Shown piece after piece: positions 1-64,000 of a stretch of DNA of 64,000 bases. The notes under the pieces are model-generated. The model did not search any database. It was not told the origin of the DNA and saw nothing but the letters and a program-made list of their open reading frames with translations. Origin of the DNA: Pirellulales bacterium (lineage in GTDB: Bacteria > Planctomycetota > Planctomycetia > Pirellulales > JADZDJ01); NCBI GenBank assembly GCA_020851115.1, contig JADZDJ010000224.1, positions 1 through 64,000 of the forward strand, read 5' to 3'. The translations under genes and the position numbers were made by a program. How positions within the stretch are numbered: the first letter of the stretch is position 1; each line of letters opens with the position of its first letter.

Positions 1-32
1 GAAAAACGCCCTTTTTTCGCATTTCCCTAGCC

Positions 33-84
33 CAGGCGTTTACGCCTGCGGTTAAGATCCTCTTCCCAGGCGTGAACGCCTGGG
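33..84. repeat. Pair of REP-like palindromes
   Basis: There are two related short palindromes. CAGGCG-TTTA-CGCCTG lies at 33-48, and CCCAGGCG-TGAA-CGCCTGGG (an 8-bp stem) lies at 65-84. The shared core is AGGCG..CGCCT. They precede the first hydrolase gene and have no T-run, so they look like dispersed intergenic palindromes rather than a terminator. Confidence 0.6.
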
Positions 85-165
85 TTACATAAAAGGTACG
101 CATTGGTTGCGGCTACGCCGCGCTAGGCTATATATCGAATGCAATTCACGACCAGGAAACCGATT

Positions 166-2802
166 ATGAAAACGACCATTTCTCGTCGAGAACTATTGAA
201 AACCGGATTGATAAGTGGAACCGGAGCCATCCTGTTCGGGCCTGCAACCCTCGGGCAAGCCTGGGCCGCCGACGCGGAAAAGAAGCTCTGCGTGACGTTG
301 TGCAGCCACTGGAGCTATATCGGCATCGGCTGGAATCTGGGGATCGAATCAATCGCCCTCTCGGCGACCGACGCCATGGAAACGGCCGATCGCGAGCCGC
401 ACGTCAAGACCTGCATGAACTTCGACGCCCGGGCCGTCGAATTTCTCGCCGAAAAATTCCCCGAAGTGGCGGAAAGAATGAAACGCTATCTTACCGCGGG
501 CAAGGTGGAACTGATCGGCGGCACGTACGGCCAACCGATGGGCGCCACGATCGGCGGCGAATCGAACATCCGCCAGATCGTCGTCGGCCGCGAGACGATC
601 CGCAAGACCCTGGGCTACGAGATGGCCACCTTTCTTGAAGAAGAGGAATTTTCCCACCCGCAGGTGCCGCAACTCGCCGCCGCCGCCGAGTTCCGTTACA
701 CGAGCCTCGCGCAGGTTGACACCTGGGGCCGGGCCGGCATTCCGGTGTTGGAACACAACGCGATCCGCTGGAAGGGAGTGGACGGTTCCGCGCTTCCCTG
801 CGTGCCGAAAAACTCGCTCTTTCGCGCCGCGCTCGACGTGAAGCAGCTTACCGAATCGCCCGCGTTCAAAAAGCTGCAAACCCTCGGCGTGCCGTTGGTC
901 TTCGCCTGGGAGGAATTCGGTTGGGACGATCCGGAGCGCCCGGCCTACTTGTACGTTTCCGAGGGCTATAAGAAGCTCGCCGCGCAGTATCCCGTCGAAT
1001 TTGTCACCTTGAAAGAGTATCTCGATAAATACGGCGCCGACCCGAAAGAGACGGTCTATTTGCCGATGGATGCCTGGGCTAAATCGCTCACCTGGGGCTT
1101 GGGCGGCGATCAAATCCGCATCCTCGACCGCAAAGTGGAACGGTTGCTCTTGGCGGCGGAACTCTACGACGCCATCGCCGCCGGCCTCGGCGCGAAGTCG
1201 CAGGCCGAACTCTTGGACAAAGCGTGGAGAGACCTCATGGCTTCCCAGAGCCACGACGTGGGACTCTGCGAATACACGCGCTGGCAAGGACGACTGGCCC
1301 CGCTCGACCGGCTGGAAGACAAGCACAATCTCACGTGGGGAGCGATCGGGTACATTCACCTCGACGCCGCGCAGAAACAGGGCCGGGAATCGCTCGACGC
1401 CGCGTTGAAAACGCTCACCGGCCGGATCAACTCCCAAGCGAAAAAGCAGGGGCGACTCGCGGCCACGGTGTTCAATCCGCACGACAGGGATCGGACCGGC
1501 CTGGCGCTCACCGGCCGGGTCTATCCCCTGCCCGAGCAGACGAAAGCGATTATCGTCAAAGACCGCGAGGGTCGCATCCTGCCCTCCCAAGTCGTGAAGA
1601 GCGAGAGCGACGGCCAGGGCAACCTCATCGTGGCCGAGTTGGCTTTTCCGGCCGCCGCCGTGCCCTCCGCCGGCTACGACACGTATTATTTGGAGCCGAC
1701 GCCCGAATCGCAGCCCGCCGCGAAGACGGACTTTTCCTACGATGAATCGAAGCTCCTCCTGGAGAATGAATACCTCCGCGTCCGGCTCGATCCGAAGACG
1801 GGGGCCGTGGCGAGCCTCATTCACAAGCAATCCGGCCGCGAGACGATCGACGAAAAACGCGGCGCCTTTCCGCATTTTATCGGTACGCCGAATCCCAACC
1901 TCTCCTTGCGCCCCCAGCCGCCCGCGCGCTATGACAGCGCCGCGTCGCAGGCGCGATTGGATTGGTTCGCGAAAGGTCCGATGTTCGCCACCGTCCGCGC
2001 CCGGCACGGCTGGAAGTACCTGGGCTTCGAGACGCGCGTGACGCTTGCCGCCGGCCGCCCGTACGTGGAAGTTGTCAGCCGCGCGTTCGCGCAAGTTCCG
2101 CCCCTGTTCAACGGCAGCGGCGATCAATTGCCGCCGCTGATGGATACCAATCTCGGCTATTGGCTGTCGTTCGCGCCGGCGTTCGAAGTTTCGCAAGTCG
2201 TGCGCGATTATCCGCTGGCCGTCGAGGCGACCGCGAAAAACGCCTTTCACGCCCTGACGTTCGCCGATCTGCTGGGAAAGGACATGGGACTGCTCGTGCT
2301 GCATCCGGGCACGCAATGGTTCCTCCGCGATAAGGAGGGGATCGTTTCGAACCTGATCATGCGCGAGTGGGAGTCGAACTTCGACGGCGAATACGGATGG
2401 CCGCTCTACTCGGAGTACCGCCATGCCCTGATGCCGCACGCGGTCGGCGATTTGAACAATGCCGCGCGGCTGCGGGCAGCGAATGATTTTACGCAGCCGC
2501 TGCTCTGCCGGATCGGCGAACCACAGTCGGGCGATCTTCCGCCGGCGAAAAGCTTCCTCCGTGTTGCTCCCGAAAGCGTCATGCTTTCGGCTTTCCGCAA
2601 GAAGACGACGCCGGGCTATGAACTCCGCGTCGTGGAAACCGAGGGCCAAGCGGCGGAGGCCGGCGTCGAGATTGACGTGCCGCTTGCGGCAGCCGTTGAA
2701 ACCAACCTGCTGGGCCGCAAAATCGGCGAGGTTTCCCGCCGCGAAAACAGGCTTGCTTTCCCCATCGATCCCTGGAAAATCCGCACGTTCGAAGTGCGTT
2801 GA
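166..2802 (+). CDS. Tat-exported GH38-like glycosidase (first copy)
   Basis: The 878-residue protein has the layout of the glycoside hydrolase 38 (alpha-mannosidase) superfamily. The ATG at 166 is chosen over an in-frame ATG at 139 because AGGAAA lies just upstream and the paralogue starts at the same residue. A twin-arginine motif (SRRELLK, residues 6-12) and an AWA-A cleavage site near residue 34 predict folded export by Tat. Residues about 115-185 match the GH38 N-domain around GGTYGQP. SQSHDVG near 360 corresponds to the helical middle domain. LENEYLRV near 532 starts the C-terminal beta domain. The usual W-x-P-D-x-F-G nucleophile segment is replaced by FLEEEEF (156-162), so the substrate and even the mechanism are uncertain. 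It lies 251 bp upstream of the GH2 gene and has a close paralogue at 8226. Confidence 0.85.
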   Translation: MKTTISRRELLKTGLISGTGAILFGPATLGQAWAADAEKKLCVTLCSHWSYIGIGWNLGIESIALSATDAMETADREPHVKTCMNFDARAVEFLAEKFPEVAERMKRYLTAGKVELIGGTYGQPMGATIGGESNIRQIVVGRETIRKTLGYEMATFLEEEEFSHPQVPQLAAAAEFRYTSLAQVDTWGRAGIPVLEHNAIRWKGVDGSALPCVPKNSLFRAALDVKQLTESPAFKKLQTLGVPLVFAWEEFGWDDPERPAYLYVSEGYKKLAAQYPVEFVTLKEYLDKYGADPKETVYLPMDAWAKSLTWGLGGDQIRILDRKVERLLLAAELYDAIAAGLGAKSQAELLDKAWRDLMASQSHDVGLCEYTRWQGRLAPLDRLEDKHNLTWGAIGYIHLDAAQKQGRESLDAALKTLTGRINSQAKKQGRLAATVFNPHDRDRTGLALTGRVYPLPEQTKAIIVKDREGRILPSQVVKSESDGQGNLIVAELAFPAAAVPSAGYDTYYLEPTPESQPAAKTDFSYDESKLLLENEYLRVRLDPKTGAVASLIHKQSGRETIDEKRGAFPHFIGTPNPNLSLRPQPPARYDSAASQARLDWFAKGPMFATVRARHGWKYLGFETRVTLAAGRPYVEVVSRAFAQVPPLFNGSGDQLPPLMDTNLGYWLSFAPAFEVSQVVRDYPLAVEATAKNAFHALTFADLLGKDMGLLVLHPGTQWFLRDKEGIVSNLIMREWESNFDGEYGWPLYSEYRHALMPHAVGDLNNAARLRAANDFTQPLLCRIGEPQSGDLPPAKSFLRVAPESVMLSAFRKKTTPGYELRVVETEGQAAEAGVEIDVPLAAAVETNLLGRKIGEVSRRENRLAFPIDPWKIRTFEVR

Positions 2803-2921
2803 GAATCGCATTTTTTTCACCGACAGGACAAAAACGGTTCCGCCCACCGTCTGCGGGGGGCTAGATATTATCGATTTTTCGTCCTGGTTCCTTGACATCG
2901 CCGAAAAAGAAGCCAAATGCC

Positions 2922-2960
2922 ATGCAACCGGTTGCATATCGGGAAATAACCTGCTATCGT
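2922..2960 (+). promoter_or_regulatory. LacI-family-type operator overlapping a promoter
   Basis: ATGCAACCGGTTGCAT (2922-2937) is a perfect 16-bp palindrome with the central CG typical of LacI/GalR-family operators. Its right end supplies a -35 box TTGCAT (2932-2937). After a 17-bp spacer comes TATCGT (2955-2960), a fair -10 box. The GH2 gene begins 94 bp downstream. A repressor bound here would block the -35 box, so sugar-dependent derepression is inferred. No lacI-type gene lies in the window. Confidence 0.7.
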
Positions 2961-3053
2961 GTTCCTAGGAGAGTGGAACAAACGATCTGCCCGGGTGTAA
3001 CCACTCGATATCGACCAACCAAGCAACAGCACTGAAGCCTTAGGAGAAAAAAC

Positions 3054-6000
3054 ATGTCAACAATACTGCCGTCGCTCTTCGCTTTTGTCGCCTTCGGCGT
3101 ATCCGCAATACTCGTTCATGCCGCGGAACCCAAACCGGGGAATATCGCACCCATGGCGAAAGTTACGGCGTCCAGTTCGCGGTCGGAATTTCCGCCGCCG
3201 GGCGTCAACGACAACCGCATGGATACGCAGTGGAGCGCCACGCGGGAAAAGGAAACCGGCGAGTGGCTGCAATTCGATTGGGAAGCGCCGCAAGATATTT
3301 GTGCCGTGGCGCTTTATGCCACCGGCCCCTGGATTCAATCGCTCGACGTCCAGATAAAACGGGAAGGGGCATGGATTTCCGTGGGCCGCAGCGGCTCGAA
3401 GGAAGAGCGGATGCCGGAATATGTGGTAGTTACCTGCAAACCGCAGCACACGAATTCCCTGCGGTTCGTTTTCGACGGTCCCGGCGCGGCCTTTCATGAA
3501 GTCGAAATCTATCACGATCCCGCCCTCGCGGCGCGAATCGCGGCCGACTATGTGAAGACTCAGGTCGCCGTGGCGGGCGATCTCCGTGGGCATCTGTTGG
3601 GCACGGTTTCGCGAGTTGACGGAAGCATCGCGGTGCGCAATGCGGACGTAACGGTAACGGGCAAAACGCCGGCCGGTCCCTGGAAAGAAACCGCAAAGAC
3701 CGGTCCCAACGGCGATTTTGAAGTCCCGCTTCCATTCGCGGCGACCGGACCTATCAAAGTGGCGGTTGCGAAGAACGATGCCAAGTCGGAGCAAGAGTTC
3801 GACAGCGGGGATGTTTCCACTCGGCTTACTCCGCGAACGCGGGACCACCGAAAAAATCGAGTTTCCCTCGGGGGGACCTGGGATTTCGCCGTCGATCCGC
3901 CGCAAGATTTCCCCGCAAACCGGCAACAAATTGCCTGGAGTCCCATCAAGGTTCCCGCACATTGGGCAATGGAAGGCTTTACCGCCGAGTCGGGCAAGGC
4001 GGTTTATCGCAAATCCTTCCCCGCGCCCGCCGAATGGGAAGGCAAGCGAATCAAGTTCCGCGCCGACGCCGTCTATAGCCGCGCGCAAGTCTGGGTCAAC
4101 GGCAAGCGGATCGGCGGCCACGAAGGCGGATTCACCCCGTTCGAGTTCGACATCACCGAGAGCGTGAAACCCGGCGCGAAAAATGAAGTGCTCGTGTTGG
4201 TTGACGCCCGCTCGATGGCCAGCGAGATCGACCATGCCAGCAACTATGCCTATTTCGAATTGGCGGGCATTTGGCAGCCGGTCGAGGTCTTCGCGGTGGA
4301 GCCGGTGAATATCTCTCATTTCGGCGTGAATACGGATTTCGACTCGTCCTATCGCGATGCCGCGCTCGCGGTGGAAACCGACGTCGTGAACGAAAGCGCG
4401 AACGCACGCGCGGCCAACGTCAACATGCGCTTGTTCGATCCCCAAGGCAAAGAAGTGCCGGTCGAAGGGCTTGCGGCCCCCATTTCCCTCGGTCCTTGGG
4501 AACGCAAGACGGTCAGCCTGAAAACCACGGTCAAAGCGCCTCAACCCTGGAATGCCGAGCAGCCCCGGCTGTATAAATTGGTCGTTGAATTATCCGGAAA
4601 CGCCGAACCTTCCGCAATCGCCGTCGAGCAGCTTTTCGGCTTCCGCGAAATCGAAGTCCAGGGCCGCGTACTCGCGATCAACGGCAAGCCGGTGAAGTAC
4701 CGCGGCGTCAACCGGCTCAGCGCGCATCCGCTGATGGGCCGCGCGATCGCGCCCGAAATCATCCGCCAAGACACCGAACTGATCAAAGGCGCGAATTTCA
4801 ACCTGATCCGCAACCACATCGGGCCGGCGAATCCGCTCGTGATGGACGACGCCGACGAGTTCGGGCTTTACGTCGAGAGCGAAGGCCCCGCCTGCTGGGC
4901 GGAACGCACCAACGACCTGCGCTACGTTACCCTCTATCAAGGCATCTTCTGCGAATTCGTCGAGCGCGACCGCAACCATCCCAGCGTCGTCGATTGGTCG
5001 ATCTGCAACGAAAGCAATTATCCCGGACGGATGTTCGTCGCGACCTTCCACAAAGTGAAGTCGCTCGATCCGAGCCGAACTTGCAGCGCCTCGTACGACA
5101 ACCACACGCTCGACATGAACGTCTATCACCACCCGATTTCGCTGAAGCGGATCGAAGAGACCAAAAACGAGCGGAAACCGGTGTTTTTCGACGAAGTGCT
5201 AGGCGTCTTCCACGGCTGGCAGGATCTCGCGCTCTTCGAGGATATCGACCCCGGCATGCGCGATTATTGGATCACGGGCATGCCGGAAATCCAGCGCGCG
5301 ATCAATGCCAACGAGAACCAGGTCGGCGCGAATCAATGGGCCTGGGTGGACGATACGTTCCTCGTCCCCGGCAAGGGCATTGGCCACTGGCATCGCTCGC
5401 ATCCGCCGATTTACTATGCCACGCCGACCTACAAAATGCCGCAGCGGGGCATCGTCGGCGATGTCATCTGGGGCACGGTCGATGGCTGGCGTCGCCCGCG
5501 GCCAGAGCATTGGCTCTCCAAAAAACTCTACTCGCCCGTGCAAATCCCCGAGAAACCGCTGGCCATTCCGGTCCCCGGCGAACCGATCGAAATCCCGCTG
5601 GGGAGCTATAACCAGTTTGCCGATTTGGATCAATACGTCTGCCGCTGGGAACTGGCGGGGGAACGGGGCGAAGCGCGCGGCCATGCACCGCCGCTGGGTA
5701 AAGGTTTGCTGAAAATCGCCGCAAAACGCGCGCCGCGGCCCGACGATATACTGACACTTAAATTCTTCGACGAGCGCGATAAAATGGTCGATGCCTACCG
5801 GCTTTCGTTCGCGCCGCGCGCAATACCCGCCTTCCCCAATTCCGGCAAGCCCGCGCGAATTGCGGAACAGACCGGGACCCTCGATCTGGAAGGCACCGTG
5901 GCCGTCCGCATGTTGGGTCCGAAAATGGAATTGTCGTACGAACGCGCAAGCGGCGAACTCTACCGCGCGCTGGCCAACCGCGAAACGATTTTGACCCTCG

Positions 6001-6755
6001 GCCCGAAGCTGCATGTGCAGAAGAGCAAAGCGCCAGCCTTGGAATATCCGGTCGGCCAACGGGGGAAAATCGGCCAGGCCTTTGGACCCGAGGACGTGCC
6101 CGGCGATTCGGTATGGCAATTCACCGGCGACGAGCGGCGGACGGAAGGCAACCAGGCCGTCCTCCGCTGGAACGGAAAATACGGCAAGGATTTCAGCGGC
6201 GGCTTCGAGATTCGCATGGACGACGCCGGCGACGCCGAATTCCGTTACGAGTTCACCTACAACGGTCCCGAAATGTGGGTCCGCGAGATCGGATTGGATT
6301 TCGAATTGCCGCTCGATTTCGACAAGTTAAGTTGGGATCGCAACGCGGAATACAGCTATTATCCGGCCGACCACATCGGCCGCCCGCGGGGCGAAGCGGT
6401 CGCCCATCCGGCGGTGCCGCAGATCGTTCCGCCCGGCGACCGGCCGTACGCGCTCGACGACCATCCGCGGGGCAGCAACGATTTTCGCGGCACGAAGCGA
6501 AACATTTACACCGCCGGCCTGACCAACAAAGCCGGGCAAGGCGTGCAGGTGTTCTCCGACGGCGCGCAGCACGTCCGCGCGACGGTGGGAACGCATGAAA
6601 TCCATTTCAAGGTGCTCGACTTTTACGGCGGCATGTCGTGGACCTACCACGGCGGCTACCACTACGGCCCCGGACGGTTGCTCAAAACCGGCGAAGTCCT
6701 TAAAGGAACGGTCCGCATGAAGTTCCTCGGCGACATCGCCGGCGGTTCAAAGTAG
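3054..6755 (+). CDS. Secreted GH2 glycoside hydrolase with discoidin-like domain
   Basis: This 1233-residue exported enzyme belongs to the beta-galactosidase/beta-glucuronidase family GH2. A signal peptide (cleavage near AEPKPG, about residue 24) is followed by an F5/8 type C (discoidin)-like domain at about 30-155 and a carboxypeptidase-regulatory-like segment at about 175-250. The GH2 sugar-binding, immunoglobulin-like and TIM-barrel domains run from about 270 to 840. WSICNES carries the likely acid/base Glu near residue 653, and FFDEVLG the likely nucleophile near 714. A long C-terminal beta-rich region follows. TTAGGAG precedes the ATG. It is flanked by two GH38-like genes, which suggests joint attack on one polysaccharide. 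It is probably controlled by the palindrome at 2922. The substrate is not readable from sequence. Confidence 0.88.
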   Translation: MSTILPSLFAFVAFGVSAILVHAAEPKPGNIAPMAKVTASSSRSEFPPPGVNDNRMDTQWSATREKETGEWLQFDWEAPQDICAVALYATGPWIQSLDVQIKREGAWISVGRSGSKEERMPEYVVVTCKPQHTNSLRFVFDGPGAAFHEVEIYHDPALAARIAADYVKTQVAVAGDLRGHLLGTVSRVDGSIAVRNADVTVTGKTPAGPWKETAKTGPNGDFEVPLPFAATGPIKVAVAKNDAKSEQEFDSGDVSTRLTPRTRDHRKNRVSLGGTWDFAVDPPQDFPANRQQIAWSPIKVPAHWAMEGFTAESGKAVYRKSFPAPAEWEGKRIKFRADAVYSRAQVWVNGKRIGGHEGGFTPFEFDITESVKPGAKNEVLVLVDARSMASEIDHASNYAYFELAGIWQPVEVFAVEPVNISHFGVNTDFDSSYRDAALAVETDVVNESANARAANVNMRLFDPQGKEVPVEGLAAPISLGPWERKTVSLKTTVKAPQPWNAEQPRLYKLVVELSGNAEPSAIAVEQLFGFREIEVQGRVLAINGKPVKYRGVNRLSAHPLMGRAIAPEIIRQDTELIKGANFNLIRNHIGPANPLVMDDADEFGLYVESEGPACWAERTNDLRYVTLYQGIFCEFVERDRNHPSVVDWSICNESNYPGRMFVATFHKVKSLDPSRTCSASYDNHTLDMNVYHHPISLKRIEETKNERKPVFFDEVLGVFHGWQDLALFEDIDPGMRDYWITGMPEIQRAINANENQVGANQWAWVDDTFLVPGKGIGHWHRSHPPIYYATPTYKMPQRGIVGDVIWGTVDGWRRPRPEHWLSKKLYSPVQIPEKPLAIPVPGEPIEIPLGSYNQFADLDQYVCRWELAGERGEARGHAPPLGKGLLKIAAKRAPRPDDILTLKFFDERDKMVDAYRLSFAPRAIPAFPNSGKPARIAEQTGTLDLEGTVAVRMLGPKMELSYERASGELYRALANRETILTLGPKLHVQKSKAPALEYPVGQRGKIGQAFGPEDVPGDSVWQFTGDERRTEGNQAVLRWNGKYGKDFSGGFEIRMDDAGDAEFRYEFTYNGPEMWVREIGLDFELPLDFDKLSWDRNAEYSYYPADHIGRPRGEAVAHPAVPQIVPPGDRPYALDDHPRGSNDFRGTKRNIYTAGLTNKAGQGVQVFSDGAQHVRATVGTHEIHFKVLDFYGGMSWTYHGGYHYGPGRLLKTGEVLKGTVRMKFLGDIAGGSK

Positions 6756-6853
6756 TCAATTTTTGCGGATTCACGCATGGATAGCGGGATAAAACGCATG
6801 CCGGGTCGGCGCTGCGATTGCCCCTCCTTACTTTCCACGACGGAAATAAACAA

Positions 6854-6877
6854 GGTTCATCCGACTAAAGCGTACCT
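6854..6877. repeat. IS terminal inverted repeat (left)
   Basis: This 24-bp end starts GGTTCATCCG and ends GCGTACCT. It pairs with 8147-8170. The transposase stop codon (6857-6859) lies inside it. Confidence 0.93.
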
Positions 6878-8071
6878 AGCCTTATGGAGGGCGTAGATTT
6901 TGAGTTGGAAAAACTCTTGATCTCGGTATCCGTAGGCTTGGCGTTTCATGGTTTTGATTTTGTTATTGGTGTCTTCCAGAGGACCGCTGGAAATGGGGTA
7001 ATCGTAATAGTTCAGGAGGCCGGAATGATACGTGCGAAGTGTTTGGGCGAAGGTGACCAACTGACGGATCTTCGTGGCTTCGGCGCTTTCGATCCACTGA
7101 AGCAAGAACGTCTCGGCTTCTTCATAATCCTCCAGCTCCCAGAATTCGTACAATTCTTCCTTGAGGTAGTAGGCCGTCGCCAGCGGCGCGTTCAATCGCA
7201 AGGCATCCTCCAATCGCTTCTTTTCATTATGTTTCGGATCGAGGTTCGCCGGTCGCTTCAACAGCAGCCAACGAGCCCCCTTGAGGACTTCTCGGCCCAG
7301 GTTGTTCTTGATGTCGCGGTACAACGCCCGCCGCAGGTCGGAGAGCTTGTCGTTCAGCAGTTTCATCACGTGAAAACGGTCGAAAACGATCTTCGCTTGG
7401 GGCAGATTGGTCGTCACCGCCGCAATAAAGGCGGGCGACATGTCCATGCCTACGGCCTCGATCTTCGCTCCGCTCGAACGCAATCGTTTCCAAAAATCCG
7501 TCAGGGAATCGCCCCCTTTTCCGCGGCCGACATGCACCACGGCCCCGCTGACCAAGTCCAGCACGATCGTCAGGTAGCGATGGCCTGCGCCGATCGAAAT
7601 CTCGTCGATGGCGATCTGTCGCAAGTCCTTCAACCGCGGCTTGGCGAAGTTCCGCTTGAGGTTCGCTTTGACGATCTCCTTGACCACGTCCCAACTCACG
7701 TCGAGATGCTCGGCCACGTCTTGAATCGTCATGCAATCCGCCAAATCCAGGACGTAGCGTTCGAAGGCTCGGATGTAGGTCACCCGCGGCTCGGCAAAGC
7801 CGAGGGCCGCCTGCCGCAACGTCCCGCAATCGCGGCATTCCACGCGCGGCACGCGGAAGCGAATCCAGACCGGCTTTCTTCCGATCGGAATCCCGCGGAA
7901 CTGCCGCCATACCCCGCCCTTGAGGATGACGTTCGCCGAATCGCAATGCGGACAGCGGCAAGTTTTTCGCTCTTGGGCAATCGTAACCGTTGCACCGCCG
8001 TTTTCATATTTCGTGCTCACGTACCTATAGCCGCGGATACCCATCATGTGATACAACATACTCGTGGACAT
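6857..8071 (-). CDS. ISL3-family transposase
   Basis: The 404-residue DDE transposase catalyses movement of the surrounding IS. Its N-terminus holds two CxxC pairs (CRCPHC near 38 and CRDC near 78), the zinc finger of ISL3 enzymes, followed by a helix-turn-helix. The catalytic acids are probably Asp in AIDEIS, Asp in GMDMSP and Glu in PLEDTNNK. GAGGAACG precedes the ATG. The length is normal for the family, the frame is undamaged, and the last codons lie inside the terminal repeat, so the element should be competent for transposition. Confidence 0.93.
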   Translation of the reverse strand: MSTSMLYHMMGIRGYRYVSTKYENGGATVTIAQERKTCRCPHCDSANVILKGGVWRQFRGIPIGRKPVWIRFRVPRVECRDCGTLRQAALGFAEPRVTYIRAFERYVLDLADCMTIQDVAEHLDVSWDVVKEIVKANLKRNFAKPRLKDLRQIAIDEISIGAGHRYLTIVLDLVSGAVVHVGRGKGGDSLTDFWKRLRSSGAKIEAVGMDMSPAFIAAVTTNLPQAKIVFDRFHVMKLLNDKLSDLRRALYRDIKNNLGREVLKGARWLLLKRPANLDPKHNEKKRLEDALRLNAPLATAYYLKEELYEFWELEDYEEAETFLLQWIESAEATKIRQLVTFAQTLRTYHSGLLNYYDYPISSGPLEDTNNKIKTMKRQAYGYRDQEFFQLKIYALHKARYALVG

Positions 8072-8146
8072 GCTTCGTTCCTCGTAAGGGATTTGCTTCG
8101 ACGTAAACCCTTATCGGAACCGCATGTCCGCACTTTTTCAACCCCC

Positions 8147-8170
8147 AGGTACGCAATTTCCGGATGAACC
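8147..8170. repeat. IS terminal inverted repeat (right)
   Basis: This is the inverted partner of 6854-6877. It begins AGGTACGC and ends CGGATGAACC. The 8-bp direct repeat ATAAACAA follows at 8171-8178. Confidence 0.93.
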
Positions 8171-8225
8171 ATAAACAAGATAGTCAGTAAAAATCATCTT
8201 TATCCAATTTTAGGAGAAGCCAGTG

Positions 8226-10898
8226 ATGAAAACGATCACCCGTCGGAATTTGCTGAAGGCCGGATTGGCGACTGGAATGGGGGCGATGATTTTCGAGCCG
8301 AGCGATTCGTCGAAAGCTTGGGCGGAGGAAAAAAACGACCATTTTTGTTTAGTGCTTTGCAACCATTGGAGCTATACCGGCATCGGATGGCAATCGGGAA
8401 TCGAATCGAATGTCTTGTCGGTGACCGACGCCATGGAAATCGTCGATCTCGAACCGCATATCAAGACTTGCATCAATCTCGACGCTCGGGCATTCGAATT
8501 GATCGCCGAAAAATTCCCCGAAGTCGCCAACCGCTTGAAGGATTATCTGGCCGCGGGCAAGTTGGAGTTGATCGGCGGCACCTATGGCCAGCCGATGGGA
8601 ACTTCGATTAGCGGTGAAGCGAACATCCGCCAGCTCGTCCTTGGCTGCGAGACGATCCGCAAAGCCCTCGACTATGAAATGGTCACTTTTCTGGAAGAAG
8701 AGGAATTCGCGCATCCCCAAGTTCCACAGCTCGCCGCCGGCGCAGGCTATAAGTACGCCAGCATGGCCCAGATGGATACTTGGGGCAAAACGGGAATTCC
8801 CTACGTGGAACATAATGTCGTCAACTGGAAAGGCGTGGACGGGACCAAGATCCCCTGCATTCCTCGCCACTCGCTAACTCGACCTTACCTGAATGTCCAA
8901 AATCTCACGGAACAACCGGCATTTAAGAAACTGCGCGCGCAAGGAATCCCCTTGATATTCGGCTGGGAGGAATTCGGCTGGGAGGATCCGGAGCACCCGG
9001 CGTCGAAGGCGGGAACGAAACTGGAAAATCCGCTCCCCGACCTGTATCCGGTCGATTGGATTACCCTGCGAAATTTCAGAACGCTCGCCGGTAAATATTC
9101 GGTCGAATTCGTTACTTTGAAAGAATACTTGGATAAGTACGGCAAAGACCCGAAAGAAACGGTCGATCTGCCCATGGAGGCTTTCAACAAGTGGCTTACG
9201 TGGGGATTGGGCGGTGATCAGGTAAGAATTCTCGACCGAAAAATACAAGGGCTTCTCTTGGCCGCGGAACTTTTCGACGCCGCCGCGGTTGCGCTCGGCG
9301 CAAAGTCGCAAGCCGAATCCTTGGAAAAGGCTTGGAAGGATTTATTGGCCTCCCAAAGCCACGACGTCGGCCTGTGCGAATACTCGCGGTGGCAAAGCGA
9401 CCGGATGGCGCCTTTGGAACGGATCGAAGACACCCACAATTTCCCCTGGGGAGCCCTCGGATACAACCTAATGGATTCCGCCCAAAAACAAGGACAAGCG
9501 TCCCTCGATGCGACGCTATCGACGTTGACAAGTCGGATTAATTCTCGGGAGAAGAAACATGGACAACTTGCGGTTACCGTGTTCAATCCGCTCGACAAGG
9601 ATCGGTCCGACCTCGTGATGACGGGGCGAGTTTTTCCCTTGCCGATAAAAACCGAAGCCATCGTCGTTAAGGACCGTACGGGCCGCGTGCTGCCCACGCA
9701 GGTGGTCAAGTGCGAAAAAGATCGGCAAGGAAACCTCGTCATGGCCGAACTGGCTTTTCCGGCTTCCATGGTTCCCTCCGCCGGCTACGACACGTTTTAT
9801 CTGGAATCGACGACCGGTCCGCAACCCGAAGTCAAAACAGATCTCGCTTACGATGAGTCGCAGCTTCTTTTGGAAAACGAATTTCTCCGCGTAAAGCTCG
9901 ATCCGAAGACGGGGGCCGTGGCAAGCCTCATCCATAAGTCGTCGGGACTTGAAATGATCGCTGGAAAGCAAGGAGCTTTTCCGCATTTTACCGGCACGCC
10001 GAATCCGAATCTTTCCCGGCGCCCGCAACCGCCCGCGCGCTACGACAGCGCCGCCTCTCAAGCGCGCTTGGATTGGTATGCAAAAGGACCGTTGTTCGTT
10101 ACGGTGCGTGCCCACCATCGCTGGAAATACTTGAATTTCGAGTCGCGCGTGACGCTTTCGGCGGGACGACCGTATGTGGAAATTATCAGCCGCGTTTTTA
10201 CGCAAGTCCCGCCGCTTTTCGCCGGCACGGGACCGCTCGACCTGAATTCCGCCTATTGGTTGTCGTTTAAACCCGCCTTTGATGTTGCGAAAGTCGTGCG
10301 CGATTATCCGCTGGCCGTCGAGGCGACCGAGAAAAGCGCCTTCCACGCATTAACCTTCGCCGATTTGATCGGGAAGGATGCAGGCTTGCTGGTGCTTCAT
10401 CCGGGCACGCAATGGTTCGCCCGCGACAAGGAAGGAACGGTGGGAAACCTGATTATGCGCGAGTGGGAGTCGTTATTCACCAATGAATACGGCTGGCCGC
10501 TGTATGCCGAATATCGTCATGCCCTGATGCCGCACGGTCGCGAAGAAATGACGAATGCCGAGCGGTTGCGCGCCGCGGCCGGATTTACCCAGCCTTTGTT
10601 ATGCAGGATTGGCGCGCCGCAGGCAGGCGAGCTTCCGCCGTCGAAAAGTTTTCTCCGCGTGGCGCCCGATAGTATCATGCTATCCGCCTTCCGCAAGAAA
10701 ACCTCGTCGGGCATGGAACTTCGCGTGGTGGAAACCGAAGGCCAACCGGCGGATGCCGGCATCGAGATCGGAATGCCGGTCGCGGGGGCCGTCGAAACCA
10801 ATTTGCGGGGCCGCAAAATTGGCGCGGTTTCCCATCGGAAAAACAAGCTGTTAATTCATGTCGATCCATGGAAAATCCGCACTTTCGAAGTAACCTGA
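8226..10898 (+). CDS. Tat-exported GH38-like glycosidase (second copy)
   Basis: The 890-residue paralogue of the gene at 166 has the same domain order. It starts with a Tat signal (TRRNLLK), has the same EEEEF segment in place of the GH38 nucleophile motif, the SQSHDVGLCEY helical-domain motif and the LENEFLRV start of the C-terminal domain. It carries an extra stretch of about 20 residues after the EEFGW motif (about residues 250-290). TAGGAGAA precedes the ATG. A GTG directly before it, at 8223, is possible but less well spaced. The IS at 6854-8170 now separates it from the GH2 gene, so it may depend on a weak promoter or read-through. The high identity of the two copies points to local duplication. 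Confidence 0.85.
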   Translation: MKTITRRNLLKAGLATGMGAMIFEPSDSSKAWAEEKNDHFCLVLCNHWSYTGIGWQSGIESNVLSVTDAMEIVDLEPHIKTCINLDARAFELIAEKFPEVANRLKDYLAAGKLELIGGTYGQPMGTSISGEANIRQLVLGCETIRKALDYEMVTFLEEEEFAHPQVPQLAAGAGYKYASMAQMDTWGKTGIPYVEHNVVNWKGVDGTKIPCIPRHSLTRPYLNVQNLTEQPAFKKLRAQGIPLIFGWEEFGWEDPEHPASKAGTKLENPLPDLYPVDWITLRNFRTLAGKYSVEFVTLKEYLDKYGKDPKETVDLPMEAFNKWLTWGLGGDQVRILDRKIQGLLLAAELFDAAAVALGAKSQAESLEKAWKDLLASQSHDVGLCEYSRWQSDRMAPLERIEDTHNFPWGALGYNLMDSAQKQGQASLDATLSTLTSRINSREKKHGQLAVTVFNPLDKDRSDLVMTGRVFPLPIKTEAIVVKDRTGRVLPTQVVKCEKDRQGNLVMAELAFPASMVPSAGYDTFYLESTTGPQPEVKTDLAYDESQLLLENEFLRVKLDPKTGAVASLIHKSSGLEMIAGKQGAFPHFTGTPNPNLSRRPQPPARYDSAASQARLDWYAKGPLFVTVRAHHRWKYLNFESRVTLSAGRPYVEIISRVFTQVPPLFAGTGPLDLNSAYWLSFKPAFDVAKVVRDYPLAVEATEKSAFHALTFADLIGKDAGLLVLHPGTQWFARDKEGTVGNLIMREWESLFTNEYGWPLYAEYRHALMPHGREEMTNAERLRAAAGFTQPLLCRIGAPQAGELPPSKSFLRVAPDSIMLSAFRKKTSSGMELRVVETEGQPADAGIEIGMPVAGAVETNLRGRKIGAVSHRKNKLLIHVDPWKIRTFEVT

Positions 10899-10924
10899 GG
10901 TACGATCTATTGGAAATATGCCGG

Positions 10925-11035
10925 TTCGTTCAGAAAGTCAAGCGCGGCATCGCGCGCTTGGTTGACGCTTACGAAGATGGCCTCCTGGAACGGCATGACT
11001 TTGATTCGCGCATTCGTCGATCGCGCGATCGCTCG
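10925..11035 (+). pseudogene. Relic of a large serine recombinase
   Basis: In one frame the sequence reads KVKRGIARLVDAYEDGLL followed by a match to ERxxFxxRIRRxRxR. This is the typical linker and coiled-coil region after the zinc ribbon of large serine recombinases. No start, catalytic domain or flanking part of the gene remains. It lies directly behind the second GH38-like gene. The assignment rests on about 35 residues. Confidence 0.5.
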
Positions 11036-11159
11036 GCAATTAACTCCATCAACAACGGGAACGAAAAAATCGAGATCGCGCGATGATCGGGATTCGTGCT
11101 TTCTTTCCTGAGTATCAATCAATTCCCCAACAATTCACCATTCCCAGAAGCCCACTTCC

Positions 11160-11957
11160 ATGTCCTTCCTGCAACTCGAAAACAAAAATATCCTGATCTT
11201 CGGCGTCGCCAACCGGAAGAGCGTGGCCTGGCACGCGAGCCGGGTACTGGCCGAAGCGGGAGCGCAGTGCGTCTATGTGGTGCAAAACGAGGAACTCCGC
11301 GCGAACGTGAAAAAACTCGCCGCCAGCGAGTCGGTCCTCGTCTGCAACGTCGAGCGCGAAGACGAAATCGAGCGGCTCCGCGAAGAACTCGCAAGGCGCG
11401 GCGAGAAGTTCCACGGGCTGCTGCATTCCATCGCAGCGGCCGACTATTCCGCGGGCGTGAAACCGTTCCACGAGACGCCCAAAATGGCCTTTTTGCAGGC
11501 GGTCGATATTTCCTGCTTTTCCCTGATCGCCCTCTGCAACGCCCTGAAAGACCTGCTCGACTCGGACGCTTCGGTCGTTACGGTTTCGATCTCCACCACC
11601 GCGATGGCCAGCGAAAGCTACGGCTACATGGCGCCGATCAAGGCCGCGCTCGATTCGTCGCTCGCGTTCCTCGCCAAATCGTTCAGCCAGTTTTCGCGCG
11701 TCCGCTTCAACGCCGTCGCGCCGGGCCTGCTCAAGACTTCCGCTTCGGCGGGCATTCCCGGCTATGTCGATGCCTACCTCTACGCCGAGCAGATCATTCC
11801 CCGCCGAAAAGCCGTCCAAACCGAAGAAGCCGCCAACGCCGCTGCCTTCCTCCTCAGCCCCCGTTCCAGCGGCATCAACGCCCAACGACTCGTCGTCGAT
11901 GCCGGCATGGCCATCAATTATTTCGACCGCAAAGTGGTGGAAAAGTTTTTGGAGTAA
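11160..11957 (+). CDS. fabI: Enoyl-ACP reductase (NADH), FabI
   Basis: The 265-residue cytoplasmic enzyme reduces enoyl-ACP in the last step of each fatty-acid elongation cycle. It is a short-chain dehydrogenase-type Rossmann protein. The divergent nucleotide-binding stretch [14 protein letters not shown] (residues 11-24) and the Y-x6-K catalytic pair (YGYMAPIK, near 155-162) are FabI hallmarks and distinguish it from FabG. The length is normal. It stands alone between the saccharide cluster and a lipoprotein gene, so it is probably monocistronic. Confidence 0.93.
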
Positions 11958-12194
11958 AAGCCTCCCATCGCCGGGCGCCGACCGATATTTGGTCGAGAGA
12001 AAGGCCGGAGGTGAAGACCGGAGATTATTCTCATTCCCACGCAGCGGCGCGGGAACGAATAAAAACGGCGACGCTCCCCCGGTCGCGGAAAATTCCTGTC
12101 CTCAAACCTCTGGACGCCGGGCTTGGTGCTCTTTATGCTCTAGGGATTGGCCGCTCGACGTCATTTTCACTCTCCTATTTCGAGGTATAGAGCC

Positions 12195-14591
12195 ATGCAA
12201 CGAGGACAATTCTTGGGTGTTTGGTCTTTGATTTTATGGTCGTCGATCCTCGTCGGCTGCTCGTCGTCGAACGATCCGCCCTCCGCCGCTTCGACGCCGG
12301 CGGCAAAGCCGAACGATCCGCCGCCTCCGCCACCGGCCCCTGTTGGAATCTCGAATTCAAGCGCGAACAGTAATAGTTCGCCACAAGCAACGGGGACGAA
12401 TTTGCCCTCGGTTCCGGAAGAAATCGTAACTACTTTTTTGCTCGCATCGATGAGAGGCGATAAGGAAGTGGCGGGAAAAATGCTAGTTCCCCATCCCGAT
12501 TCGGATTTGCTTTGGGAAGATCTCCGCCTCAAGGGCAAACTCTCCGAGGAAGAATATCGAGCAACCGAAAAGAAAATTCGGGACGACGCCCAAAAACTTC
12601 TACGATTGAAACCGGGCGATCGGATCGGCACCACACGCACCGTCGCTGGTTCCGAAGTCGATGACGATCACATCCTTATGTATGTTCCCAACATGGTGTC
12701 CCCCATCTCTCTTACTCGGGTGAATGGGGAATGGAAGATCGATTTAGGAAACCTGATCGAATTTGAAAAGGTGAAACAAGCTGAATTGAAATCAGGCCAG
12801 CCCGAAGAAATCGCGGTTCAATCTTTTCTCTACACAATGCACGGCTATAAAGAAAAATTCGAAGGTTTATATGTGCTGTATCCCGATCTGGAAAAATACT
12901 GGGAGAAGACTTCCGCCGTCAGAAATCAACGTGGCTACATCGATATAAACAGCATTGCACATTTACAACTTGAAAAACAAACCTGGGATGAAGTGCGTTC
13001 CCATCAACTACGCAGATTAAATCCTGGCGATTCTATAGAGATTGCAAACGGCGGTTCCTATGCATTAAAAGCAGAGGACATTACCGAAGACTGCGTGTTC
13101 TTGTCCATTTCCAACAATAAACAGCTTTGCCTCGTTCGGTTAAACGGCAACTGGAAAATCTACGGCGGCCCGATGATTATCGGATTGGGAATGGATGCCT
13201 CTAAAATTGCGGAGGCTCTAACGACAAAGCTCGATGAACCGGAAGAAGCTGCTCTGGATTTTTTTCTCGCCATTGCTCTGGGAAATAAAGAGAAATTCGA
13301 AAGCTTGCTTCTGCCTGAACCGACATTAAATTCGATTGCGATATGGGAGGCGATAAAAAAAGCGCAAGCATCTTTCGGTACGATTCCCCTAAACGATAGT
13401 TCCCGCGCGGAAATCGAATTGCGCGTAAAAATCTTCCATCGCATGAAACGGCTTAAAGCGGGCGATACTTTCATGATCGGGCAAGGAAAATCCTATACCA
13501 TCAAACCGGAGGATATCGGCGAAGATCGGGCCGTGATTTCCTTCCCTCCCTTGGAACAACCGCTCTTGCTCGTGCGAATCGATGGCCATTGGAAGGCTGC
13601 TTCCGTGAACGCTCTCGCCGGCGCAAAAGAGACGGGCCTTGCGAAGAATGCGGCATCGATCAAATTCGACGAGCCGGAAGCAGCTTTGTTGGAGTTCATC
13701 GAGGCGTTGCTTGGAGCAGACCAAAACGGCATCCAAAGATTGGCGACCCCTAATTCCGACTTGAATCTCCTCTGGAAGCGGTCTTATTTCAGCAAGGAAG
13801 GCATCGGCAAATTCCTTGGCAAGATAAAATCCACTTCGATTAAGCGTCTCAAACCGGGCGATTCCTTCCCCAGCGGAAAAGGTAAGCTGCATACCTTGAA
13901 GAACGATGATATTCGCGCAGACCGGCTCCTGATTGACGTGCCACTGTTCAAAGTGCCTTTCATCCTGGTGAAGCGCGAGGGAGCGTGGAGAATCGACGCC
14001 AAGCCATTGATCGCCATCGGTAAAAATACGCTCCAACTCGATAATCCAAATTCGATTCTCGCGGGAAAAACCATCTCCGAATTGCCGGAATGGAAATCCA
14101 ATCCAGCCGATCCGAACGCACTGCTCGAAGAAACCGAACTCTCCGGCTATTCGATCCGTTTTCCCGCGGAATTGCCGAAAAAAGAGGATTTCTCTAAGGA
14201 AAATGGCATCATGGTCAAACTATACGGAGATCCCCGCAACGATTCCATGATATCGAAATTTATTTTCACGATCGAAGAATCTATACCTTGGCTAACGAGA
14301 ATGACTTTGGAAAAAAGAATTGAAGAACTCGATGATATCGCAAAAGCGGAGTTCAATTTATCGAAAGCCACGGTTGAAGCAGGGCGAATAGGCAATTTGC
14401 CTGCGAAAAAAATCACTTTTCATGCAATCAAGGATCGACTGGGACGTAAATTGTACACGGACGGCTTTTTCTATTGGATTGAAGACGGTGAAAACGATCT
14501 TACGGTGTTTTTTCTCGAGGTAGGTTTGAAATCTTCAGAATTGATGAAGAAAGCGGAAGCTTCCGTTTTGTCCTTGCATAGAATTAAATAG
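12195..14591 (+). CDS. Lipoprotein with four repeated domains, function unknown
   Basis: The 798-residue protein starts at the ATG at 12195 (GAGGT upstream). A short signal peptide ends in a lipobox (LVGC), followed by a Ser/Pro/Asn-rich linker. About four copies of a domain of roughly 140 residues follow. Each has a helical start (E-E-x-x-x-x-F-L, G-x-K-E), a segment RLKPGD or RLKAGD, then a beta-rich end (LVRxxGxWK). The C-terminal 150 residues do not repeat. The fold resembles small stress-type or DUF4878-like lipoprotein domains, but I do not recognise the family. It is likely anchored to the outer membrane. A possible terminator lies 50 bp downstream. Confidence 0.85.
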   Translation: MQRGQFLGVWSLILWSSILVGCSSSNDPPSAASTPAAKPNDPPPPPPAPVGISNSSANSNSSPQATGTNLPSVPEEIVTTFLLASMRGDKEVAGKMLVPHPDSDLLWEDLRLKGKLSEEEYRATEKKIRDDAQKLLRLKPGDRIGTTRTVAGSEVDDDHILMYVPNMVSPISLTRVNGEWKIDLGNLIEFEKVKQAELKSGQPEEIAVQSFLYTMHGYKEKFEGLYVLYPDLEKYWEKTSAVRNQRGYIDINSIAHLQLEKQTWDEVRSHQLRRLNPGDSIEIANGGSYALKAEDITEDCVFLSISNNKQLCLVRLNGNWKIYGGPMIIGLGMDASKIAEALTTKLDEPEEAALDFFLAIALGNKEKFESLLLPEPTLNSIAIWEAIKKAQASFGTIPLNDSSRAEIELRVKIFHRMKRLKAGDTFMIGQGKSYTIKPEDIGEDRAVISFPPLEQPLLLVRIDGHWKAASVNALAGAKETGLAKNAASIKFDEPEAALLEFIEALLGADQNGIQRLATPNSDLNLLWKRSYFSKEGIGKFLGKIKSTSIKRLKPGDSFPSGKGKLHTLKNDDIRADRLLIDVPLFKVPFILVKREGAWRIDAKPLIAIGKNTLQLDNPNSILAGKTISELPEWKSNPADPNALLEETELSGYSIRFPAELPKKEDFSKENGIMVKLYGDPRNDSMISKFIFTIEESIPWLTRMTLEKRIEELDDIAKAEFNLSKATVEAGRIGNLPAKKITFHAIKDRLGRKLYTDGFFYWIEDGENDLTVFFLEVGLKSSELMKKAEASVLSLHRIK

Positions 14592-14643
14592 GATGAAATA
14601 GCTTTCGGCAGGTGATTTATCAAACAGAATTATTCTGCTTCCC

Positions 14644-14678
14644 GCTGCTCTTCATTTCTCTCCCCCAGCAGCTTTTTT
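14644..14678 (+). terminator. Possible intrinsic terminator
   Basis: GCTGCT (14644-14649) pairs with AGCAGC (14667-14672), followed by six T (14673-14678). The stem is short and the loop is 17 nt, so strength is doubtful. The position, just behind the lipoprotein gene, fits. Confidence 0.45.
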
Positions 14679-14915
14679 AGTGTTTTTCGTGTGTTTCGTG
14701 GTCCCCTTGCCGTGCCCCGCAATGCTTGCTCGTGTCTGGCGTATTCCGCAAATAATTTTCTAATCGTCTGCATCCATGCGCCTTGCGCTAGGCGGCCCTT
14801 CCGCGGCGGAATCGAGGAATGGCCTGCTTTATGCCCCCGGCGCGTCGCCCGCGGAGCAATAAGAGGCTAGCAAAGCCCCCGGTATTACAGGAGGAATGAA
14901 CCGGAAACCTTCCAA

Positions 14916-14990
14916 TTATTTCTTCTTCCTGCCAAACACAGACGCAATCGCTTCCCGCTGCTGATCGGGAAAGAGGTGTTGATACCCATA
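14916..14990 (-). pseudogene. C-terminal relic of a tyrosine integrase
   Basis: On the - strand the frame reads YQHLFPDQQREAIASVFG and then a Lys-rich end and stop (14916-14918). It aligns with the C-terminus of the intact integrase at 35299-36552 (YTHLFPSAKKAAIEAVFG). Tyr is the recombinase nucleophile. Only about 25 codons remain. It lies 260 bp from tRNA-Lys, so an element probably once integrated near that tRNA. The rest of 14592-15246 holds nothing else I can support. Confidence 0.65.
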
Positions 14991-15246
14991 ACTTCCTATG
15001 AAATTATGCCAGATTTCTGCAATCCTTTGGTTTTACGTCGTAAATCACGAATAATTTTGACGTTAATATCGTTTTTCTCTCCGGCAATAATCCGTTTTCG
15101 AGACAAAGTGATAGTCTAACCGGAATGGTTCCTGGAATTGAATTCTTCCTCAAACTAGCATATATATGTAAAATGTGGAAAGATAGGTGCTTTGCGTTAC
15201 AGAACGAAAAAAGCCGCAACTCCTTGTGGAGTAACGGCTTAATGAG

Positions 15247-15320
15247 TGCCCCCTGTAGGACTCGAACCTACAACCCTCTGATTAAGAGTCAGATGCTCTG
15301 ACCAATTGAGCTAAGGAGGC
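15247..15320 (-). tRNA. tRNA-Lys(CUU)
   Basis: The 74-nt gene is on the - strand. The acceptor arms are GCCTCCT and AGGGGGC, with A as discriminator. The D-arm (AGCTCAATTGGTCAGAGC), the anticodon loop CTCTTAA (anticodon CTT) and the T-arm GGTTCGAGTCC are all intact. CCA is not encoded. Confidence 0.96.
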
Positions 15321-15655
15321 TGTTCACCGGACTGTTTACCGGAAACTCCATATTGTATTCCATGCGGTCTTTCTTGCAAGTAGCGACAACGGTAATTCTT
15401 ATTTGTTACTCAAACTGTAAACGCTATCACGGGCGAAAAGTTACTTGCACAACTCCAAGGTGGCGTTAGAATCGGAAAGTAAACTGCCAGAGTGATCTAT
15501 TCCGCCACCCCACCATCGAGAAACGCGCTGCGCAAGCGTGCGCGAACTCCCTCCGACCGGTTAGTGATTCATGTCGCCGCTCGGTATCAAGCGACCGATA
15601 TGTGAGGTGGAGCCCATCGTCAAGACCACTTAATCCTCCGTGCCAATAATCGGTG

Positions 15656-15918
15656 AGGCACCAAACTCCTGGGGCCGGCGGAATGGACGTACTTCTACCT
15701 CTACGTGATCCTCGACATCTTCAGCCGTTACGTGGTAGGCTGGATGCTGACCCATCGCGAGAGCGAACATCTCGCCGAACGGCTGATCCGCGAGACCGTG
15801 ATGAAACAGGGCATCGTCCGCGAGCAGCTTACCATCCACAGTGATCGGGGACCGTCGATGCGTTCGCAGACCGTGGCTCAACTGCTGGCCACCCTGGGCA
15901 TCACCAAGTCCCACAACA
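15656..15918 (+). pseudogene. IS3-family transposase (OrfB) fragment
   Basis: The frame encodes part of an rve integrase core. It includes WTYFYLYVILDIFSRYVVGW with the first catalytic Asp, and TIHSDRGPSM with the second (normally HSDRGSQY). The N-terminus and the last third with the catalytic Glu are missing. The frame continues without a stop into the esterase fragment at 15919. Confidence 0.8.
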
Positions 15919-16250
15919 TCGATCCCAAGCAAGTTTATGCCACGGGAATGTCCAACGGCGGGATGATGTGCTATCGTCTTGCCGCCGAACTTTCGGATCG
16001 CATCGCCGCTGTTGCCCCGGTCGCCGGCACGATGGCGATTGAAAAGCCAATCCCCAGCGGCCCGTTCCGCTGATTCACTTTCACGGCGCGGAAGATAAAT
16101 TGGTGCCTTTCAAGGGATTGGGAGGAAAGACGGCTTAATTCATGAACCTCGAATCGGTCGATGAAAGCATTTAAACCTGGGTAAAGGAAAATGAGTGCCC
16201 CAGCGAACCGAGCGAGGAAAAACTGCCGAATACCGTCGAGGATGGCACTT
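15919..16250 (+). pseudogene. Fragment of a PHB-depolymerase/feruloyl-esterase-like hydrolase
   Basis: After the transposase fragment the same frame reads VYATGMSNGGMMCYRLAAE, with the G-M-S-N-G nucleophile elbow of the LpqC/PhaC-depolymerase esterases. A frame change leads to LIHFHGAEDKLVPF (the acid region). A further change with an in-frame TAA leads to TWVKENECPSEPSEEKLPN. With at least two frame changes and a stop it cannot make an enzyme. Confidence 0.7.
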
Positions 16251-16296
16251 CGATCACAAAAAAACCTATGGTTGCCGCAATCGCCGCCCACAATAG

Positions 16297-16590
16297 AACG
16301 ATGAACTTCTCGAAATTCCAACTGATCTTCCCCGCTCCCACAGGCTTGGTGTCGAGTGCCGTCAGATATTTATACAGATCGCAGGCACCATCGCCGTTGA
16401 CCTCGATCTTGGCAAACAGGTCGAAGGCAACGCCGTATTTGACCCGGCAAAATTCCTTGATTTCTCCTGCGGTGCCCGGCTCCTGGGAGAGAAATCGATT
16501 GCAGGGGAATCCCAGGATCGCCAGCCCATCCCTTCGCATATTTTTCGTGCAATGCCTGCAATTGCTCGTACTGTGGTGTAAAGGGTTGCG
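16297..16590 (-). pseudogene. Glutathione peroxidase remnant
   Basis: On the - strand, FTPQYEQLQALHEKYA is followed after a frameshift by ILGFPCNRFLSQEPG, then the GPx helix region and WNFEKFIV near the end. These are the conserved blocks of glutathione peroxidases. The catalytic Cys/Sec block before FTPQY is gone (LPAQP stands there). The frame is broken near 16530. Confidence 0.75.
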
Positions 16591-16833
16591 CGGGGAGGGT
16601 TGATGACATCGCCACGGCATTTTTGAGGCATCAAATGGACAATGGATTAGGGGAGAGCAGGTAGCGAAGGACGAGGACGGAGTAACATTTGGTGTAGCAA
16701 TTCCAGCCCCCTCGAAAGTTGTGGGCGACCATGAATAATCACCACTATCGAGGCAAAAACCCGGCGATTCTGGGATTATCCGTTCACCGGCACCTTGCGT
16801 CTTTGTTGGCTTCGCCTTTTGAAAGAAGCTCAC

Positions 16834-16872
16834 GGCAATGCCTCGGAAGTCCCGACTCTGAAAGGCATTGCC
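16834..16872. repeat. 10-bp inverted repeat
   Basis: GGCAATGCCT (16834-16843) is perfectly inverted as AGGCATTGCC (16863-16872) with a 19-bp spacer. It lies in gene-free DNA (16591-16951) in which I see nothing else. Confidence 0.5.
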
Positions 16873-16951
16873 TCAGGATTTCCTTGCCATTGCAGTACAA
16901 TTCCCCTGCAATTCTGTTACACCATTGTTACACGGATGGCATTGCATCAAT

Positions 16952-16986
16952 AAAAAAGGACTCACGCCAATATGACGTAAGTCCTT
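16952..16986 (-). terminator. Terminator of the interrupted tRNA-Leu gene
   Basis: On the - strand AAGGACTTACG pairs with CGTGAGTCCTT, followed by TTTT. It directly follows the 3' end of the tRNA-Leu fragment, which suggests that this side is the original chromosomal context of that tRNA. Confidence 0.65.
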
Positions 16987-16999
16987 ATGCTGTAAGGAG

Positions 17000-17051
17000 T
17001 GCGGGAAACAGGACTTGAACCTGCACTGGTTTAACCCAACTAGGCCCTCAA
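17000..17051 (-). pseudogene. 3' half of tRNA-Leu(GAG), probable attachment scar
   Basis: The sequence starts exactly in a GAG anticodon loop (TTGAGGG). It continues through the 3' anticodon stem (CCTAG), the long class-II variable arm, the T-arm GGTTCAAGTCC and the acceptor strand TTCCCGCA. The 5' half is absent next to it. A tRNA cut in the anticodon loop is a classic product of tyrosine-integrase insertion. The metal island starts on the cut side. Confidence 0.75.
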
Positions 17052-17603
17052 GATAATGATGACCACGGCATGCATGTAGCACTTGAATGGCATCCGCATG
17101 TAAAACTTTGCGTGGCATGATGTTACGAAATACTCGCGTGGGATCTGCAATGAGCTTAGATGGAGCTTGAATGTCCCATTCTGCCACCGATTTGCCACCA
17201 GATTCAGATGTCGGCCAGCCAGCAGTGAGAGCAAAATGATTCTTGGCAGCCAACCGGAACAAGTTCCTCAAACTCTTTGAACGCCGAGTGCAACGATAGG
17301 CAAAACACTGGCTGAACTGGGCAGATTGCAATGGCCAATAATCTCTAGCCTGCCATGCGGGTAGGCGTTCTCCAAGGCAAGCAAGTCCAAGTCGGACAAT
17401 ACAGTTGATCTTAGTCAAACTGGAGAAATGGGCTAACTTTAGTGGTTAGGAAAGGCGTTACAACACTCAAAGCCCTTCAATTCCTTATAAGCCAATTTGC
17501 CGATACAACTGATAAAGCCCAACTTTCGGCGTATCGCCATCTGCGCACGCCGGAAAGTCCAGTCGGGGAGTATTGTAAATTCCAAAGAAAGGAGAGTTTC
17601 AAA
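17052..17603. other. Gene-free left end of the metal island
   Basis: I find no credible gene here. At 17151-17195 the sequence TTGAATGTCCC followed by two spaced TGCCACC copies closely resembles the leader just upstream of the integrase gene at 35299. This suggests a lost integrase of the same type. AAAGGAGAG at 17588-17596 serves the next gene. Confidence 0.5.
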
Positions 17604-18998
17604 ATGAGAGTAAAGTGGTGCGTCTTTGTCATGCTGATTGGGTTAGTGCCCAGTCTTGGCACGGCCCAACAAGCAGGGCCGCCTAATGCGACACAGCCCA
17701 GTCAAGGCAACTTTCAAATCGCTCCAGAGGGGGCAGTTGCTCCGTTGCCGCCTGCCGGTCGACCTGAGCAAGTTCCTGAGCCTCTCGGAGAACCAGGGCT
17801 ATCAGGCATGACCTTGGCCCAATTGGAGGAAATGGCAGCACGATGCAATCCCACCTTGGTCCAGGCTGCAGCCCGTGTGCAAGCGGCACGCGGCCAATCT
17901 CTTCAAGTGGGATTGTATCCCAATCCTGTAGCCGGATATCAGGGGAGTGAAATCGGCAACGAGGGACGTGCGGGACAACAGGGCGGATTCATAGGCCAGG
18001 AAGTTGTCACTGCGGGAAAACTCCAACTCAATCGGGCCGTTGCCAGTCAGGAGATTCGACAGGCTGAATACGTCTGGGGAGCGCAGCGGTTTCGCGTGCT
18101 CACCGACGTGCGGCGAGGCTTTTATGAGGTGCTTGTTGCCCAGCAATCGATGGAACTCAGCGAGCAGTTGGTCCGCCTTGGTGAGCAAGGAGTTAAAGCT
18201 ACCGAGGAATTGATGAAGGCCAAGGAAGTGGCCCGCGTCGATGTCCTGCAAGCGCGGATCGAAGCCGATGCGGCCAAAATCCTCTTGGAAAAAGCAAAAA
18301 ACCGGCATACGGCTGCTTGGCGCGGCCTAACGGCCGTCGTCGGCAATCCTGCACTGCAACCCGTGCCGCTTACCGGCAATTTGCAGGAAGGGATGGTTCA
18401 ACTCGGCTGGGAGGAAACGTTGAACCGGTTACTTGCCGAAAGCCCTCAGCTTGCCGCCGCTCGGGCTGGATACGCTCGTGCCCAAGCAGTCGTAAACCGG
18501 GAATGCGCCGGGCGATATCCCAATGTCGGCTTGCAGGCGGGTGTGCAATACGACAATGCAACTCAGGATACGTTTGCCAGCGTTCAAGTCGGCGTACCGA
18601 TTCCGATTTACAACCGCAATCAGGGAAACATTTATAAGGCGCAGTCGGAACTAACAGCGGCCCAACGTGAGGTGGAGCGGGTGCGACTTGCATTGCAACA
18701 GCGGTTAGCGTCGGTGTTTGAACAGTATTCAACCGCCCGTCAACTGGTTGAAAAGTACCACAGCGACATGTTGCCGAATGCCCAGGAATCGCTGAAATTG
18801 GTTAGTGCAGGTTACCGGCAGGGGGAGTTTAACTACCTTATGATGCTTACAGCCCAGCGGACCTATTTCCAAACGAACATCGCTTACCTGGATGCCTTAC
18901 GCGATCTCCGCGTCGCGGGAGTAGCGATTGAAGGGAATCTGTTGGGGGACAGCCTTCAAGCAGTGGAAGGCGTAGAGCGAAGCCCCGAACAAAAATAA
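17604..18998 (+). CDS. Outer-membrane efflux factor (TolC/CusC-like)
   Basis: The protein has 464 residues from the ATG at 17604, which has AAAGGAGAG upstream. A signal peptide ends near GTAQQ. A Pro/Gln-rich linker and two outer-membrane-efflux repeats (about 110-290 and 310-500 in the longer frame) give the alpha-helical tunnel, with long Ala/Glu/Gln coiled segments such as QAAARVQAARGQSLQ. It would form the outer-membrane channel for one or both RND pumps downstream. It is the first gene of the metal island and the only outer-membrane factor in it. No acylated Cys is evident. Confidence 0.9.
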   Translation: MRVKWCVFVMLIGLVPSLGTAQQAGPPNATQPSQGNFQIAPEGAVAPLPPAGRPEQVPEPLGEPGLSGMTLAQLEEMAARCNPTLVQAAARVQAARGQSLQVGLYPNPVAGYQGSEIGNEGRAGQQGGFIGQEVVTAGKLQLNRAVASQEIRQAEYVWGAQRFRVLTDVRRGFYEVLVAQQSMELSEQLVRLGEQGVKATEELMKAKEVARVDVLQARIEADAAKILLEKAKNRHTAAWRGLTAVVGNPALQPVPLTGNLQEGMVQLGWEETLNRLLAESPQLAAARAGYARAQAVVNRECAGRYPNVGLQAGVQYDNATQDTFASVQVGVPIPIYNRNQGNIYKAQSELTAAQREVERVRLALQQRLASVFEQYSTARQLVEKYHSDMLPNAQESLKLVSAGYRQGEFNYLMMLTAQRTYFQTNIAYLDALRDLRVAGVAIEGNLLGDSLQAVEGVERSPEQK

Positions 18999-19152
18999 GT
19001 TTACCTGCGTAGAGATGAATAAGGCACAGTATAAGAAGCCATTAGAAACTGGCCAAATAGACAAAATGCCCCGCCAAAAGGTGGGATTGCCCCATTTGAG
19101 TAAAGATATTAGGATTGTAGCGTCGATTCTAGAGAGGTAAACGAGGAAGTTT

Positions 19153-19548
19153 ATGGTCGGTATTTTTCGCATACTTATCGCAGTGGTGTTCACGGCTCAC
19201 ATGACGGCGGGCTGTTGTTTGCACCATGCGCATGCTGACAGTGCGAAGAATTGTCCGCCAACGACTCACGAAAATGCGCCTCATAGTCAATGCCCCGATA
19301 GCCACGAAAGCGGAGCGGGTCATTCGCAAAAAGGTTCGCAGGATTGCCAAGGCAGTAAATGTTCCGTCGTTTCCGCAAGCCCATCAGTCGGGTATTCGAT
19401 TGGTCAGCCCGTCAAGGTATTCGTTACGACGTTACTTGATGATTCGTGCTGCCTGACCGGCATTTCTTTCAATCAACACTCCTTCAGCACGGGTCGGCTT
19501 CTACTGCCCGTTCATCTCCATCTTGCCAATCAAGTTCTACTAATTTGA
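19153..19548 (+). CDS. Small secreted Cys/His-rich protein
   Basis: The 131-residue protein has an N-terminal signal or anchor segment, then CCLHHAHAD and a His/Cys/Ser-rich middle (about residues 22-75). It ends in a hydrophobic LPVHLHLANQVLLI. GAGGAAG precedes the ATG. It lies between the outer-membrane factor and the first adaptor, as a comparable protein (29200) lies before the second adaptor. Periplasmic metal capture or hand-over is inferred. I recognise no named family. Confidence 0.75.
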   Translation: MVGIFRILIAVVFTAHMTAGCCLHHAHADSAKNCPPTTHENAPHSQCPDSHESGAGHSQKGSQDCQGSKCSVVSASPSVGYSIGQPVKVFVTTLLDDSCCLTGISFNQHSFSTGRLLLPVHLHLANQVLLI

Positions 19549-19888
19549 TTGCATTTTCTTGTTAAATCGGCTGGTGTTTGATGCTGCGCGTTGCTCGGCA
19601 AAAATAGTTTGCCCACTGGCATACCGTAGGCGTTTTGTCCGTGTACTTACGCGGTTGACCGCCCGACGCCCAAAGAAATAACGCAGCAGTTTTAGCCCCA
19701 GCGCATGCATGGCAGCTAGGTTTCAAAAAGGTTTGAAACAGCAGCCAAAATATCTGTCCTAATGCTTCCAAGCCACAAAGTGACGCTTTCGGAGCAGAAA
19801 ATATACCAATCCCGTAGTTTCCCTAACAGGGGCACGATTTCCAAGAGACATTTCGCACATATCTGCCACATGCAGGAAAGGAAAAATT
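19549..19888. other. Gene-free gap in the metal operon
   Basis: These 340 bp hold no credible gene. AGGAAAGG at about 19874-19881 is the ribosome site of the next gene. The gap is long enough for an internal promoter, but I cannot identify one convincingly. Confidence 0.5.
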
Positions 19889-21442
19889 ATGAAAACTCAA
19901 TTCCTTCAGCGGCTATTACCGCAGAAGCGGCGATGGTGGCTTCTGGCGGCTCTGTTAGCCACAGTGGCCGGACTGGTGATCGCTTTCTTTTGCTCCCCAC
20001 AGATTAGACAACAAGTGGCGGCAGCCTTTGGCACACCGAAGCCAGCCCCATCGGCGTGTGATGGCCACGACCATGCCAATGAGGCTCCTGACGCCCATGC
20101 GGGGGAAAAGCCCGATGCACACGCTGGAGAAGCACCCGATGCGCACGCGGGAGAAGCACCCGATGCGCACGCGGGAGAAGCCCCAGACGCACACGCCGGG
20201 GAAGCCCCTGACGCACATGCAGGGGAGGCATCCAACGATCATAAGCACGATGAAGCCGCTGCCGTCAAGCTTAGCACGGCGGCACAAGAAAACGTCGGGC
20301 TGCGACTGGCAACCGTAGAATTAAAGCCGTTCGAGCGCACCATGACGGTTCCGGCGATGGTCGTCGAACGCCCCGGACGCTCCAGCATCCAAGTTGCCGC
20401 GCCTTTGACGGGCGTGGTCACGCGAGTTTGGCCGCTCCAGGGCGAGACTGTAACACCCGGCCAACCGCTGTTCGACCTCCGACTGACCCACGAAGAGGTT
20501 GTCGAAGCACAGGCAGAGTTCCTCAAGACTGCGGAAGAACTGGATGTAGTGCAACGGGAAATCGACCGATTGGAGAAGGTTGCCGCCGACGGAGTGGTAT
20601 CGGGCAAGACCCTCTTGGAACGCAAGTACGAGCAGCAGAAGTTGCAAGCCGCGCAACGCTCGCAACGTCAACGACTTTTGTTGCATGGCCTCTCCGCAAA
20701 ACAGGTGGATGACATCCTCACGAAGCGCACACTGTTAAGCGAGTTGACGATTTCCGTTCCCGAACAGTCGAGTGAAGCTGCAAAAGATACCTCCGCGAGT
20801 GTGCTTCAAGTCCAGGAATTGAAGGTCGAGAACGGCCAGCACATCAAGGCGGGCGATCCGTTATGCGTTCTCGCCGATCATTCCGAGTTGTTCATTCAGG
20901 GAAAGGCGTTCGAGCAGGATGCTCCCGTGCTCAATAAAGCCACCGATAACCAATGGCGACTCGCCGCCGTCATCGACAACAATGGTCATGGGCGTCAGAC
21001 TGTGGCGGATTTGCGACTGCTTTACGTTGCCAACAAAATCGAGCCTGACTCCCGCGCCTTTTTGTTCTACGTGCAACTGCCAAACAAGTTGATCCGCAAC
21101 CAAGAAACCGATGGACACCGTTTCTCCGCTTGGAAATTTAAGCCAGGCCAGCGGGTGGAACTTTTAGTTCCCGTGGAACGATGGTCTGACCGAATCGTGC
21201 TACCCGTAAATGCCGTGGTGCAAGATGGGCCGGAATCCTATGTGTTCGAGAAAAATGATGGCCATTTCGACCGCCGTGCCGTGCGCGTTGAATACCGCGA
21301 TGAATACTCGGTCGTTCTTGCCAACGACGGGACGCTCACACCCGGCAAGCAAGTCATAGTTTCCGGTTCCTATCAGGTCCACTTAGCCATGAAGAACAAA
21401 TCTGGTGGCGCACCCGACCCACACGCGGGCCACAATCACTAA
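19889..21442 (+). CDS. RND efflux adaptor (CusB/CzcB-like) with DAHAGE repeats
   Basis: The 517-residue membrane-fusion protein links an inner-membrane RND pump to the outer-membrane channel. One N-terminal transmembrane helix (about 17-35) is followed by six copies of an eight-residue unit (PDAHAGE type, about 66-113) and more His (SNDHKHDE). The barrel-sandwich, alpha-hairpin and beta-barrel domains follow from about 130 to 500. It ends in GGAPDPHAGHNH, a further His cluster. His-rich tails on such adaptors are thought to bind metal for the pump. The pump gene begins 53 bp downstream. Confidence 0.92.
   Translation: MKTQFLQRLLPQKRRWWLLAALLATVAGLVIAFFCSPQIRQQVAAAFGTPKPAPSACDGHDHANEAPDAHAGEKPDAHAGEAPDAHAGEAPDAHAGEAPDAHAGEAPDAHAGEASNDHKHDEAAAVKLSTAAQENVGLRLATVELKPFERTMTVPAMVVERPGRSSIQVAAPLTGVVTRVWPLQGETVTPGQPLFDLRLTHEEVVEAQAEFLKTAEELDVVQREIDRLEKVAADGVVSGKTLLERKYEQQKLQAAQRSQRQRLLLHGLSAKQVDDILTKRTLLSELTISVPEQSSEAAKDTSASVLQVQELKVENGQHIKAGDPLCVLADHSELFIQGKAFEQDAPVLNKATDNQWRLAAVIDNNGHGRQTVADLRLLYVANKIEPDSRAFLFYVQLPNKLIRNQETDGHRFSAWKFKPGQRVELLVPVERWSDRIVLPVNAVVQDGPESYVFEKNDGHFDRRAVRVEYRDEYSVVLANDGTLTPGKQVIVSGSYQVHLAMKNKSGGAPDPHAGHNH
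20084..20227 (+). repeat. Six 24-bp coding repeats
   Basis: Six in-frame 24-bp units each encode [AK]PDAHAGE inside the adaptor gene. Units differ mostly at third codon positions (GCC/GCA/GCG), so selection on the peptide is likely. The central two are nearly identical. Copy number may vary between strains. Confidence 0.9.
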
Positions 21443-21495
21443 TCGGGCAGCGGATATGCAAAATAATTCATGTTAAGTAAGGAAAAACCAACGCC

Positions 21496-24400
21496 ATGTT
21501 GAATGCCATTATCCGTTTTGCGCTGCAACATCGGTTGCTCGTCATCGCCGCCGCATTGTTCGTTCTCGGTTATGGCGGCTGGCAACTGTATCAACTGCCA
21601 ATCGATGTATTTCCCGATCTAAACCGCCCGCGCGTAACGGTGATGACCGAAGTGCCGGGCATGGCCCCCGAGGAAGTCGAGGCCCTGATTACCTTTCCGT
21701 TGGAAGCGGCACTTAACGGTGCCACCGGAGTCCAAGCAGTCCGCAGCTCCTCCGGCATTGGCCTCTCCGTCGTCAATGTGGAGTTCAATTGGGGCACCGA
21801 CATCTACATTGACCGGCAAATTGTTGCGGAGAAACTCTCCCTGGTCGCCGACCGTATGCCTGAGGGCGTAAAGCCCCAATTGGCTCCGATTTCCTCGATC
21901 ATGGGGCAAATTATGATTGTCGGAATGTGGAGCGAAGGGAATAAAACCAGCCCTTTGGAAATGCGAACCCTTGCGGATTGGGTGGTTCGGCAGCGGCTCT
22001 TGACCATTCCCGGCGTGTCGCAGGTTTTGCCGATGGGCGGGGGCCGCAAGCAATTTCAAGTGCTCGTCAATCCCGATTCGATGCTTTCCTTCGGCGTCAA
22101 CTTGCATGAGATTGAGTCGGCCCTCGAAAAAAGCAACAGCAATGTCACCGGCGGCTATCTCGACGGCCAAGGCCCCAACGAATTCCTGGTCCGCTCATTG
22201 GGTCGAATTCAATCGGTAGAGGATTTGAGTAAACTCGTGGTAAAGATTCGCAGAGGACTACCGGTTCTCTTGTCGCAGGTGGCAAAAGTAATCGAGGGGC
22301 CGGAGGTCAAGCGGGGTGATAGTTCCGCGTTCGTTCGACAAGACAATGGCGATTTCGCGGGCGGTCCGTCCGTAATTTTGACGGTCAACAAGCAGCCGGG
22401 GACCGACACTCGGCAATTGACCGAACACGTTACGAAAGCCTTGGAGGAACTGAAGGCTTCGCTTCCGCCTGACGTCCGCATCGCCCCCGAGTTATATCAG
22501 CAGAAAAGGTTTATCGACCTTGCAATCCACAACGTCATTGAGGCGTTGCGCGACGGCGGTATCCTGGTCGCCATTATTCTGTTTGTATTTCTGCTCAACT
22601 TTCGCACAACGTTCATCACGCTCACCGCCATCCCGCTATCCATTGTGGTTACGGGACTGGTGTTCAAATGGTTCGACATGTCGATCAACACCATGACGCT
22701 GGGTGGTTTGGCCGTAGCCATCGGCGAATTGGTGGACGACGCCATCGTGGACGTGGAGAACATCTACCGCCGTTTGCGAGAAAATCGGCTCAGTGCCAGT
22801 CCCAAGTCGCCGTTACTGGTGGTTTTTCAAGCAAGTGCGGAGATTCGCAACTCCATCGTCTTCAGCACGCTGATTATTGTGCTGGTGTTCATTCCGCTGT
22901 TTGCCCTAAGCGGAATGGAAGGACGATTGTTCACGCCCTTGGGAATCGCCTATATCGTCTCGATCCTTGCTTCGCTGGTGGTTTCCCTAACCGTAACGCC
23001 GGTGTTGTCCTACTGGCTTTTGCCCAATTCCCGCGTTACGCACCGTGAGAAAGAGAGTTTCGTACTCCGGGGACTAAAATGGCTAGCGGCCAAGGTTATC
23101 GGTCTCAGCCTGCGAATGCCAAAGCCGGTTTTGGTCGCCGCCGTGGCGGCGGTCGTTTTGAGCGGAATAGCGATGTTGCGTATGCAAAGCGATTTCATGC
23201 CGCCTTTCGACGAGGGCGTTGCCCAATTGAACGTGCTCTTGCCTCCGGGGACTTCTCTTCAACGATCCAAAGAAGTCGCCACGATGGTCGAACGACGGTT
23301 GCAGAAAATCCAAGGCGTCGAAGGATTCGTCGTCCGCACGGGACGTGCCGAACTCGACGAGCATATCATCGGCGTCAACATGAGCGAGGTCATCATTAGT
23401 TTCGATCCTAAGAGCGGGCGAAGCCGCGAGGTGGTGCTCGACGACATCCGTGAGGCAATGGCTGACATTCCCGGCATCGTTACCAGCGTTGAGCAACCGC
23501 TTGCCCACCTGATTTCAGCGATGCTTTCCGGCGTTCAGGCGCAAGTCGCCATAAAGCTATACGGGGATGACCTGGATGTATTGCGGGCCAAACTCAAGGA
23601 AATGCAGCAGATCGTTGCCGGAGTGCCAGGTGTGAAGGACTTGATGCCGGAACCCCAAATTCAAATTCCCCAACTTCGGATTGAATTGGACCGCGACCAG
23701 CTTGCCCGCTACGGCTTGACCCCAGGCGACGTGAATGAGTTCATCGAAACGGCCATGCACGGCAGGGTTATCTCCGAAGTGCTTCAGGGACAACGGACTT
23801 TCGATCTTTTTGTGCGGCTCGATGAACGATACCGCGAAAACCTCGATGCCCTAAATCGAATGTCGCTTGATCTGCCCGAGGGAGGAACGACACCTCTGTC
23901 GTCGGTCGCCAAGATTTACCCGGCGGGCGGTCCTAACACAATCAATCGGGAACAAGTCCGGCGGCGGATCGTCTTGCAGTGCAACACGGCGGGCCGAGGT
24001 TTGGTCGATGTAGTCCAAGACATCAAGGCGCGACTTAAACCGGTCGAAGCATCGCTGCCGACCGGCTACTTCATCGAGTACGGTGGGCAGTTTCAGAGCC
24101 AACAATCGGCTTCGCGGATGATCGCCGTTCTGTTTTGCCTGTCACTTGCCGGGATGTTTCTGGTACTGTTCACGATGTTCCGTTCGGTTAATTTCGCGCT
24201 CCAAGTGATGGCCGCGCTGCCTATGGCCTTCATCGGCGCGGTAGCGGCGATCATTTTAACCGGCCAAACGCTTACCATTGCCAGTATGGTCGGATTCATT
24301 TCCTTGTGTGGTATTGCTACGCGAAATGGCATCCTCTTGTTGGATCACTACCTGCATTTAGTGAAATACGAGGGAGAAACATGGTCCCGACAAATGATGA

Positions 24401-24786
24401 TTCGGGCAGGGCAGGAGCGGTTAGCCCCCGTGCTTATGACCGCCCTAACGGCAGGTATTGGCTTGGTTCCCTTGGCGATGGCCGCCGGTCAGCCGGGCAA
24501 GGAAATCCTTTACCCGGTGGCCACGGTCATTATCGGCGGGCTAATCAGCAGTACGCTCCTCGAATTCTTTGTGCGACCGGCACTATTCTGGACTATCGGG
24601 CGGAAGGCGGGACAGCACATTGTCGAAGAGCACCATGCTGAAATCGAATTGAAGGAAGCCGAAATGCATCGGCCAATGAAAAGCCCTGAATTACCGAGTC
24701 CATCTGACGTAATTTCAGATCGTGAAAAGATTCGGGAGTTGTCTCGTGACTCCGTAGCAGGCGATGGCAGTCCTGCCCGTGAATGA
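21496..24786 (+). CDS. Heavy-metal RND efflux pump (CusA/CzcA type)
   Basis: The 1096-residue inner-membrane antiporter exports metal ions from the periplasm using the proton gradient. It has twelve transmembrane helices in two halves with two large periplasmic loops. TM4 carries AIGELVDDAIVDVENI, which provides the proton-relay acids. The pattern is nearer to CusA (AIG-x2-VD-x-AIV) than to the DFG type of CzcA, so monovalent copper or silver is a tentative guess. DFMPPFDEG starts the second half. The C-terminal tail (residues about 1035-1096) is charged and longer than usual. It works with the adaptor at 19889. Confidence 0.92.
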   Translation: MLNAIIRFALQHRLLVIAAALFVLGYGGWQLYQLPIDVFPDLNRPRVTVMTEVPGMAPEEVEALITFPLEAALNGATGVQAVRSSSGIGLSVVNVEFNWGTDIYIDRQIVAEKLSLVADRMPEGVKPQLAPISSIMGQIMIVGMWSEGNKTSPLEMRTLADWVVRQRLLTIPGVSQVLPMGGGRKQFQVLVNPDSMLSFGVNLHEIESALEKSNSNVTGGYLDGQGPNEFLVRSLGRIQSVEDLSKLVVKIRRGLPVLLSQVAKVIEGPEVKRGDSSAFVRQDNGDFAGGPSVILTVNKQPGTDTRQLTEHVTKALEELKASLPPDVRIAPELYQQKRFIDLAIHNVIEALRDGGILVAIILFVFLLNFRTTFITLTAIPLSIVVTGLVFKWFDMSINTMTLGGLAVAIGELVDDAIVDVENIYRRLRENRLSASPKSPLLVVFQASAEIRNSIVFSTLIIVLVFIPLFALSGMEGRLFTPLGIAYIVSILASLVVSLTVTPVLSYWLLPNSRVTHREKESFVLRGLKWLAAKVIGLSLRMPKPVLVAAVAAVVLSGIAMLRMQSDFMPPFDEGVAQLNVLLPPGTSLQRSKEVATMVERRLQKIQGVEGFVVRTGRAELDEHIIGVNMSEVIISFDPKSGRSREVVLDDIREAMADIPGIVTSVEQPLAHLISAMLSGVQAQVAIKLYGDDLDVLRAKLKEMQQIVAGVPGVKDLMPEPQIQIPQLRIELDRDQLARYGLTPGDVNEFIETAMHGRVISEVLQGQRTFDLFVRLDERYRENLDALNRMSLDLPEGGTTPLSSVAKIYPAGGPNTINREQVRRRIVLQCNTAGRGLVDVVQDIKARLKPVEASLPTGYFIEYGGQFQSQQSASRMIAVLFCLSLAGMFLVLFTMFRSVNFALQVMAALPMAFIGAVAAIILTGQTLTIASMVGFISLCGIATRNGILLLDHYLHLVKYEGETWSRQMMIRAGQERLAPVLMTALTAGIGLVPLAMAAGQPGKEILYPVATVIIGGLISSTLLEFFVRPALFWTIGRKAGQHIVEEHHAEIELKEAEMHRPMKSPELPSPSDVISDREKIRELSRDSVAGDGSPARE

Positions 24787-24864
24787 GCGGTTCACGATCT
24801 TTCCCGTGAAGCAACAAGGAATATGATTAGCGAAATACACAACAAACACTGATAGAGGAACCAA

Positions 24865-24924
24865 GATGCCTAGAGCGAAGAGGCTGTGTTGTTACCCAGT
24901 GCAGACTCACAGCCTCGCGGCATC
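24865..24924 (+). other. Hairpin between pump gene and small membrane protein gene
   Basis: GAGGCTGTG (24880-24888) pairs with CACAGCCTC (24908-24916), and GATGCC (24865-24870) with GGCATC (24919-24924). There is no T-run. It ends 9 bp before the next ATG and so may influence its translation or stabilise the upstream mRNA end. Confidence 0.5.
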
Positions 24925-24933
24925 CTCTAAACA

Positions 24934-25194
24934 ATGAGTAATCGAATTGAACGAAACCGTGGCAAGTACGGGCGCAAACAAAAGCAAGTCGGCCGAAAAG
25001 TGCGTTGGAAAGCCTTGTTAATTTATGGACCGCTGATTGCATTGTTGCTGGGATTCGCCTTCGGACCCTTTGTCATAGAGCAGTACATGTATCCATGCCT
25101 GTGGAACGGCGTGATATTAGTGCTGGGAGTAATCTTTGGTGTAGTAATTCTCAGGTCGAAATTATGTCCCAAAACCAAGCGGGAGTCACGCTAA
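24934..25194 (+). CDS. Small membrane protein, unknown
   Basis: The protein has 86 residues. A basic N-terminus (about 25 residues, many Lys/Arg) is followed by two hydrophobic helices (about 27-48 and 55-75) and a basic tail. No family is recognised and the Shine-Dalgarno is weak, so the call rests on composition and on its place in the operon. Confidence 0.55.
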   Translation: MSNRIERNRGKYGRKQKQVGRKVRWKALLIYGPLIALLLGFAFGPFVIEQYMYPCLWNGVILVLGVIFGVVILRSKLCPKTKRESR

Positions 25195-25293
25195 TCGTTC
25201 GGGATCGCTTACCGGATTCAATAAACGTGGCGAGTATTTTAGGCTTTCACCACAACAACACAAACTCAGACGTTGTCCACTAAAGGATTGTTT

Positions 25294-26478
25294 ATGATGC
25301 CAACTAAACATTCTCAGCGCAGGACGGGCGGATTTGTTGTGATTATCATTTCTGCATGTTTCAACTTAATGTCATCGCCAGTTTCCGGCAGCCCCATAAT
25401 TGAGCCAGCCTCCCAAACAACACCGCTTCTCGCTCCTGAGCCTGCCCGGCAATCAAGGAGTAATGCTGAAAACCATGCGGTGGACATGATAAGTCGTTTT
25501 GATGTTTATGAAAAACGCATCAGTCGTTACTTAGACATTGATGCTTTTACGGACGAGCGAGATGCGAGAGGCGAGTACGTCAATCTGCTTGCTCGTGTCT
25601 TTGGAGATGGTGATTGGCATACCGTCACCCAACGATTGTACCACGAGAGTATTGGTCGCGTCTGTCGGCTCACGTCGAAACAGCAGTCTTTGATCGTAAA
25701 GGCGCGCAAATCATGGAAGGAGGGAACTCGGCTAAGAGGTTCCCACAAATATCTGAGCGCTCTGGCTTCGTTTGAAGACGCATCCCGTATTTACCGGGAA
25801 CTCCTGGGAGATAACGACGTGTGGACGATTGCCGCACGTGTGGAAACTGCACAAATGCAACAAATGAGTCATAAGTTCAAGGAGGCCAAGGCTACGCTGG
25901 AAAATGTTGTGCCCCAGATCAAAGCGTTATATGGCGAAGATGATCCGTGTTATGCGGAAATGCTGCAAAGTCTTGGAGTTGTGAATTTCAATCTTGCTTC
26001 CTACGATCAGTCTGAAATCCAATTCCGTACATCTCTTAAAATCCAGCAAATTACCAATGGCGTCGAATCGTATCAGGCTTCCATCGGCCATTACCACCTC
26101 GCCTACATGTATAACCAGCGACGGCAGTTTCTGGAAGCGGAATCCGAAGCAAAAAGCGCCTCCCGAATTGTCGCCCGGATGCTCCCGGACAAGTACATGG
26201 AAAATATTTTGGCATTGTGGCAACTTGGCCGGAGCCGGTTGGGCCAAGAGAAACATGCCGAGGCCGCCTCGGACTTGGCCCGTGCAATCCAACTGATCGA
26301 TGCTTATGGCATTTCACCTCCCGATTCGTTTTACATGGAGATTTTGGACGCTTATGCGACGGCGCTCCAGAAGCTAAATCGTGATGAAGAGGCGGCAAAG
26401 TATCGATCACGAGCCGACGCATTGCGAGCGAAGCAGCAAAAGAACCAAGACCATAAAAAGGAGAAAGATGCCAAATAA
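25294..26478 (+). CDS. Exported tetratricopeptide-repeat protein
   Basis: The 394-residue protein starts at the ATG at 25294 (AAGGA upstream). An N-terminal hydrophobic segment (about 12-30) looks like a signal peptide. From about 140 on, helical pairs of TPR type occur, for example LASFEDASRIYRELLGDND, AKATLENVVPQIKALYGED and AEAASDLARAIQLIDAYG, similar to TPR_12 (kinesin-light-chain type). The C-terminus is Lys-rich. TPRs mediate protein contacts, and a role beside metal efflux is unknown. Confidence 0.8.
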   Translation: MMPTKHSQRRTGGFVVIIISACFNLMSSPVSGSPIIEPASQTTPLLAPEPARQSRSNAENHAVDMISRFDVYEKRISRYLDIDAFTDERDARGEYVNLLARVFGDGDWHTVTQRLYHESIGRVCRLTSKQQSLIVKARKSWKEGTRLRGSHKYLSALASFEDASRIYRELLGDNDVWTIAARVETAQMQQMSHKFKEAKATLENVVPQIKALYGEDDPCYAEMLQSLGVVNFNLASYDQSEIQFRTSLKIQQITNGVESYQASIGHYHLAYMYNQRRQFLEAESEAKSASRIVARMLPDKYMENILALWQLGRSRLGQEKHAEAASDLARAIQLIDAYGISPPDSFYMEILDAYATALQKLNRDEEAAKYRSRADALRAKQQKNQDHKKEKDAK

Positions 26479-26574
26479 GTTGCAGGAACTTTGATCGCAC
26501 GATCATATCGCTGAGTTTTTAGACCGAGGCAGCGCAAGCGTTGCCGTAACCTTTTGTTTCAGAAAGGAAACAGA

Positions 26575-26790
26575 ATGATTCGTACTATTGTCCGATTTAC
26601 TAGCGCCGCTTTTGTCATTGCAGCCCTCGTTGCCTTGCCCGGCTGCGGTGGTTCCCAAGCCCCGGCAAGCAAGCCTGCCACGGAAGCAGGTCACTCCGAA
26701 GGCGACGGACACGACCACAGCAAAGACAAAGCCGTTCATTCCGAAGGCGATGGCCACGACCACAGCAAGGAGGAAGCAAAGGATAAATAG
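26575..26790 (+). CDS. Small His/Asp-rich lipoprotein
   Basis: The 71-residue protein starts at the ATG at 26575 (AAAGGAAAC upstream). The signal peptide ends in a lipobox, LPGC. The mature part carries two copies of HSEGDGHDHSK, a likely metal-binding sequence, and a Lys/Glu-rich end. It would be a periplasm-facing metal buffer. It lies directly before the P-type ATPase gene. Confidence 0.75.
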   Translation: MIRTIVRFTSAAFVIAALVALPGCGGSQAPASKPATEAGHSEGDGHDHSKDKAVHSEGDGHDHSKEEAKDK

Positions 26791-26915
26791 GCCATTTTGT
26801 CCCCAGCACACCGGTAGTCTCACGGGGTTTCGACGCTTGCGGCTCTCTAGCGACGCGACCCCTGAGACTCCGTTCAGATGCAAGTATTTATTCCAAACTC
26901 GACATTACGTAATCA

Positions 26916-29063
26916 ATGGCCAAGATTCGTCTCAAAATTATCGGCATGGATTGTGCGGAGGAAGTCGCCGTACTCAAAGCTGAACTCATGCCCGTCTCCG
27001 GTGTTCAGGAGTTGGCGTTCGACATTCTTCACGGCACGGTGACGGTGACTTATGCTGATGGTCATCTTGAGCCAAATGATCTTATTCGTGCCGTGAGCCG
27101 GACTGGAATGAGGGCAGACATATTCAATGAATCGAATCTCGCGGCACCGAACGAGACCACTTGGCAACACCGAAGCCGAATCGCAACGACCGCAATGAGC
27201 GGACTCTTCATTGCCACCGGTTTTTTCGTTCACGCTATCGCGGTGGGTTGGAAAACGGCTTTCGGAGAACATGGAACCGTATCGATACCCGTGATCGCTC
27301 AGGGATTTTACTTGCTGGCGATCTTTGCCGGTGCATGGTTCGTTTTGCCAAAAGCGTGGATCGCATTGCGCCGAATACGCCCCGATATGAATCTGCTCAT
27401 GGTCGTTGCGATTGCTGGGGCGATCTTCATTGGCGAATGGTTCGAGGCGGCTACGGTGTCTTTTTTGTTCGCTCTGTCGCTTGCACTTGAAGGTTGGAGC
27501 GTGGGCCGTGCGCGTCGGGCCATTGCCGCCCTCATGCAAATGACCCCGCCCCAGGCCCGAGTTGTTGGCGATGATGGAACCGAGACCATGATCGCCGTGG
27601 AATCCGTTCCTGTCGGAAGCCGTCTGCTGGTAAAACCGGGCGAACGGATTCCCCTAGATGGAACGGTCTTCACCGGTCAGACAGCCATCAACCAAGCCCC
27701 GATTACCGGCGAATCGATGCCGGTATCCAAAACGGTCGGGGACGAGGTGTTTGCCGGGACCATCAATCAAGATGGCGCAATCGAGATCATTGCCAGCAAA
27801 ACAGCCGGAGAAACCACGCTCGCCCACATCATTCAGTTGGTTCAGGAAGCACAGAGCAAACGGTCGCCGAGTGAGCAATGGGTGGAGAAGTTTGCCCGTT
27901 ACTATACGCCTGCCGTGATGAGTCTGGCTATCGCCGTAGCTCTGATTCCGCCGCTAATGGGCGGTTCCTGGTCGCAATGGTTCTATGAGGGGCTTGTCTT
28001 GTTGGTCATCGCCTGTCCTTGTGCGCTCGTCATTTCCACGCCGGTCAGCATCGTCGCCAGCCTAGCGGCGGCGGCTAAGCATGGCGTACTGATTAAGGGT
28101 GGCATGTACGTCGAATTACCGGCACGGATAAGAGCCATTGCCCTCGACAAAACCGGAACGCTCACCGAGGGCCGACCAGAGGTTACTCGAATCATTCCCC
28201 TCTCGGGCCACAACGAGGCCGAATTGCTCCGCATCGCTGCCGCCATCGAACTCCGATCCGAGCATCCTTTAGCCAAAGCCGTGGTACGACACGCGGCCAA
28301 GCTTGGCATCAACCCCGAAGCCGTGGACACCTATCAGGCAGTGAAGGGCAAAGGGGCGACGGCCAGTATGAGCGGTCGCGCCGTCTGGATTGGTTCCCAT
28401 CGCTACCTGGAGGAACGTGGTGAAGAGACGGCCGAAATGCACCAATGGATGGAAGAAATATCCGCCGATGGCAACAGCGTCGTCGTCGTGGGTGAAGATG
28501 GGCACGTATGCGGGATAATCGCCTTGGCCGACCGTGTACGGCAAAACGCCCGGACGGCCATTCTCGATATGAAAGCTGCTGGAATTGGACACGTCGTAAT
28601 GCTTACCGGCGACAATCGTCCTACGGCACAGGCGATTGCCCGGATCACCGCTATGGACGAATTCCACGCAGAGTTGCTTCCTCAAGACAAGATCGCCGCA
28701 ATCGACGACCTAGTACGTGAGCATGGCATCGTGGGGATGGTAGGCGATGGCGTCAACGACGCTCCCGCTCTAGCGCGAGCCAATCTCGGCATTGCAATGG
28801 GGGCCGTGGGGACTGATGCTGCAATGGAAACGGCTGACATCGTGTTGATGACAGACGATCTTTCCCGCTTGCCTTGGTTGGTACGTCATTCTCGGCGGAC
28901 TCTGAGAATTATCCGGCAAAACATCTTTGCTTCGCTGACCGTCAAGGCGATGTTTGTTGTCTTGACACTATTCGGTCATGCTTCGCTCTGGGCGGCTATT
29001 GCTGCCGACATGGGGATTTCCTTGTTAGTCGTCTTTAATGCCCTACGACTTTTGAGGGGTTAA
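26916..29063 (+). CDS. P1B-type metal-exporting ATPase (Zn/Cd/Pb type)
   Basis: The 715-residue inner-membrane ATPase pumps a divalent metal from cytoplasm to periplasm. It has an N-terminal heavy-metal-associated domain with GMDCAEE (near 10). Eight transmembrane helices include the CPCALVIS metal site. TGES actuator, DKTGTLT phosphorylation and GDGVNDAPAL hinge motifs are all present. In the last helices N-x7-K and DMG match the P1B-2 (ZntA/CadA) signature for Zn2+, Cd2+ and Pb2+. It feeds the periplasmic pool that the RND pumps clear. No strong Shine-Dalgarno is visible. Confidence 0.93.
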   Translation: MAKIRLKIIGMDCAEEVAVLKAELMPVSGVQELAFDILHGTVTVTYADGHLEPNDLIRAVSRTGMRADIFNESNLAAPNETTWQHRSRIATTAMSGLFIATGFFVHAIAVGWKTAFGEHGTVSIPVIAQGFYLLAIFAGAWFVLPKAWIALRRIRPDMNLLMVVAIAGAIFIGEWFEAATVSFLFALSLALEGWSVGRARRAIAALMQMTPPQARVVGDDGTETMIAVESVPVGSRLLVKPGERIPLDGTVFTGQTAINQAPITGESMPVSKTVGDEVFAGTINQDGAIEIIASKTAGETTLAHIIQLVQEAQSKRSPSEQWVEKFARYYTPAVMSLAIAVALIPPLMGGSWSQWFYEGLVLLVIACPCALVISTPVSIVASLAAAAKHGVLIKGGMYVELPARIRAIALDKTGTLTEGRPEVTRIIPLSGHNEAELLRIAAAIELRSEHPLAKAVVRHAAKLGINPEAVDTYQAVKGKGATASMSGRAVWIGSHRYLEERGEETAEMHQWMEEISADGNSVVVVGEDGHVCGIIALADRVRQNARTAILDMKAAGIGHVVMLTGDNRPTAQAIARITAMDEFHAELLPQDKIAAIDDLVREHGIVGMVGDGVNDAPALARANLGIAMGAVGTDAAMETADIVLMTDDLSRLPWLVRHSRRTLRIIRQNIFASLTVKAMFVVLTLFGHASLWAAIAADMGISLLVVFNALRLLRG

Positions 29064-29199
29064 ATCAAGTCAATATTCACCCGTAAGGTTGTGATTTGCT
29101 CTAAAATTTCACGGTAATATAAGGTTTTTAGCTTCGCACTAGCCGTAAGTCGGACGAAAGATTATAATAAAGGGACACTTATTGATTAGGAAAAACATC

Positions 29200-29607
29200 A
29201 TGATATACCGGATAGCAACAACTTGGGTCTTGGTGGCCACGATGTTGTTCTGTCCGTTCATTTGCTTGGCGAAGGCATCGACCGCTGGTGGTCAGCATGG
29301 GCAGCCTCCAAAACCCTGTTGTCCGTGTTCCGGTTCCGAGAGCAGTGAGAATGCCCCCTGTCCACGTGACTCGGGTGGACAAGGCGGAACATGCCTTTGC
29401 CACGGTGCTGTTCTGCAATCTCCCACCACTCCACCTAATCCCGATTTCGGTCCTGCCGTATTTTTATCAGGTCATGTTCTTTTGACATCGGCAAAGTCGT
29501 CAATTCATGCTGACTGCTTCTTCGCCATCGAGCATACCGCGTGTCATTTCCCCGTGGTTGATTCCGGAATAGAACTGCGCGCGCTCATCGAATCATTTCT
29601 TATTTGA
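29200..29607 (+). CDS. Small secreted Cys-rich protein
   Basis: The 135-residue protein starts at the ATG at 29200 (TTAGGAAAA upstream). A signal peptide (about 1-28, ending LAKA) precedes a Cys/Pro/Gly-rich region with CCPC, NAPC and CLC (about 45-75) and a hydrophobic end. It parallels the gene at 19153 in size, layout and position before an adaptor gene. Metal binding is inferred from the Cys clusters. Confidence 0.72.
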   Translation: MIYRIATTWVLVATMLFCPFICLAKASTAGGQHGQPPKPCCPCSGSESSENAPCPRDSGGQGGTCLCHGAVLQSPTTPPNPDFGPAVFLSGHVLLTSAKSSIHADCFFAIEHTACHFPVVDSGIELRALIESFLI

Positions 29608-29708
29608 TTAAGCCTAGCTCGCTTGTTCTTCAGCGATAGTCTGCGCAGAATTCGGCGCTGATTATAGTCTTTACCCCACTCAACGACTCCAAAATTTGGA
29701 ATTTGAAT

Positions 29709-31364
29709 ATGACTCGTACCACAATTAACCTTCCAGCGGCTTGTTCGCCGGACATCGAAGAGAATCATCACGGAACGCCCCCGCACCAGAAAACACAAAA
29801 AGTAGGCCGACGTTTCTGGATACTGTCCCTACTTCGCCGCCATATTCCAACATTGACCGTGATGGCCGTGCTTGTCGGGCTGGGGATTTACGGGCATCGC
29901 TCGGGCTGGAAATTGACGAAGTTTTCTGTTCTTACTGGTGTGGCTTCGACTGAACGCGAAGATTGGTGTGAAGAACATGGCGTACCGGAATCGCAATGCG
30001 TGGAATGCCACCCCGACCTGCTTCCCCGAGGCAAGGATTATGGCTGGTGCAAGGAGCATGGCGTTCACGATTGCCCGCTCTGTCATCCCGAAATCGCCCA
30101 ATTGAAACAGATGCCCAACGTCGCAGGCTCGGATCGTGGGCAAGCAACAAGAGCACTGACTTCGGCTCCGCGAGTGGAAAACAACGCCGTTTGCAAAAAC
30201 TATCAACGACGAATCCAATTCGCCTCGTTGGATGCCGTGAAGAAGGCGGGCGTGGATGTCGGACTCGTCGAGCGGCAACCGATCACGGAGTCTGTTTTGG
30301 CCAACGGTCAAATCACCTATGACCAGACCCACTTTGCCAGCCTCTCGTCGCGCCTGCCGGGCACGGTGTGGCACGTCGAGAAGAACGTAGGCGATCAAGT
30401 TCGTGCGGGAGAAATCCTGGCTTTGGTCGATGCGGCTGAAGTGGGACGGGCCAAGACCGAACTGATCCAAGCCCTCGCGCAAGAAGAATTCAGCCGCAAT
30501 TCCCTCAAACGACTGGAATCGCTAACGGACGTTGTGGCGGGTCGGCAAGTCCAAGAAGCCCAGACAGGATTTGTGCAAGCTTGTGCCCGTCTGCTCAGCG
30601 CCCAGCAAGCGCTCGACAATCTTGGCCTGCCTGTAAACGTCGAACAGTTGCGAGGTCTGCCCGATGATAAGCTGGCACAGCATCTCCGATTGCTTGGCTT
30701 TTCTGATGAACACCTACAGCACCACGGCCAGGATGGACCGACAGCTAATCTTCTCCCCTTGAAGGCTCCAATGAATGGCGTCATCGTGGCTCGGCAAGTC
30801 GTGGCCGGAGAAGTCGTAGATGCTACACGAGTCTTATTCCAATTGGCGGACACCAGCCGGATGTGGTTGACACTCAGTGTCCCGTTGGAAGAGACTGGCA
30901 AACTTGCCTTGGGACAACCGGTTCTTTTCCGGCCCGATGGAACCCACGGCGACGTGAGTGGAAAACTCGTCTGGATTAGCACGACCGCCGACCAACAGAC
31001 GCGGATGGTAACGGCCCGCGCTGAACTCCCCAACCCGACTGGACAACTTCGCAACGAGACGTTCGGAGCAGGACGGATCGTTTTGCGCGAAGAACAAGAA
31101 GCCATTGTGGTCCCTAATGAAGCAATCCACTGGGAGGGCTGTTGCCATGTAGTCTTTGTGCGCGATAAGGGGTATTTCGATAACAAAAATAATCCCAAAG
31201 TATTCCATATCCGCACGGTGCGATTGGGGGCCAAAACCGATAAATTCACGGAGATTATTGCGGGCCTTCTAGCCGGCGAAGTCGTGGCGACCAAGGGCAG
31301 TGACGTACTCAGGGCGGAACTACTGAAAAATAAACTCGGCGAAGGCTGCACTTGCGGCAAGTAA
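29709..31364 (+). CDS. RND efflux adaptor (CzcB-like) with paired Cys motifs
   Basis: The membrane-fusion protein has 551 residues. After one transmembrane helix (about 45-65) it has two copies of a motif WC-x-EHG-x(1,3)-C-x2-C-HP (WCEEHGVPESQCVECHP and WCKEHGVHDCPLCHP, about 80-130). The usual barrel-sandwich, hairpin and beta-barrel domains follow. It ends GEGCTCGK. The motif recurs twice in the lipoprotein encoded at 34575. It is usual for planctomycete-type heavy-metal adaptors to carry such Cys/His extensions, which probably bind metal. The pump gene starts 9 bp downstream. Confidence 0.9.
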   Translation: MTRTTINLPAACSPDIEENHHGTPPHQKTQKVGRRFWILSLLRRHIPTLTVMAVLVGLGIYGHRSGWKLTKFSVLTGVASTEREDWCEEHGVPESQCVECHPDLLPRGKDYGWCKEHGVHDCPLCHPEIAQLKQMPNVAGSDRGQATRALTSAPRVENNAVCKNYQRRIQFASLDAVKKAGVDVGLVERQPITESVLANGQITYDQTHFASLSSRLPGTVWHVEKNVGDQVRAGEILALVDAAEVGRAKTELIQALAQEEFSRNSLKRLESLTDVVAGRQVQEAQTGFVQACARLLSAQQALDNLGLPVNVEQLRGLPDDKLAQHLRLLGFSDEHLQHHGQDGPTANLLPLKAPMNGVIVARQVVAGEVVDATRVLFQLADTSRMWLTLSVPLEETGKLALGQPVLFRPDGTHGDVSGKLVWISTTADQQTRMVTARAELPNPTGQLRNETFGAGRIVLREEQEAIVVPNEAIHWEGCCHVVFVRDKGYFDNKNNPKVFHIRTVRLGAKTDKFTEIIAGLLAGEVVATKGSDVLRAELLKNKLGEGCTCGK

Positions 31365-31373
31365 GGAGACACT

Positions 31374-34300
31374 ATGCTTAATTGGATTATCGACTTTTCG
31401 TTGCGTCATCGGTTTCTGGTCATTGCGGTTGCGCTCGCGTTTGCGGCCATCGGCGCGGTCTCGCTCGGACACCTGGACATCGACGCCTTCCCGGATACGA
31501 CTCCGGTGCAGATTCAGATCAACACCGTCGCTCCCTCGCTTTCGCCCGAAGAAACCGAGCGTCAAATTACGTTTACCGTCGAACAGGCGATCAGTGGACT
31601 ACCGGGACTGGATATCGTGCGTTCCATCTCGAAGTTCGGCTTGTCTCAGGTTGTTGTCACGTTCAAAGACGGGACGGACATTTACTTTGCCCGGCAGGTC
31701 GTCAACGAGCGACTCGGCACGGTGGAGTTGCCTCAAGGAATCGAGCGTCCGCAAATGGGGCCGGTTTCGACGGGACTTGGAGAAGTGTTTCATTATGTGC
31801 TGACTTACGAAGGTTATGACTTCTCCACGCTGCCGGAAGAAGAACGAGTCAAGAAGCTGACGGAATTGCGGACGATTCACGACTGGGTGGTCAAGCCGCA
31901 ACTTCGCTCCATTCCAGGCGTGGCCGAGGTGAACAGTTGGGGGGGCTATGAGAAACAATATCAGGTTCGCATCGACCCAGCCCGGCTGGTCAAGCACGGG
32001 CTGACGTTTAACCAAGTTACAGAGGCTGTTAGGGAAAACAACCGCAATGTCGGCGGCGGCAACATTACCGTGGGATCACAAATGCTGTTGGTCCAAGGTC
32101 AGGGCCGGACAGTAAATGTGGAGCAAATCGAAAACATCGTGATTAACGCCAAGGACGGCGTACCGATCCGCGTTAGCGACGTGGCGGATGTGCAGACCGG
32201 CCACGAAATCCGCCAAGGAGCCGTTACGGCCCACGGTCGGAGCGAAGCGGTGCTTGGCCTGGGCTTCATGCTCATGGGCGAGAACAGCCACGAAGTCACT
32301 TGGGCATTGAAGAACAAGCTGGAAGAGATTAGGTCAACGTTGCCACCGGGCGTCACCATCCAAACGGTTTACGACCGAACCGAGTTAGTGGACCACGTCA
32401 TCGATACGGTGCGAAAGAACTTGTTTGAAGGCGGATTGCTGGTCATCGCCATCTTGTTCCTCTTTTTGGGTAACCTCCGAGCCGGGCTAATCGTCATGCT
32501 GGCGATCCCGCTGTCGATGTTGTTTGCCTTCTCCGGGATGTTGCGGTTCGGCATCGCAGCCAGCCTACTTAGCTTGGGAGCCATCGACTTTGGCTTGATT
32601 GTCGATAGCTCAGTGGTAATGGTTGAAAATTGTGTACGCCACTTGGCGCTGTCCAATCCAGTTGGGCGCACCCGATTACAGATAATCCGCGATGCCGCCG
32701 TTGAGGTCCGCAAGCCGACGATGTTCGGTGAACTGATTATTATGATCGTTTACCTACCCATCTTGGCATTAGAGGGTGTGGAGGGTAAGCTTTTTCAACC
32801 GATGGCCCTTACGGTGATTTTTGCTTTAGCCGGGTCAATGGTCCTTTCCCTGACACTCATGCCAGTTTTGGCCAGTTTGGTGCTTCCCAAGCGGATTGAC
32901 GAGCAGGAGCCGCTGTTGATCCGCGTCTTGAAGCGCCTCTATGCTCCGGTGCTGCGGTTTACCATGCACCATAAGTTGGCTGTGCTTGGATTTGCGTTAA
33001 GTCTATTGGTGGTTGCCTTTGGGATGATTGCTCCAAACCTGGGATCGGAGTTCATTCCAAAACTCTCCGAAGGTTCCATCGTCGTCAACATTGTACGATT
33101 AGCAGGAATCGACTTGGAGGAGTCCATTCGTTACAACACACGAATGGAAAAGGCTCTCTTGGCGGCGTTCCCAGACGAGATTTTGTACGCATGGAGCCGC
33201 ATCGGTACCGCCGAAGTGGCAACCGACCCAATGGGCGTGGAACTTTCCGACATCTTCATCACCCTTAAACCGCGAAATCACTGGAAACGGGCGCAGACTC
33301 AGGAGGAGTTGACCTCGCTAATCCAGAAAGAACTCCGCGACCTGCCGGGCCAGCGGATCGCCATGACTCAGCCTATCGAGATGCGGCTAAACGAGATGAT
33401 CTCAGGTGTTCGCTCCGACGTGGCCGCAATCCTCTATGGCGACGATTTCGATGTATTGGTAAAGAAGGCTTCTGAAATCGAGCGGGTTCTAAAGTCGATT
33501 CCTGGTGCGGCTGATGTAACCACCGAGCAAGTCACGGGGCAACCGGTCTTGCAAATTCGCATCAACCAGGATGAGATTGCCCGCTACGGCATCCCAGCCA
33601 ACACAGTGCTCGACCTAGTGGAATCTTTGGGCAGCAAGCACTTGGGAGAAATCTATGAAGGGCAGTTGCGTTTTCCCTTGATTGTCCGTCTCCCCGAGAG
33701 CGTGCGAGCGAGTCCCGAGACGATAGGCGCGATCCTCGTCGCTACTCCGTTAGGCGAGCGCATCCCGCTCTCGCGTCTAGCGACCATTGCAAAGGTGGAA
33801 GGACCATCAACGATCAAACGAGAGTGGTATCAGCGGCGAATCACCGTTTCTGCCAATGCTCGCAACCGAGACATGGGCAGTTTTGTGGCTGAGGCCCGGC
33901 AGAAAGCTAATCAGGTGCAATTGCCGCCGGGGCGCTATCGCGTCGAGTGGGGCGGGCAATTTGAGAACCTTGAGCGAGCACGAGTGCGACTGATGGTCGT
34001 CGTGCCGCTTGCCTTGGCACTCATTTTCGGCCTGCTCTACCTGACATACCAAAACGTAATCGACGCCGTGCGGGTATTCACCGGCGTCCCTTTTGCGTGG
34101 GTCGGCGGCATCTTCGCACTCTGGATTAGGGATATGCCGTTTTCCATTTCAGCGGCGGTAGGGTTCGTCGCCTTATCGGGAGTAGCTGTGCTCGATGATA
34201 TGCTATTGGTCTCCTATATACGGCAGTTGCGCAGGCAAGGCATGGGACTGGAAAAAGCGGTTGAAGAGGCGGCGATGACCCGCTTGCGCCCAGTCTTGAT

Positions 34301-34541
34301 GACCGCGTTGGTTGCCAGTCTTGGTTTTGTGCCGATGGCCTTTAACACGGGCATGGGTGCCGAAGTTCAGCGCCCCCTAGCAACCGTTGTCATCGGTGGC
34401 GTTTTTAGTGCGATGGTAATGAGTTTATTGGTATTGCGCGTGCTTTACATGGTGTTTAGCGGCCCTATCGGGTCGAAAGAGAAGAAGATTCGTCAAGCTG
34501 ACGCAGATTCTAGGCAAGTGCCTGAATCGGTTTCGGCGTAA
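31374..34541 (+). CDS. Heavy-metal RND efflux pump (CzcA type)
   Basis: The 1055-residue proton/metal antiporter has twelve transmembrane helices. TM4 carries AIDFGLIVDSSVVMVENCVRH. The DFG-x3-D-x2-x3-VEN pattern is that of the HME1 (CzcA: Co/Zn/Cd) group, with DSS instead of the usual DGA. AAGGAGA precedes the ATG. With its own adaptor (29709) it forms the second pump of the island, and the single outer-membrane factor at 17604 may serve both. Confidence 0.92.
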   Translation: MLNWIIDFSLRHRFLVIAVALAFAAIGAVSLGHLDIDAFPDTTPVQIQINTVAPSLSPEETERQITFTVEQAISGLPGLDIVRSISKFGLSQVVVTFKDGTDIYFARQVVNERLGTVELPQGIERPQMGPVSTGLGEVFHYVLTYEGYDFSTLPEEERVKKLTELRTIHDWVVKPQLRSIPGVAEVNSWGGYEKQYQVRIDPARLVKHGLTFNQVTEAVRENNRNVGGGNITVGSQMLLVQGQGRTVNVEQIENIVINAKDGVPIRVSDVADVQTGHEIRQGAVTAHGRSEAVLGLGFMLMGENSHEVTWALKNKLEEIRSTLPPGVTIQTVYDRTELVDHVIDTVRKNLFEGGLLVIAILFLFLGNLRAGLIVMLAIPLSMLFAFSGMLRFGIAASLLSLGAIDFGLIVDSSVVMVENCVRHLALSNPVGRTRLQIIRDAAVEVRKPTMFGELIIMIVYLPILALEGVEGKLFQPMALTVIFALAGSMVLSLTLMPVLASLVLPKRIDEQEPLLIRVLKRLYAPVLRFTMHHKLAVLGFALSLLVVAFGMIAPNLGSEFIPKLSEGSIVVNIVRLAGIDLEESIRYNTRMEKALLAAFPDEILYAWSRIGTAEVATDPMGVELSDIFITLKPRNHWKRAQTQEELTSLIQKELRDLPGQRIAMTQPIEMRLNEMISGVRSDVAAILYGDDFDVLVKKASEIERVLKSIPGAADVTTEQVTGQPVLQIRINQDEIARYGIPANTVLDLVESLGSKHLGEIYEGQLRFPLIVRLPESVRASPETIGAILVATPLGERIPLSRLATIAKVEGPSTIKREWYQRRITVSANARNRDMGSFVAEARQKANQVQLPPGRYRVEWGGQFENLERARVRLMVVVPLALALIFGLLYLTYQNVIDAVRVFTGVPFAWVGGIFALWIRDMPFSISAAVGFVALSGVAVLDDMLLVSYIRQLRRQGMGLEKAVEEAAMTRLRPVLMTALVASLGFVPMAFNTGMGAEVQRPLATVVIGGVFSAMVMSLLVLRVLYMVFSGPIGSKEKKIRQADADSRQVPESVSA

Positions 34542-34574
34542 CTTAAATTAGGCAGATGCCTAAAGGAGGATTCG

Positions 34575-34931
34575 ATGGAAGTTATATCGAAGATGAAAAG
34601 GTCGTTGTTCTTATTGCTTACGATTGGCGTTCTGACTCTAATTGGTTGTGGGAAGACTGGTACACCAGGAACACAGTCTGGCAAGCAAACCGCAGAACCG
34701 GTTTCCGAGGTTGCCGTCAATTGGTGCGTTGAGCATGGCGTACCGGAGGACATCTGCGCCCAGTGCAACCCAAAGGTCGCTGCCGACTTCAAACAGAAGG
34801 GTGATTGGTGTAAGGAACACAACCGGCCCGAATCGCAATGCTTCCAGTGCAATCCGAAGCTAGTGGAAAAGTTCGCTGCGGATTACGAGGCGAAATACGG
34901 CAAGAAGCCGCCGAAGCCAGAAGGAATGTAG
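34575..34931 (+). CDS. Lipoprotein with paired Cys motifs
   Basis: The protein has 118 residues, with AAAGGAGG before the ATG. The signal peptide ends in lipobox LIGC. Two copies of the motif WC-x-EH-x2-PE-x2-C-x2-CNP (about 51-100) follow, the same motif as in the adaptor at 29709, then a charged tail ending in KKPPKPEGM. A shared metal-binding motif in two consecutive gene products suggests a hand-over partner. Confidence 0.8.
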   Translation: MEVISKMKRSLFLLLTIGVLTLIGCGKTGTPGTQSGKQTAEPVSEVAVNWCVEHGVPEDICAQCNPKVAADFKQKGDWCKEHNRPESQCFQCNPKLVEKFAADYEAKYGKKPPKPEGM

Positions 34932-35001
34932 GCGTACAACCTAGTAATCTTGGCGAGGTTGGGTTAGGTCAGCATACGCTTGGAACTCTGGGCGAGAATG
35001 A

Positions 35002-35034
35002 AATGACCGCTTAGTAAAGCACAAAGCGGTCATT
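35002..35034 (+). terminator. Strong hairpin behind the metal operon
   Basis: AATGACCGCTT (35002-35012) is perfectly inverted as AAGCGGTCATT (35024-35034). It lies 71 bp after the last operon gene. There is no U-tract, so it may mark mRNA 3' ends rather than act as a textbook terminator. Confidence 0.5.
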
Positions 35035-35298
35035 GCGATGAGAGAAGAACGCGATCGGTCGCCGCGGGAAGGCTTGCAACCATCAACCACTAGGCCAAAA
35101 CCTAACGCATTCTTCCCATCCTCGCTAAGTTTTCAACCTAAAGATGCGTATTTGGCTTGCGTGGCCGTTGCATGGATTCTGCATGTAACCCGTGTTATTT
35201 CAATAGTCTATGTTGCTTACGCATGGGTCTAGTGATATACTAAGAAGGCGTTTGAATGTCCCCTACTGCCACCAATCTGCCACCGATCACCGTTTTCC
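35035..35298 (+). other. Integrase leader region
   Basis: The region has no gene. Just before the integrase start (35248-35290) lies TTGAATGTCCC followed by two spaced TGCCACC copies. The same arrangement occurs at 17151-17195. Such spaced direct repeats could be integrase arm-binding sites or part of the recombination region. Confidence 0.5.
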
Positions 35299-36552
35299 AT
35301 GGCATGGCTCCAACAATATCCTTCCGGCCATTATCACATTAGTTTTCGCCTCGGCGGGCGAAAGTTCAAACGGTCCCTGGACACCAAAAGCGAATCGGAT
35401 GCGCAGGGCATGGCCGGGCGCATCGAGGACAACATCAAACTTGTGGAACGTGGAATCCTCTCCATCCCTCCTGGGGCGGATATTCCTAGATTCCTTCTTT
35501 CGGACGGGAAAATCGTGGGGCCGGTCGAAGCCCCTGCCGTCGTAAGCCTAGGTACGCTTCTCGACCAATATGAAAAGGCCATTTCCGGCGGAGTCGTGGA
35601 AGACAGCACCTTGGCGACCATCCGCATTCATGCAAAACACCTCAAACGGATTCTCGGTGAAAAAACGGATGTCCGAACCATCAGCCGAGATCGGCTGCAA
35701 GAGTACATCAACGCCCGCCGAGCACAACGGAGTAATCGTGGCACGGCCATCAGCCCAATCACCATCCGCAAGGAACTGACTACGCTCAGCGGCGTCTGGT
35801 CCTGGGCGATTCCAGGAGGGGTAATCGGGCCATTTCCGAATAAGGGTCTCAAGTACCCGAAGGGAGTGGATAAGTCACCTTTCCAGACGTGGGAAGAAAT
35901 TGAAAAGCAAATCGAGCGGGGCAACCTCTCGGAAAAGGATCGGGAGTCGCTTTGGAACTGCCTCTTCCTTAGCATTGCCGAGACCACCGAATTACTGAAG
36001 CACGTTAAAGCAAAGGCACAGCAACCTTTTCTCTACCCGATGGTCGTCTTGGCGGCACATACCGGGGCGCGACGCTCCGAATTGATTCGCTCGCGGCTCG
36101 TGGATTTTGACGAGGAATCCGTGATTATCCGGGAGCGGAAACGTTCGAAGAAGAAGCATACGATCCGTCGCGTGCCGTTTACGCCGTTTCTCAAGAAGGT
36201 TATTCAGGAATGGCTTCAAGAGCATCCGGGTGGCCCTTACACGTTTTGCATGAAGAAGGTTGCCCATTCCAAGAAGCATCGTTCGGGGCCAGAACCGATC
36301 ACCGTCGATGAAGCCCAAGACCATTTGAAACGAGCTTTGGCGCACTCAAAATGGGAGAAGCTGCGCGGATGGCACGTAATGCGGCACAGTTTCATCAGCA
36401 ATTGTGCCCTTATGGGAATCGATCAACGGATTATCGATTCGTTCGTTGGCCATACGACTGAAGAAATGAGAAAACGCTACACGCACCTGTTTCCGTCAGC
36501 AAAGAAAGCGGCTATTGAGGCGGTTTTCGGGGCAGAAGCCCCTCCGACTTGA
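35299..36552 (+). CDS. Tyrosine-type site-specific integrase
   Basis: The 417-residue recombinase integrates or excises mobile DNA. It has an N-terminal arm-binding region (MAWLQQYPSGHYHISFR), a core-binding SAM-like domain (about 75-175) and a catalytic domain. The catalytic set is complete: Arg in AHTGARRSEL, HVMRH (H-x2-R), the His of VGHTTEEM and the Tyr of RYTHLF. It is intact and of normal length. It lies at the right edge of the metal island and is the best candidate for the enzyme that moved it. It overlaps the convergent helix-turn-helix gene by 41 bp. Confidence 0.93.
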   Translation: MAWLQQYPSGHYHISFRLGGRKFKRSLDTKSESDAQGMAGRIEDNIKLVERGILSIPPGADIPRFLLSDGKIVGPVEAPAVVSLGTLLDQYEKAISGGVVEDSTLATIRIHAKHLKRILGEKTDVRTISRDRLQEYINARRAQRSNRGTAISPITIRKELTTLSGVWSWAIPGGVIGPFPNKGLKYPKGVDKSPFQTWEEIEKQIERGNLSEKDRESLWNCLFLSIAETTELLKHVKAKAQQPFLYPMVVLAAHTGARRSELIRSRLVDFDEESVIIRERKRSKKKHTIRRVPFTPFLKKVIQEWLQEHPGGPYTFCMKKVAHSKKHRSGPEPITVDEAQDHLKRALAHSKWEKLRGWHVMRHSFISNCALMGIDQRIIDSFVGHTTEEMRKRYTHLFPSAKKAAIEAVFGAEAPPT

Positions 36553-36787
36553 TTCGCATAAGTTCCTCGTGGCTGATCATCCATTCCTTGGATTTGCCTC
36601 GGCCGCAGTTCCTCTTCTCGGCCTTACATCTTTCCTGGCGGCACCACTCACGGACTGTGTACGAATCTCGGTCGAGTTGCTCGGCTGCGCTTGCGGTGTC
36701 GTACCAGTCCTGAATTTGCCGTTGCGACAGCAATTGTGCCACCATCGCCTTGATCTCGTTGAGTTCTTTTTCAATTGTTTCGTGCAT
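36512..36787 (-). CDS. Helix-turn-helix DNA-binding protein next to integrase
   Basis: The 91-residue protein has an N-terminal coiled segment (about 1-28), then an excisionase/MerR-like winged helix-turn-helix (TASAAEQLDRDSYTVREWCR) and a basic wing (CKAEKRNCGRGKSKEW). It is convergent with the integrase. It could act as a recombination directionality factor or regulate the integrase. It overlaps the integrase 3' end. Confidence 0.75.
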   Translation of the reverse strand: MHETIEKELNEIKAMVAQLLSQRQIQDWYDTASAAEQLDRDSYTVREWCRQERCKAEKRNCGRGKSKEWMISHEELMRIKSEGLLPRKPPQ

Positions 36788-36980
36788 GGTGTAACCTCTT
36801 CGGTTTGCCGGTCCACATCATCTGTGCCCAGAGTCCGTAGCTACGGCGAGTAGTGAGGGTTGCTTGCAGCAAAGAGTTGGGAGTGCGAGAATGGGTGATG
36901 GCGGCCTCGGTACGGCAGGATACGGCTGACGGTGCGGCGTCTTCTCGGCAAATCCAAAGCACCGACTGCTGGGGTGGCAA

Positions 36981-37071
36981 GGGCAGAAGAGCTGGGACAC
37001 GGGCGTAGTGGTGAAATCCAGGGGCCTCTAGCGGAGGTCTCTGTTGGCCCCGTGCCCCAGCTCTTCTGCCC
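36981..37071. other. Long hairpin beside the tRNA-Pro-like fragment
   Basis: GGGCAGAAGAGCTGGG (36981-36996) is perfectly inverted at 37056-37071. After one mismatch the pairing continues with CACGGG and CCCGTG, giving a stem of about 22 bp. The inner part has its own stem (GGCCTC with GAGGTC). No T-run follows. It lies 22 bp before the tRNA-Pro-like fragment, so it may belong to a recombination site or be a small structured RNA. Confidence 0.6.
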
Positions 37072-37093
37072 TCACCGGGATAGCGAAAGCCAG

Positions 37094-37136
37094 TTTCGCG
37101 ACCTGGAGGTCGCTGGTTCAAAACCAGTCGCCCCGA
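37094..37136 (+). pseudogene. 3' part of a tRNA-Pro-like gene, probable attachment scar
   Basis: From an anticodon-loop-like TTCGCGA the sequence runs through CCTGG, the variable loop AGGTC, the T-arm GCTGG-TTCAAAA-CCAGT and the acceptor strand CGCCCCG with discriminator A. This end fits bacterial tRNA-Pro (5' CGGGGCG). The 5' half is missing. It lies close to the integrase module, as expected for an integration scar. The isotype is less certain than for the tRNA-Leu piece. Confidence 0.6.
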
Positions 37137-37184
37137 CTTTATAAACCATTCTGAAGCAACGAGTTGCGTCGTTTCCCCCGAAAG

Positions 37185-37230
37185 TTCGGAAGACAGGTCG
37201 ACCCGCCATATAATGAATCCGTCTGGCGGG
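37185..37230 (+). promoter_or_regulatory. Promoter embedded in an inverted repeat
   Basis: A consensus -10 TATAAT (37209-37214) follows TTCGGA (37185-37190) with an 18-bp spacer. The inverted repeat CCCGCCA (37202-37208) and TGGCGGG (37224-37230) flanks the -10 box and could be an operator. It drives the truncated integrase gene at 37287. Confidence 0.55.
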
Positions 37231-37286
37231 TTGGTTCCATCGGATCTTCCACGACAAGGTTTACCTAACCTGTGGGAGGTCCGATC

Positions 37287-37400
37287 ATGCCACGCAAGGC
37301 TTCTGGAGAGCCCTGGCTTCAAAACGCCACCGACTGGTGGTGTGCTACCATTGGCGGAAAGCGAGTCTACCTCGCGAAAGATTATCCGGGCCGTGATATC
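37287..37400 (+). pseudogene. N-terminal stub of a tyrosine integrase
   Basis: With GGGAGG upstream, the frame starts MPRKASGEPWLQ and reads TDWWCATIGGKRVYLAKDY. This is the typical N-terminal arm-binding strand of planctomycete-type phage integrases. After about 35 codons the similarity stops where the reverse-strand ATPase stub begins, so the gene was cut by a rearrangement. Confidence 0.6.
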
Positions 37401-37535
37401 GTAGGTAATGACGGACTTGCCCTGACCGGGGTCGCCGTCCAAAAGCGTGATTGCGCAAGCTGGGATGCGCCCTGGCCAAATCCACGGCGTCGGCTGTTCT
37501 GTCACCTCGTTCGCCAATATCAGTTTGCGTTCCAT
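37377..37535 (-). pseudogene. N-terminal stub of an AAA/RecA-like ATPase
   Basis: On the - strand the frame starts MERKLILANEV and reads LLDGDPGQGKSVITYDITAR, with a Walker A motif of the AAA_25/RepA-helicase-like ATPases found next to integrases in mobile DNA. The rest of the ATPase is absent. Its broken end meets the broken end of the integrase stub head-on near 37380-37400. Confidence 0.65.
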
Positions 37536-38066
37536 GGTTCTGCAACCCTCAGTTTCAAAGGGTGCCACGAGTGCCAAGGGCTTGGCTGGCATGGTTGGCC
37601 TCCTTCCGCTAGCGTGGCCTCATATCCTTGCCCCCCCTGACGATGGGTGTCGGCGGTCGTTTCCGCTGCCGAATCGGCCAGGGGGAGCAGAGGAAACAGG
37701 TTGGGGCACGTGGCACCAGACGTACCCGTCTGCTCGCCAACGACCGGCGTAAGACGAGTTCGCGTACCATCTACATGGATTGATTTTAGAGGATCACGAG
37801 CAAATCATTCTCCCCCGTTCTCCGGCTGATTCTTGGTCAGTTTTTCGCCAGTAACCATTTTTCGGTGGGATTGGGGCGTCATTGGTGCCCAAGGACCGAA
37901 AGGGCGGTTATAACGGGAGTATTGGGGACGTGCTTCGTGCCCCAGGTCCGTTGCATACGGCTATACTCTGTGCCCGGAAGACACTGAAACCTGCGGCGGA
38001 AACGCCTGCTGCTTTGGCCTCGGGGAACGAAGAAGACCTGATGTTGCGGCAATCCAGGAGCCCAAG
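37536..38066. other. Gene-free stretch
   Basis: I see no credible gene in these 530 bp. CCAGGAGC at about 38053-38060 is the ribosome site of the next gene. A promoter for that gene must lie here, but I cannot single one out. Confidence 0.45.
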
Positions 38067-39704
38067 ATGAAACGGGAAGAAACTGATAGACGTGCGAGGG
38101 GGCCGCACGGATTTGCCTTGTGGTTCGTTGGCGCTCCGTATGACGCCAGGCTGGCTGCGACGGAGTTTTGGCATCCGGCCTTGGGGACGGACCATGACGG
38201 AGAGGGAAAGGTAATCGTGGCGTTGGCAAGCAACGGCGACATTGCGTGGAGCAAGAAAGACAAAGGGCCAAAGGCTCTGTCACATTTTACTGTGTGTGCT
38301 CTTGAGCACCTCATTCGCACTAAGGGAGACGTCCCCTTTGGATACTTAGGGCTGGGCATTAAGACACTCTACAATGCGTTCATCGCGGGGGGATATCGGT
38401 CGTCCACCATCAAGGGCATCTTCAGCAACTCGTGCAATTCTAAGTATGCCGAAGCGCCTCTTGGGACAGATATGGAACAAGCTTTTCTCGTTGTGGAGGG
38501 GGCAAAAAAAGCGCCCGTCGTGCGGTTGCGGGAACGCTTTCAAAGACCGTTAGACGCGGGCGATACGTTCGCGATCCATGTATTCTGGGAGTCTTCCCCG
38601 ATAACGCGGCCGGATTGGAACCTAGGACGGATCTACGATCCTAAACAAATCTGCGAGCTCGCGTCAGTTTTGGAGCGGTCGCTGAATTATGCGGCTCGAA
38701 CAGGAGGCCAAGCAGAAGCCGTGGCAACGGGAACTACTGAGGGTTCGGAGCAAGAGAAGGAGAATTCCCAGCAAGCTTCTTGCGCTGTCGAGACGGGCGT
38801 GAGGACTGCAAGTGAGGATTCTGCGGGCGAAGTCAATTGGAATGATCTTGGCGTCGCGGATCGCATGAGGGTGACGATCGTGAGGCGTAACTTCGTTCGA
38901 CTTGTGCTCAAGTTGATGATCGGGGACACGGCTGACGATTTTCAGAGGCACTTGGCACGGGAGTTCGTCTCAGAGCAAGTGTATACGAGTCTGCCCGATT
39001 TCACTTCTGTAGATGCTGTTGTGGCTATGTGTGACAGCCTTGGGGCTGTTGACGAGACATACCGCAAGACATTGTCAACCTTGAGTGCGACTTTCGATGA
39101 TATATGGCCCGAAATCAAGAATGAAATCCACAATTATCTGCGTAATTCTATACTGTCGTGCGACACCGCAGAATTGCCACCACTGACAATCGAGGACCGT
39201 AAGGACGTGAAAGTGCGATGGCACGAGGCGGATTGCCAATATGAATCCGAGAAGCAGAAGGCGTTTACACGCTGTGAGGAATTGGGTTTCGACGTTAAGA
39301 AAGGTGCAATCAAGCTTGGCAATGTCAGTGCCATCCTGGAAGTGCTTGCGAACCTACTAGAGGAAATGGTGAGAATTCACAAAGCGCAGGTCTTTCGCGA
39401 TGGAGCGAATTTGAGTCGGGTTAATCGTAGGAGAATTTGGGAGCGGTTAAGCGAACAAAGACGTATCTTGGTCGAGCCCATTCGCGAGGCATTTGAGAGA
39501 GAGGGAATCCTCTGCTATTCAGGCGTCACGAACTTGAGGCAACAAATGGAAGAGAATTACGAGGGACTTGTCGCGATTGAGTACTCGGGTTTTTTTGAGA
39601 GATTTACCGAGCGCGTAAAACAGCTGGAAAAATCACTGGGTTTTGAAGATCCTCTTGTCCACTATTATCGAGACTTCTTCAAGTCGCGACGTGAAGGTCT
39701 TTGA
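38067..39704 (+). CDS. Protein of unknown function
   Basis: The 545-residue cytoplasmic protein has AGGAG 7 bp before the ATG. I recognise no family. The N-terminal 200 residues are mixed alpha/beta. A hydrophilic Ser/Glu/Thr linker (about 210-255) follows. The C-terminal half is almost all helical with many charged residues (for example residues 400-545), suggesting coiled coil or protein contacts. No catalytic motif or membrane segment is visible. It stands alone between an integrase module and a plasmid-like module, a typical cargo position. Confidence 0.75.
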   Translation: MKREETDRRARGPHGFALWFVGAPYDARLAATEFWHPALGTDHDGEGKVIVALASNGDIAWSKKDKGPKALSHFTVCALEHLIRTKGDVPFGYLGLGIKTLYNAFIAGGYRSSTIKGIFSNSCNSKYAEAPLGTDMEQAFLVVEGAKKAPVVRLRERFQRPLDAGDTFAIHVFWESSPITRPDWNLGRIYDPKQICELASVLERSLNYAARTGGQAEAVATGTTEGSEQEKENSQQASCAVETGVRTASEDSAGEVNWNDLGVADRMRVTIVRRNFVRLVLKLMIGDTADDFQRHLAREFVSEQVYTSLPDFTSVDAVVAMCDSLGAVDETYRKTLSTLSATFDDIWPEIKNEIHNYLRNSILSCDTAELPPLTIEDRKDVKVRWHEADCQYESEKQKAFTRCEELGFDVKKGAIKLGNVSAILEVLANLLEEMVRIHKAQVFRDGANLSRVNRRRIWERLSEQRRILVEPIREAFEREGILCYSGVTNLRQQMEENYEGLVAIEYSGFFERFTERVKQLEKSLGFEDPLVHYYRDFFKSRREGL

Positions 39705-40097
39705 ACATCGGTCAGAGGCAGTCTTAATAGTTTGACTTCCGGGAGCAGTGCAGTGTCTGCACTGGTATGTGGATAGGTGGTGCGTGGCCTTTCGCGGTGA
39801 GTGCTGACAACTTGGACGACCCGAGCACAGAGAGAGTCAATGGCAACGAGTCGGGGACTGCCCTGCTGCCGGAATGGCTGCATGTCGGTGCAGCGATCGT
39901 CGGTTGCCAAGCGACGTCGGCGGGAAGAATGAATCGAAATCGGTTGGGGATTCATGCCTCCCTATTCGAGTAGCCTTTTAAGCAAATCGGTTCAACCATA
40001 GCCGACGGTAGCACGGACTAAGACGTTACTCAAAGCACCGGCAGTGCTGTCATGTTCTGCGTGTCGACAACCAAGTTGCGTTGACGAAGGGAGCGAC
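39705..40097. other. Gene-free stretch
   Basis: I see no supported gene, RNA or strong repeat in these 390 bp. Confidence 0.45.
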
Positions 40098-40355
40098 CTA
40101 CGCCGATTCCGCACCAGTGACGGTCACGGCAGCCGCCTTCTGCTGGTAGATCCAAGTATGCACGTCGGCGGCGGCCTTCGCGAGATTGGGCAAATCGCGG
40201 TCTTCAAACGAATTCGAATCACCCCACTTGTCACCGTCCTTGTAAACACGCTTGAAAGTCGTGTCGAAAAAATACCCGATTTGCGAATTTCGAGCCCAGA
40301 CAGCCGCGACGACGTTGCCGTAGCGGAGTCGGTAAGCCGGTTTGTTGTCATTCAT
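40098..40355 (-). CDS. Small conserved mobile-element protein
   Basis: The protein has 85 residues, and GAGGTGG precedes the ATG. The pattern LRYGNVVAAVWARN, F-x-TTFKRVYKDGDKW and LPNLAKAAADVHTWIYQQK is that of a family of short uncharacterised proteins common on plasmids and mobile islands. A strand-rich N-terminus and a C-terminal helix suggest a small nucleic-acid-binding fold, but the function is unknown. It lies downstream of the par genes on the same strand. Confidence 0.75.
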   Translation of the reverse strand: MNDNKPAYRLRYGNVVAAVWARNSQIGYFFDTTFKRVYKDGDKWGDSNSFEDRDLPNLAKAAADVHTWIYQQKAAAVTVTGAESA

Positions 40356-40531
40356 GATGCCACCTCATTGGTTGAGTCTCTCTTCGCGTTATGCAGCCGT
40401 GCAATGCCGCAGTGACTTACCGCCAGGAGGATTGGCAATGCAAAATTAGTCGCTGGGGGTCAACAAGAATTCCCTGGCGTTGGCCTGCGAAGCGAAAAGG
40501 ATGGTCGTTCCGAAAAACAGAGATACGGCCT

Positions 40532-40867
40532 TTAGCGATTTCGTTCGTGATAATCGGCCAAAGCCTTCTCGATTAGATGACTGAGGTGCATTCGTGCTTC
40601 CCAGGACCAGTCACGGTAGGTAGAGATTAAGTCCGCGGCGATTCGCACTGTGAACTTGTTCCTGGAAGTGCCTCTCGCGTTGGCACCCAGCGGTCGTCCG
40701 CGTCTCGCGAGAAGGCGAGCCCCGACAGGGCAGGCTTTGCTGGCTGACCGCCTTTGGGAGCTGCCGGGGAAAAAGCGGGCATCCTCGAATACGGTGTGCT
40801 CCGGTTCGGGGGACGACAGAATCCTGTCTAGCACTCCGGAAATACCGTGTACCTGAGCCTTGTTCAT
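40532..40867 (-). CDS. Small partner of ParA (ribbon-helix-helix type)
   Basis: The 111-residue protein has its ATG overlapping the parA stop by four bases (ATGA), so the two genes are translationally coupled. The N-terminal half is basic and flexible. The C-terminal 50 residues (NKFTVRIAADLISTYRDW and EARMHLSHLIEKALADY) match a ribbon-helix-helix fold. By position it is the centromere-binding (ParB-role) protein of the partition system. It is not a classical ParB. Confidence 0.75.
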   Translation of the reverse strand: MNKAQVHGISGVLDRILSSPEPEHTVFEDARFFPGSSQRRSASKACPVGARLLARRGRPLGANARGTSRNKFTVRIAADLISTYRDWSWEARMHLSHLIEKALADYHERNR

Positions 40868-41598
40868 AGCAGCACCGGCTGCAATTGCTCGACGACCTTT
40901 GCATAGTCCATAAGTGCTTTGGACGTAGTGAGCCGTTGTATTGTCCCGGCCGTCGTGGCGTACAACAGCCTGGAGTCCGCTCGGATGGTCCCGAGCAAAG
41001 GATAGAGACGGCCGACTTCAGTACGGACTTGTTCGGTAATCTTCCGCCGACGGTGGGAATTGGTTATTACGGCTCCGAGAATGTGCAAGTCGGGATTCAC
41101 TCGCTCCCTAATTGCCTCAATAGTAATATGTAGGTGGGCCAAGGCGTGTAACTCGAATCCGCCCGGTTGAACAACCGCGATCATGCCGCCGGCGGTGCTT
41201 AAGCAGTTTACCGAGAGCACTCCTAGCGATGGCGGGCAATCGAGAAGAACAACTGTGTTGGTTGGCAGAGCGGTCTTTTCCAAGCTGGTTCTGAGAAAGA
41301 ACTCGCGGCCAGTCTCGCTCAATAGCTCGGTTTCGGCCCGTCCAAGTTCGGTCGTGCTGGGCGTCAAGGTCAGGGACGGCAAAATGGTCCGAATCGGCAA
41401 GCCAGCCCTGTGCATGAGGGCGTGGTAGAAACTGTCCGTATCGTCTTGCACGCCGAACGAACGGGTAAGGCTTCCTTGGGGGTCACAATCAATCAAGTGT
41501 GTTGGTGTCCCACTGCGGGCCAGAAGGACGGCCAATGCCGCCGTGGTTGTGGTCTTGGCCGTGCCGCCCTTTTGGTTGGCGATAGCGATAATCCTCAT
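40864..41598 (-). CDS. parA: ParA-type partition ATPase
   Basis: The 244-residue Walker-type ATPase segregates low-copy replicons. It has a deviant Walker A (KGGTAKTT, residues 10-17), A' (IDCDPQG) and Walker B (VVLLDCPPSLG). Its length fits the short chromosomal or type Ib ParA class without an N-terminal helix-turn-helix. It is divergent from the replication initiator gene, with the origin between them, and coupled to the small partner gene downstream. Confidence 0.93.
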   Translation of the reverse strand: MRIIAIANQKGGTAKTTTTAALAVLLARSGTPTHLIDCDPQGSLTRSFGVQDDTDSFYHALMHRAGLPIRTILPSLTLTPSTTELGRAETELLSETGREFFLRTSLEKTALPTNTVVLLDCPPSLGVLSVNCLSTAGGMIAVVQPGGFELHALAHLHITIEAIRERVNPDLHILGAVITNSHRRRKITEQVRTEVGRLYPLLGTIRADSRLLYATTAGTIQRLTTSKALMDYAKVVEQLQPVLL

Positions 41599-41643
41599 GC
41601 CAAAGCGTTAGCACGGCCTACCCTGCCTGCCAAGAACCTATTT

Positions 41644-41727
41644 GCTGGCATTACAGTATTGCCATAATGCCAGCTTTTTGGGCAATCTGGCTTTGCCGGC
41701 ATTCGGGACGGCAATTGCCGCCGGCAA
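41644..41727. promoter_or_regulatory. Palindromes upstream of parA
   Basis: GCTGGCATTA (41644-41653) is perfectly inverted at 41665-41674. TTGCCGGC (41693-41700) is inverted at 41720-41727, and encloses the palindrome GGCAATTGCC (41710-41719). They begin 46 bp upstream of the parA start. This is where an operator or centromere site for the partition proteins is expected. Confidence 0.6.
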
Positions 41728-41745
41728 TAGAATTCCAGGAATTGA

Positions 41746-41842
41746 TACCGGGAATCAGGACAGGCAATAGCCGGGAACCGAGGCAGGGCAGTACCGGGAA
41801 CCGAGGCAGGCTTCTGGTGAAAATACCGTGAATGGAGACAGG
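41746..41842 (+). repeat. Four iterons of a replication origin
   Basis: There are four 19-bp direct repeats at 41746, 41769, 41792 and 41824, with consensus TACCGGGAACCGAGGCAGG. The first three are spaced exactly 23 bp apart and the fourth 32 bp. They lie between divergent parA and the initiator gene and are followed by AT-richer DNA (about 41865-41915). This is the layout of an iteron-controlled plasmid origin. Confidence 0.8.
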
Positions 41843-41917
41843 AAGGCGAGCGTAAAGGGTGCGAAATTACTGGATTGTACGCAAATCAACTTCTTGTTAT
41901 TCAACTGATTACAAACA

Positions 41918-41946
41918 GCAACAACAAAGCGGCAGCATGTTGTTGC
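41918..41946 (+). promoter_or_regulatory. Inverted repeat before the initiator gene
   Basis: GCAACAACA (41918-41926) and TGTTGTTGC (41938-41946) form a perfect 9-bp inverted repeat 20 bp before the first possible ATG of the initiator gene. Inverted repeats here are commonly bound by Rep dimers for autoregulation. Confidence 0.55.
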
Positions 41947-41965
41947 TCTTGCGGATTGGGGGAAA

Positions 41966-43486
41966 ATGAAGGAAGGGAAGAGTTCGATGGAAACCCACGG
42001 CGAAAGAGCTCATCTCAAGAGAATGGGTCGCGATGAAATGAATTTGGCGGAGTTCCCTTTGGCCTTGCTGGCCGACCGGGTTCCGCCAGGCTGCAAGACC
42101 CTGGTTTTCGAGGATCAGATCCGGGACAAGGGCCACGGGCAGGATGTCGTGCGGCGGTTGACGATTTCGGCTTGTGACAAATTCGGCCTTCCTACGGCGT
42201 TGGACGATGAAGTGATTTTGGGACTGGTGCAATTGAGCAAAGCCGACAATTTCACCAATCGGGAAGTGCCGTTCAGCCGCTACAAGCTTATTCACCTATT
42301 GAACTGGCGTGACGAAGGGAAAAGCTACTCGCGATTGGAGGAATCGCTTAAACGCTGGGTCGGAGTGACACTTTATTACGACAACGCTTGGTGGGACAAG
42401 GCCCGCAAGCGTTGGGTGAATGCACATTTTCACCTGCTCGACAACCTCACGCTATACCAGCGTCTCAAAAGCGGCGAACGGTCAACACGAGACAATAACG
42501 GCGGGCCGCTATCGTCGTTCACCTGGAACGAAATCATCTTTCGCAGCTTTCGTGCCGGGAATCTCAGGAAGGTCGATCTGGAATTCTACAAGACGCTCAA
42601 ATCGGCAGTCGCCAAGAGACTCTATCGTTTTCTCGACAAGCACTTCTATTTCGGCGGAAGGCAGCGTTATAACCTTGCTCGATTTGCTCGGGAGCATGTC
42701 GGTTTGCTAAGCCAAAGCTATGATGCCGCCCAGCTAAAACGCCGGCTAACGCCGGGTATCAGGGAATTAGAGGAAGCCGGCTACTTGGAAGCACTCCCTG
42801 CAAAAGAACGGTTCGTCTGCGTACGACGTGGTGAATGGGAGGTCGTGTTCATCCGTGCGGTGAAGCCGGCTCAGAAAGAGGTTGAATCACCCCAGCCGGC
42901 TGGCCTGGAAGCTCAATTGGTGGACCGTGGCGTGACCGCTTCGGTAGCGAATCGGCTGGTGCGTGACTTTCCCGCCGAAACGATCAATGCAAAGCTAAAC
43001 GTATTCGACCGTTTGGCCGCTCGCCGGGATGCTCGAATCTCCAAGAATCCAGCGGGTTATCTGGTAGAGTCGATTCGTAAAGACTACACGCCGCCACCAG
43101 AGATTCCGACAACGGTTTCTCTTGCCGCCGTGAAAAGCAACCCACCCGAACAATCGAAGGCACGCAAGCGCATTGAACGCCCCGAGGACAAGAAGTTCTA
43201 CGTGGAACAACAACAGATTGAGGAGCATCTTGCCGGGCTATCCGCCGAAAGACTGGCCGAATTGGAGGTCGAGGCACTAAAGTCCTCGCCATCGTTTATT
43301 GTCGAGCGATTCCGGGATGCTGTGGCTTCTGGAAGCGAAGCACTCACCCGCCAGTACCGCCGGTGTCTGCTGGAGAGGCATTTGCGAACGATCTTCAACT
43401 TAATGGCAGAACCAGCGTGTACATCCAGCAGGAAAGCGATTGGCGATACGCCGGAGCGATCCGCGGCGACCTGTCAGCAAGGATAG
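41966..43486 (+). CDS. Plasmid replication initiator (RPA family)
   Basis: The 506-residue protein belongs to the replication initiator protein A family. Characteristic segments are DEVILGLVQLS, RYKLIHLLNW, YSRLEESLKRW, FRAGNLRKVDLEFY and AVAKRLYRFLDK (about 75-230), a winged-helix DNA-binding region. A Pro/Lys linker and a C-terminal helical part follow. It would bind the iterons directly upstream and open the origin. An ATG at 41987 preceded by GGAAGGGAAGAG is an equally good or better start than 41966. The frame is intact, so the replicon may still be functional. Confidence 0.88.
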   Translation: MKEGKSSMETHGERAHLKRMGRDEMNLAEFPLALLADRVPPGCKTLVFEDQIRDKGHGQDVVRRLTISACDKFGLPTALDDEVILGLVQLSKADNFTNREVPFSRYKLIHLLNWRDEGKSYSRLEESLKRWVGVTLYYDNAWWDKARKRWVNAHFHLLDNLTLYQRLKSGERSTRDNNGGPLSSFTWNEIIFRSFRAGNLRKVDLEFYKTLKSAVAKRLYRFLDKHFYFGGRQRYNLARFAREHVGLLSQSYDAAQLKRRLTPGIRELEEAGYLEALPAKERFVCVRRGEWEVVFIRAVKPAQKEVESPQPAGLEAQLVDRGVTASVANRLVRDFPAETINAKLNVFDRLAARRDARISKNPAGYLVESIRKDYTPPPEIPTTVSLAAVKSNPPEQSKARKRIERPEDKKFYVEQQQIEEHLAGLSAERLAELEVEALKSSPSFIVERFRDAVASGSEALTRQYRRCLLERHLRTIFNLMAEPACTSSRKAIGDTPERSAATCQQG

Positions 43487-43517
43487 ACATGATAGCCGTG
43501 CGGCCGCTGAGGGCCGA

Positions 43518-44390
43518 TTACGCGGCGATGGCGAATGTGACTTCCGGCTGCTTCGCCTGGCGGCTGTTTTTGGCTTTCGACGGAGCCTTGTCGGAAGAAG
43601 TCCTGATGACGAATCCGGTTGTGTCGTTCTTTGCTTGCCCTTTGGCTTTCAGTCCTACGATCGTGCCAGCTTGGTCGAGGAATCTGGCGTCGTGCTTGTC
43701 GCCGTCGGTCACGGGTGTTCCCCAGTGCGTGTGTGGCAGGTCCGGCCAGAACACCACGGCGACCGTGCCCCCTTGGGCGAGGAAGTTGTATGCTTCGTCG
43801 TGGTTGCCAGGCTGTGCCGAGAAGGTAAGGTGATAATTCTTCGGCCAGCTCGGGTCGTTGAGGAACTGCACCATCCTGGAGGGAACCTTCGTGTAATCGA
43901 AGAAGTGGATGTTCGGGAATTCAGCGAATAGTTCGGGGTGAAGTCTTTTCCACGGCAGGTCACTGGAGCCGTTGAGCCTTACGGCGGGGATGAGTCCAAG
44001 TCTGCGGGCTTCTTCTTCCAACTGGCTCAGTTCAACGGTCAGCATTTGAAGGAAGAGTTGGTTCTTCTCCACGTAGAGTGCGGTTCGGCGGTCGCGAGCG
44101 AGTGCGTGGGTTGGCATTTGCATCCGTCCGCTGGAGTGGCCTAAGCACGCGGCCAGGCACCCCTGCGTCGCGTTGGGACAGAAGACTCCGGGGGTGAAGT
44201 AGAGAACTCTGGCCAGCACCCCGACGCTGCGGCTCTTCTCCGTCTTCAGTGAGGTTCCAAGTAAGAACTTCGGAAGGCCGTGCTTCTTCAGGATTTCCGC
44301 CGGCGTCATCTGGCCGAAAATGGTCTTCGGATCTGCGGAGCGAAGGATTCTGAGTTTCGGTTCTGAGTCTGTGGTTTTGGTCTTTTCCAT
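43518..44390 (-). CDS. GP88-family protein
   Basis: The 290-residue protein has a perfect GGAGG just upstream of the ATG at 44390. It resembles the phage and plasmid gene-product-88 family: FTPGVFCPNATQGCLAACLG and SSGRM near the N-terminus with three Cys, RLNGSSDLPW, IHFFDYTK and a Cys-poor C-terminus. The Cys cluster suggests a metal or Fe-S site, and the biochemical role is unknown. The C-terminal 30 residues are Lys/Ser/Ala-rich. It converges on the initiator gene with a 31-bp gap. Its ribosome site lies in a perfect hairpin (44397-44439). Confidence 0.8.
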   Translation of the reverse strand: MEKTKTTDSEPKLRILRSADPKTIFGQMTPAEILKKHGLPKFLLGTSLKTEKSRSVGVLARVLYFTPGVFCPNATQGCLAACLGHSSGRMQMPTHALARDRRTALYVEKNQLFLQMLTVELSQLEEEARRLGLIPAVRLNGSSDLPWKRLHPELFAEFPNIHFFDYTKVPSRMVQFLNDPSWPKNYHLTFSAQPGNHDEAYNFLAQGGTVAVVFWPDLPHTHWGTPVTDGDKHDARFLDQAGTIVGLKAKGQAKNDTTGFVIRTSSDKAPSKAKNSRQAKQPEVTFAIAA

Positions 44391-44396
44391 AGTGTT

Positions 44397-44439
44397 CCTC
44401 CTTTCGGTTCTCGCCCACACGCGTGGAACCGAAAGGAGG
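44397..44439 (-). promoter_or_regulatory. Hairpin that pairs with the GP88 gene ribosome-binding site
   Basis: Read on the - strand, CCTCCTTTCGGTTC is followed by a 15-nt loop and its perfect complement GAACCGAAAGGAGG, then AACACT and the ATG. All 14 pairs match, and the 3' arm is the Shine-Dalgarno. In the folded mRNA the ribosome site would be hidden. This is the design of a translational switch or a protein-bound operator. Confidence 0.75.
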
Positions 44440-44454
44440 GACACCAGAGCCCCT

Positions 44455-44547
44455 TTTCATCGCGGGCAACAAATAGGCGGCTGAAGGCAAGGGCAAGTGA
44501 CAGCTACGCTGGCACGCCCTTGCCTGCCGCTGCCGCCCGCGATGAAA
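44455..44547. other. Nested palindrome in the GP88 leader
   Basis: TTTCATCGCGGGC (44455-44467) is perfectly inverted at 44535-44547. Inside, GGCAAGGGC (44486-44494) is inverted at 44516-44524, and GCGGC/GCCGC and CAGC/GCTG pairs continue the stem. It could be a second leader structure of the GP88 mRNA, or a DNA site such as a transfer or replication signal. Confidence 0.6.
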
Positions 44548-44739
44548 GTGGCGAGGCTGTTTTGGAAAAGACCAGAACCACTAACTTGGAAAGGTAACCG
44601 AAAATATGCTCTGGTCTGATACTGAACACTTTCGGAGAAGCCAGCGGCGGTCGTGAAAAGCAAAGGCGGTCTGCCTCTAGCTCGTTCCGGAAAAGTTTGG
44701 TTGAAGAGTGCTTAAGTCGGCTGGCTGGCGTATTCTCTT

Positions 44740-45914
44740 TAACAGCAGGACCTTTGTCCTGCGGTCGTCGGTGGTGCTAACGTACCGTTGAGACCTCTCG
44801 ATTGGGCAGTACACCCGGTAAACCTGCAACCAACAGGCTAAGGGGATGGTCTAACCAGCCATCATGTGCTGTGCCAGTAGAGCCGGATGCCATGCGAGTG
44901 GCTTGTCCGTGCTCGACGGAGGCTCGCTGAAGTAAACTCACTGGATTTGTATTCCAGTGTCCAATCTCAGCGTTCTATCCGATAGCATTTGGCTCCGGTG
45001 CCGGCACTTGCGGCCGGCACGTGGAATGGGGGCGATGCGGACATTCCCCGGTGCGTGTACATCGGGGTCGTCATGTTGCAAAGTCGGTGAGCGGTCGCAA
45101 GGCTGCAAATCCGCCTGCGGGCTTCGAGCCTGCCTGAAAGGGCAGGTTCGTTGAACGCGTGCCGGCGTGGGGAGCCTTCGGCTGGTGACAGCCGGAGCCG
45201 GACCTAGATCAGGTTCGGGGACTGCGGGCAAATCCCGCGGCCGTGAAGAGCTCAACCATGAAAGGCCCGCAAGGGCTTGCCGGTAAGAATCTTGGGAGAC
45301 GCTGCCGAAAACGCTGTTTGGGAGCCACGCGGTGGCCCTAGGAGCGGCGAAAAGCGGTGATCGGAGGGTAAGGGGTAGCTTCTGTGTTCTGACCCCTGAA
45401 ATAGCCAATTCTGGCCTTCTGGCCAACTGGCTGAAACTATGGCGGGCGGGATCCCGCACATACGGCCACTTGCCTGAGGGATAACACCCTCTAGCCACGT
45501 GACCCAAGATTCGGAGTGCATGACTAACGCAGGAAGGAGTTGAGCGGCCGGCTTGGTCGCCGGTGCCCGCCTTGGTCAGGCGGGTGTTTGAAATGCTCAA
45601 CTCTGGGAGTGGGGCCTGAGTAGAAGCTGGCGCGGAGCATGGTTTCAACCATGTACCGACCTGGGCGGTGTACGCGGCAGGCAGTCGCGGCCCGTTGGCG
45701 TGTTACGGGTGGTGCCGGGCACAAGTGCCACAACGAAAGGGCTGACTGGTCAATAGGCCAATCGAGAGGTCGGGCGGCTGGGGTGTTGCCCTGGTTGCCC
45801 ATAATCCGTGGTGGATGCGGTAGCGGCCGAAATCGGCATCTCGGGAGAGGTGTCGCTTGCGGTAGCGGCCGGCGATGTTCGTGACGTGTGCCTTCGGCAT
45901 GCGTCGGTTTTTCT
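44740..45914 (+). ncRNA. Candidate large structured non-coding RNA (about 1.2 kb)
   Basis: The stretch holds no ORF with a plausible start and protein-like composition, yet it is dense in perfect short stems. Examples are 44745-44762 (7 bp), 44939-44959 (7 bp), 44998-45020 (8 bp), 45046-45067 (8 bp), 45129-45146, 45224-45238, 45262-45278 (CCC-GCAA-GGG, a GNRA loop), 45324-45336, 45371-45397, 45403-45432 (two nested stems) and 45476-45491. Two regions fold as three-way junctions. GAGCC/GGCTC (44880-44884, 44921-44925) encloses two hairpins, and GAGTTGAGC/GCTCAACTC (45537-45545, 45595-45603) encloses two hairpins with the same TTGGTC loop. It ends in an intrinsic terminator on this strand. The 5' end is approximate. 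RNase P, tmRNA and group I/II intron landmarks are not seen. Large ornate RNAs of mobile DNA (GOLLD, ROOL) are the nearest concept. Confidence 0.72.
45883..45914 (+). terminator. Intrinsic terminator of the candidate RNA
   Basis: GACGTGTGCC (45883-45892), loop TTC and GGCATGCGTC (45896-45905) give a 10-bp stem with two G-T pairs, followed by GGTTTTTCT. This is a textbook rho-independent terminator for + strand transcription, though no gene precedes it. Confidence 0.85.
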
Positions 45915-45943
45915 GGAGGATTAGAGCGGAACGCCTATGAATT

Positions 45944-45981
45944 GGCGGGGTCGCACTGTGGAATACAGTCGCGACCCCGCC
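45944..45981. repeat. Very stable 38-nt hairpin
   Basis: GGCGGGGTCGC (45944-45954) pairs with GCGACCCCGCC (45971-45981). ACTGT and ACAGT extend the stem to 16 bp with a one-base bulge and the loop GGAAT. There is no T-run. It lies 30 bp after the terminator of the candidate RNA. Confidence 0.65.
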
Positions 45982-46138
45982 AAGCGGCCGCTGGTCGAGG
46001 TTTCCTGCACCGACTTCGGTCGATGCCTGAGCCGTCGCCTGATTTGTAGCCAGGTGCGGTCTCGGTAAAGGGAAAGGTTCTGCTCAAATTGGCGGCGTGG
46101 GGCTGGCCGAGAACAGCCCCAACTTTGACTATCGCATA

Positions 46139-46480
46139 TCAGAATGGGACTTCCTCGTCGTCATCCTCATCGTCATCCCACGGGTCGTGGGAAAAGCCTT
46201 CGGTGTACTCAGGGGCCTCGCCATTCTCTTCAGCATCCACGGGCCAGGCGTCGTTAGAAGTGAGGGCTGGCGGCTGCGGGTCAAGCTTATTGAGCCGCTG
46301 TTCAAGCTCTCGAATGCGAATTTCCAGGAGCTTCAAGCGAAGCGTTAGAGCGGCGTTGACGGGAACGCACTGCTCCAAAACGAGTTGCTCGATAAGGGGC
46401 AGGATCTTTTTCGGAATCTGCTTGCGAATGTTTTCGTCTTCCAGTGGAGCAAAACGCTCGGCTCGTGACTTGCGGGGCAT
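46139..46480 (-). CDS. Small coiled-coil protein with acidic tail
   Basis: The protein has 113 residues, and CGGAGAAAC precedes the ATG. A basic start (MPRKSRAERF) is followed by a long amphipathic helix (about 20-65, with LRLKLLEIRIRELEQRL) and a tail very rich in Asp/Glu (DDDEDDDEE). I recognise no family. The layout suggests an oligomer that contacts DNA or a basic partner. Confidence 0.7.
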   Translation of the reverse strand: MPRKSRAERFAPLEDENIRKQIPKKILPLIEQLVLEQCVPVNAALTLRLKLLEIRIRELEQRLNKLDPQPPALTSNDAWPVDAEENGEAPEYTEGFSHDPWDDDEDDDEEVPF

Positions 46481-46643
46481 GGTGGTTTCTCCGTAAACCG
46501 TGGGGAATGGGGTCGGCTTCTTAATAGATTACGGGCGGAAGGGTGAAGGATCAACGGGTGCCCATCTTCCCTGATTCGCCTTCGGATTGGGGAATTTATG
46601 CGAACGGCAGAAGCACCGGGGGGGCACGGGGCGAATAGCGGTT

Positions 46644-47363
46644 ATGGAGTACCGTTGTGCCGCGGGGTCGATTTCCGGTTTTGTTCAGCAGTTGGTAAGC
46701 TGCTACCTACCGCATGGTTACTGGTTCTACGTCTCGGGGGTGATTCCCTACGGTAAGGTTCCGGAAGAAGTCGACGAAAAGCTCATTGCCAAGTATGGCA
46801 TTGGCATGTCGCGAACGTCCCGGGCACGTCGGAAGGCGGTGGGGATTGCCAACGTCCATTACCTCCGATATCAGCGGCGGTTTGTGCTCCTGGCCACGCA
46901 TGGATTCCATCCTTTCTACGATGAGGAAGCCCGGAGCATCCGCGACGTTCGCCGGATTCCGATCCGGTTCGAGGGGTATTCGATTTCGGTGGTTCGGGGC
47001 GGATTCAAGCGAAAGAAAGAGGGGGAGGCCGCCGCAATCCGAGATAATCGCTGGCGAGTGCGTGTCCAGATCGACCGGGAGTGGTACAAGGGACTCAAGG
47101 CGTACTTCATGGATGTTGCCTTACTTCGGGCTCCTGAGGCTCTGGCGGCGGAATTGTACGGCTTGCCATACGAACCGTACGCTCCCGTCCGCCAGCAATT
47201 GCTTAATATAGTACGCTACATCAATCGCCGTAGAGAAGCCGCCAGTCTGGAGCCAATCAGCCCGATGGTTCTGCGGTTTCGCCGTCGTATCGTCCGGCCG
47301 TTTGAACCGTTCGCGGCGGAATCTTCTACGGTCGCCGACATCTTGAAAATGAGCAGCGGCTAA
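46644..47363 (+). CDS. Conserved hypothetical protein of mobile DNA
   Basis: The 239-residue protein starts at the ATG at 46644 (MEYRCAAG). It is basic with many aromatic residues (HGYWFYVSGVIPYGK, RYQRRFVLLATHG) and a C-terminal helix-rich part. RRK/RxR clusters suggest nucleic-acid contact. No catalytic motif is recognised. The weak Shine-Dalgarno leaves the start slightly uncertain. It is divergent from the 46139 gene. Confidence 0.7.
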   Translation: MEYRCAAGSISGFVQQLVSCYLPHGYWFYVSGVIPYGKVPEEVDEKLIAKYGIGMSRTSRARRKAVGIANVHYLRYQRRFVLLATHGFHPFYDEEARSIRDVRRIPIRFEGYSISVVRGGFKRKKEGEAAAIRDNRWRVRVQIDREWYKGLKAYFMDVALLRAPEALAAELYGLPYEPYAPVRQQLLNIVRYINRRREAASLEPISPMVLRFRRRIVRPFEPFAAESSTVADILKMSSG

Positions 47364-47495
47364 TTTTTTTTGGGGGGGCTATTGCCAAATGAAAATCCGC
47401 CGCTATCATAGATGTACGCATGTCACCTTCCGGCCGTTTTCATCTGGACTGTCTCGCCTCGGCTCCCGTGCCGCCTTTGCTGGCATCGGTCGGCC

Positions 47496-48023
47496 ATGAG
47501 CACACTTTCCAATCAGAATTTCGGCCTAGTGATTGCCTACCTGTTGCCCGGATTCGTGACGTTGTCAGGCTTCAGTTATTTTTCGCCAACGGTGGCGGGT
47601 TGGATTACCGCTTCACATCAAGACGCCCCGACGGTTGCGGGTTTCATGTACGTCACCTTGGCTTCGCTAGCGGCCGGCGTTACGGTCAGTGCAGTGCGAT
47701 GGGCGATGGTCGATCAACTGCATCATGCAACCGGTTTGGTGCCGCCGGCTTGGAAGTTCGCCAATCTGGAAGGCAAGCTTCAAGGATACCTGACCCTCAT
47801 CGAGAATCACTACCGGTACTACCAGTTTTACGCCAACATGTTCATTGCCACAGCGTTCGCCTATTTTGCGAGGATTTTTGCCGAAGGGCCTGCTTTTCCA
47901 GGGCGGCTCGCGGCACACGTCGGATTCCTTGCCCTAGAAATCGTGCTGTTTGCCGGCTCACGCGACACGCTTCGCAAGTATTACAACCGGACACAGCAAT
48001 TACTCAACTCCCGCAAACCTTAG
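47496..48023 (+). CDS. Membrane protein with about four helices
   Basis: The protein has 175 residues from the ATG at 47496. Hydrophobic stretches lie near 9-30, 45-70, 115-135 and 140-160. A conserved-looking soluble loop LEGKLQGYLTLIENHYRYYQFYAN connects helices 2 and 3. No family is recognised. A Shine-Dalgarno-preceded mini-gene follows after 20 bp. Confidence 0.65.
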   Translation: MSTLSNQNFGLVIAYLLPGFVTLSGFSYFSPTVAGWITASHQDAPTVAGFMYVTLASLAAGVTVSAVRWAMVDQLHHATGLVPPAWKFANLEGKLQGYLTLIENHYRYYQFYANMFIATAFAYFARIFAEGPAFPGRLAAHVGFLALEIVLFAGSRDTLRKYYNRTQQLLNSRKP

Positions 48024-48043
48024 CCAAAGAAAGGAGCACTGCC

Positions 48044-48166
48044 ATGACCAACGGTGGTTCCCCTCACTACGTGAGTGAGGAAACGGTCAAGAAGCCTGTT
48101 TTGAAGAAACAGGCCCCGGTGGCGAAACCGAAGCCGCCCCGGGCCGCTCAAACGCAAGGTCGCTAG
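48044..48166 (+). CDS. 40-residue basic peptide
   Basis: A strong AAGGAG 9 bp upstream of the ATG and the tight spacing after the membrane-protein gene support this short gene. The peptide is Lys/Pro/Ala-rich (KKPVLKKQAPVAKPKPPRAAQ) and probably unfolded, and could bind nucleic acid. Function unknown. Confidence 0.55.
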   Translation: MTNGGSPHYVSEETVKKPVLKKQAPVAKPKPPRAAQTQGR

Positions 48167-48579
48167 CTGAGGGCGGCCTAATCACTCGGCCGGCAGCCAA
48201 CACTGGCCGGCATGATTGCCGATATCCTCACAGCCGCCGTTCCCGAATCGGGATGGCCGGCGGAGTTTCCGCGAACCCGCCGCTCAACCGGAGCCAGAAT
48301 CGCCGCTGTCGAGCTTCTTTCCGATTTCGGCCCAGCCGCCCTCTCGCGGCCAAGACTGCCGGCATTCTCCCTTTCCTGCTGGCTGATGCCGTTCTTCCGA
48401 AACTTATTCCGAGGGATTCGGAATATCGCGGCGGAATCCTGCGGCATCGTCGCCGCCCTCGCTGCTTCTACCTGTGCTCTTAGCATTGGTGTAGCGAGTG
48501 GTTGCTTATGCCCTGAATTTGAACTTTCTCGACCTCACTGGTCCTAGCCATCGCCGTCTTTGGCAAAACGGCCTCCCAG
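48167..48579. other. Gene-free stretch
   Basis: These 410 bp have frames without stops but no convincing start, ribosome site or protein-like sequence. A short inverted arrangement of GGCCGG motifs lies near 48188-48214. It separates the plasmid-like block from the defence block. Confidence 0.4.
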
Positions 48580-49491
48580 CTATTGGATTTTGGGTGGTGC
48601 CAGCGGTGATGGTGTTGCAACCCGGCTAAGGTAAGAGCCTAACTTGCTACCGAAATCCTCGCGGTAAGGGGAAACAAGGGTGCAGACCCGATTTGAGGCT
48701 ATGCTCGACACTCGCTCTGTGACGACCGAGAAAAGGCGGGTAAAGTCAACGTAGCATTCCGGCATGTTAAATGCTACATCGGCCGGAAGGTAGTAAAGGT
48801 ATGACTTCTTAAAACTCGATTCACTAAGAATGTTCTTGATACGCCCACGTGTTTCCTTCTCGCTCGACGTTGCAGGTTGCCATTCCGCCAACGCATCACG
48901 TACTCGATTGGGGAGTGTGAATGGGTCATCGCGGTCAGCCGAAAAGTCCTTTTGAAGTGTCTCTTGAAGATAGTCAACGACTGTAGTCGACTTCGCCGGA
49001 TCCTTTCTGCTTTCCTTTGAAATGGGAAACCGTTCACGAGCCAACATTTCGCCCATGGTTACGACCGGGCAGATAGCAGCGAACGGCTTTGCTGGACCGT
49101 CATTGCCACTCACATCACAGGTCTGCGATGCTAAGATGAAGTACTCGAAAAGGTCACCGTATACAACAACCATCTCCGACGGAGTTCCGTTCCTCCTTTG
49201 AAACGGCGGCACACGTCGTTCGACGGGAACTTTGGCCAGCCGCTCGATCAAGTCGGAGTAGGCGTATACGCGGCCTGGGCTCCCGGCAAGAACATGGTCC
49301 CCATGGTCGCAATCCTCGGTGCGAAGCACGCGAACCTCGTCGTCCGCGAGGGGACCTACTAGACGACTCCTGAAGATATCGCCCTGAGCCAAATGTGAAT
49401 TACAAGTATTGAAAGGAATCACGGGGCTCCATTGGAACTTGACCCATCGGAACAGTCTGCGAAGCACGCTGCTGATTATGAAGTGCCTCAT
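48580..49491 (-). CDS. Unknown protein with SQTCDV motif (third gene of cassette)
   Basis: The protein has 303 residues in the longest frame. Its ATG overlaps the stop of the preceding gene (ATGA). The first 30 residues look atypical, and a GTG near 49425 with TGGAG upstream may be the true start (IPFNTCNSHLAQGDIF). The core carries YFILASQTCDVSG, a motif seen in several uncharacterised defence-linked proteins, and the rest is mixed alpha/beta. No known catalytic set is visible. It is the last gene of a three-gene - strand cassette directly downstream of a restriction system. Confidence 0.65.
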   Translation of the reverse strand: MRHFIISSVLRRLFRWVKFQWSPVIPFNTCNSHLAQGDIFRSRLVGPLADDEVRVLRTEDCDHGDHVLAGSPGRVYAYSDLIERLAKVPVERRVPPFQRRNGTPSEMVVVYGDLFEYFILASQTCDVSGNDGPAKPFAAICPVVTMGEMLARERFPISKESRKDPAKSTTVVDYLQETLQKDFSADRDDPFTLPNRVRDALAEWQPATSSEKETRGRIKNILSESSFKKSYLYYLPADVAFNMPECYVDFTRLFSVVTERVSSIASNRVCTLVSPYREDFGSKLGSYLSRVATPSPLAPPKIQ

Positions 49492-50114
49492 GCTTCGTTG
49501 GTGTCATCGCTGCTCTCCAACCAGAGGAGTAGAGCAGCACTCGTTCGGCCGAAGCCGGGGGCTCTAGTCGGTTCAACACGTCGTAAAAAACTCGCAGAGG
49601 CACGGATTTGACCGCTTCCTACGGGTTGAGCCGCAGCCGAAAACCCGCTGAGCATAACGGCCTCGTCAATATCGAGGATCGGCTGACTGACTTCATCGTC
49701 TGCTAGCGAGCGAAGACGGTTGGTAATCGCCCTCGCTTGTAAGGGACTAGGCGGTTCAGCCGGAGCCGAGAAAGGTCCGTGAGACATGATGCCCGACGAG
49801 ACAAACACCCGGCACAATTCGACCGCAGAATCTCGGAGCAAATTGCGGCGTGCGTCATCTTGCCAATTGCTGACTTGTCCAAGAACCGCCTTCCCACGAA
49901 CGATTCTTGCCGGAATACAACATGTCACGTCCGTACTGGTCTCTCCCTTGGTCGCACGGATATCACTGGTCGTCGTACACGGACATGGTGTTGTTCCTTT
50001 TTGCCGGCTGATGCGATCAGACGAGCAGTAGCCCTTGTAGAGGTTTTCGAACGCGGCAACTGTGGAAAAATCAATTTCAGCCAGCGTCCGAGTAGATGCT
50101 TCTTTGATTGCCAT
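49488..50114 (-). CDS. Unknown protein (second gene of cassette), possible frameshift
   Basis: The protein has 208 residues from the ATG at 50114, with GGAGG inside the end of the preceding gene. A Cys-containing N-terminal half (CPCTTTSD, CCIPAR) is followed by a helical C-terminus. Near 49620 another frame takes over a more protein-like reading (PLRVFYDVLNRLEPPASAER, ending at 49400). The annotated C-terminus may therefore be a frameshift product, or the genes may overlap. I recognise no family. Confidence 0.55.
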   Translation of the reverse strand: MAIKEASTRTLAEIDFSTVAAFENLYKGYCSSDRISRQKGTTPCPCTTTSDIRATKGETSTDVTCCIPARIVRGKAVLGQVSNWQDDARRNLLRDSAVELCRVFVSSGIMSHGPFSAPAEPPSPLQARAITNRLRSLADDEVSQPILDIDEAVMLSGFSAAAQPVGSGQIRASASFLRRVEPTRAPGFGRTSAALLLWLESSDDTNEA

Positions 50115-50116
50115 TA

Positions 50117-50776
50117 TCAAGCCTCCAAATTCGATACAATCTGCCGTGTATGCTCTCGTGCCTGATTCCATTGTCCCAGCATACGCCTAATTTGGCTCAC
50201 AGAGGTCTCCCCCTGCACGTCAGAGGCGATGTCGGTGTGAAAATTGAATGCAAATTGAAATAGCTCCCTGACTCCCTCGGGCTGTTCCACCCGAAGAGGG
50301 CGAACGTCAAGCCTTAAACGAAAACCGAGCACGTCCTTGCTCATGTATCCGCCGAAGCGTGCATCTGGTTGGTCGAAAGAGGAGAATAAGAGATTATCTC
50401 GAAAAAACAACCTTCGGCAGAATTTGCTCATCTCACATGTTTCGGGTATGAAGTGCCATTGGAAGTTCAGGCCGATTGCAATATATGGCGTTTCCGGCAG
50501 AGTTTCGACGATTTTGCCCATCTTTTCGAGCACCAGTTCGCTGTGGTCAACGTCTGGTGGTAGAGGTGCAAATTGAAGTTGCTCCGGCACGACAAGCAGC
50601 ACGAACCTCGGGAGGCGGACTTGAACAATCGCTGGAGTGAACAGGGATTCTGCAACCTGCTCAAACTCGTTTTCACTGGCGATGCCATGCCGGACCAGCC
50701 AAAGCTGTGAGAACACGCTTGGATTGAACTGTCGGGCAACTGCCACGACGTTAGTGTGAATCAAACTGGTGCTCAT
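50117..50776 (-). CDS. Unknown protein (first gene of cassette)
   Basis: The protein has 219 residues from the ATG at 50776. An upstream in-frame GTG at 50821 is possible, and neither has a clear Shine-Dalgarno. It is mixed alpha/beta with a beta-rich middle (RLPRFVLLVVPEQLQF, YIAIGLNFQWHF). The pattern resembles TIGR04255-like sporadic proteins only loosely. It is followed after 2 bp by the second gene, so the three genes form one operon. Confidence 0.65.
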   Translation of the reverse strand: MSTSLIHTNVVAVARQFNPSVFSQLWLVRHGIASENEFEQVAESLFTPAIVQVRLPRFVLLVVPEQLQFAPLPPDVDHSELVLEKMGKIVETLPETPYIAIGLNFQWHFIPETCEMSKFCRRLFFRDNLLFSSFDQPDARFGGYMSKDVLGFRLRLDVRPLRVEQPEGVRELFQFAFNFHTDIASDVQGETSVSQIRRMLGQWNQAREHTRQIVSNLEA

Positions 50777-51131
50777 GTTTGGTAAGTCCCGTAGCCCAAA
50801 GTCATTCGATCCCTGATCCACTGTTAGGAACTCAAGTATTCCTGTAATTATCTACCCCAGTGGAGGAGTATTGGGTTGGATTCTATAAATATTTTCGGTT
50901 GGCGGCAAGTCCTTTAGGCCAATGGTTTCGACGCAAGGGCGACCAACTGTAACTGGTTATTCGGATGAAAATCCCTTTGCGTGAGATGGAAGCCATCTGA
51001 TTCCCACCCGTATTTACTACGCAGAGTCATTGATTTCGGTTCACCCGTCCGGAAAAGATCGGCATGCCACAAAATAACTTATCCCCTCTAAGAGCGGTAG
51101 TATGCTGCCACCTGAGAAGTGTTCCGTCACG
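50777..51131. other. Gene-free gap between cassette and restriction system
   Basis: There is no gene in these 355 bp. They must carry the promoter of the three-gene cassette, but I cannot pick one with confidence. Confidence 0.45.
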
Positions 51132-54122
51132 CTAAACCTCATCGGCCGAAACCACCACGGCAAAGGGCACGCCCAAGGTTTCAAAGTGTTTTTGGCCGCA
51201 GCGGACTTTGTCGGCTTCGCTGGTGCGGAGCTTCAGGAAGTCCTTCGTGCTCTTGGTCTCGCGGACCAGGTAGAGCGTTTGGTTGTCATGCTTCATGACG
51301 GCCCAGTCGGGGTTGTATTTGCCGACTGGAGTGTCGATCTCGAACCAGCCGGGCAGCTTGACGAAGAGCTTGATGTCCTCGCGTGTATCCAGCTTCCGGG
51401 CGAATTCCCGCTCAACTTCCGATTCGTACACCACGTATTCGTACACGGAATGGTTGACCTGCAACGCCGTCAGATAGTTGATGAGTTCTTCATTCTTGAA
51501 GAGCATCATTTCCCATTCGGTCTCCGGGCCGTCGCCGGCCAACCGTTCGTACTTGATGCCGTCCACCAGCAGCCGATGCAATTCGTACTTGAGGATGTGG
51601 GCCACGGCGTCCATGAATCGCTGGGGATCTCGAAAGAATTCCGTCAGCCGGCCGGACTCCTTTAGAATCCGCACTAGCGTCGAGCGGGTTAGCTCAGTTT
51701 CGTTTTGCAGGTAGGCCAGCACGTCGGGCACGGGATGACGGTCGTTGGATACCTGCACCTGTGACACGCTGACGGCCGTCGTTGTAACTCCGCCACGTTG
51801 CACGTTGAGTTGTCCCGTACTGATAATAATCTTTGGTGCATCGATTCGCACCATGCCTTTGATAGCAGCCACACCACGCCGAACTAGTTCATTGGTCTCA
51901 AATTCCACGCGGTAAGTGGTCCTGGGTTTAATGCGGTCCCATAGGGCCGTGAACTCGGGGCTGAGCGTGACTTCCTTCTTCAGCCGATTCGGGCCTTCGT
52001 CTTTGTCCTTACGGATGTGCCGCTCGATCTGGTACAACGCCAACAGATCCACCACGGCCGGCACAAGCTCCTTCTGGGCCTCGGGTAATTCGATCTTAAA
52101 GTCTTTTCGCTTGGGGTCAAAGGCCGGTTGGATGCGTCCCTCGGTGTCGAGCATCTTCTGCTCAACCAAGGCCGTCTTAATGACTTCGGCTATCTCGCGG
52201 CCAATGGGCTTTTCTTCGCCGTCAACAACGTGTATGAGCTTGGCGAAAGCGGTGATTGGCACCTTGCCGAACGTGACACCGCAATCCTCTTCGTATTCGG
52301 TCTGCAATGCTCGGGCGAAGTCTTCGTAGCTTTCGTTGGCCATGACGAAGAGCTTGTTGACCGACTCGTCAAATACCCGCTGCCCGAACTGGTTTACCGG
52401 CAAACGCAAGCCGCGGCCGATTTCCTGACGTTTTTTCACGGCACTTCGTGTTTCGTTGAGCGTGCAAATCTGGAAGACGTTCGGGTTGTCCCAGCCTTCC
52501 CGAAGAGCAGAATGGCTGAAGATGAACCGCAGCGGCTCCTCCTCGGAAAGAAGCCGCTCCTTCTCCTTCATGATTAGATTGTACACTTCGTCGTCGGCCT
52601 GGGTGTCGCCCCGCGTGTCCTTGAGCACACCCTTCTTGTCCGCAGCGAAATAGCCGTTGTGCAGCCGGTCCATCGGTAACTTCAGCCATTCTAGCGGTGT
52701 ATACTTACTGTCCTTGGCAAGCTCGGCCAAGGTCTCTTCAAAGGTCAGGGCAAACTTGCCTTTCACCGGCTGCCCCGACTCGTCGTAGTCGCGATAATTG
52801 GCCACGCGGTCGATGAAAAACAGACTCAAGACCTTTACATCCCGCCCGCGAAGCTGCAACTCCTTCTCCAAGTGCCTCTTGACTGTATCGTGTATCTGTG
52901 ATCGCCACACCTCCTCCCGCATCCCGCCGCTTTCCTCGCCAAGCCGCATTACCCGTCCGTTGTTGAACCGCACGAACTCGTTACCGGGTTCGGCGTTTAT
53001 TTCGGCCACAACGAAGCCGTCCTGGTAGCAAGCCCGTTCGTTTGACACACTGAAGAGGTCGGTGCCGTTCTTGACCGTGACCGATTTCTCCTTGGGGCCG
53101 TCCGGTTTCTGCTCATGAATACGTATTTTGGCCTTGATGCCCTTCTTGTAGTCGATCTGCTCGACGCGTACTAAGGCGTCGTTGGCCCCGCCATACGCTT
53201 TAGTTTCGGCGACGACGATCTGCTTGACTAAGCGAAGCTCAAACGCCCGCACTGGGTCCAGCCGATAAACTAGGTTGTATGGATTGCGGTGCGTGGCGGA
53301 GTAGCGAAGCGTACATAGAGGATTGAGTGCCCGAATTGCGTCCTGGGCTTTTTCAGTGGCGTCCACGCTCTGTGGTTCGTCTATGATCACGACGGGGCGT
53401 GTGGCCTGAACAAATTCCATAGGCGAGTGTCCGCCCGGTAGCCTGTCTGTTTCTTTGTAAAAAACATTGCTCTTCTTCCGTTCATCCTCGGTCTCTGCCC
53501 CGGTGAAGTTCTTTCGGAAGGCGTCGATATTGATGACAAGGATTTGTACCGTGTTGCTAACGGCGAATTGCCGTAAGCGATTGACCTTTCTGGCGTCGTA
53601 AACAAAGTGCTCAAAGGGCAGGTTGTTGTACAACGCCCGGAAATGTTCCGCCGTGATTTCGATATTCTTAAGCACACCCTCGCGGATGGCGACACTGGGC
53701 ACAACGATTATGAACTTCTGGAGGCCGTAGCGACGGGACAACTCAAAGATCGTCCGCAGATAGACGTAGGTTTTTCCTGTGCCCGTCTCCATCTCGACGG
53801 AAAAGTGCGGACAGGTTCGGACTGCGTTTGCGGCCGTATCGAACAATTCCCATGCCTCCAAGGGAGCGGCGGGATCGCCGGTCTCGATGTCGTTGCGTAC
53901 CTGCAATGCCCGGGTGTTGGCCAGAAGTGTTTCGGGTGCTAGTAACAGGTTGTTGCCCACACCAAGTTCGGTCCTGGCCTGGCCGGCAAACAATCCGCCC
54001 CAGTCGCCCACCTGGATAACCGAATACTCTGGGGCTCCTTGGGGCTGGCCTTCAAAAAGGTCGGTTACCGCAGCCACGGCGTCAAGCTGGTACTGTTGAT
54101 TAGCGTCGAATTGCAGTTTCAT
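51132..54122 (-). CDS. res: Type III restriction endonuclease subunit (Res)
   Basis: The 996-residue ATP-dependent helicase-nuclease cuts unmodified DNA together with Mod. The start at 54122 has AAGGGAATC upstream. An ATG at 54137 overlapping the mod stop is an alternative. It has Walker A (METGTGKTY, near 112), a DEAD-type box (VIIDEPQS) and C-terminal helicase motifs (ALREGWDNP, QEIGRGLRL). The C-terminal PD-(D/E)xK nuclease has PDWAV and RETKST (near 955-985). All key residues are present. Coupling to mod is by overlap or near-overlap. Confidence 0.93.
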   Translation of the reverse strand: MKLQFDANQQYQLDAVAAVTDLFEGQPQGAPEYSVIQVGDWGGLFAGQARTELGVGNNLLLAPETLLANTRALQVRNDIETGDPAAPLEAWELFDTAANAVRTCPHFSVEMETGTGKTYVYLRTIFELSRRYGLQKFIIVVPSVAIREGVLKNIEITAEHFRALYNNLPFEHFVYDARKVNRLRQFAVSNTVQILVINIDAFRKNFTGAETEDERKKSNVFYKETDRLPGGHSPMEFVQATRPVVIIDEPQSVDATEKAQDAIRALNPLCTLRYSATHRNPYNLVYRLDPVRAFELRLVKQIVVAETKAYGGANDALVRVEQIDYKKGIKAKIRIHEQKPDGPKEKSVTVKNGTDLFSVSNERACYQDGFVVAEINAEPGNEFVRFNNGRVMRLGEESGGMREEVWRSQIHDTVKRHLEKELQLRGRDVKVLSLFFIDRVANYRDYDESGQPVKGKFALTFEETLAELAKDSKYTPLEWLKLPMDRLHNGYFAADKKGVLKDTRGDTQADDEVYNLIMKEKERLLSEEEPLRFIFSHSALREGWDNPNVFQICTLNETRSAVKKRQEIGRGLRLPVNQFGQRVFDESVNKLFVMANESYEDFARALQTEYEEDCGVTFGKVPITAFAKLIHVVDGEEKPIGREIAEVIKTALVEQKMLDTEGRIQPAFDPKRKDFKIELPEAQKELVPAVVDLLALYQIERHIRKDKDEGPNRLKKEVTLSPEFTALWDRIKPRTTYRVEFETNELVRRGVAAIKGMVRIDAPKIIISTGQLNVQRGGVTTTAVSVSQVQVSNDRHPVPDVLAYLQNETELTRSTLVRILKESGRLTEFFRDPQRFMDAVAHILKYELHRLLVDGIKYERLAGDGPETEWEMMLFKNEELINYLTALQVNHSVYEYVVYESEVEREFARKLDTREDIKLFVKLPGWFEIDTPVGKYNPDWAVMKHDNQTLYLVRETKSTKDFLKLRTSEADKVRCGQKHFETLGVPFAVVVSADEV

Positions 54123-54133
54123 GGTGATTCCCT

Positions 54134-56041
54134 TCATACCGTCTTAAAGCTGGTGACGCCTTTGGTCTTGAATATCTGCACAGCGTTGGCCTTGAGTTGG
54201 TCGTTGCCGGCAAAGCCTCCGTCCAGGCAGACAATCCGCTCGGGTTTCTTCTCGGCAATGGCCCGGATCAGGTCGAGGGTTAGTTCCGGCTCCAGGCAGA
54301 TCACGAGAGCCCCGCCGGCCACGCTGTATGCCGACTTGCCGGCTAAAGCAACCTTTTCGACCGGCGTGGTCAAGGGGAATCCGCTCTTGAGCAGGAGCTC
54401 GTAGAGAATGTCGTGCGATGTCCGGCCATCTCGGATGTGGTCTACATGAAGTTCAAGTTGCCGTTCAAGGGTGGCGGGATCATGCTTGATCCCTGCGTCC
54501 CAGGTCGTTAAGTTGGATTGGTCGAGCTTGAAGACGCGGAAGCCCCGGTCGGGTTTTAACCCGTTATCCATGTCGAACTTACCTGCGTCCGCGTCGTTCA
54601 GCCTTTTGTTCACTCGCCGAACGCGTTCCTTGCAGATATCTGCAATCGTTGGGCAGTCGGTCCGTTCGGTCGGCTCCGGCAGTTGCACCAGAATGAATCT
54701 GCGGCTACCTCCATCTGCCTCATTCGCCTGAAATACGGCGTGGGCAGTCGTTCCACTACCAGCGAAGAAATCAATGACCAGGGCATTCTTGTCGCCGTCG
54801 ATTTGCAGGAATCGCTCAATGAGTGCTACTGGCTTCGGGAACTGAAGAACTACCTCATCATCAAACAACGCCCGTAGGTCAGCCGTCCCGTGCTGCGTAT
54901 AGATTCCGTCGATTATCGAGAACGGTTTGGCTCCTCGCTTTTGCCCATCTTTCCCGATTAGGTATTGCTTGTAGGAAATACTCCATCCGTTGTCCGTCTT
55001 GGTAAAGACGAGACCATTTTCAGCAATCGTCGCTTCAACGCGGTCCTTACTCCACCACCATTGCCTCTTGGGTAGCACCTGTGTGCCATCGGGTGCAGTG
55101 ATGGGAAACATAAGGTTCTCACGGCGATCCATGCTCTTGGTAGCCTCAAGCGGCTTGATCCTGTACGGCCCGCGTTTCTCAAGATGCTCGTCCTTGCCGT
55201 CGTAGTATTTCTCCTCTGCCTCGGGGTCAGGTGGAAGCCAAAACTCGTTCAATGCATCAATGTTCTTTGCGTAAAGGATACAGAATTCGTGCTGCCTCAC
55301 GGCAAATCGCTCTTTGGCACCCCCGCCATAGCTCTTCTTCCATACAAATCCCTCAATGAAGTTTTCCTCACCAAACACTTCCGCACAGAGCTTACGGAGG
55401 TTGTCAAGCTCGTGGTCGTCAATACTGATGAATACGAGTCCATCGTCGCGTAGCAGATTTCTGGCTAAATACAAACGCGGATACATCATGTTAAGCCACT
55501 TAGAGTGAAACCGTCCGTCGGCTTCGGTGTTCGTGCCGAACTTCTTGCCCTCTGCATCGGCTTGGCCTGTGTACTCCAGGTAGGTTTCTAGGCTTTCAGT
55601 GTAGTTGTCTGGATATATGAAATCGTTTCCCGTATTGTAAGGCGGGTCGATGTAAATCATCTTGATTTTGCCGAGGTATGCCTTCTGCAAGAGCTTCAGT
55701 ACTTCGAGATTGTCCCCCTCGATGATTAGGTTGTCAGTCGTGTCAAAATTGACGCTTTCTTCCGGGCAGGGGCGGAGTGTACCGAGGCTGGGGGCCTGGA
55801 TCGTCTTGAAGCACTCTCTCTTGCCCGGCCAGTTCATCCCGTAGCGTTCCTTACCCACGTCCACGGCCTCGCCCAAGGCTAGCTTCAATCGCTCGATGTC
55901 AATCTTACCGCCCTCCGTGCGAATCTCGGGAAAAAGGCGTGTAAGGTCGGCAATTTTGTCGCCAGTAATATCATGCGACCTCAGGTCGAGGGCGTCGGTC
56001 TCGGGACTCGAAGAAGGATGTGCTGTCGTTCCATTAGACAT
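54134..56041 (-). CDS. mod: Type III DNA adenine methyltransferase (Mod)
   Basis: The 635-residue N6-adenine methyltransferase gives sequence specificity and protects host DNA. The catalytic motif IV DPPYNTGND (near 132) precedes the SAM-binding motif I FFAGSGTT (near 420), the beta-class order typical of type III Mod. The middle part holds the target-recognition domain. It lies between the DUF5655-like gene and res, all on the - strand. Confidence 0.94.
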   Translation of the reverse strand: MSNGTTAHPSSSPETDALDLRSHDITGDKIADLTRLFPEIRTEGGKIDIERLKLALGEAVDVGKERYGMNWPGKRECFKTIQAPSLGTLRPCPEESVNFDTTDNLIIEGDNLEVLKLLQKAYLGKIKMIYIDPPYNTGNDFIYPDNYTESLETYLEYTGQADAEGKKFGTNTEADGRFHSKWLNMMYPRLYLARNLLRDDGLVFISIDDHELDNLRKLCAEVFGEENFIEGFVWKKSYGGGAKERFAVRQHEFCILYAKNIDALNEFWLPPDPEAEEKYYDGKDEHLEKRGPYRIKPLEATKSMDRRENLMFPITAPDGTQVLPKRQWWWSKDRVEATIAENGLVFTKTDNGWSISYKQYLIGKDGQKRGAKPFSIIDGIYTQHGTADLRALFDDEVVLQFPKPVALIERFLQIDGDKNALVIDFFAGSGTTAHAVFQANEADGGSRRFILVQLPEPTERTDCPTIADICKERVRRVNKRLNDADAGKFDMDNGLKPDRGFRVFKLDQSNLTTWDAGIKHDPATLERQLELHVDHIRDGRTSHDILYELLLKSGFPLTTPVEKVALAGKSAYSVAGGALVICLEPELTLDLIRAIAEKKPERIVCLDGGFAGNDQLKANAVQIFKTKGVTSFKTV

Positions 56042-56094
56042 GGGAAATCACCGTGAGTTGGAGAAACTGTCGCGTTTGTATTCGGGAAGACGAT

Positions 56095-56493
56095 CTATGG
56101 TTGTGTTGTGTCGCCTACCACCGTCTCGAATGCCAGGCGTGCCCAATGGTCGATAGAATCCGGTACAGCGTCACCGGGTTTAATCACGAAATATCGCGTG
56201 AGGCCCTTGTACTTCGTGCCTTGTGGCGGTCCCACAAACTCCGGGGCCGACACACTTTCCGGAAGTGCCATTCCAACAACTAACTGTTTTGCAGTCTTGA
56301 CCCATACCACAGCGTATACGGGTGAGGTGGCTGACACGGATGTCGAGTACTTGATGTAGATCGTTGTCAAATCTCCAAATACCTCAGTCGAAACACTCAG
56401 CAAGGCGTCATTTATCCGTTGAAATGACGGCCGCAAAGCATCCCAGGAGCTAGTATTTACTCGTTCCCATGCACGGTCTGAAAGGGTTCCCAT
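56095..56493 (-). CDS. DUF5655-like small protein
   Basis: The 132-residue protein has GAAGG before the ATG. The C-terminal part (YAVVWVKTAKQLVVGMALP, KYKGLTRYFVI, HWARLAFE) has the strand-strand-helix pattern of DUF5655 proteins, which are often found beside nucleases and helicases. Function unknown. It lies between the SNF2 helicase and mod genes, so it is probably part of the same system. Confidence 0.65.
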   Translation of the reverse strand: MGTLSDRAWERVNTSSWDALRPSFQRINDALLSVSTEVFGDLTTIYIKYSTSVSATSPVYAVVWVKTAKQLVVGMALPESVSAPEFVGPPQGTKYKGLTRYFVIKPGDAVPDSIDHWARLAFETVVGDTTQP

Positions 56494-56579
56494 GTGTAGC
56501 CTTCAATGAGTTAGGGTTCGTGGTTGTCGTTGAAATCGCTTCACACGGCAGCGGTAGGAATACTCCCAGTTGACCATGC

Positions 56580-59465
56580 TCATGCGAGACTCCATTTAAG
56601 CGTGAAAAGTGTCTTACACTCCGTCTTCTGCTCCAACCGCCGGCTGATTTCGTCCAACAAGGCATCCTTCTGCCGGTCAATGTCTCGGCTGGCGGTGTCG
56701 TAGGCCCGCCATGCCTCGTCCCGTTTGGTTTCCAGTCCCCGCAGCTTTCGCTGGAATTCAAGCTTCTCGGGCAGGTTGGGAGCCATGCGGGCGAATTTCT
56801 TCTTTTCCTTGATCTCCTCGTCGAGTTCCTCAAGCTCTGCCTTCAGGGCGGCCCGGCGGTCGTCGGCCCAACGGTCGAGCTTGTCCATCTCGGTGTCGAA
56901 CCAGTGGCCATTCTTGGCGGAGAGTACCTCAAGGAATTCGGCCTGCCGGCGGGACGTCGCGTCGGTAAGCAAACCCTGGAATGTTGCTGGGACTGCCGGG
57001 GTTGCGTTCACCCAGCCCGAAAGATCAAACAATCGCCGGCAAGCGGTTTCATCTACCATATCCTCGGTGTCGGTAACGCTGGCCAAGATAAGGGTGTCTT
57101 CGCTTTCGAGCGACTGCACGCCCAGCCGGGAGCACGTGAGCCAACCACTCTTGCCGACATAGGGCGTCAGGGCGGCGATATTCTTGCCGCTGCCGGAGTA
57201 GTCGAAAACCACTTCCGTCACCGGCGGATTCAGGGCCATTGCCTGGGCCAAGACCCGCTGGGCCAACGGATGGCCGATGCGGTAGGTGTTCGCGTCTTCG
57301 ACGTTCTTGCCGAGCCGATACGGGCCGGGATGAATCGTCTCGCCGGGGTAGGGATTGCGGGTGAGGTAGAAACTGTATTGGTCGCCGTCGAATTGGGCGT
57401 AATCGGCCAACAGATACCGGGTGAGCAGCCAAAGCCGTTCGTTGAAACGGTCGAGCAGGCCGGAGCTTTGGATGCGGACCTTTTCGACGACTTCCTGATC
57501 GAAGTTGTCGAGCAGCTTTTCGCGGGCATCCCGCTGGCCGGCGGCGATCTCGGTGTCCAACTCCCGCTGAAGCTGGTCAAACTCGAATTGGATCTGCTCC
57601 GGCGTGCGGCATTTCTGGTAGATGGCGGCGATGCGTTTCTCGAAATCCACGCCCGATTCCACGGCCCCCAGCACTTCGTCGCTGGCCCCGAACACGCCGC
57701 TGAAGAGCCGGAACTTCTCGTCCAACAGTTCGTACACCCGCTGGTCGGCGGCGTTGCTCTTGTTGAGGAAGTTGACCACCACCACGTCGAATTTCTGGCC
57801 GTAGCGGTGGCAGCGGCCGATGCGTTGCTCGATGCGTTGGGGATTCCAGGGCAGGTCGTAGTTGACCACCAGATTGCAGAATTGCAGGTTGAGGCCCTCG
57901 GCAGCCGCCTCGGTGGCGATCATGATGGCCGCTTCGTCGCGGAAGTAATCGACCAGGGCGGCACGCATATCGGCGGCCGGGGAGCCGGAGACGCGATCCG
58001 TGCCGGCGTGTTTCTTGAGCCAAGCCTGATAGATTTCTTTGGACTTAGGGTCGGTGTTCGTGCCGTTGAACACCATGACCTTGCCGCGAAACTCGGTCTG
58101 CTCCAGGATGCGGAAAAGGTATTCCTGCGTGCGGCGGGACTCGGTGAAGATGAGGGCCTTTTGCTGGAGGGTGGCCCCGGCGTGTTCCTGTTGTGCCTTG
58201 GCGGCGGCAGCGAAACCTCGCCGCAAGGCCGTCAGAAGAACCTCGCCTTTGGAATTCGTGGCGATGGAGCGGGCCAGTGTATGAAACTCGCGGAGCTTGG
58301 CCATTTCCAGCCGCATTTCGGCGACCTGCTCGGGCGTATATTTCGGTCGCTCCGGCTCGCCGTTGGTTTCTTCGTCCGGCTCCCATTCGTCGGCCAGTTC
58401 GTCGATCTCCTCCCAGTTGTCGGCCAGTTGTTCCGGCGGGGCGTCCACCTTTTCCGCCTGGGTGGCGGCCGTTTCGAGCTTGTAGGCCAGGCCGCTAAGC
58501 GTGTCGGATATGGCGTAGGTGGATGATGCCAGCAGCTTCCGCAGAATGAGCGTCATTAGGGAGCGTTGGCTGGCCGGCAAGGCGTAGAGCGTCGGCTGCT
58601 GGAGGTACTCGGAAACCACGTCGTAGAGCCGCTGCTCCTCGGGCGTGGGCACGAATTCCTGCACCAAGGCATGGCGGTTTGTGTACTTGACGTATTCCAA
58701 CACTTGCTTGCGGAGGGTCCGTTTGCAGATCGGCTTGAGCCGCTCCTTCAGGTCGTTGAAGTCGTTGTCGTTCCCCAGCCGGGTGAAGCGGGTGCGGTAG
58801 GTTTTCAGGTCGCCGAAGGAAAAATCGTCGATGATGCTCACCAAGCCGTAGAGTTCCAAGAGCGAGTTTTGCAGCGGCGTGGCGGTTAAGAGCACCTTGC
58901 GAAATGGGGCCACGCATTGCTTGATGGCGTTGGCAATCTTGTTCGTGGGCTTGTACACGTTGCGGAGCCGGTGGGCTTCGTCGATGACCACCAGATCCCA
59001 GCGTGTCTGGCGGATGTAAGGCTCCATCTTCCGGACGAAATGGTACGAACAGATAATGACGGCGTTCTGCTGGAAGGGATTGAGGTTGCCGGCCCGGATG
59101 GTGTCGTTGAAGGTGCGGGCTTCCAAGATGACCGATGGGAGGAAGAACTTGTCGGCCAGTTCCTGGCTCCACTGCTTCCGCAAGTTGGCCGGCACGATGA
59201 CCAAGATGCGACGCTTCCCTTCCGCCCAGCTTTGGTCGATCAAGAGCCCGGCCTCGATGGTTTTCCCCAGCCCTACTTCGTCGGCCAGGATGGCACCACG
59301 CGAAAGCGGGTTGCGGAAGGCGAAGAGTGCCGCTTCGATTTGATGCGGATTAAGGTCGACCTGGGCATCCGATAGAACCGCCGTAAGCTTCTCAACGCTG
59401 TCGGAAGCACAACGCCGCGTTAGTTCGTGGGCGATGTACTTGGCGTGGTACTGGGTCAGCTTCAT
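56580..59465 (-). CDS. SNF2-type helicase-like ATPase
   Basis: The 961-residue SWI2/SNF2 DNA translocase resembles RapA or DISARM DrmD in its domain order. It has ADEVGLGKTIEAG (Walker A, near 62), VVIDEAH, LLTATPLQNS, and in the second RecA domain NPQRIEQRIGRCHRYGQ (motif VI, near 545). The C-terminal 120 residues are a long charged coiled coil (EELDEEIKEKKKF). DISARM partner genes (drmA, drmB, drmC) are absent. It heads the - strand operon that continues with the DUF5655-like, mod and res genes. Confidence 0.9.
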   Translation of the reverse strand: MKLTQYHAKYIAHELTRRCASDSVEKLTAVLSDAQVDLNPHQIEAALFAFRNPLSRGAILADEVGLGKTIEAGLLIDQSWAEGKRRILVIVPANLRKQWSQELADKFFLPSVILEARTFNDTIRAGNLNPFQQNAVIICSYHFVRKMEPYIRQTRWDLVVIDEAHRLRNVYKPTNKIANAIKQCVAPFRKVLLTATPLQNSLLELYGLVSIIDDFSFGDLKTYRTRFTRLGNDNDFNDLKERLKPICKRTLRKQVLEYVKYTNRHALVQEFVPTPEEQRLYDVVSEYLQQPTLYALPASQRSLMTLILRKLLASSTYAISDTLSGLAYKLETAATQAEKVDAPPEQLADNWEEIDELADEWEPDEETNGEPERPKYTPEQVAEMRLEMAKLREFHTLARSIATNSKGEVLLTALRRGFAAAAKAQQEHAGATLQQKALIFTESRRTQEYLFRILEQTEFRGKVMVFNGTNTDPKSKEIYQAWLKKHAGTDRVSGSPAADMRAALVDYFRDEAAIMIATEAAAEGLNLQFCNLVVNYDLPWNPQRIEQRIGRCHRYGQKFDVVVVNFLNKSNAADQRVYELLDEKFRLFSGVFGASDEVLGAVESGVDFEKRIAAIYQKCRTPEQIQFEFDQLQRELDTEIAAGQRDAREKLLDNFDQEVVEKVRIQSSGLLDRFNERLWLLTRYLLADYAQFDGDQYSFYLTRNPYPGETIHPGPYRLGKNVEDANTYRIGHPLAQRVLAQAMALNPPVTEVVFDYSGSGKNIAALTPYVGKSGWLTCSRLGVQSLESEDTLILASVTDTEDMVDETACRRLFDLSGWVNATPAVPATFQGLLTDATSRRQAEFLEVLSAKNGHWFDTEMDKLDRWADDRRAALKAELEELDEEIKEKKKFARMAPNLPEKLEFQRKLRGLETKRDEAWRAYDTASRDIDRQKDALLDEISRRLEQKTECKTLFTLKWSLA

Positions 59466-59539
59466 GGGGACACTTCGGCAGGGCGGTCGGCATCAGGCCG
59501 GAGGCATCTGGCTATGTGAGGAAAAAACGGCGGGTCGGG

Positions 59540-59755
59540 TTATGGTTTGGAATCGGCCTTTGGTGGAATGATCGTTGGACCTCTTTGGCGGAGCCACTCG
59601 TCAACGGTGTCCTTGTGGAAACGCCAGTGCTTTCCAACTTTCTGGCTGGGGATGCTGCCCTCCTGTGCCAGCTTATAAAGCGTTGATTTCGAGATTTTCA
59701 GGTACTCAGCCAACTCGTCGATGGTGAGAACGCTGTGGCTGGGCTCAGCGGGCAT
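59540..59755 (-). CDS. Excisionase-family helix-turn-helix protein
   Basis: The 71-residue protein starts at the ATG at 59755 (GCGAGGG upstream). The winged-helix pattern LTIDELAEYLKISKSTLYKL, GSIPSQKVGKHWRF and VDEWLRQR is that of the HTH_17/excisionase family. It could be a directionality factor of a mobile element, or a regulator of the SNF2-restriction operon that starts 75 bp downstream. Confidence 0.85.
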   Translation of the reverse strand: MPAEPSHSVLTIDELAEYLKISKSTLYKLAQEGSIPSQKVGKHWRFHKDTVDEWLRQRGPTIIPPKADSKP

Positions 59756-60060
59756 AAAAAATCCCTCGCACAAGGGCGGGCGGCTACCGCATAAGTAAAA
59801 CCGTCATTATCGGTTTCTGCCAATTACTGTCAACTGGCAGGCAGGACTGGCCTTTGATTGCCACCTGCGGGTGGTTTGTCGTTTGGCCCAATTGCAGGGG
59901 ATCTCGCCGTGCGGCAGCACTGAGGGGCAATCTCTCATGCCGGGATGCGTGGCTGATCCCTTTGTAGAATTGCCAGTGATCGACGAAAATTGCTGAACTG
60001 AAGCGACGGCTGTTGCACACTGCGGGGCCGCTTTGCCCGCAAAACGAGAGAGGCCAGTTT

Positions 60061-60324
60061 ATGGATAACGAGCTTTTGGAGCCAACCGAGTTGTGTCGTG
60101 CGGCGGCCGACAATCTCGGCTCGGTCGCGAGTCGGGACACTCCGGTTCTTTTTCCGGGATGGGATGACGATAACACGCCGACGGATGAACGATGCCGATG
60201 CGAAACGGTCCGTCGCGTGGCTGCTGCTATCGTCGGCAGCGACGACCCGGATCGCGGAACCACGGTTACATGCGGCGAATTGGCGGTGCTCCTATACTAC
60301 ATTGCGGATATGCTGGAAAAGTGA
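60061..60324 (+). CDS. Small acidic protein, unknown
   Basis: The protein has 87 residues, and GAGAGG precedes the ATG at 60061. It is acidic and Cys-containing (CRCE, TCGE), with two probable helices (LCRAAADNL, LAVLLYYIADML). No family is recognised. It is the only + strand gene in this block and converges on the strawberry-notch gene. Confidence 0.6.
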   Translation: MDNELLEPTELCRAAADNLGSVASRDTPVLFPGWDDDNTPTDERCRCETVRRVAAAIVGSDDPDRGTTVTCGELAVLLYYIADMLEK

Positions 60325-60344
60325 CTGTGAACCCCGACGGGCAA

Positions 60345-63300
60345 TCAAGCAGCTTCGTCACAATTGGTCAGGTCTTTGATTGGCTTCCGTTGTACCAGCA
60401 GGCGACTGAGAACATCATCGGCGAATTCGCGGACGACAAACCATCGCCGCTTGTAATGAAGGATCTCCTCTGAGAGACCGTACCCTAGAAGCTCGTCGCG
60501 ATTGGCGGCGACGCCGTTCAGGATGAGTTCCAACACTTCATCCCCGGCGATTCTGGCCATCGTCAACCGCCAACCGTTGTCGAGCTCGATCAACGAGCCG
60601 CCATTGACCAATTCCAGAATCTCAGCCGGTGAGGCTGCGGCCAGCGGTGTACCGATGCCGAGTCGCTGCTTGACGTTGGGAACGTCGGTCGGACTCAGAT
60701 TGAGACCCACTAGGGCCTGGCCATCGGCGAGAATTGCCCGAGCGATCTTGACATTCCGAATCCCCGACGCCCCCATGACTTTGTCGTAGATCGGAAAAAT
60801 CGCTCCACTCAAGATATGGAACCGCTGCGGCTCCCTGGCGGGCGTCTTCCCGTATTCGACGTTCCACCACTCGCGGGCTTCCGCAAGTTCGACCTGCTCG
60901 TACTTTGCGTCCAGTTCGTCACGCTCAAGGCCACGTCGTGAACCTTTCACGGCCGTGAGATAAACTGTGTCGTCCTCCGCGTCCCGGTGCTCGGATACGC
61001 CGTAAATCCGGCGGCTCTGGTTGTTCCGATAAAAACCCAGATTGGCCGCCAGGGCGACCGCTGCAAAAGCGTGCCGCACGACATCGACATCACCTTCCAA
61101 TTCGTGCAGCATCGTTCGTGCCCCCGAGCCGGGGTCTATGAAAAGCGTCTCCGGCTCGGCAATCCGTCGAAGGTTGTGGGCACGAATCTCTTCTACGCCG
61201 AAATCGAAAGCACTCTGGCGTTTGGCGGCTTCCACCGCTGCGACATACCGCTCGTGGAACAACTCGAAGATGCGGTTTTGGGATTCGACGTGCAGCACCA
61301 TGATCCGATTGAGAAAATGCTCCACATTGCTCGCGTAGTTCTCGCGGACGGCGTTCTTTTCCTTGTCGAGCACTCCCATGCGTTCAAGGGTGCTGAGGCC
61401 AATTTCTTCGTCGCTCAGGCGACCTGTCTGAATTTCCCGGTAGAGCCGTGACAGGGCGGCTTTGCCGTAGGCGTCGGTCACGTCCTCGGGGCGGAAGAGG
61501 TCGCTAGAGAGCGACTGCCGCTCGCCCTTGGTCAAAGCCCCGAGTGCCGCCAATCGCTTGGAGACGGCATTGACCAGCCGTTTCTGGCCGGCCAGGTCGA
61601 GAAGCACAAGCCGGATGACGGGTGCCGAGCTTTGGTTCGAGCGATGGACGCGGCCGAAAGCCTGCATCTGTTGGTCGGCCGACCAGGATAGTTGAAACGC
61701 ATAGAAGACTCGCCGCTGCTGATTCCTGGCAGTTACGTCGGCATGTACACTGATCCCGGTGGAGCCGGCACCGGAGAGCACGGCAACCCGTTTGCCTCCC
61801 CTCTGAAAAAGCCGCGTTTCGTACTCGTTGAGTTCTCGCCGCGGCACGCCGTCGAGCTTGCGGCGGACGTATTTGTTGCCTTCAAAGCGGTAGGTCCGGC
61901 CGCTGATTTCGGCAACGTTGTCCACGCCGAAGCGGGCGACGAGTGCATCGAGCGGATTCCTGGGAAAATCCAAGTCCGCCACCTGGTCCAGCAGTTCCTG
62001 CTGGCGACGCTGATTCTCGCGATTGATTTCGGGATTTCCGGCGGCATCGAGGACGGGGACGCGACGCACGCGGCCGGTTTTGGGGTCGGTCTCTTCGCGG
62101 TACTGAAAGAGTGGAAAATGCTTTTCGATGAGTTGCACGATCATTTCCCGCGGCGTGGCGTCGAGTTCGGACAACTCGACGCCGGCGGCTCGGGCGTCAC
62201 GCACTTTGCGTTCCGTCTGGGCTTCGGAGGTATTGAAGAGGCTGAGGACGACGGAGCGGCCCTGGCGGAGATCCGTCTCGATGGCCGCGATTACGTCGGG
62301 CAGCGTGTAGGCCATCATCAATTGTAGGAAGAACCGCTGCTGTGCGGAATAGAAATGAGCATACCGATTGCCGTTGCGACCCTGGCCGGCGTTGCCCTCG
62401 GCCGCCTCGAATTCGACCAGGAGCCCCGACCAGAGGTCGGCGATCCGGTCGTATTGTGCCCGTTCATCCTGGGTGAGTCGGTGGAGCAGGGGCTCGTACT
62501 CGACGGCACTGTCCGGGACAATGCTCCCGTCCGGCAAGCGGGTCGGGCCGTAGCTGATCGTACGGGAAAGGTAGGTGCCCACGCTCTTCAGATCGCGGCA
62601 GAGCATCTCCATTGCCCCGACGCCGCCCCGTTCCATGGCCACGAGAAACGCCGGAAAATCCGCGAACGGTGCTCCGGCTCCCCAAAGTCCCAGGCGTTCG
62701 TAGGGGGCCATGTGCCGGGCCTCGGTCGCCCCGGTGGCACTGAAGTAGCGAACGCGGGCCTGCGGAAAGAGCCTTTGCAGGGTAATTCCCATGTTGCCGC
62801 GGAGCGTGCCGTGATCGACCGTCGCCTTGCCACCGTGCGGGGTAGCGGCGGCGTTCTTCATCAGGTGGGCCTCGTCGAAGGCAATCACGCCGTCGAAATC
62901 TGCCCCCAGCCAATCGGTCAATTGCTTGAATCGTTGCCGGTCGCCGTCGAAATCGTCGCTCAAGAGGGTATACGTCGTGAACAACACGCCCGAATCGGCA
63001 GTGATGGGCTCCGCCGTCTTGAAGCGTGCCTGGTGGATGATGCGGAGGGGGAGCCCGACGGCACTGCGGTCGCGTTCGGCATCGGCGACAAGCTGGTGTG
63101 CCGCCGAGATATGCACGTGCTTCGTGCGGCCCTGGGCCAATTCGTTGTAGATGAAGGCGTAGACCTCGCGGCCTTTGCCGATTCCGGTGCCGTCGCCATT
63201 CCAGTGCCCTTTGCGTGTGCCATCCGGGAGGATGACGCTGGTGGCCTGGCCGGCGTAGATTACGTCTTCGATTTGCAGATTCGAGACGCATCCTTCGACG

Positions 63301-63473
63301 ATCACTTCGGCGGGCAGGTGATGCCGGTAGGTGACATCGGGCGGTTCGACGCACGCCATTGCCGTGCTTTCGACCACGTTGGCGGGATGGGGCTGGGAGC
63401 CGCGGACCACGGCCTTCTGCACGCGGTAGGCGGCAAAGACGGTCCCCTCCTCGATGTCGACCAACTGCGGCAC
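60345..63473 (-). CDS. Strawberry-notch-family ATPase
   Basis: The protein is about 1042 residues if it starts at the GTG at 63473, but the frame stays open upstream beyond the window. The nucleotide-binding loop is GDGTGIGKGRE, the DEAH-type box is AFDEAHLMKN, and the second RecA-like domain ends with AFGRVHRSNQ (motif VI). The sequence before the loop (PPDVTYRHHLP, QIEDVIYAGQ) matches the conserved family entry region. Bacterial members occur mainly on conjugative islands and plasmids, often fused or adjacent to an adenine methyltransferase. The role is presumed to be DNA or chromatin-like remodelling and is not known. Confidence 0.85.
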   Translation of the reverse strand: MPQLVDIEEGTVFAAYRVQKAVVRGSQPHPANVVESTAMACVEPPDVTYRHHLPAEVIVEGCVSNLQIEDVIYAGQATSVILPDGTRKGHWNGDGTGIGKGREVYAFIYNELAQGRTKHVHISAAHQLVADAERDRSAVGLPLRIIHQARFKTAEPITADSGVLFTTYTLLSDDFDGDRQRFKQLTDWLGADFDGVIAFDEAHLMKNAAATPHGGKATVDHGTLRGNMGITLQRLFPQARVRYFSATGATEARHMAPYERLGLWGAGAPFADFPAFLVAMERGGVGAMEMLCRDLKSVGTYLSRTISYGPTRLPDGSIVPDSAVEYEPLLHRLTQDERAQYDRIADLWSGLLVEFEAAEGNAGQGRNGNRYAHFYSAQQRFFLQLMMAYTLPDVIAAIETDLRQGRSVVLSLFNTSEAQTERKVRDARAAGVELSELDATPREMIVQLIEKHFPLFQYREETDPKTGRVRRVPVLDAAGNPEINRENQRRQQELLDQVADLDFPRNPLDALVARFGVDNVAEISGRTYRFEGNKYVRRKLDGVPRRELNEYETRLFQRGGKRVAVLSGAGSTGISVHADVTARNQQRRVFYAFQLSWSADQQMQAFGRVHRSNQSSAPVIRLVLLDLAGQKRLVNAVSKRLAALGALTKGERQSLSSDLFRPEDVTDAYGKAALSRLYREIQTGRLSDEEIGLSTLERMGVLDKEKNAVRENYASNVEHFLNRIMVLHVESQNRIFELFHERYVAAVEAAKRQSAFDFGVEEIRAHNLRRIAEPETLFIDPGSGARTMLHELEGDVDVVRHAFAAVALAANLGFYRNNQSRRIYGVSEHRDAEDDTVYLTAVKGSRRGLERDELDAKYEQVELAEAREWWNVEYGKTPAREPQRFHILSGAIFPIYDKVMGASGIRNVKIARAILADGQALVGLNLSPTDVPNVKQRLGIGTPLAAASPAEILELVNGGSLIELDNGWRLTMARIAGDEVLELILNGVAANRDELLGYGLSEEILHYKRRWFVVREFADDVLSRLLVQRKPIKDLTNCDEAA

Positions 63474-63493
63474 GTGGGTCGTTTCAAGCTGGC

Positions 63494-63835
63494 CTACATC
63501 ATTTCCAATTGGTCGAGCGTGCTCAGCATCAGGCAAGCCGCCCAGAGCCGCATTGCCTCCCGTTTCCGTGGAAGCTTCGTCTGCCGCGTCTCCATGACGA
63601 AGTTCATCGCCGTTATCAATTCCTCCGGTTCCATGAACATCAGGTGATGCCAATCCAGCCATTGCTGGCTGGTGATCGGCACGGCCGGTGGCGGCTGAAC
63701 CTCCCCGAATCCGTCTTCCAGAAGAAAACCCACTAGCTCCAGGAGCGGATTCTCCTCCGGCAACAATTCTCGGCCGAAGGTTTCTCGCAGTACCTCCACT
63801 GCCTGTCTGCTGACTTGCTTCACAAACTCGCCCAT
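63494..63835 (-). CDS. 113-residue protein nested in the ATPase frame
   Basis: AAGGAGG lies 7 bp before the ATG at 63835. The protein (MGEFVKQVSRQAVEVLRE at the start, SQQWLDWHHLMFMEPEEL in the middle) has natural, mostly helical composition. It occupies a different frame from the open frame that joins the strawberry-notch gene to the upstream partial gene. The overlapped stretch of that other frame is Gly/Ala/Ser/Arg-rich and looks like a shadow. No family is recognised. Confidence 0.65.
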   Translation of the reverse strand: MGEFVKQVSRQAVEVLRETFGRELLPEENPLLELVGFLLEDGFGEVQPPPAVPITSQQWLDWHHLMFMEPEELITAMNFVMETRQTKLPRKREAMRLWAACLMLSTLDQLEMM

Positions 63836-64000
63836 AGACGTCCTCCTTAGATAGACCTTCAAGTAGCTGAAATGCTTCCCGGATCGACAACCTGCTGCCG
63901 GTGATGATTGCCGTTTCATCGGTGGTTTGACCGCCACGGTCAATGACGATGATTTGGTTGTCAATTTTGGTGCCGAAACGGGCATATTCTTGGCCGTCGA
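63836..64000 (-). CDS. C-terminal part of a gene cut by the window end (methyltransferase-like)
   Basis: In the frame of the strawberry-notch gene the - strand reads YARFGTKIDNQIIVIDRGG and ITGSRLSIREAFQLLEGLSK. The first part resembles the end of the methyltransferase domain that precedes many bacterial strawberry-notch ATPases (Y-x-HGT-x3-x-L-x-VIDK). No stop separates it from the ATPase. The rest lies outside the window, so the call is tentative. Confidence 0.4.

Follow-up and report, generated by a model that had tools for sequence, protein, structure and literature searches.

A planctomycete mobile element encodes a predicted self-splicing RNA of the circularly permuted group II kind

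Overview

A gene-free stretch of about 1.2 kb in the window (the whole 64,000 nt of Pirellulales DNA that was analysed) very likely encodes an RNA that is predicted to splice itself, with its parts in a shuffled order. The region at 44740-45914 is almost certainly a circularly permuted (CP) group II ribozyme, approximately 1.25 kb in length. Ribozymes of this kind are already known. They were first described in 2021, having formerly been called T-large RNA (Roth et al., PMC8637638). In their published layout, domains V and VI (D5-D6) come first, the reversed splice sites are internal, and D1-D4 come after. Relatives tested in that study back-splice, which yields a circle and a branched RNA (PMC8637638), and by analogy with them the window RNA can with good confidence be expected to back-splice as well.

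Considered as a whole, the locus is best explained, with a high degree of probability, by a CP group II ribozyme, together with a putative helper protein (AcpG) and a hairpin at the 3′ end of the RNA that may capture the guide loop, EBS1. Relative to PMC8637638, the new elements are a possible reverse transcriptase (RT) origin of AcpG, the second partner hairpin of EBS1, and a conserved parA-repA-RNA-acpG cassette. CP group II RNA is also widespread in mobile elements of the Planctomycetota; the main text of Roth et al. 2021 (PMC8637638) does not name this phylum.

A structured, gene-free region

An initial annotation, made from the sequence of the window, had proposed a large, ornate non-coding RNA on the plus strand of a plasmid-like element. 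This description was sound, as was the setting that it gave. Open reading frames at 44740-45914 are mechanical, and no long plus-strand frame runs through the RNA. A coding reading was rejected on these grounds, together with an alignment of homologues in which conservation is structural rather than coding. The stretch is indeed rich in hairpins, and its structure exceeds that of random DNA: positions 44740-45739 fold at -483.5 kcal/mol, whereas shuffled versions average -422.4 (z -6.7) and none of the 20 is as low. The GNRA-capped stem singled out at 45262-45278 is likewise real, and contains a covarying pair (45267-45274).

Two of the proposed boundaries needed revision. Conservation of the RNA extends from about 44760 to 45983, so the interval ends some 70 nt early. 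The supposed terminator at 45883-45914 does contain a genuine hairpin, although conservation continues past it as far as a more stable and functionally more informative hairpin at 45942-45983; the T run that follows is not kept in all homologues, and the hairpin is therefore probably not the 3′ end of the RNA.

Table 1. Features of the RNA and its locus, in window coordinates.
Feature	Position	Strand	Basis
P1/P2-region 5′ stem-loops, unique to the permuted class	44745..44872	+	alignment, RNAalifold; covarying 44811-44867, 44824-44836
P2 loop pairing with D2 loop	~44853-44859	+	P2-D2 pseudoknot covariation
Domain V (AGC triad, two-base bulge, GNRA tetraloop)	44880..44914	+	R1; RF00029 at the same place in homologues; pairing
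Domain VI, ends ATCCGAT	44917..44983	+	invariant columns; covarying 44917-44981, 44925-44972 to 44929-44968
3′ splice site	after 44983	+	domain VI end
Intervening 'exon', 46 nt	44984..45029	+	between 3′ AT and invariant GGGCGA; last 6 nt are IBS1
Intron 5′ end (GGGCGA) and domain I	45030..45533	+	GGGCGA invariant; closing pairs 45036-45531 to 45039-45528 covary
Delta nucleotide and EBS1, D1 terminal loop	45383; 45384-45389	+	pairing with IBS1 and 3′ hairpin
Domain II	45536..45604	+	covarying stem 45536-45604 to 45543-45597
Domain III	45614..45742	+	covarying pairs 45614-45742, 45674-45688, 45697-45729
Domain IV stem-loop (assigned by position)	45826..45862	+	covarying pairs 45830-45859, 45834-45855, 45840-45849
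Hairpin then GGTTTTT (initially annotated as terminator)	45883..45905	+	-15.5 kcal/mol
3′ hairpin presenting GAATACAG at 45961-45968	45942..45983	+	-34.7 kcal/mol, z -8.2
ParA partition ATPase	40864..41598	-	PF13614, E 1e-34; conserved in 21/24 loci
Replication initiator protein A (RPA, PF10134)	41966..43486	+	E 4e-11; conserved in 18/24 loci
acpG homologue, 239 aa, no Pfam family	46644..47363	+	beside RNA in 23/24 loci

Identity of the RNA

The group II character of the RNA is most apparent at its 5′ end, where a D5-like hairpin carries the AGC triad, bulge and tetraloop. This hairpin has a fold z-score of -4.3 and scores 108.7 bits with R1, a covariance model of D5-D6 built from the window RNA's own family and thus including the window sequence. 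D6 follows directly, with covarying helices and an invariant, bulged A44977. This residue is the probable branch point, with 6 nt between it and the 3′ splice site. The domain order is that of the permuted class: D5-D6 at the 5′ end, splice boundaries reversed (AT, 46 nt, GGGCGA), then D1-D4. Splicing is predicted to free the 46-nt exon as a circle of RNA; across 78 homologues, the exon has a median length of 28.5 nt. A 5′ splice site at GTGAG (45087) was considered and dropped, because the pairs that close D1 begin upstream and GGGCGA at 45030 is the invariant boundary.

Comparison with known families leads to the same class. The Rfam group II model for domains V-VI (RF00029, cut-off 40 bits) does not match the window copy even at E 10. 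It exceeds the cut-off in four homologues (L140, 49.4 bits; L141, 47.6; L022, 44.8; L017, 42.9), which include the K2D and Leptolyngbya plasmid copies, and gives sub-threshold matches at the same 5′ position in seven more. That these matches always fall at the 5′ end of the RNA is the defining oddity of CP group II ribozymes. Conversely, R1 finds the published CP RNA of the Polaromonas plasmid pPNAP05 (E 4e-7) and the Planococcus plasmid RNA (E 9e-7). It also finds, weakly (E 0.016), the Thermus plasmid copies, on the strand reported by Roth et al. and divergent from acpG. A D1 fragment aligns to pPNAP05 (E 2e-5), and the GGGCGA motif of the 5′ splice site occurs at the same place in the pPNAP05 CP RNA and in a Thermus plasmid relative.

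The window RNA thus shares with the ribozymes of PMC8637638 the domain order, the reversed internal splice sites and the GGGCGA boundary, as well as the EBS1-IBS1 pairing, the P2-D2 pseudoknot, the plasmid location and the neighbouring acpG. It differs in its length (about 1.25 kb, against about 900 nt in the published examples) and in belonging to a subclass that adds a 3′ hairpin complementary to EBS1, in nearly all cases has acpG immediately downstream in the same orientation, and is part of a par-rep cassette.

Homologues and covariation

A DNA search of 98 relatives gave matches in 20 genomes, that of the window included. After refinement, these yielded around two dozen near-full-length homologues, mostly 58-69% identical and extending to about 45983; the total now stands at approximately 80. 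Covariation was assessed in 75 sequences with our own reimplementation of the R-scape idea, rather than R-scape itself, against 20 null alignments in which the observed substitutions were replayed along the tree at random columns. By this test, 91 pairs of columns score above all null values, and 86 of these belong to the RNAalifold structure. Within D5-D6, 98.8% of cells are base-paired, and 21 of 26 pairs show double changes. The P2-D2 pseudoknot, which Roth et al. considered the best supported (PMC8637638), covaries at 44854-45557 and at a stacked neighbour. Five covarying pairs lie outside the structure, and three of these join the D1 loop (45384-45386) to the 3′ hairpin (45964-45966).

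Two partners for EBS1

EBS1 is complementary to the exon in a single register, the one directly adjoining the 5′ splice site. There, it forms on average 4.71 of 6 pairs with IBS1, compared with 3.99 after shuffling, and none of 500 shuffles reached the observed value. The delta nucleotide is T in 75 of 78 homologues, the first exon base is A or G in 65 of 78, and the second is G in 53.

The same loop has another complement. EBS1 and the two bases that precede it, delta included, pair at all eight positions with the 3′ hairpin in 73 of 77 homologues, a count that falls to a mean of 15.5 (maximum 26) when partners are shuffled. The K2D and Calothrix copies keep the full pairing. Counted separately, the variable triplets changed about 32 times in EBS1 and 31 times in the hairpin; counted jointly, they changed only 34 times. 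This leaves almost no change confined to one of the two: in about 29 steps on the tree, both were altered at once. The hairpin follows the pattern of the ligated junction, GAANNN^AG, and lies a median of 200 nt before acpG. In pPNAP05, a search for it reached 7/8 at best and did not find it, which marks the hairpin as a feature of the subclass. The main text of Roth et al. (PMC8637638) makes no mention of the pairing. From these patterns of complementarity, the hairpin at 45942..45983 appears to be a second partner of EBS1, that is, an unreported target hairpin for the guide loop. A regulatory role for this capture is conceivable, if somewhat short of an even bet, and the hairpin may be only a structural staple.

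Genetic context and distribution

When open reading frames around 24 RNA homologues were clustered, 23 loci had acpG directly downstream of the RNA in the same orientation. The RNA is part of a conserved parA-repA-RNA-acpG cassette, in which acpG starts about 200 nt past the RNA in most relatives and 660 nt past it in the window. Other genes accompany the cassette here. A phage-like gene of the GP88 family (PF17338) occupies 43518-44444, in the gap from repA to the RNA. Next to it, still upstream of the RNA, is a long imperfect inverted repeat (44455-44547) with a 71% match to its own reverse complement. The same element carries type III restriction-modification genes (51132-56041) near a large Strawberry-notch-like helicase (PF13872, PF13871; 60345-63890). 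With a phage-type integrase at 35299, a TrwC relaxase and TrwB/TraD coupling protein further along the contig, and chromosome-like genes on both outer sides, it is read as a mobilisable element that has integrated, not as a free plasmid. An attachment-site repeat of useful length was not found for it.

A protein-alignment search with AcpG across 84,980 species genomes recovered 142 relatives, from which 80 acpG loci were kept. They are mostly from Planctomycetota, others being labelled Contendobacter, Competibacteraceae, Hydrogenedentes, Opitutaceae and so on. An RNA homologue is present in the same locus for 77 of the 80, usually just upstream, although it lies 4.9 kb upstream in two (L105 and L108) and downstream in one (L133). 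Two of the three loci lacking the RNA are cut by a contig start. At one locus (L095), an acpG homologue has 2.3 kb of upstream sequence and no detectable CP RNA. Starting from the RNA instead, acpG lies within 1.5 kb at 26 of 30 strong loci. Among the carriers are the cultured species Lacipirellula limnantheis and Rhodopirellula europaea. A class survey found strong R1 matches in about 49 of 298 genomes; this count leaves out matches of 35-45 bits, often repeated within a genome, which are most likely ordinary group II introns.

Searches of plasmids with the window RNA as DNA gave no match, and phages and viral contigs held no match to either the RNA or the AcpG protein. Plasmid records with an AcpG relative include those of planctomycete K2D, Leptolyngbya, Calothrix and a 5.5 kb Planococcus plasmid, all with a gap of 1.3-1.7 kb before acpG. 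The Planococcus plasmid (pA26H1) has only four annotated genes, a CP RNA of 1.3 kb and an acpG of 0.66 kb, making it a handy minimal test system. The Calothrix plasmid holds two D5-D6 copies of the CP class, at 2620-2733 and 4771-4875, about 2 kb apart.

The CP RNA can itself be a site of insertion. In one locus (L073:3530-5980), a canonical group II intron sits in the D5 stem, starting with GTGCG at about 3553, carrying an RT/maturase/HNH reading frame at 4064-5911 and ending in TTTTTACCCTAC at 5954. This is one ribozyme inside the catalytic domain of another. Ends of group II introns (D5 and the 3′ end) occur at the same D5 spot in two further loci (L110 near 3033; L092 near 642).

The AcpG protein

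AcpG proteins are found near CP group II RNAs, and have no homology to any protein class according to Roth et al. (PMC8637638). The window protein shows both homology to the Thermus AcpG (TTHC007; hhalign E 6.8e-7 over 173 collinear columns between profiles) and proximity to a CP RNA, and so belongs to this family. In contrast to that published description, a dead RT palm is proposed here. Two AcpG AlphaFold models have a pLDDT of 91.7 and 95.3. In Foldseek searches, the best PDB match of the first was a group II intron RT (8h2h_D, E 2.4e-3), while that of the second was the retron Eco8 RT (E 1.6e-3), with most of its top 50 matches being RTs or RNA-dependent RNA polymerases (RdRp). TM-scores of the models against RTs are low (0.25-0.29), and hhalign detects no significant similarity between the profiles of AcpG and of eight group II RTs (prob 0.9%, E 0.059), so the argument for RT descent is one of fold resemblance only. 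The same non-significant alignment sets YLRxxRFFVL against YVRYADDFLL, and RFxGYSI against RFLGYEV. The catalytic YADD motif is absent from AcpG, with YLRxxRFFVL in its place; since the catalytic aspartates are lacking, an active RT was rejected. AcpG is therefore predicted, from the models, to have a polymerase palm-like fold without catalytic aspartates, and a fold of this kind suggests that it may be a dead, shrunken maturase. RT descent is plausible but unproven, and the chances that AcpG is an RT-derived maturase are about even.

Alternative explanations

The initial annotation had likened the RNA to GOLLD and ROOL and suggested a new class. A giant, ornate, non-catalytic RNA of that sort would account for the size, the density of structure and the mobile location, and the absence of any Rfam family at its gathering threshold would fit; across the whole window, only a tRNA passes these cut-offs. 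The RNA does share its large, structured nature with GOLLD, ROOL and OLE, and its mobile location with the first two. However, neither these nor other Rfam families match the region convincingly up to E 10, and it carries instead the group II catalytic core: D5-D6, splice-site motifs, EBS1-IBS1 and P2-D2 pairing are all found. The reading is thus very improbable, and the RNA is of a known kind that merely has no Rfam match here. Nor is it a canonical group II intron, with which it shares D5, D6 and the EBS1/IBS1 logic, and whose RT the predicted fold of AcpG resembles. Such introns (RF00029, with an RT/maturase) require the order D1 to D6 with terminal splice sites, whereas here D5-D6 precede D1, there is no internal reading frame and the RNA is not excisable. 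The non-canonical order and the missing intron-encoded protein might also be those of a scrambled, decayed remnant without function, but the order is identical in about 80 homologues across several phyla, the structure is under purifying selection and the partner gene is conserved, leaving this the most remote of the readings considered.

Alternatives to the remaining parts of the CP group II reading carry more weight. The pairing of EBS1 with the 3′ hairpin could be a mere folding staple, a kissing loop that holds the 3′ end and has no part in target choice. The likelihood of this comes close to one half: Roth et al. (PMC8637638) see other class-specific long-range pseudoknots, and hardly any homologue lacks the pairing. 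Against it, the pairing takes exactly EBS1 and the delta nucleotide, and hence competes with the exon, and the hairpin copies the ligated-junction pattern, whose A or G at the first exon base recurs in most homologues. For AcpG, an unrelated RNA-binding protein not derived from an RT is a serious alternative, though not the favoured one. It would agree with the lack of a sequence-level match to RTs and with a weak KOW/L24-like match (E 0.008), but not with two high-confidence models that both have RTs as best PDB matches, nor with the RT- and RdRp-dominated top 50 of the second.

Proposed mechanism and significance

By inference from the tested relatives (PMC8637638), the branch-point A in D6 would attack the 5′ splice site, and the freed end of the linker would then attack the 3′ splice site, releasing the 46-nt circle and leaving a T-shaped branched RNA. 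The remaining steps are proposed here. AcpG, as a catalytically dead and shrunken descendant of an RT/maturase, would aid folding of the RNA. Once the circle has left, the 3′ hairpin, imitating the ligated junction, would capture EBS1. With EBS1 captured in this way, back-splicing would run in one direction only, and the reverse reaction of the ribozyme could be directed at the acpG leader, which would couple ribozyme activity to the supply of AcpG on the element. It is also conceivable, but improbable, that the hairpin is a second substrate, and that the branched ribozyme reverse-splices in cis into GAATAC^AG after circle release, so that the acpG message gains the D5-D6 leader and D1-D4 are circularised. 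If this were true, back-splicing would be the opening round of a rearrangement in two rounds, through which the ribozyme makes or controls the mRNA of its own dead-RT cofactor.

The purpose of CP group II ribozymes has been a puzzle, and their protein partner has been described as unlike any known protein. The subclass described here offers a possible origin for AcpG and, for the guide loop, a second target to which it is locked in evolution. Its genetic surroundings of partition, replication, RNA and acpG are constant, and occur in genomes including those of cultured planctomycetes.
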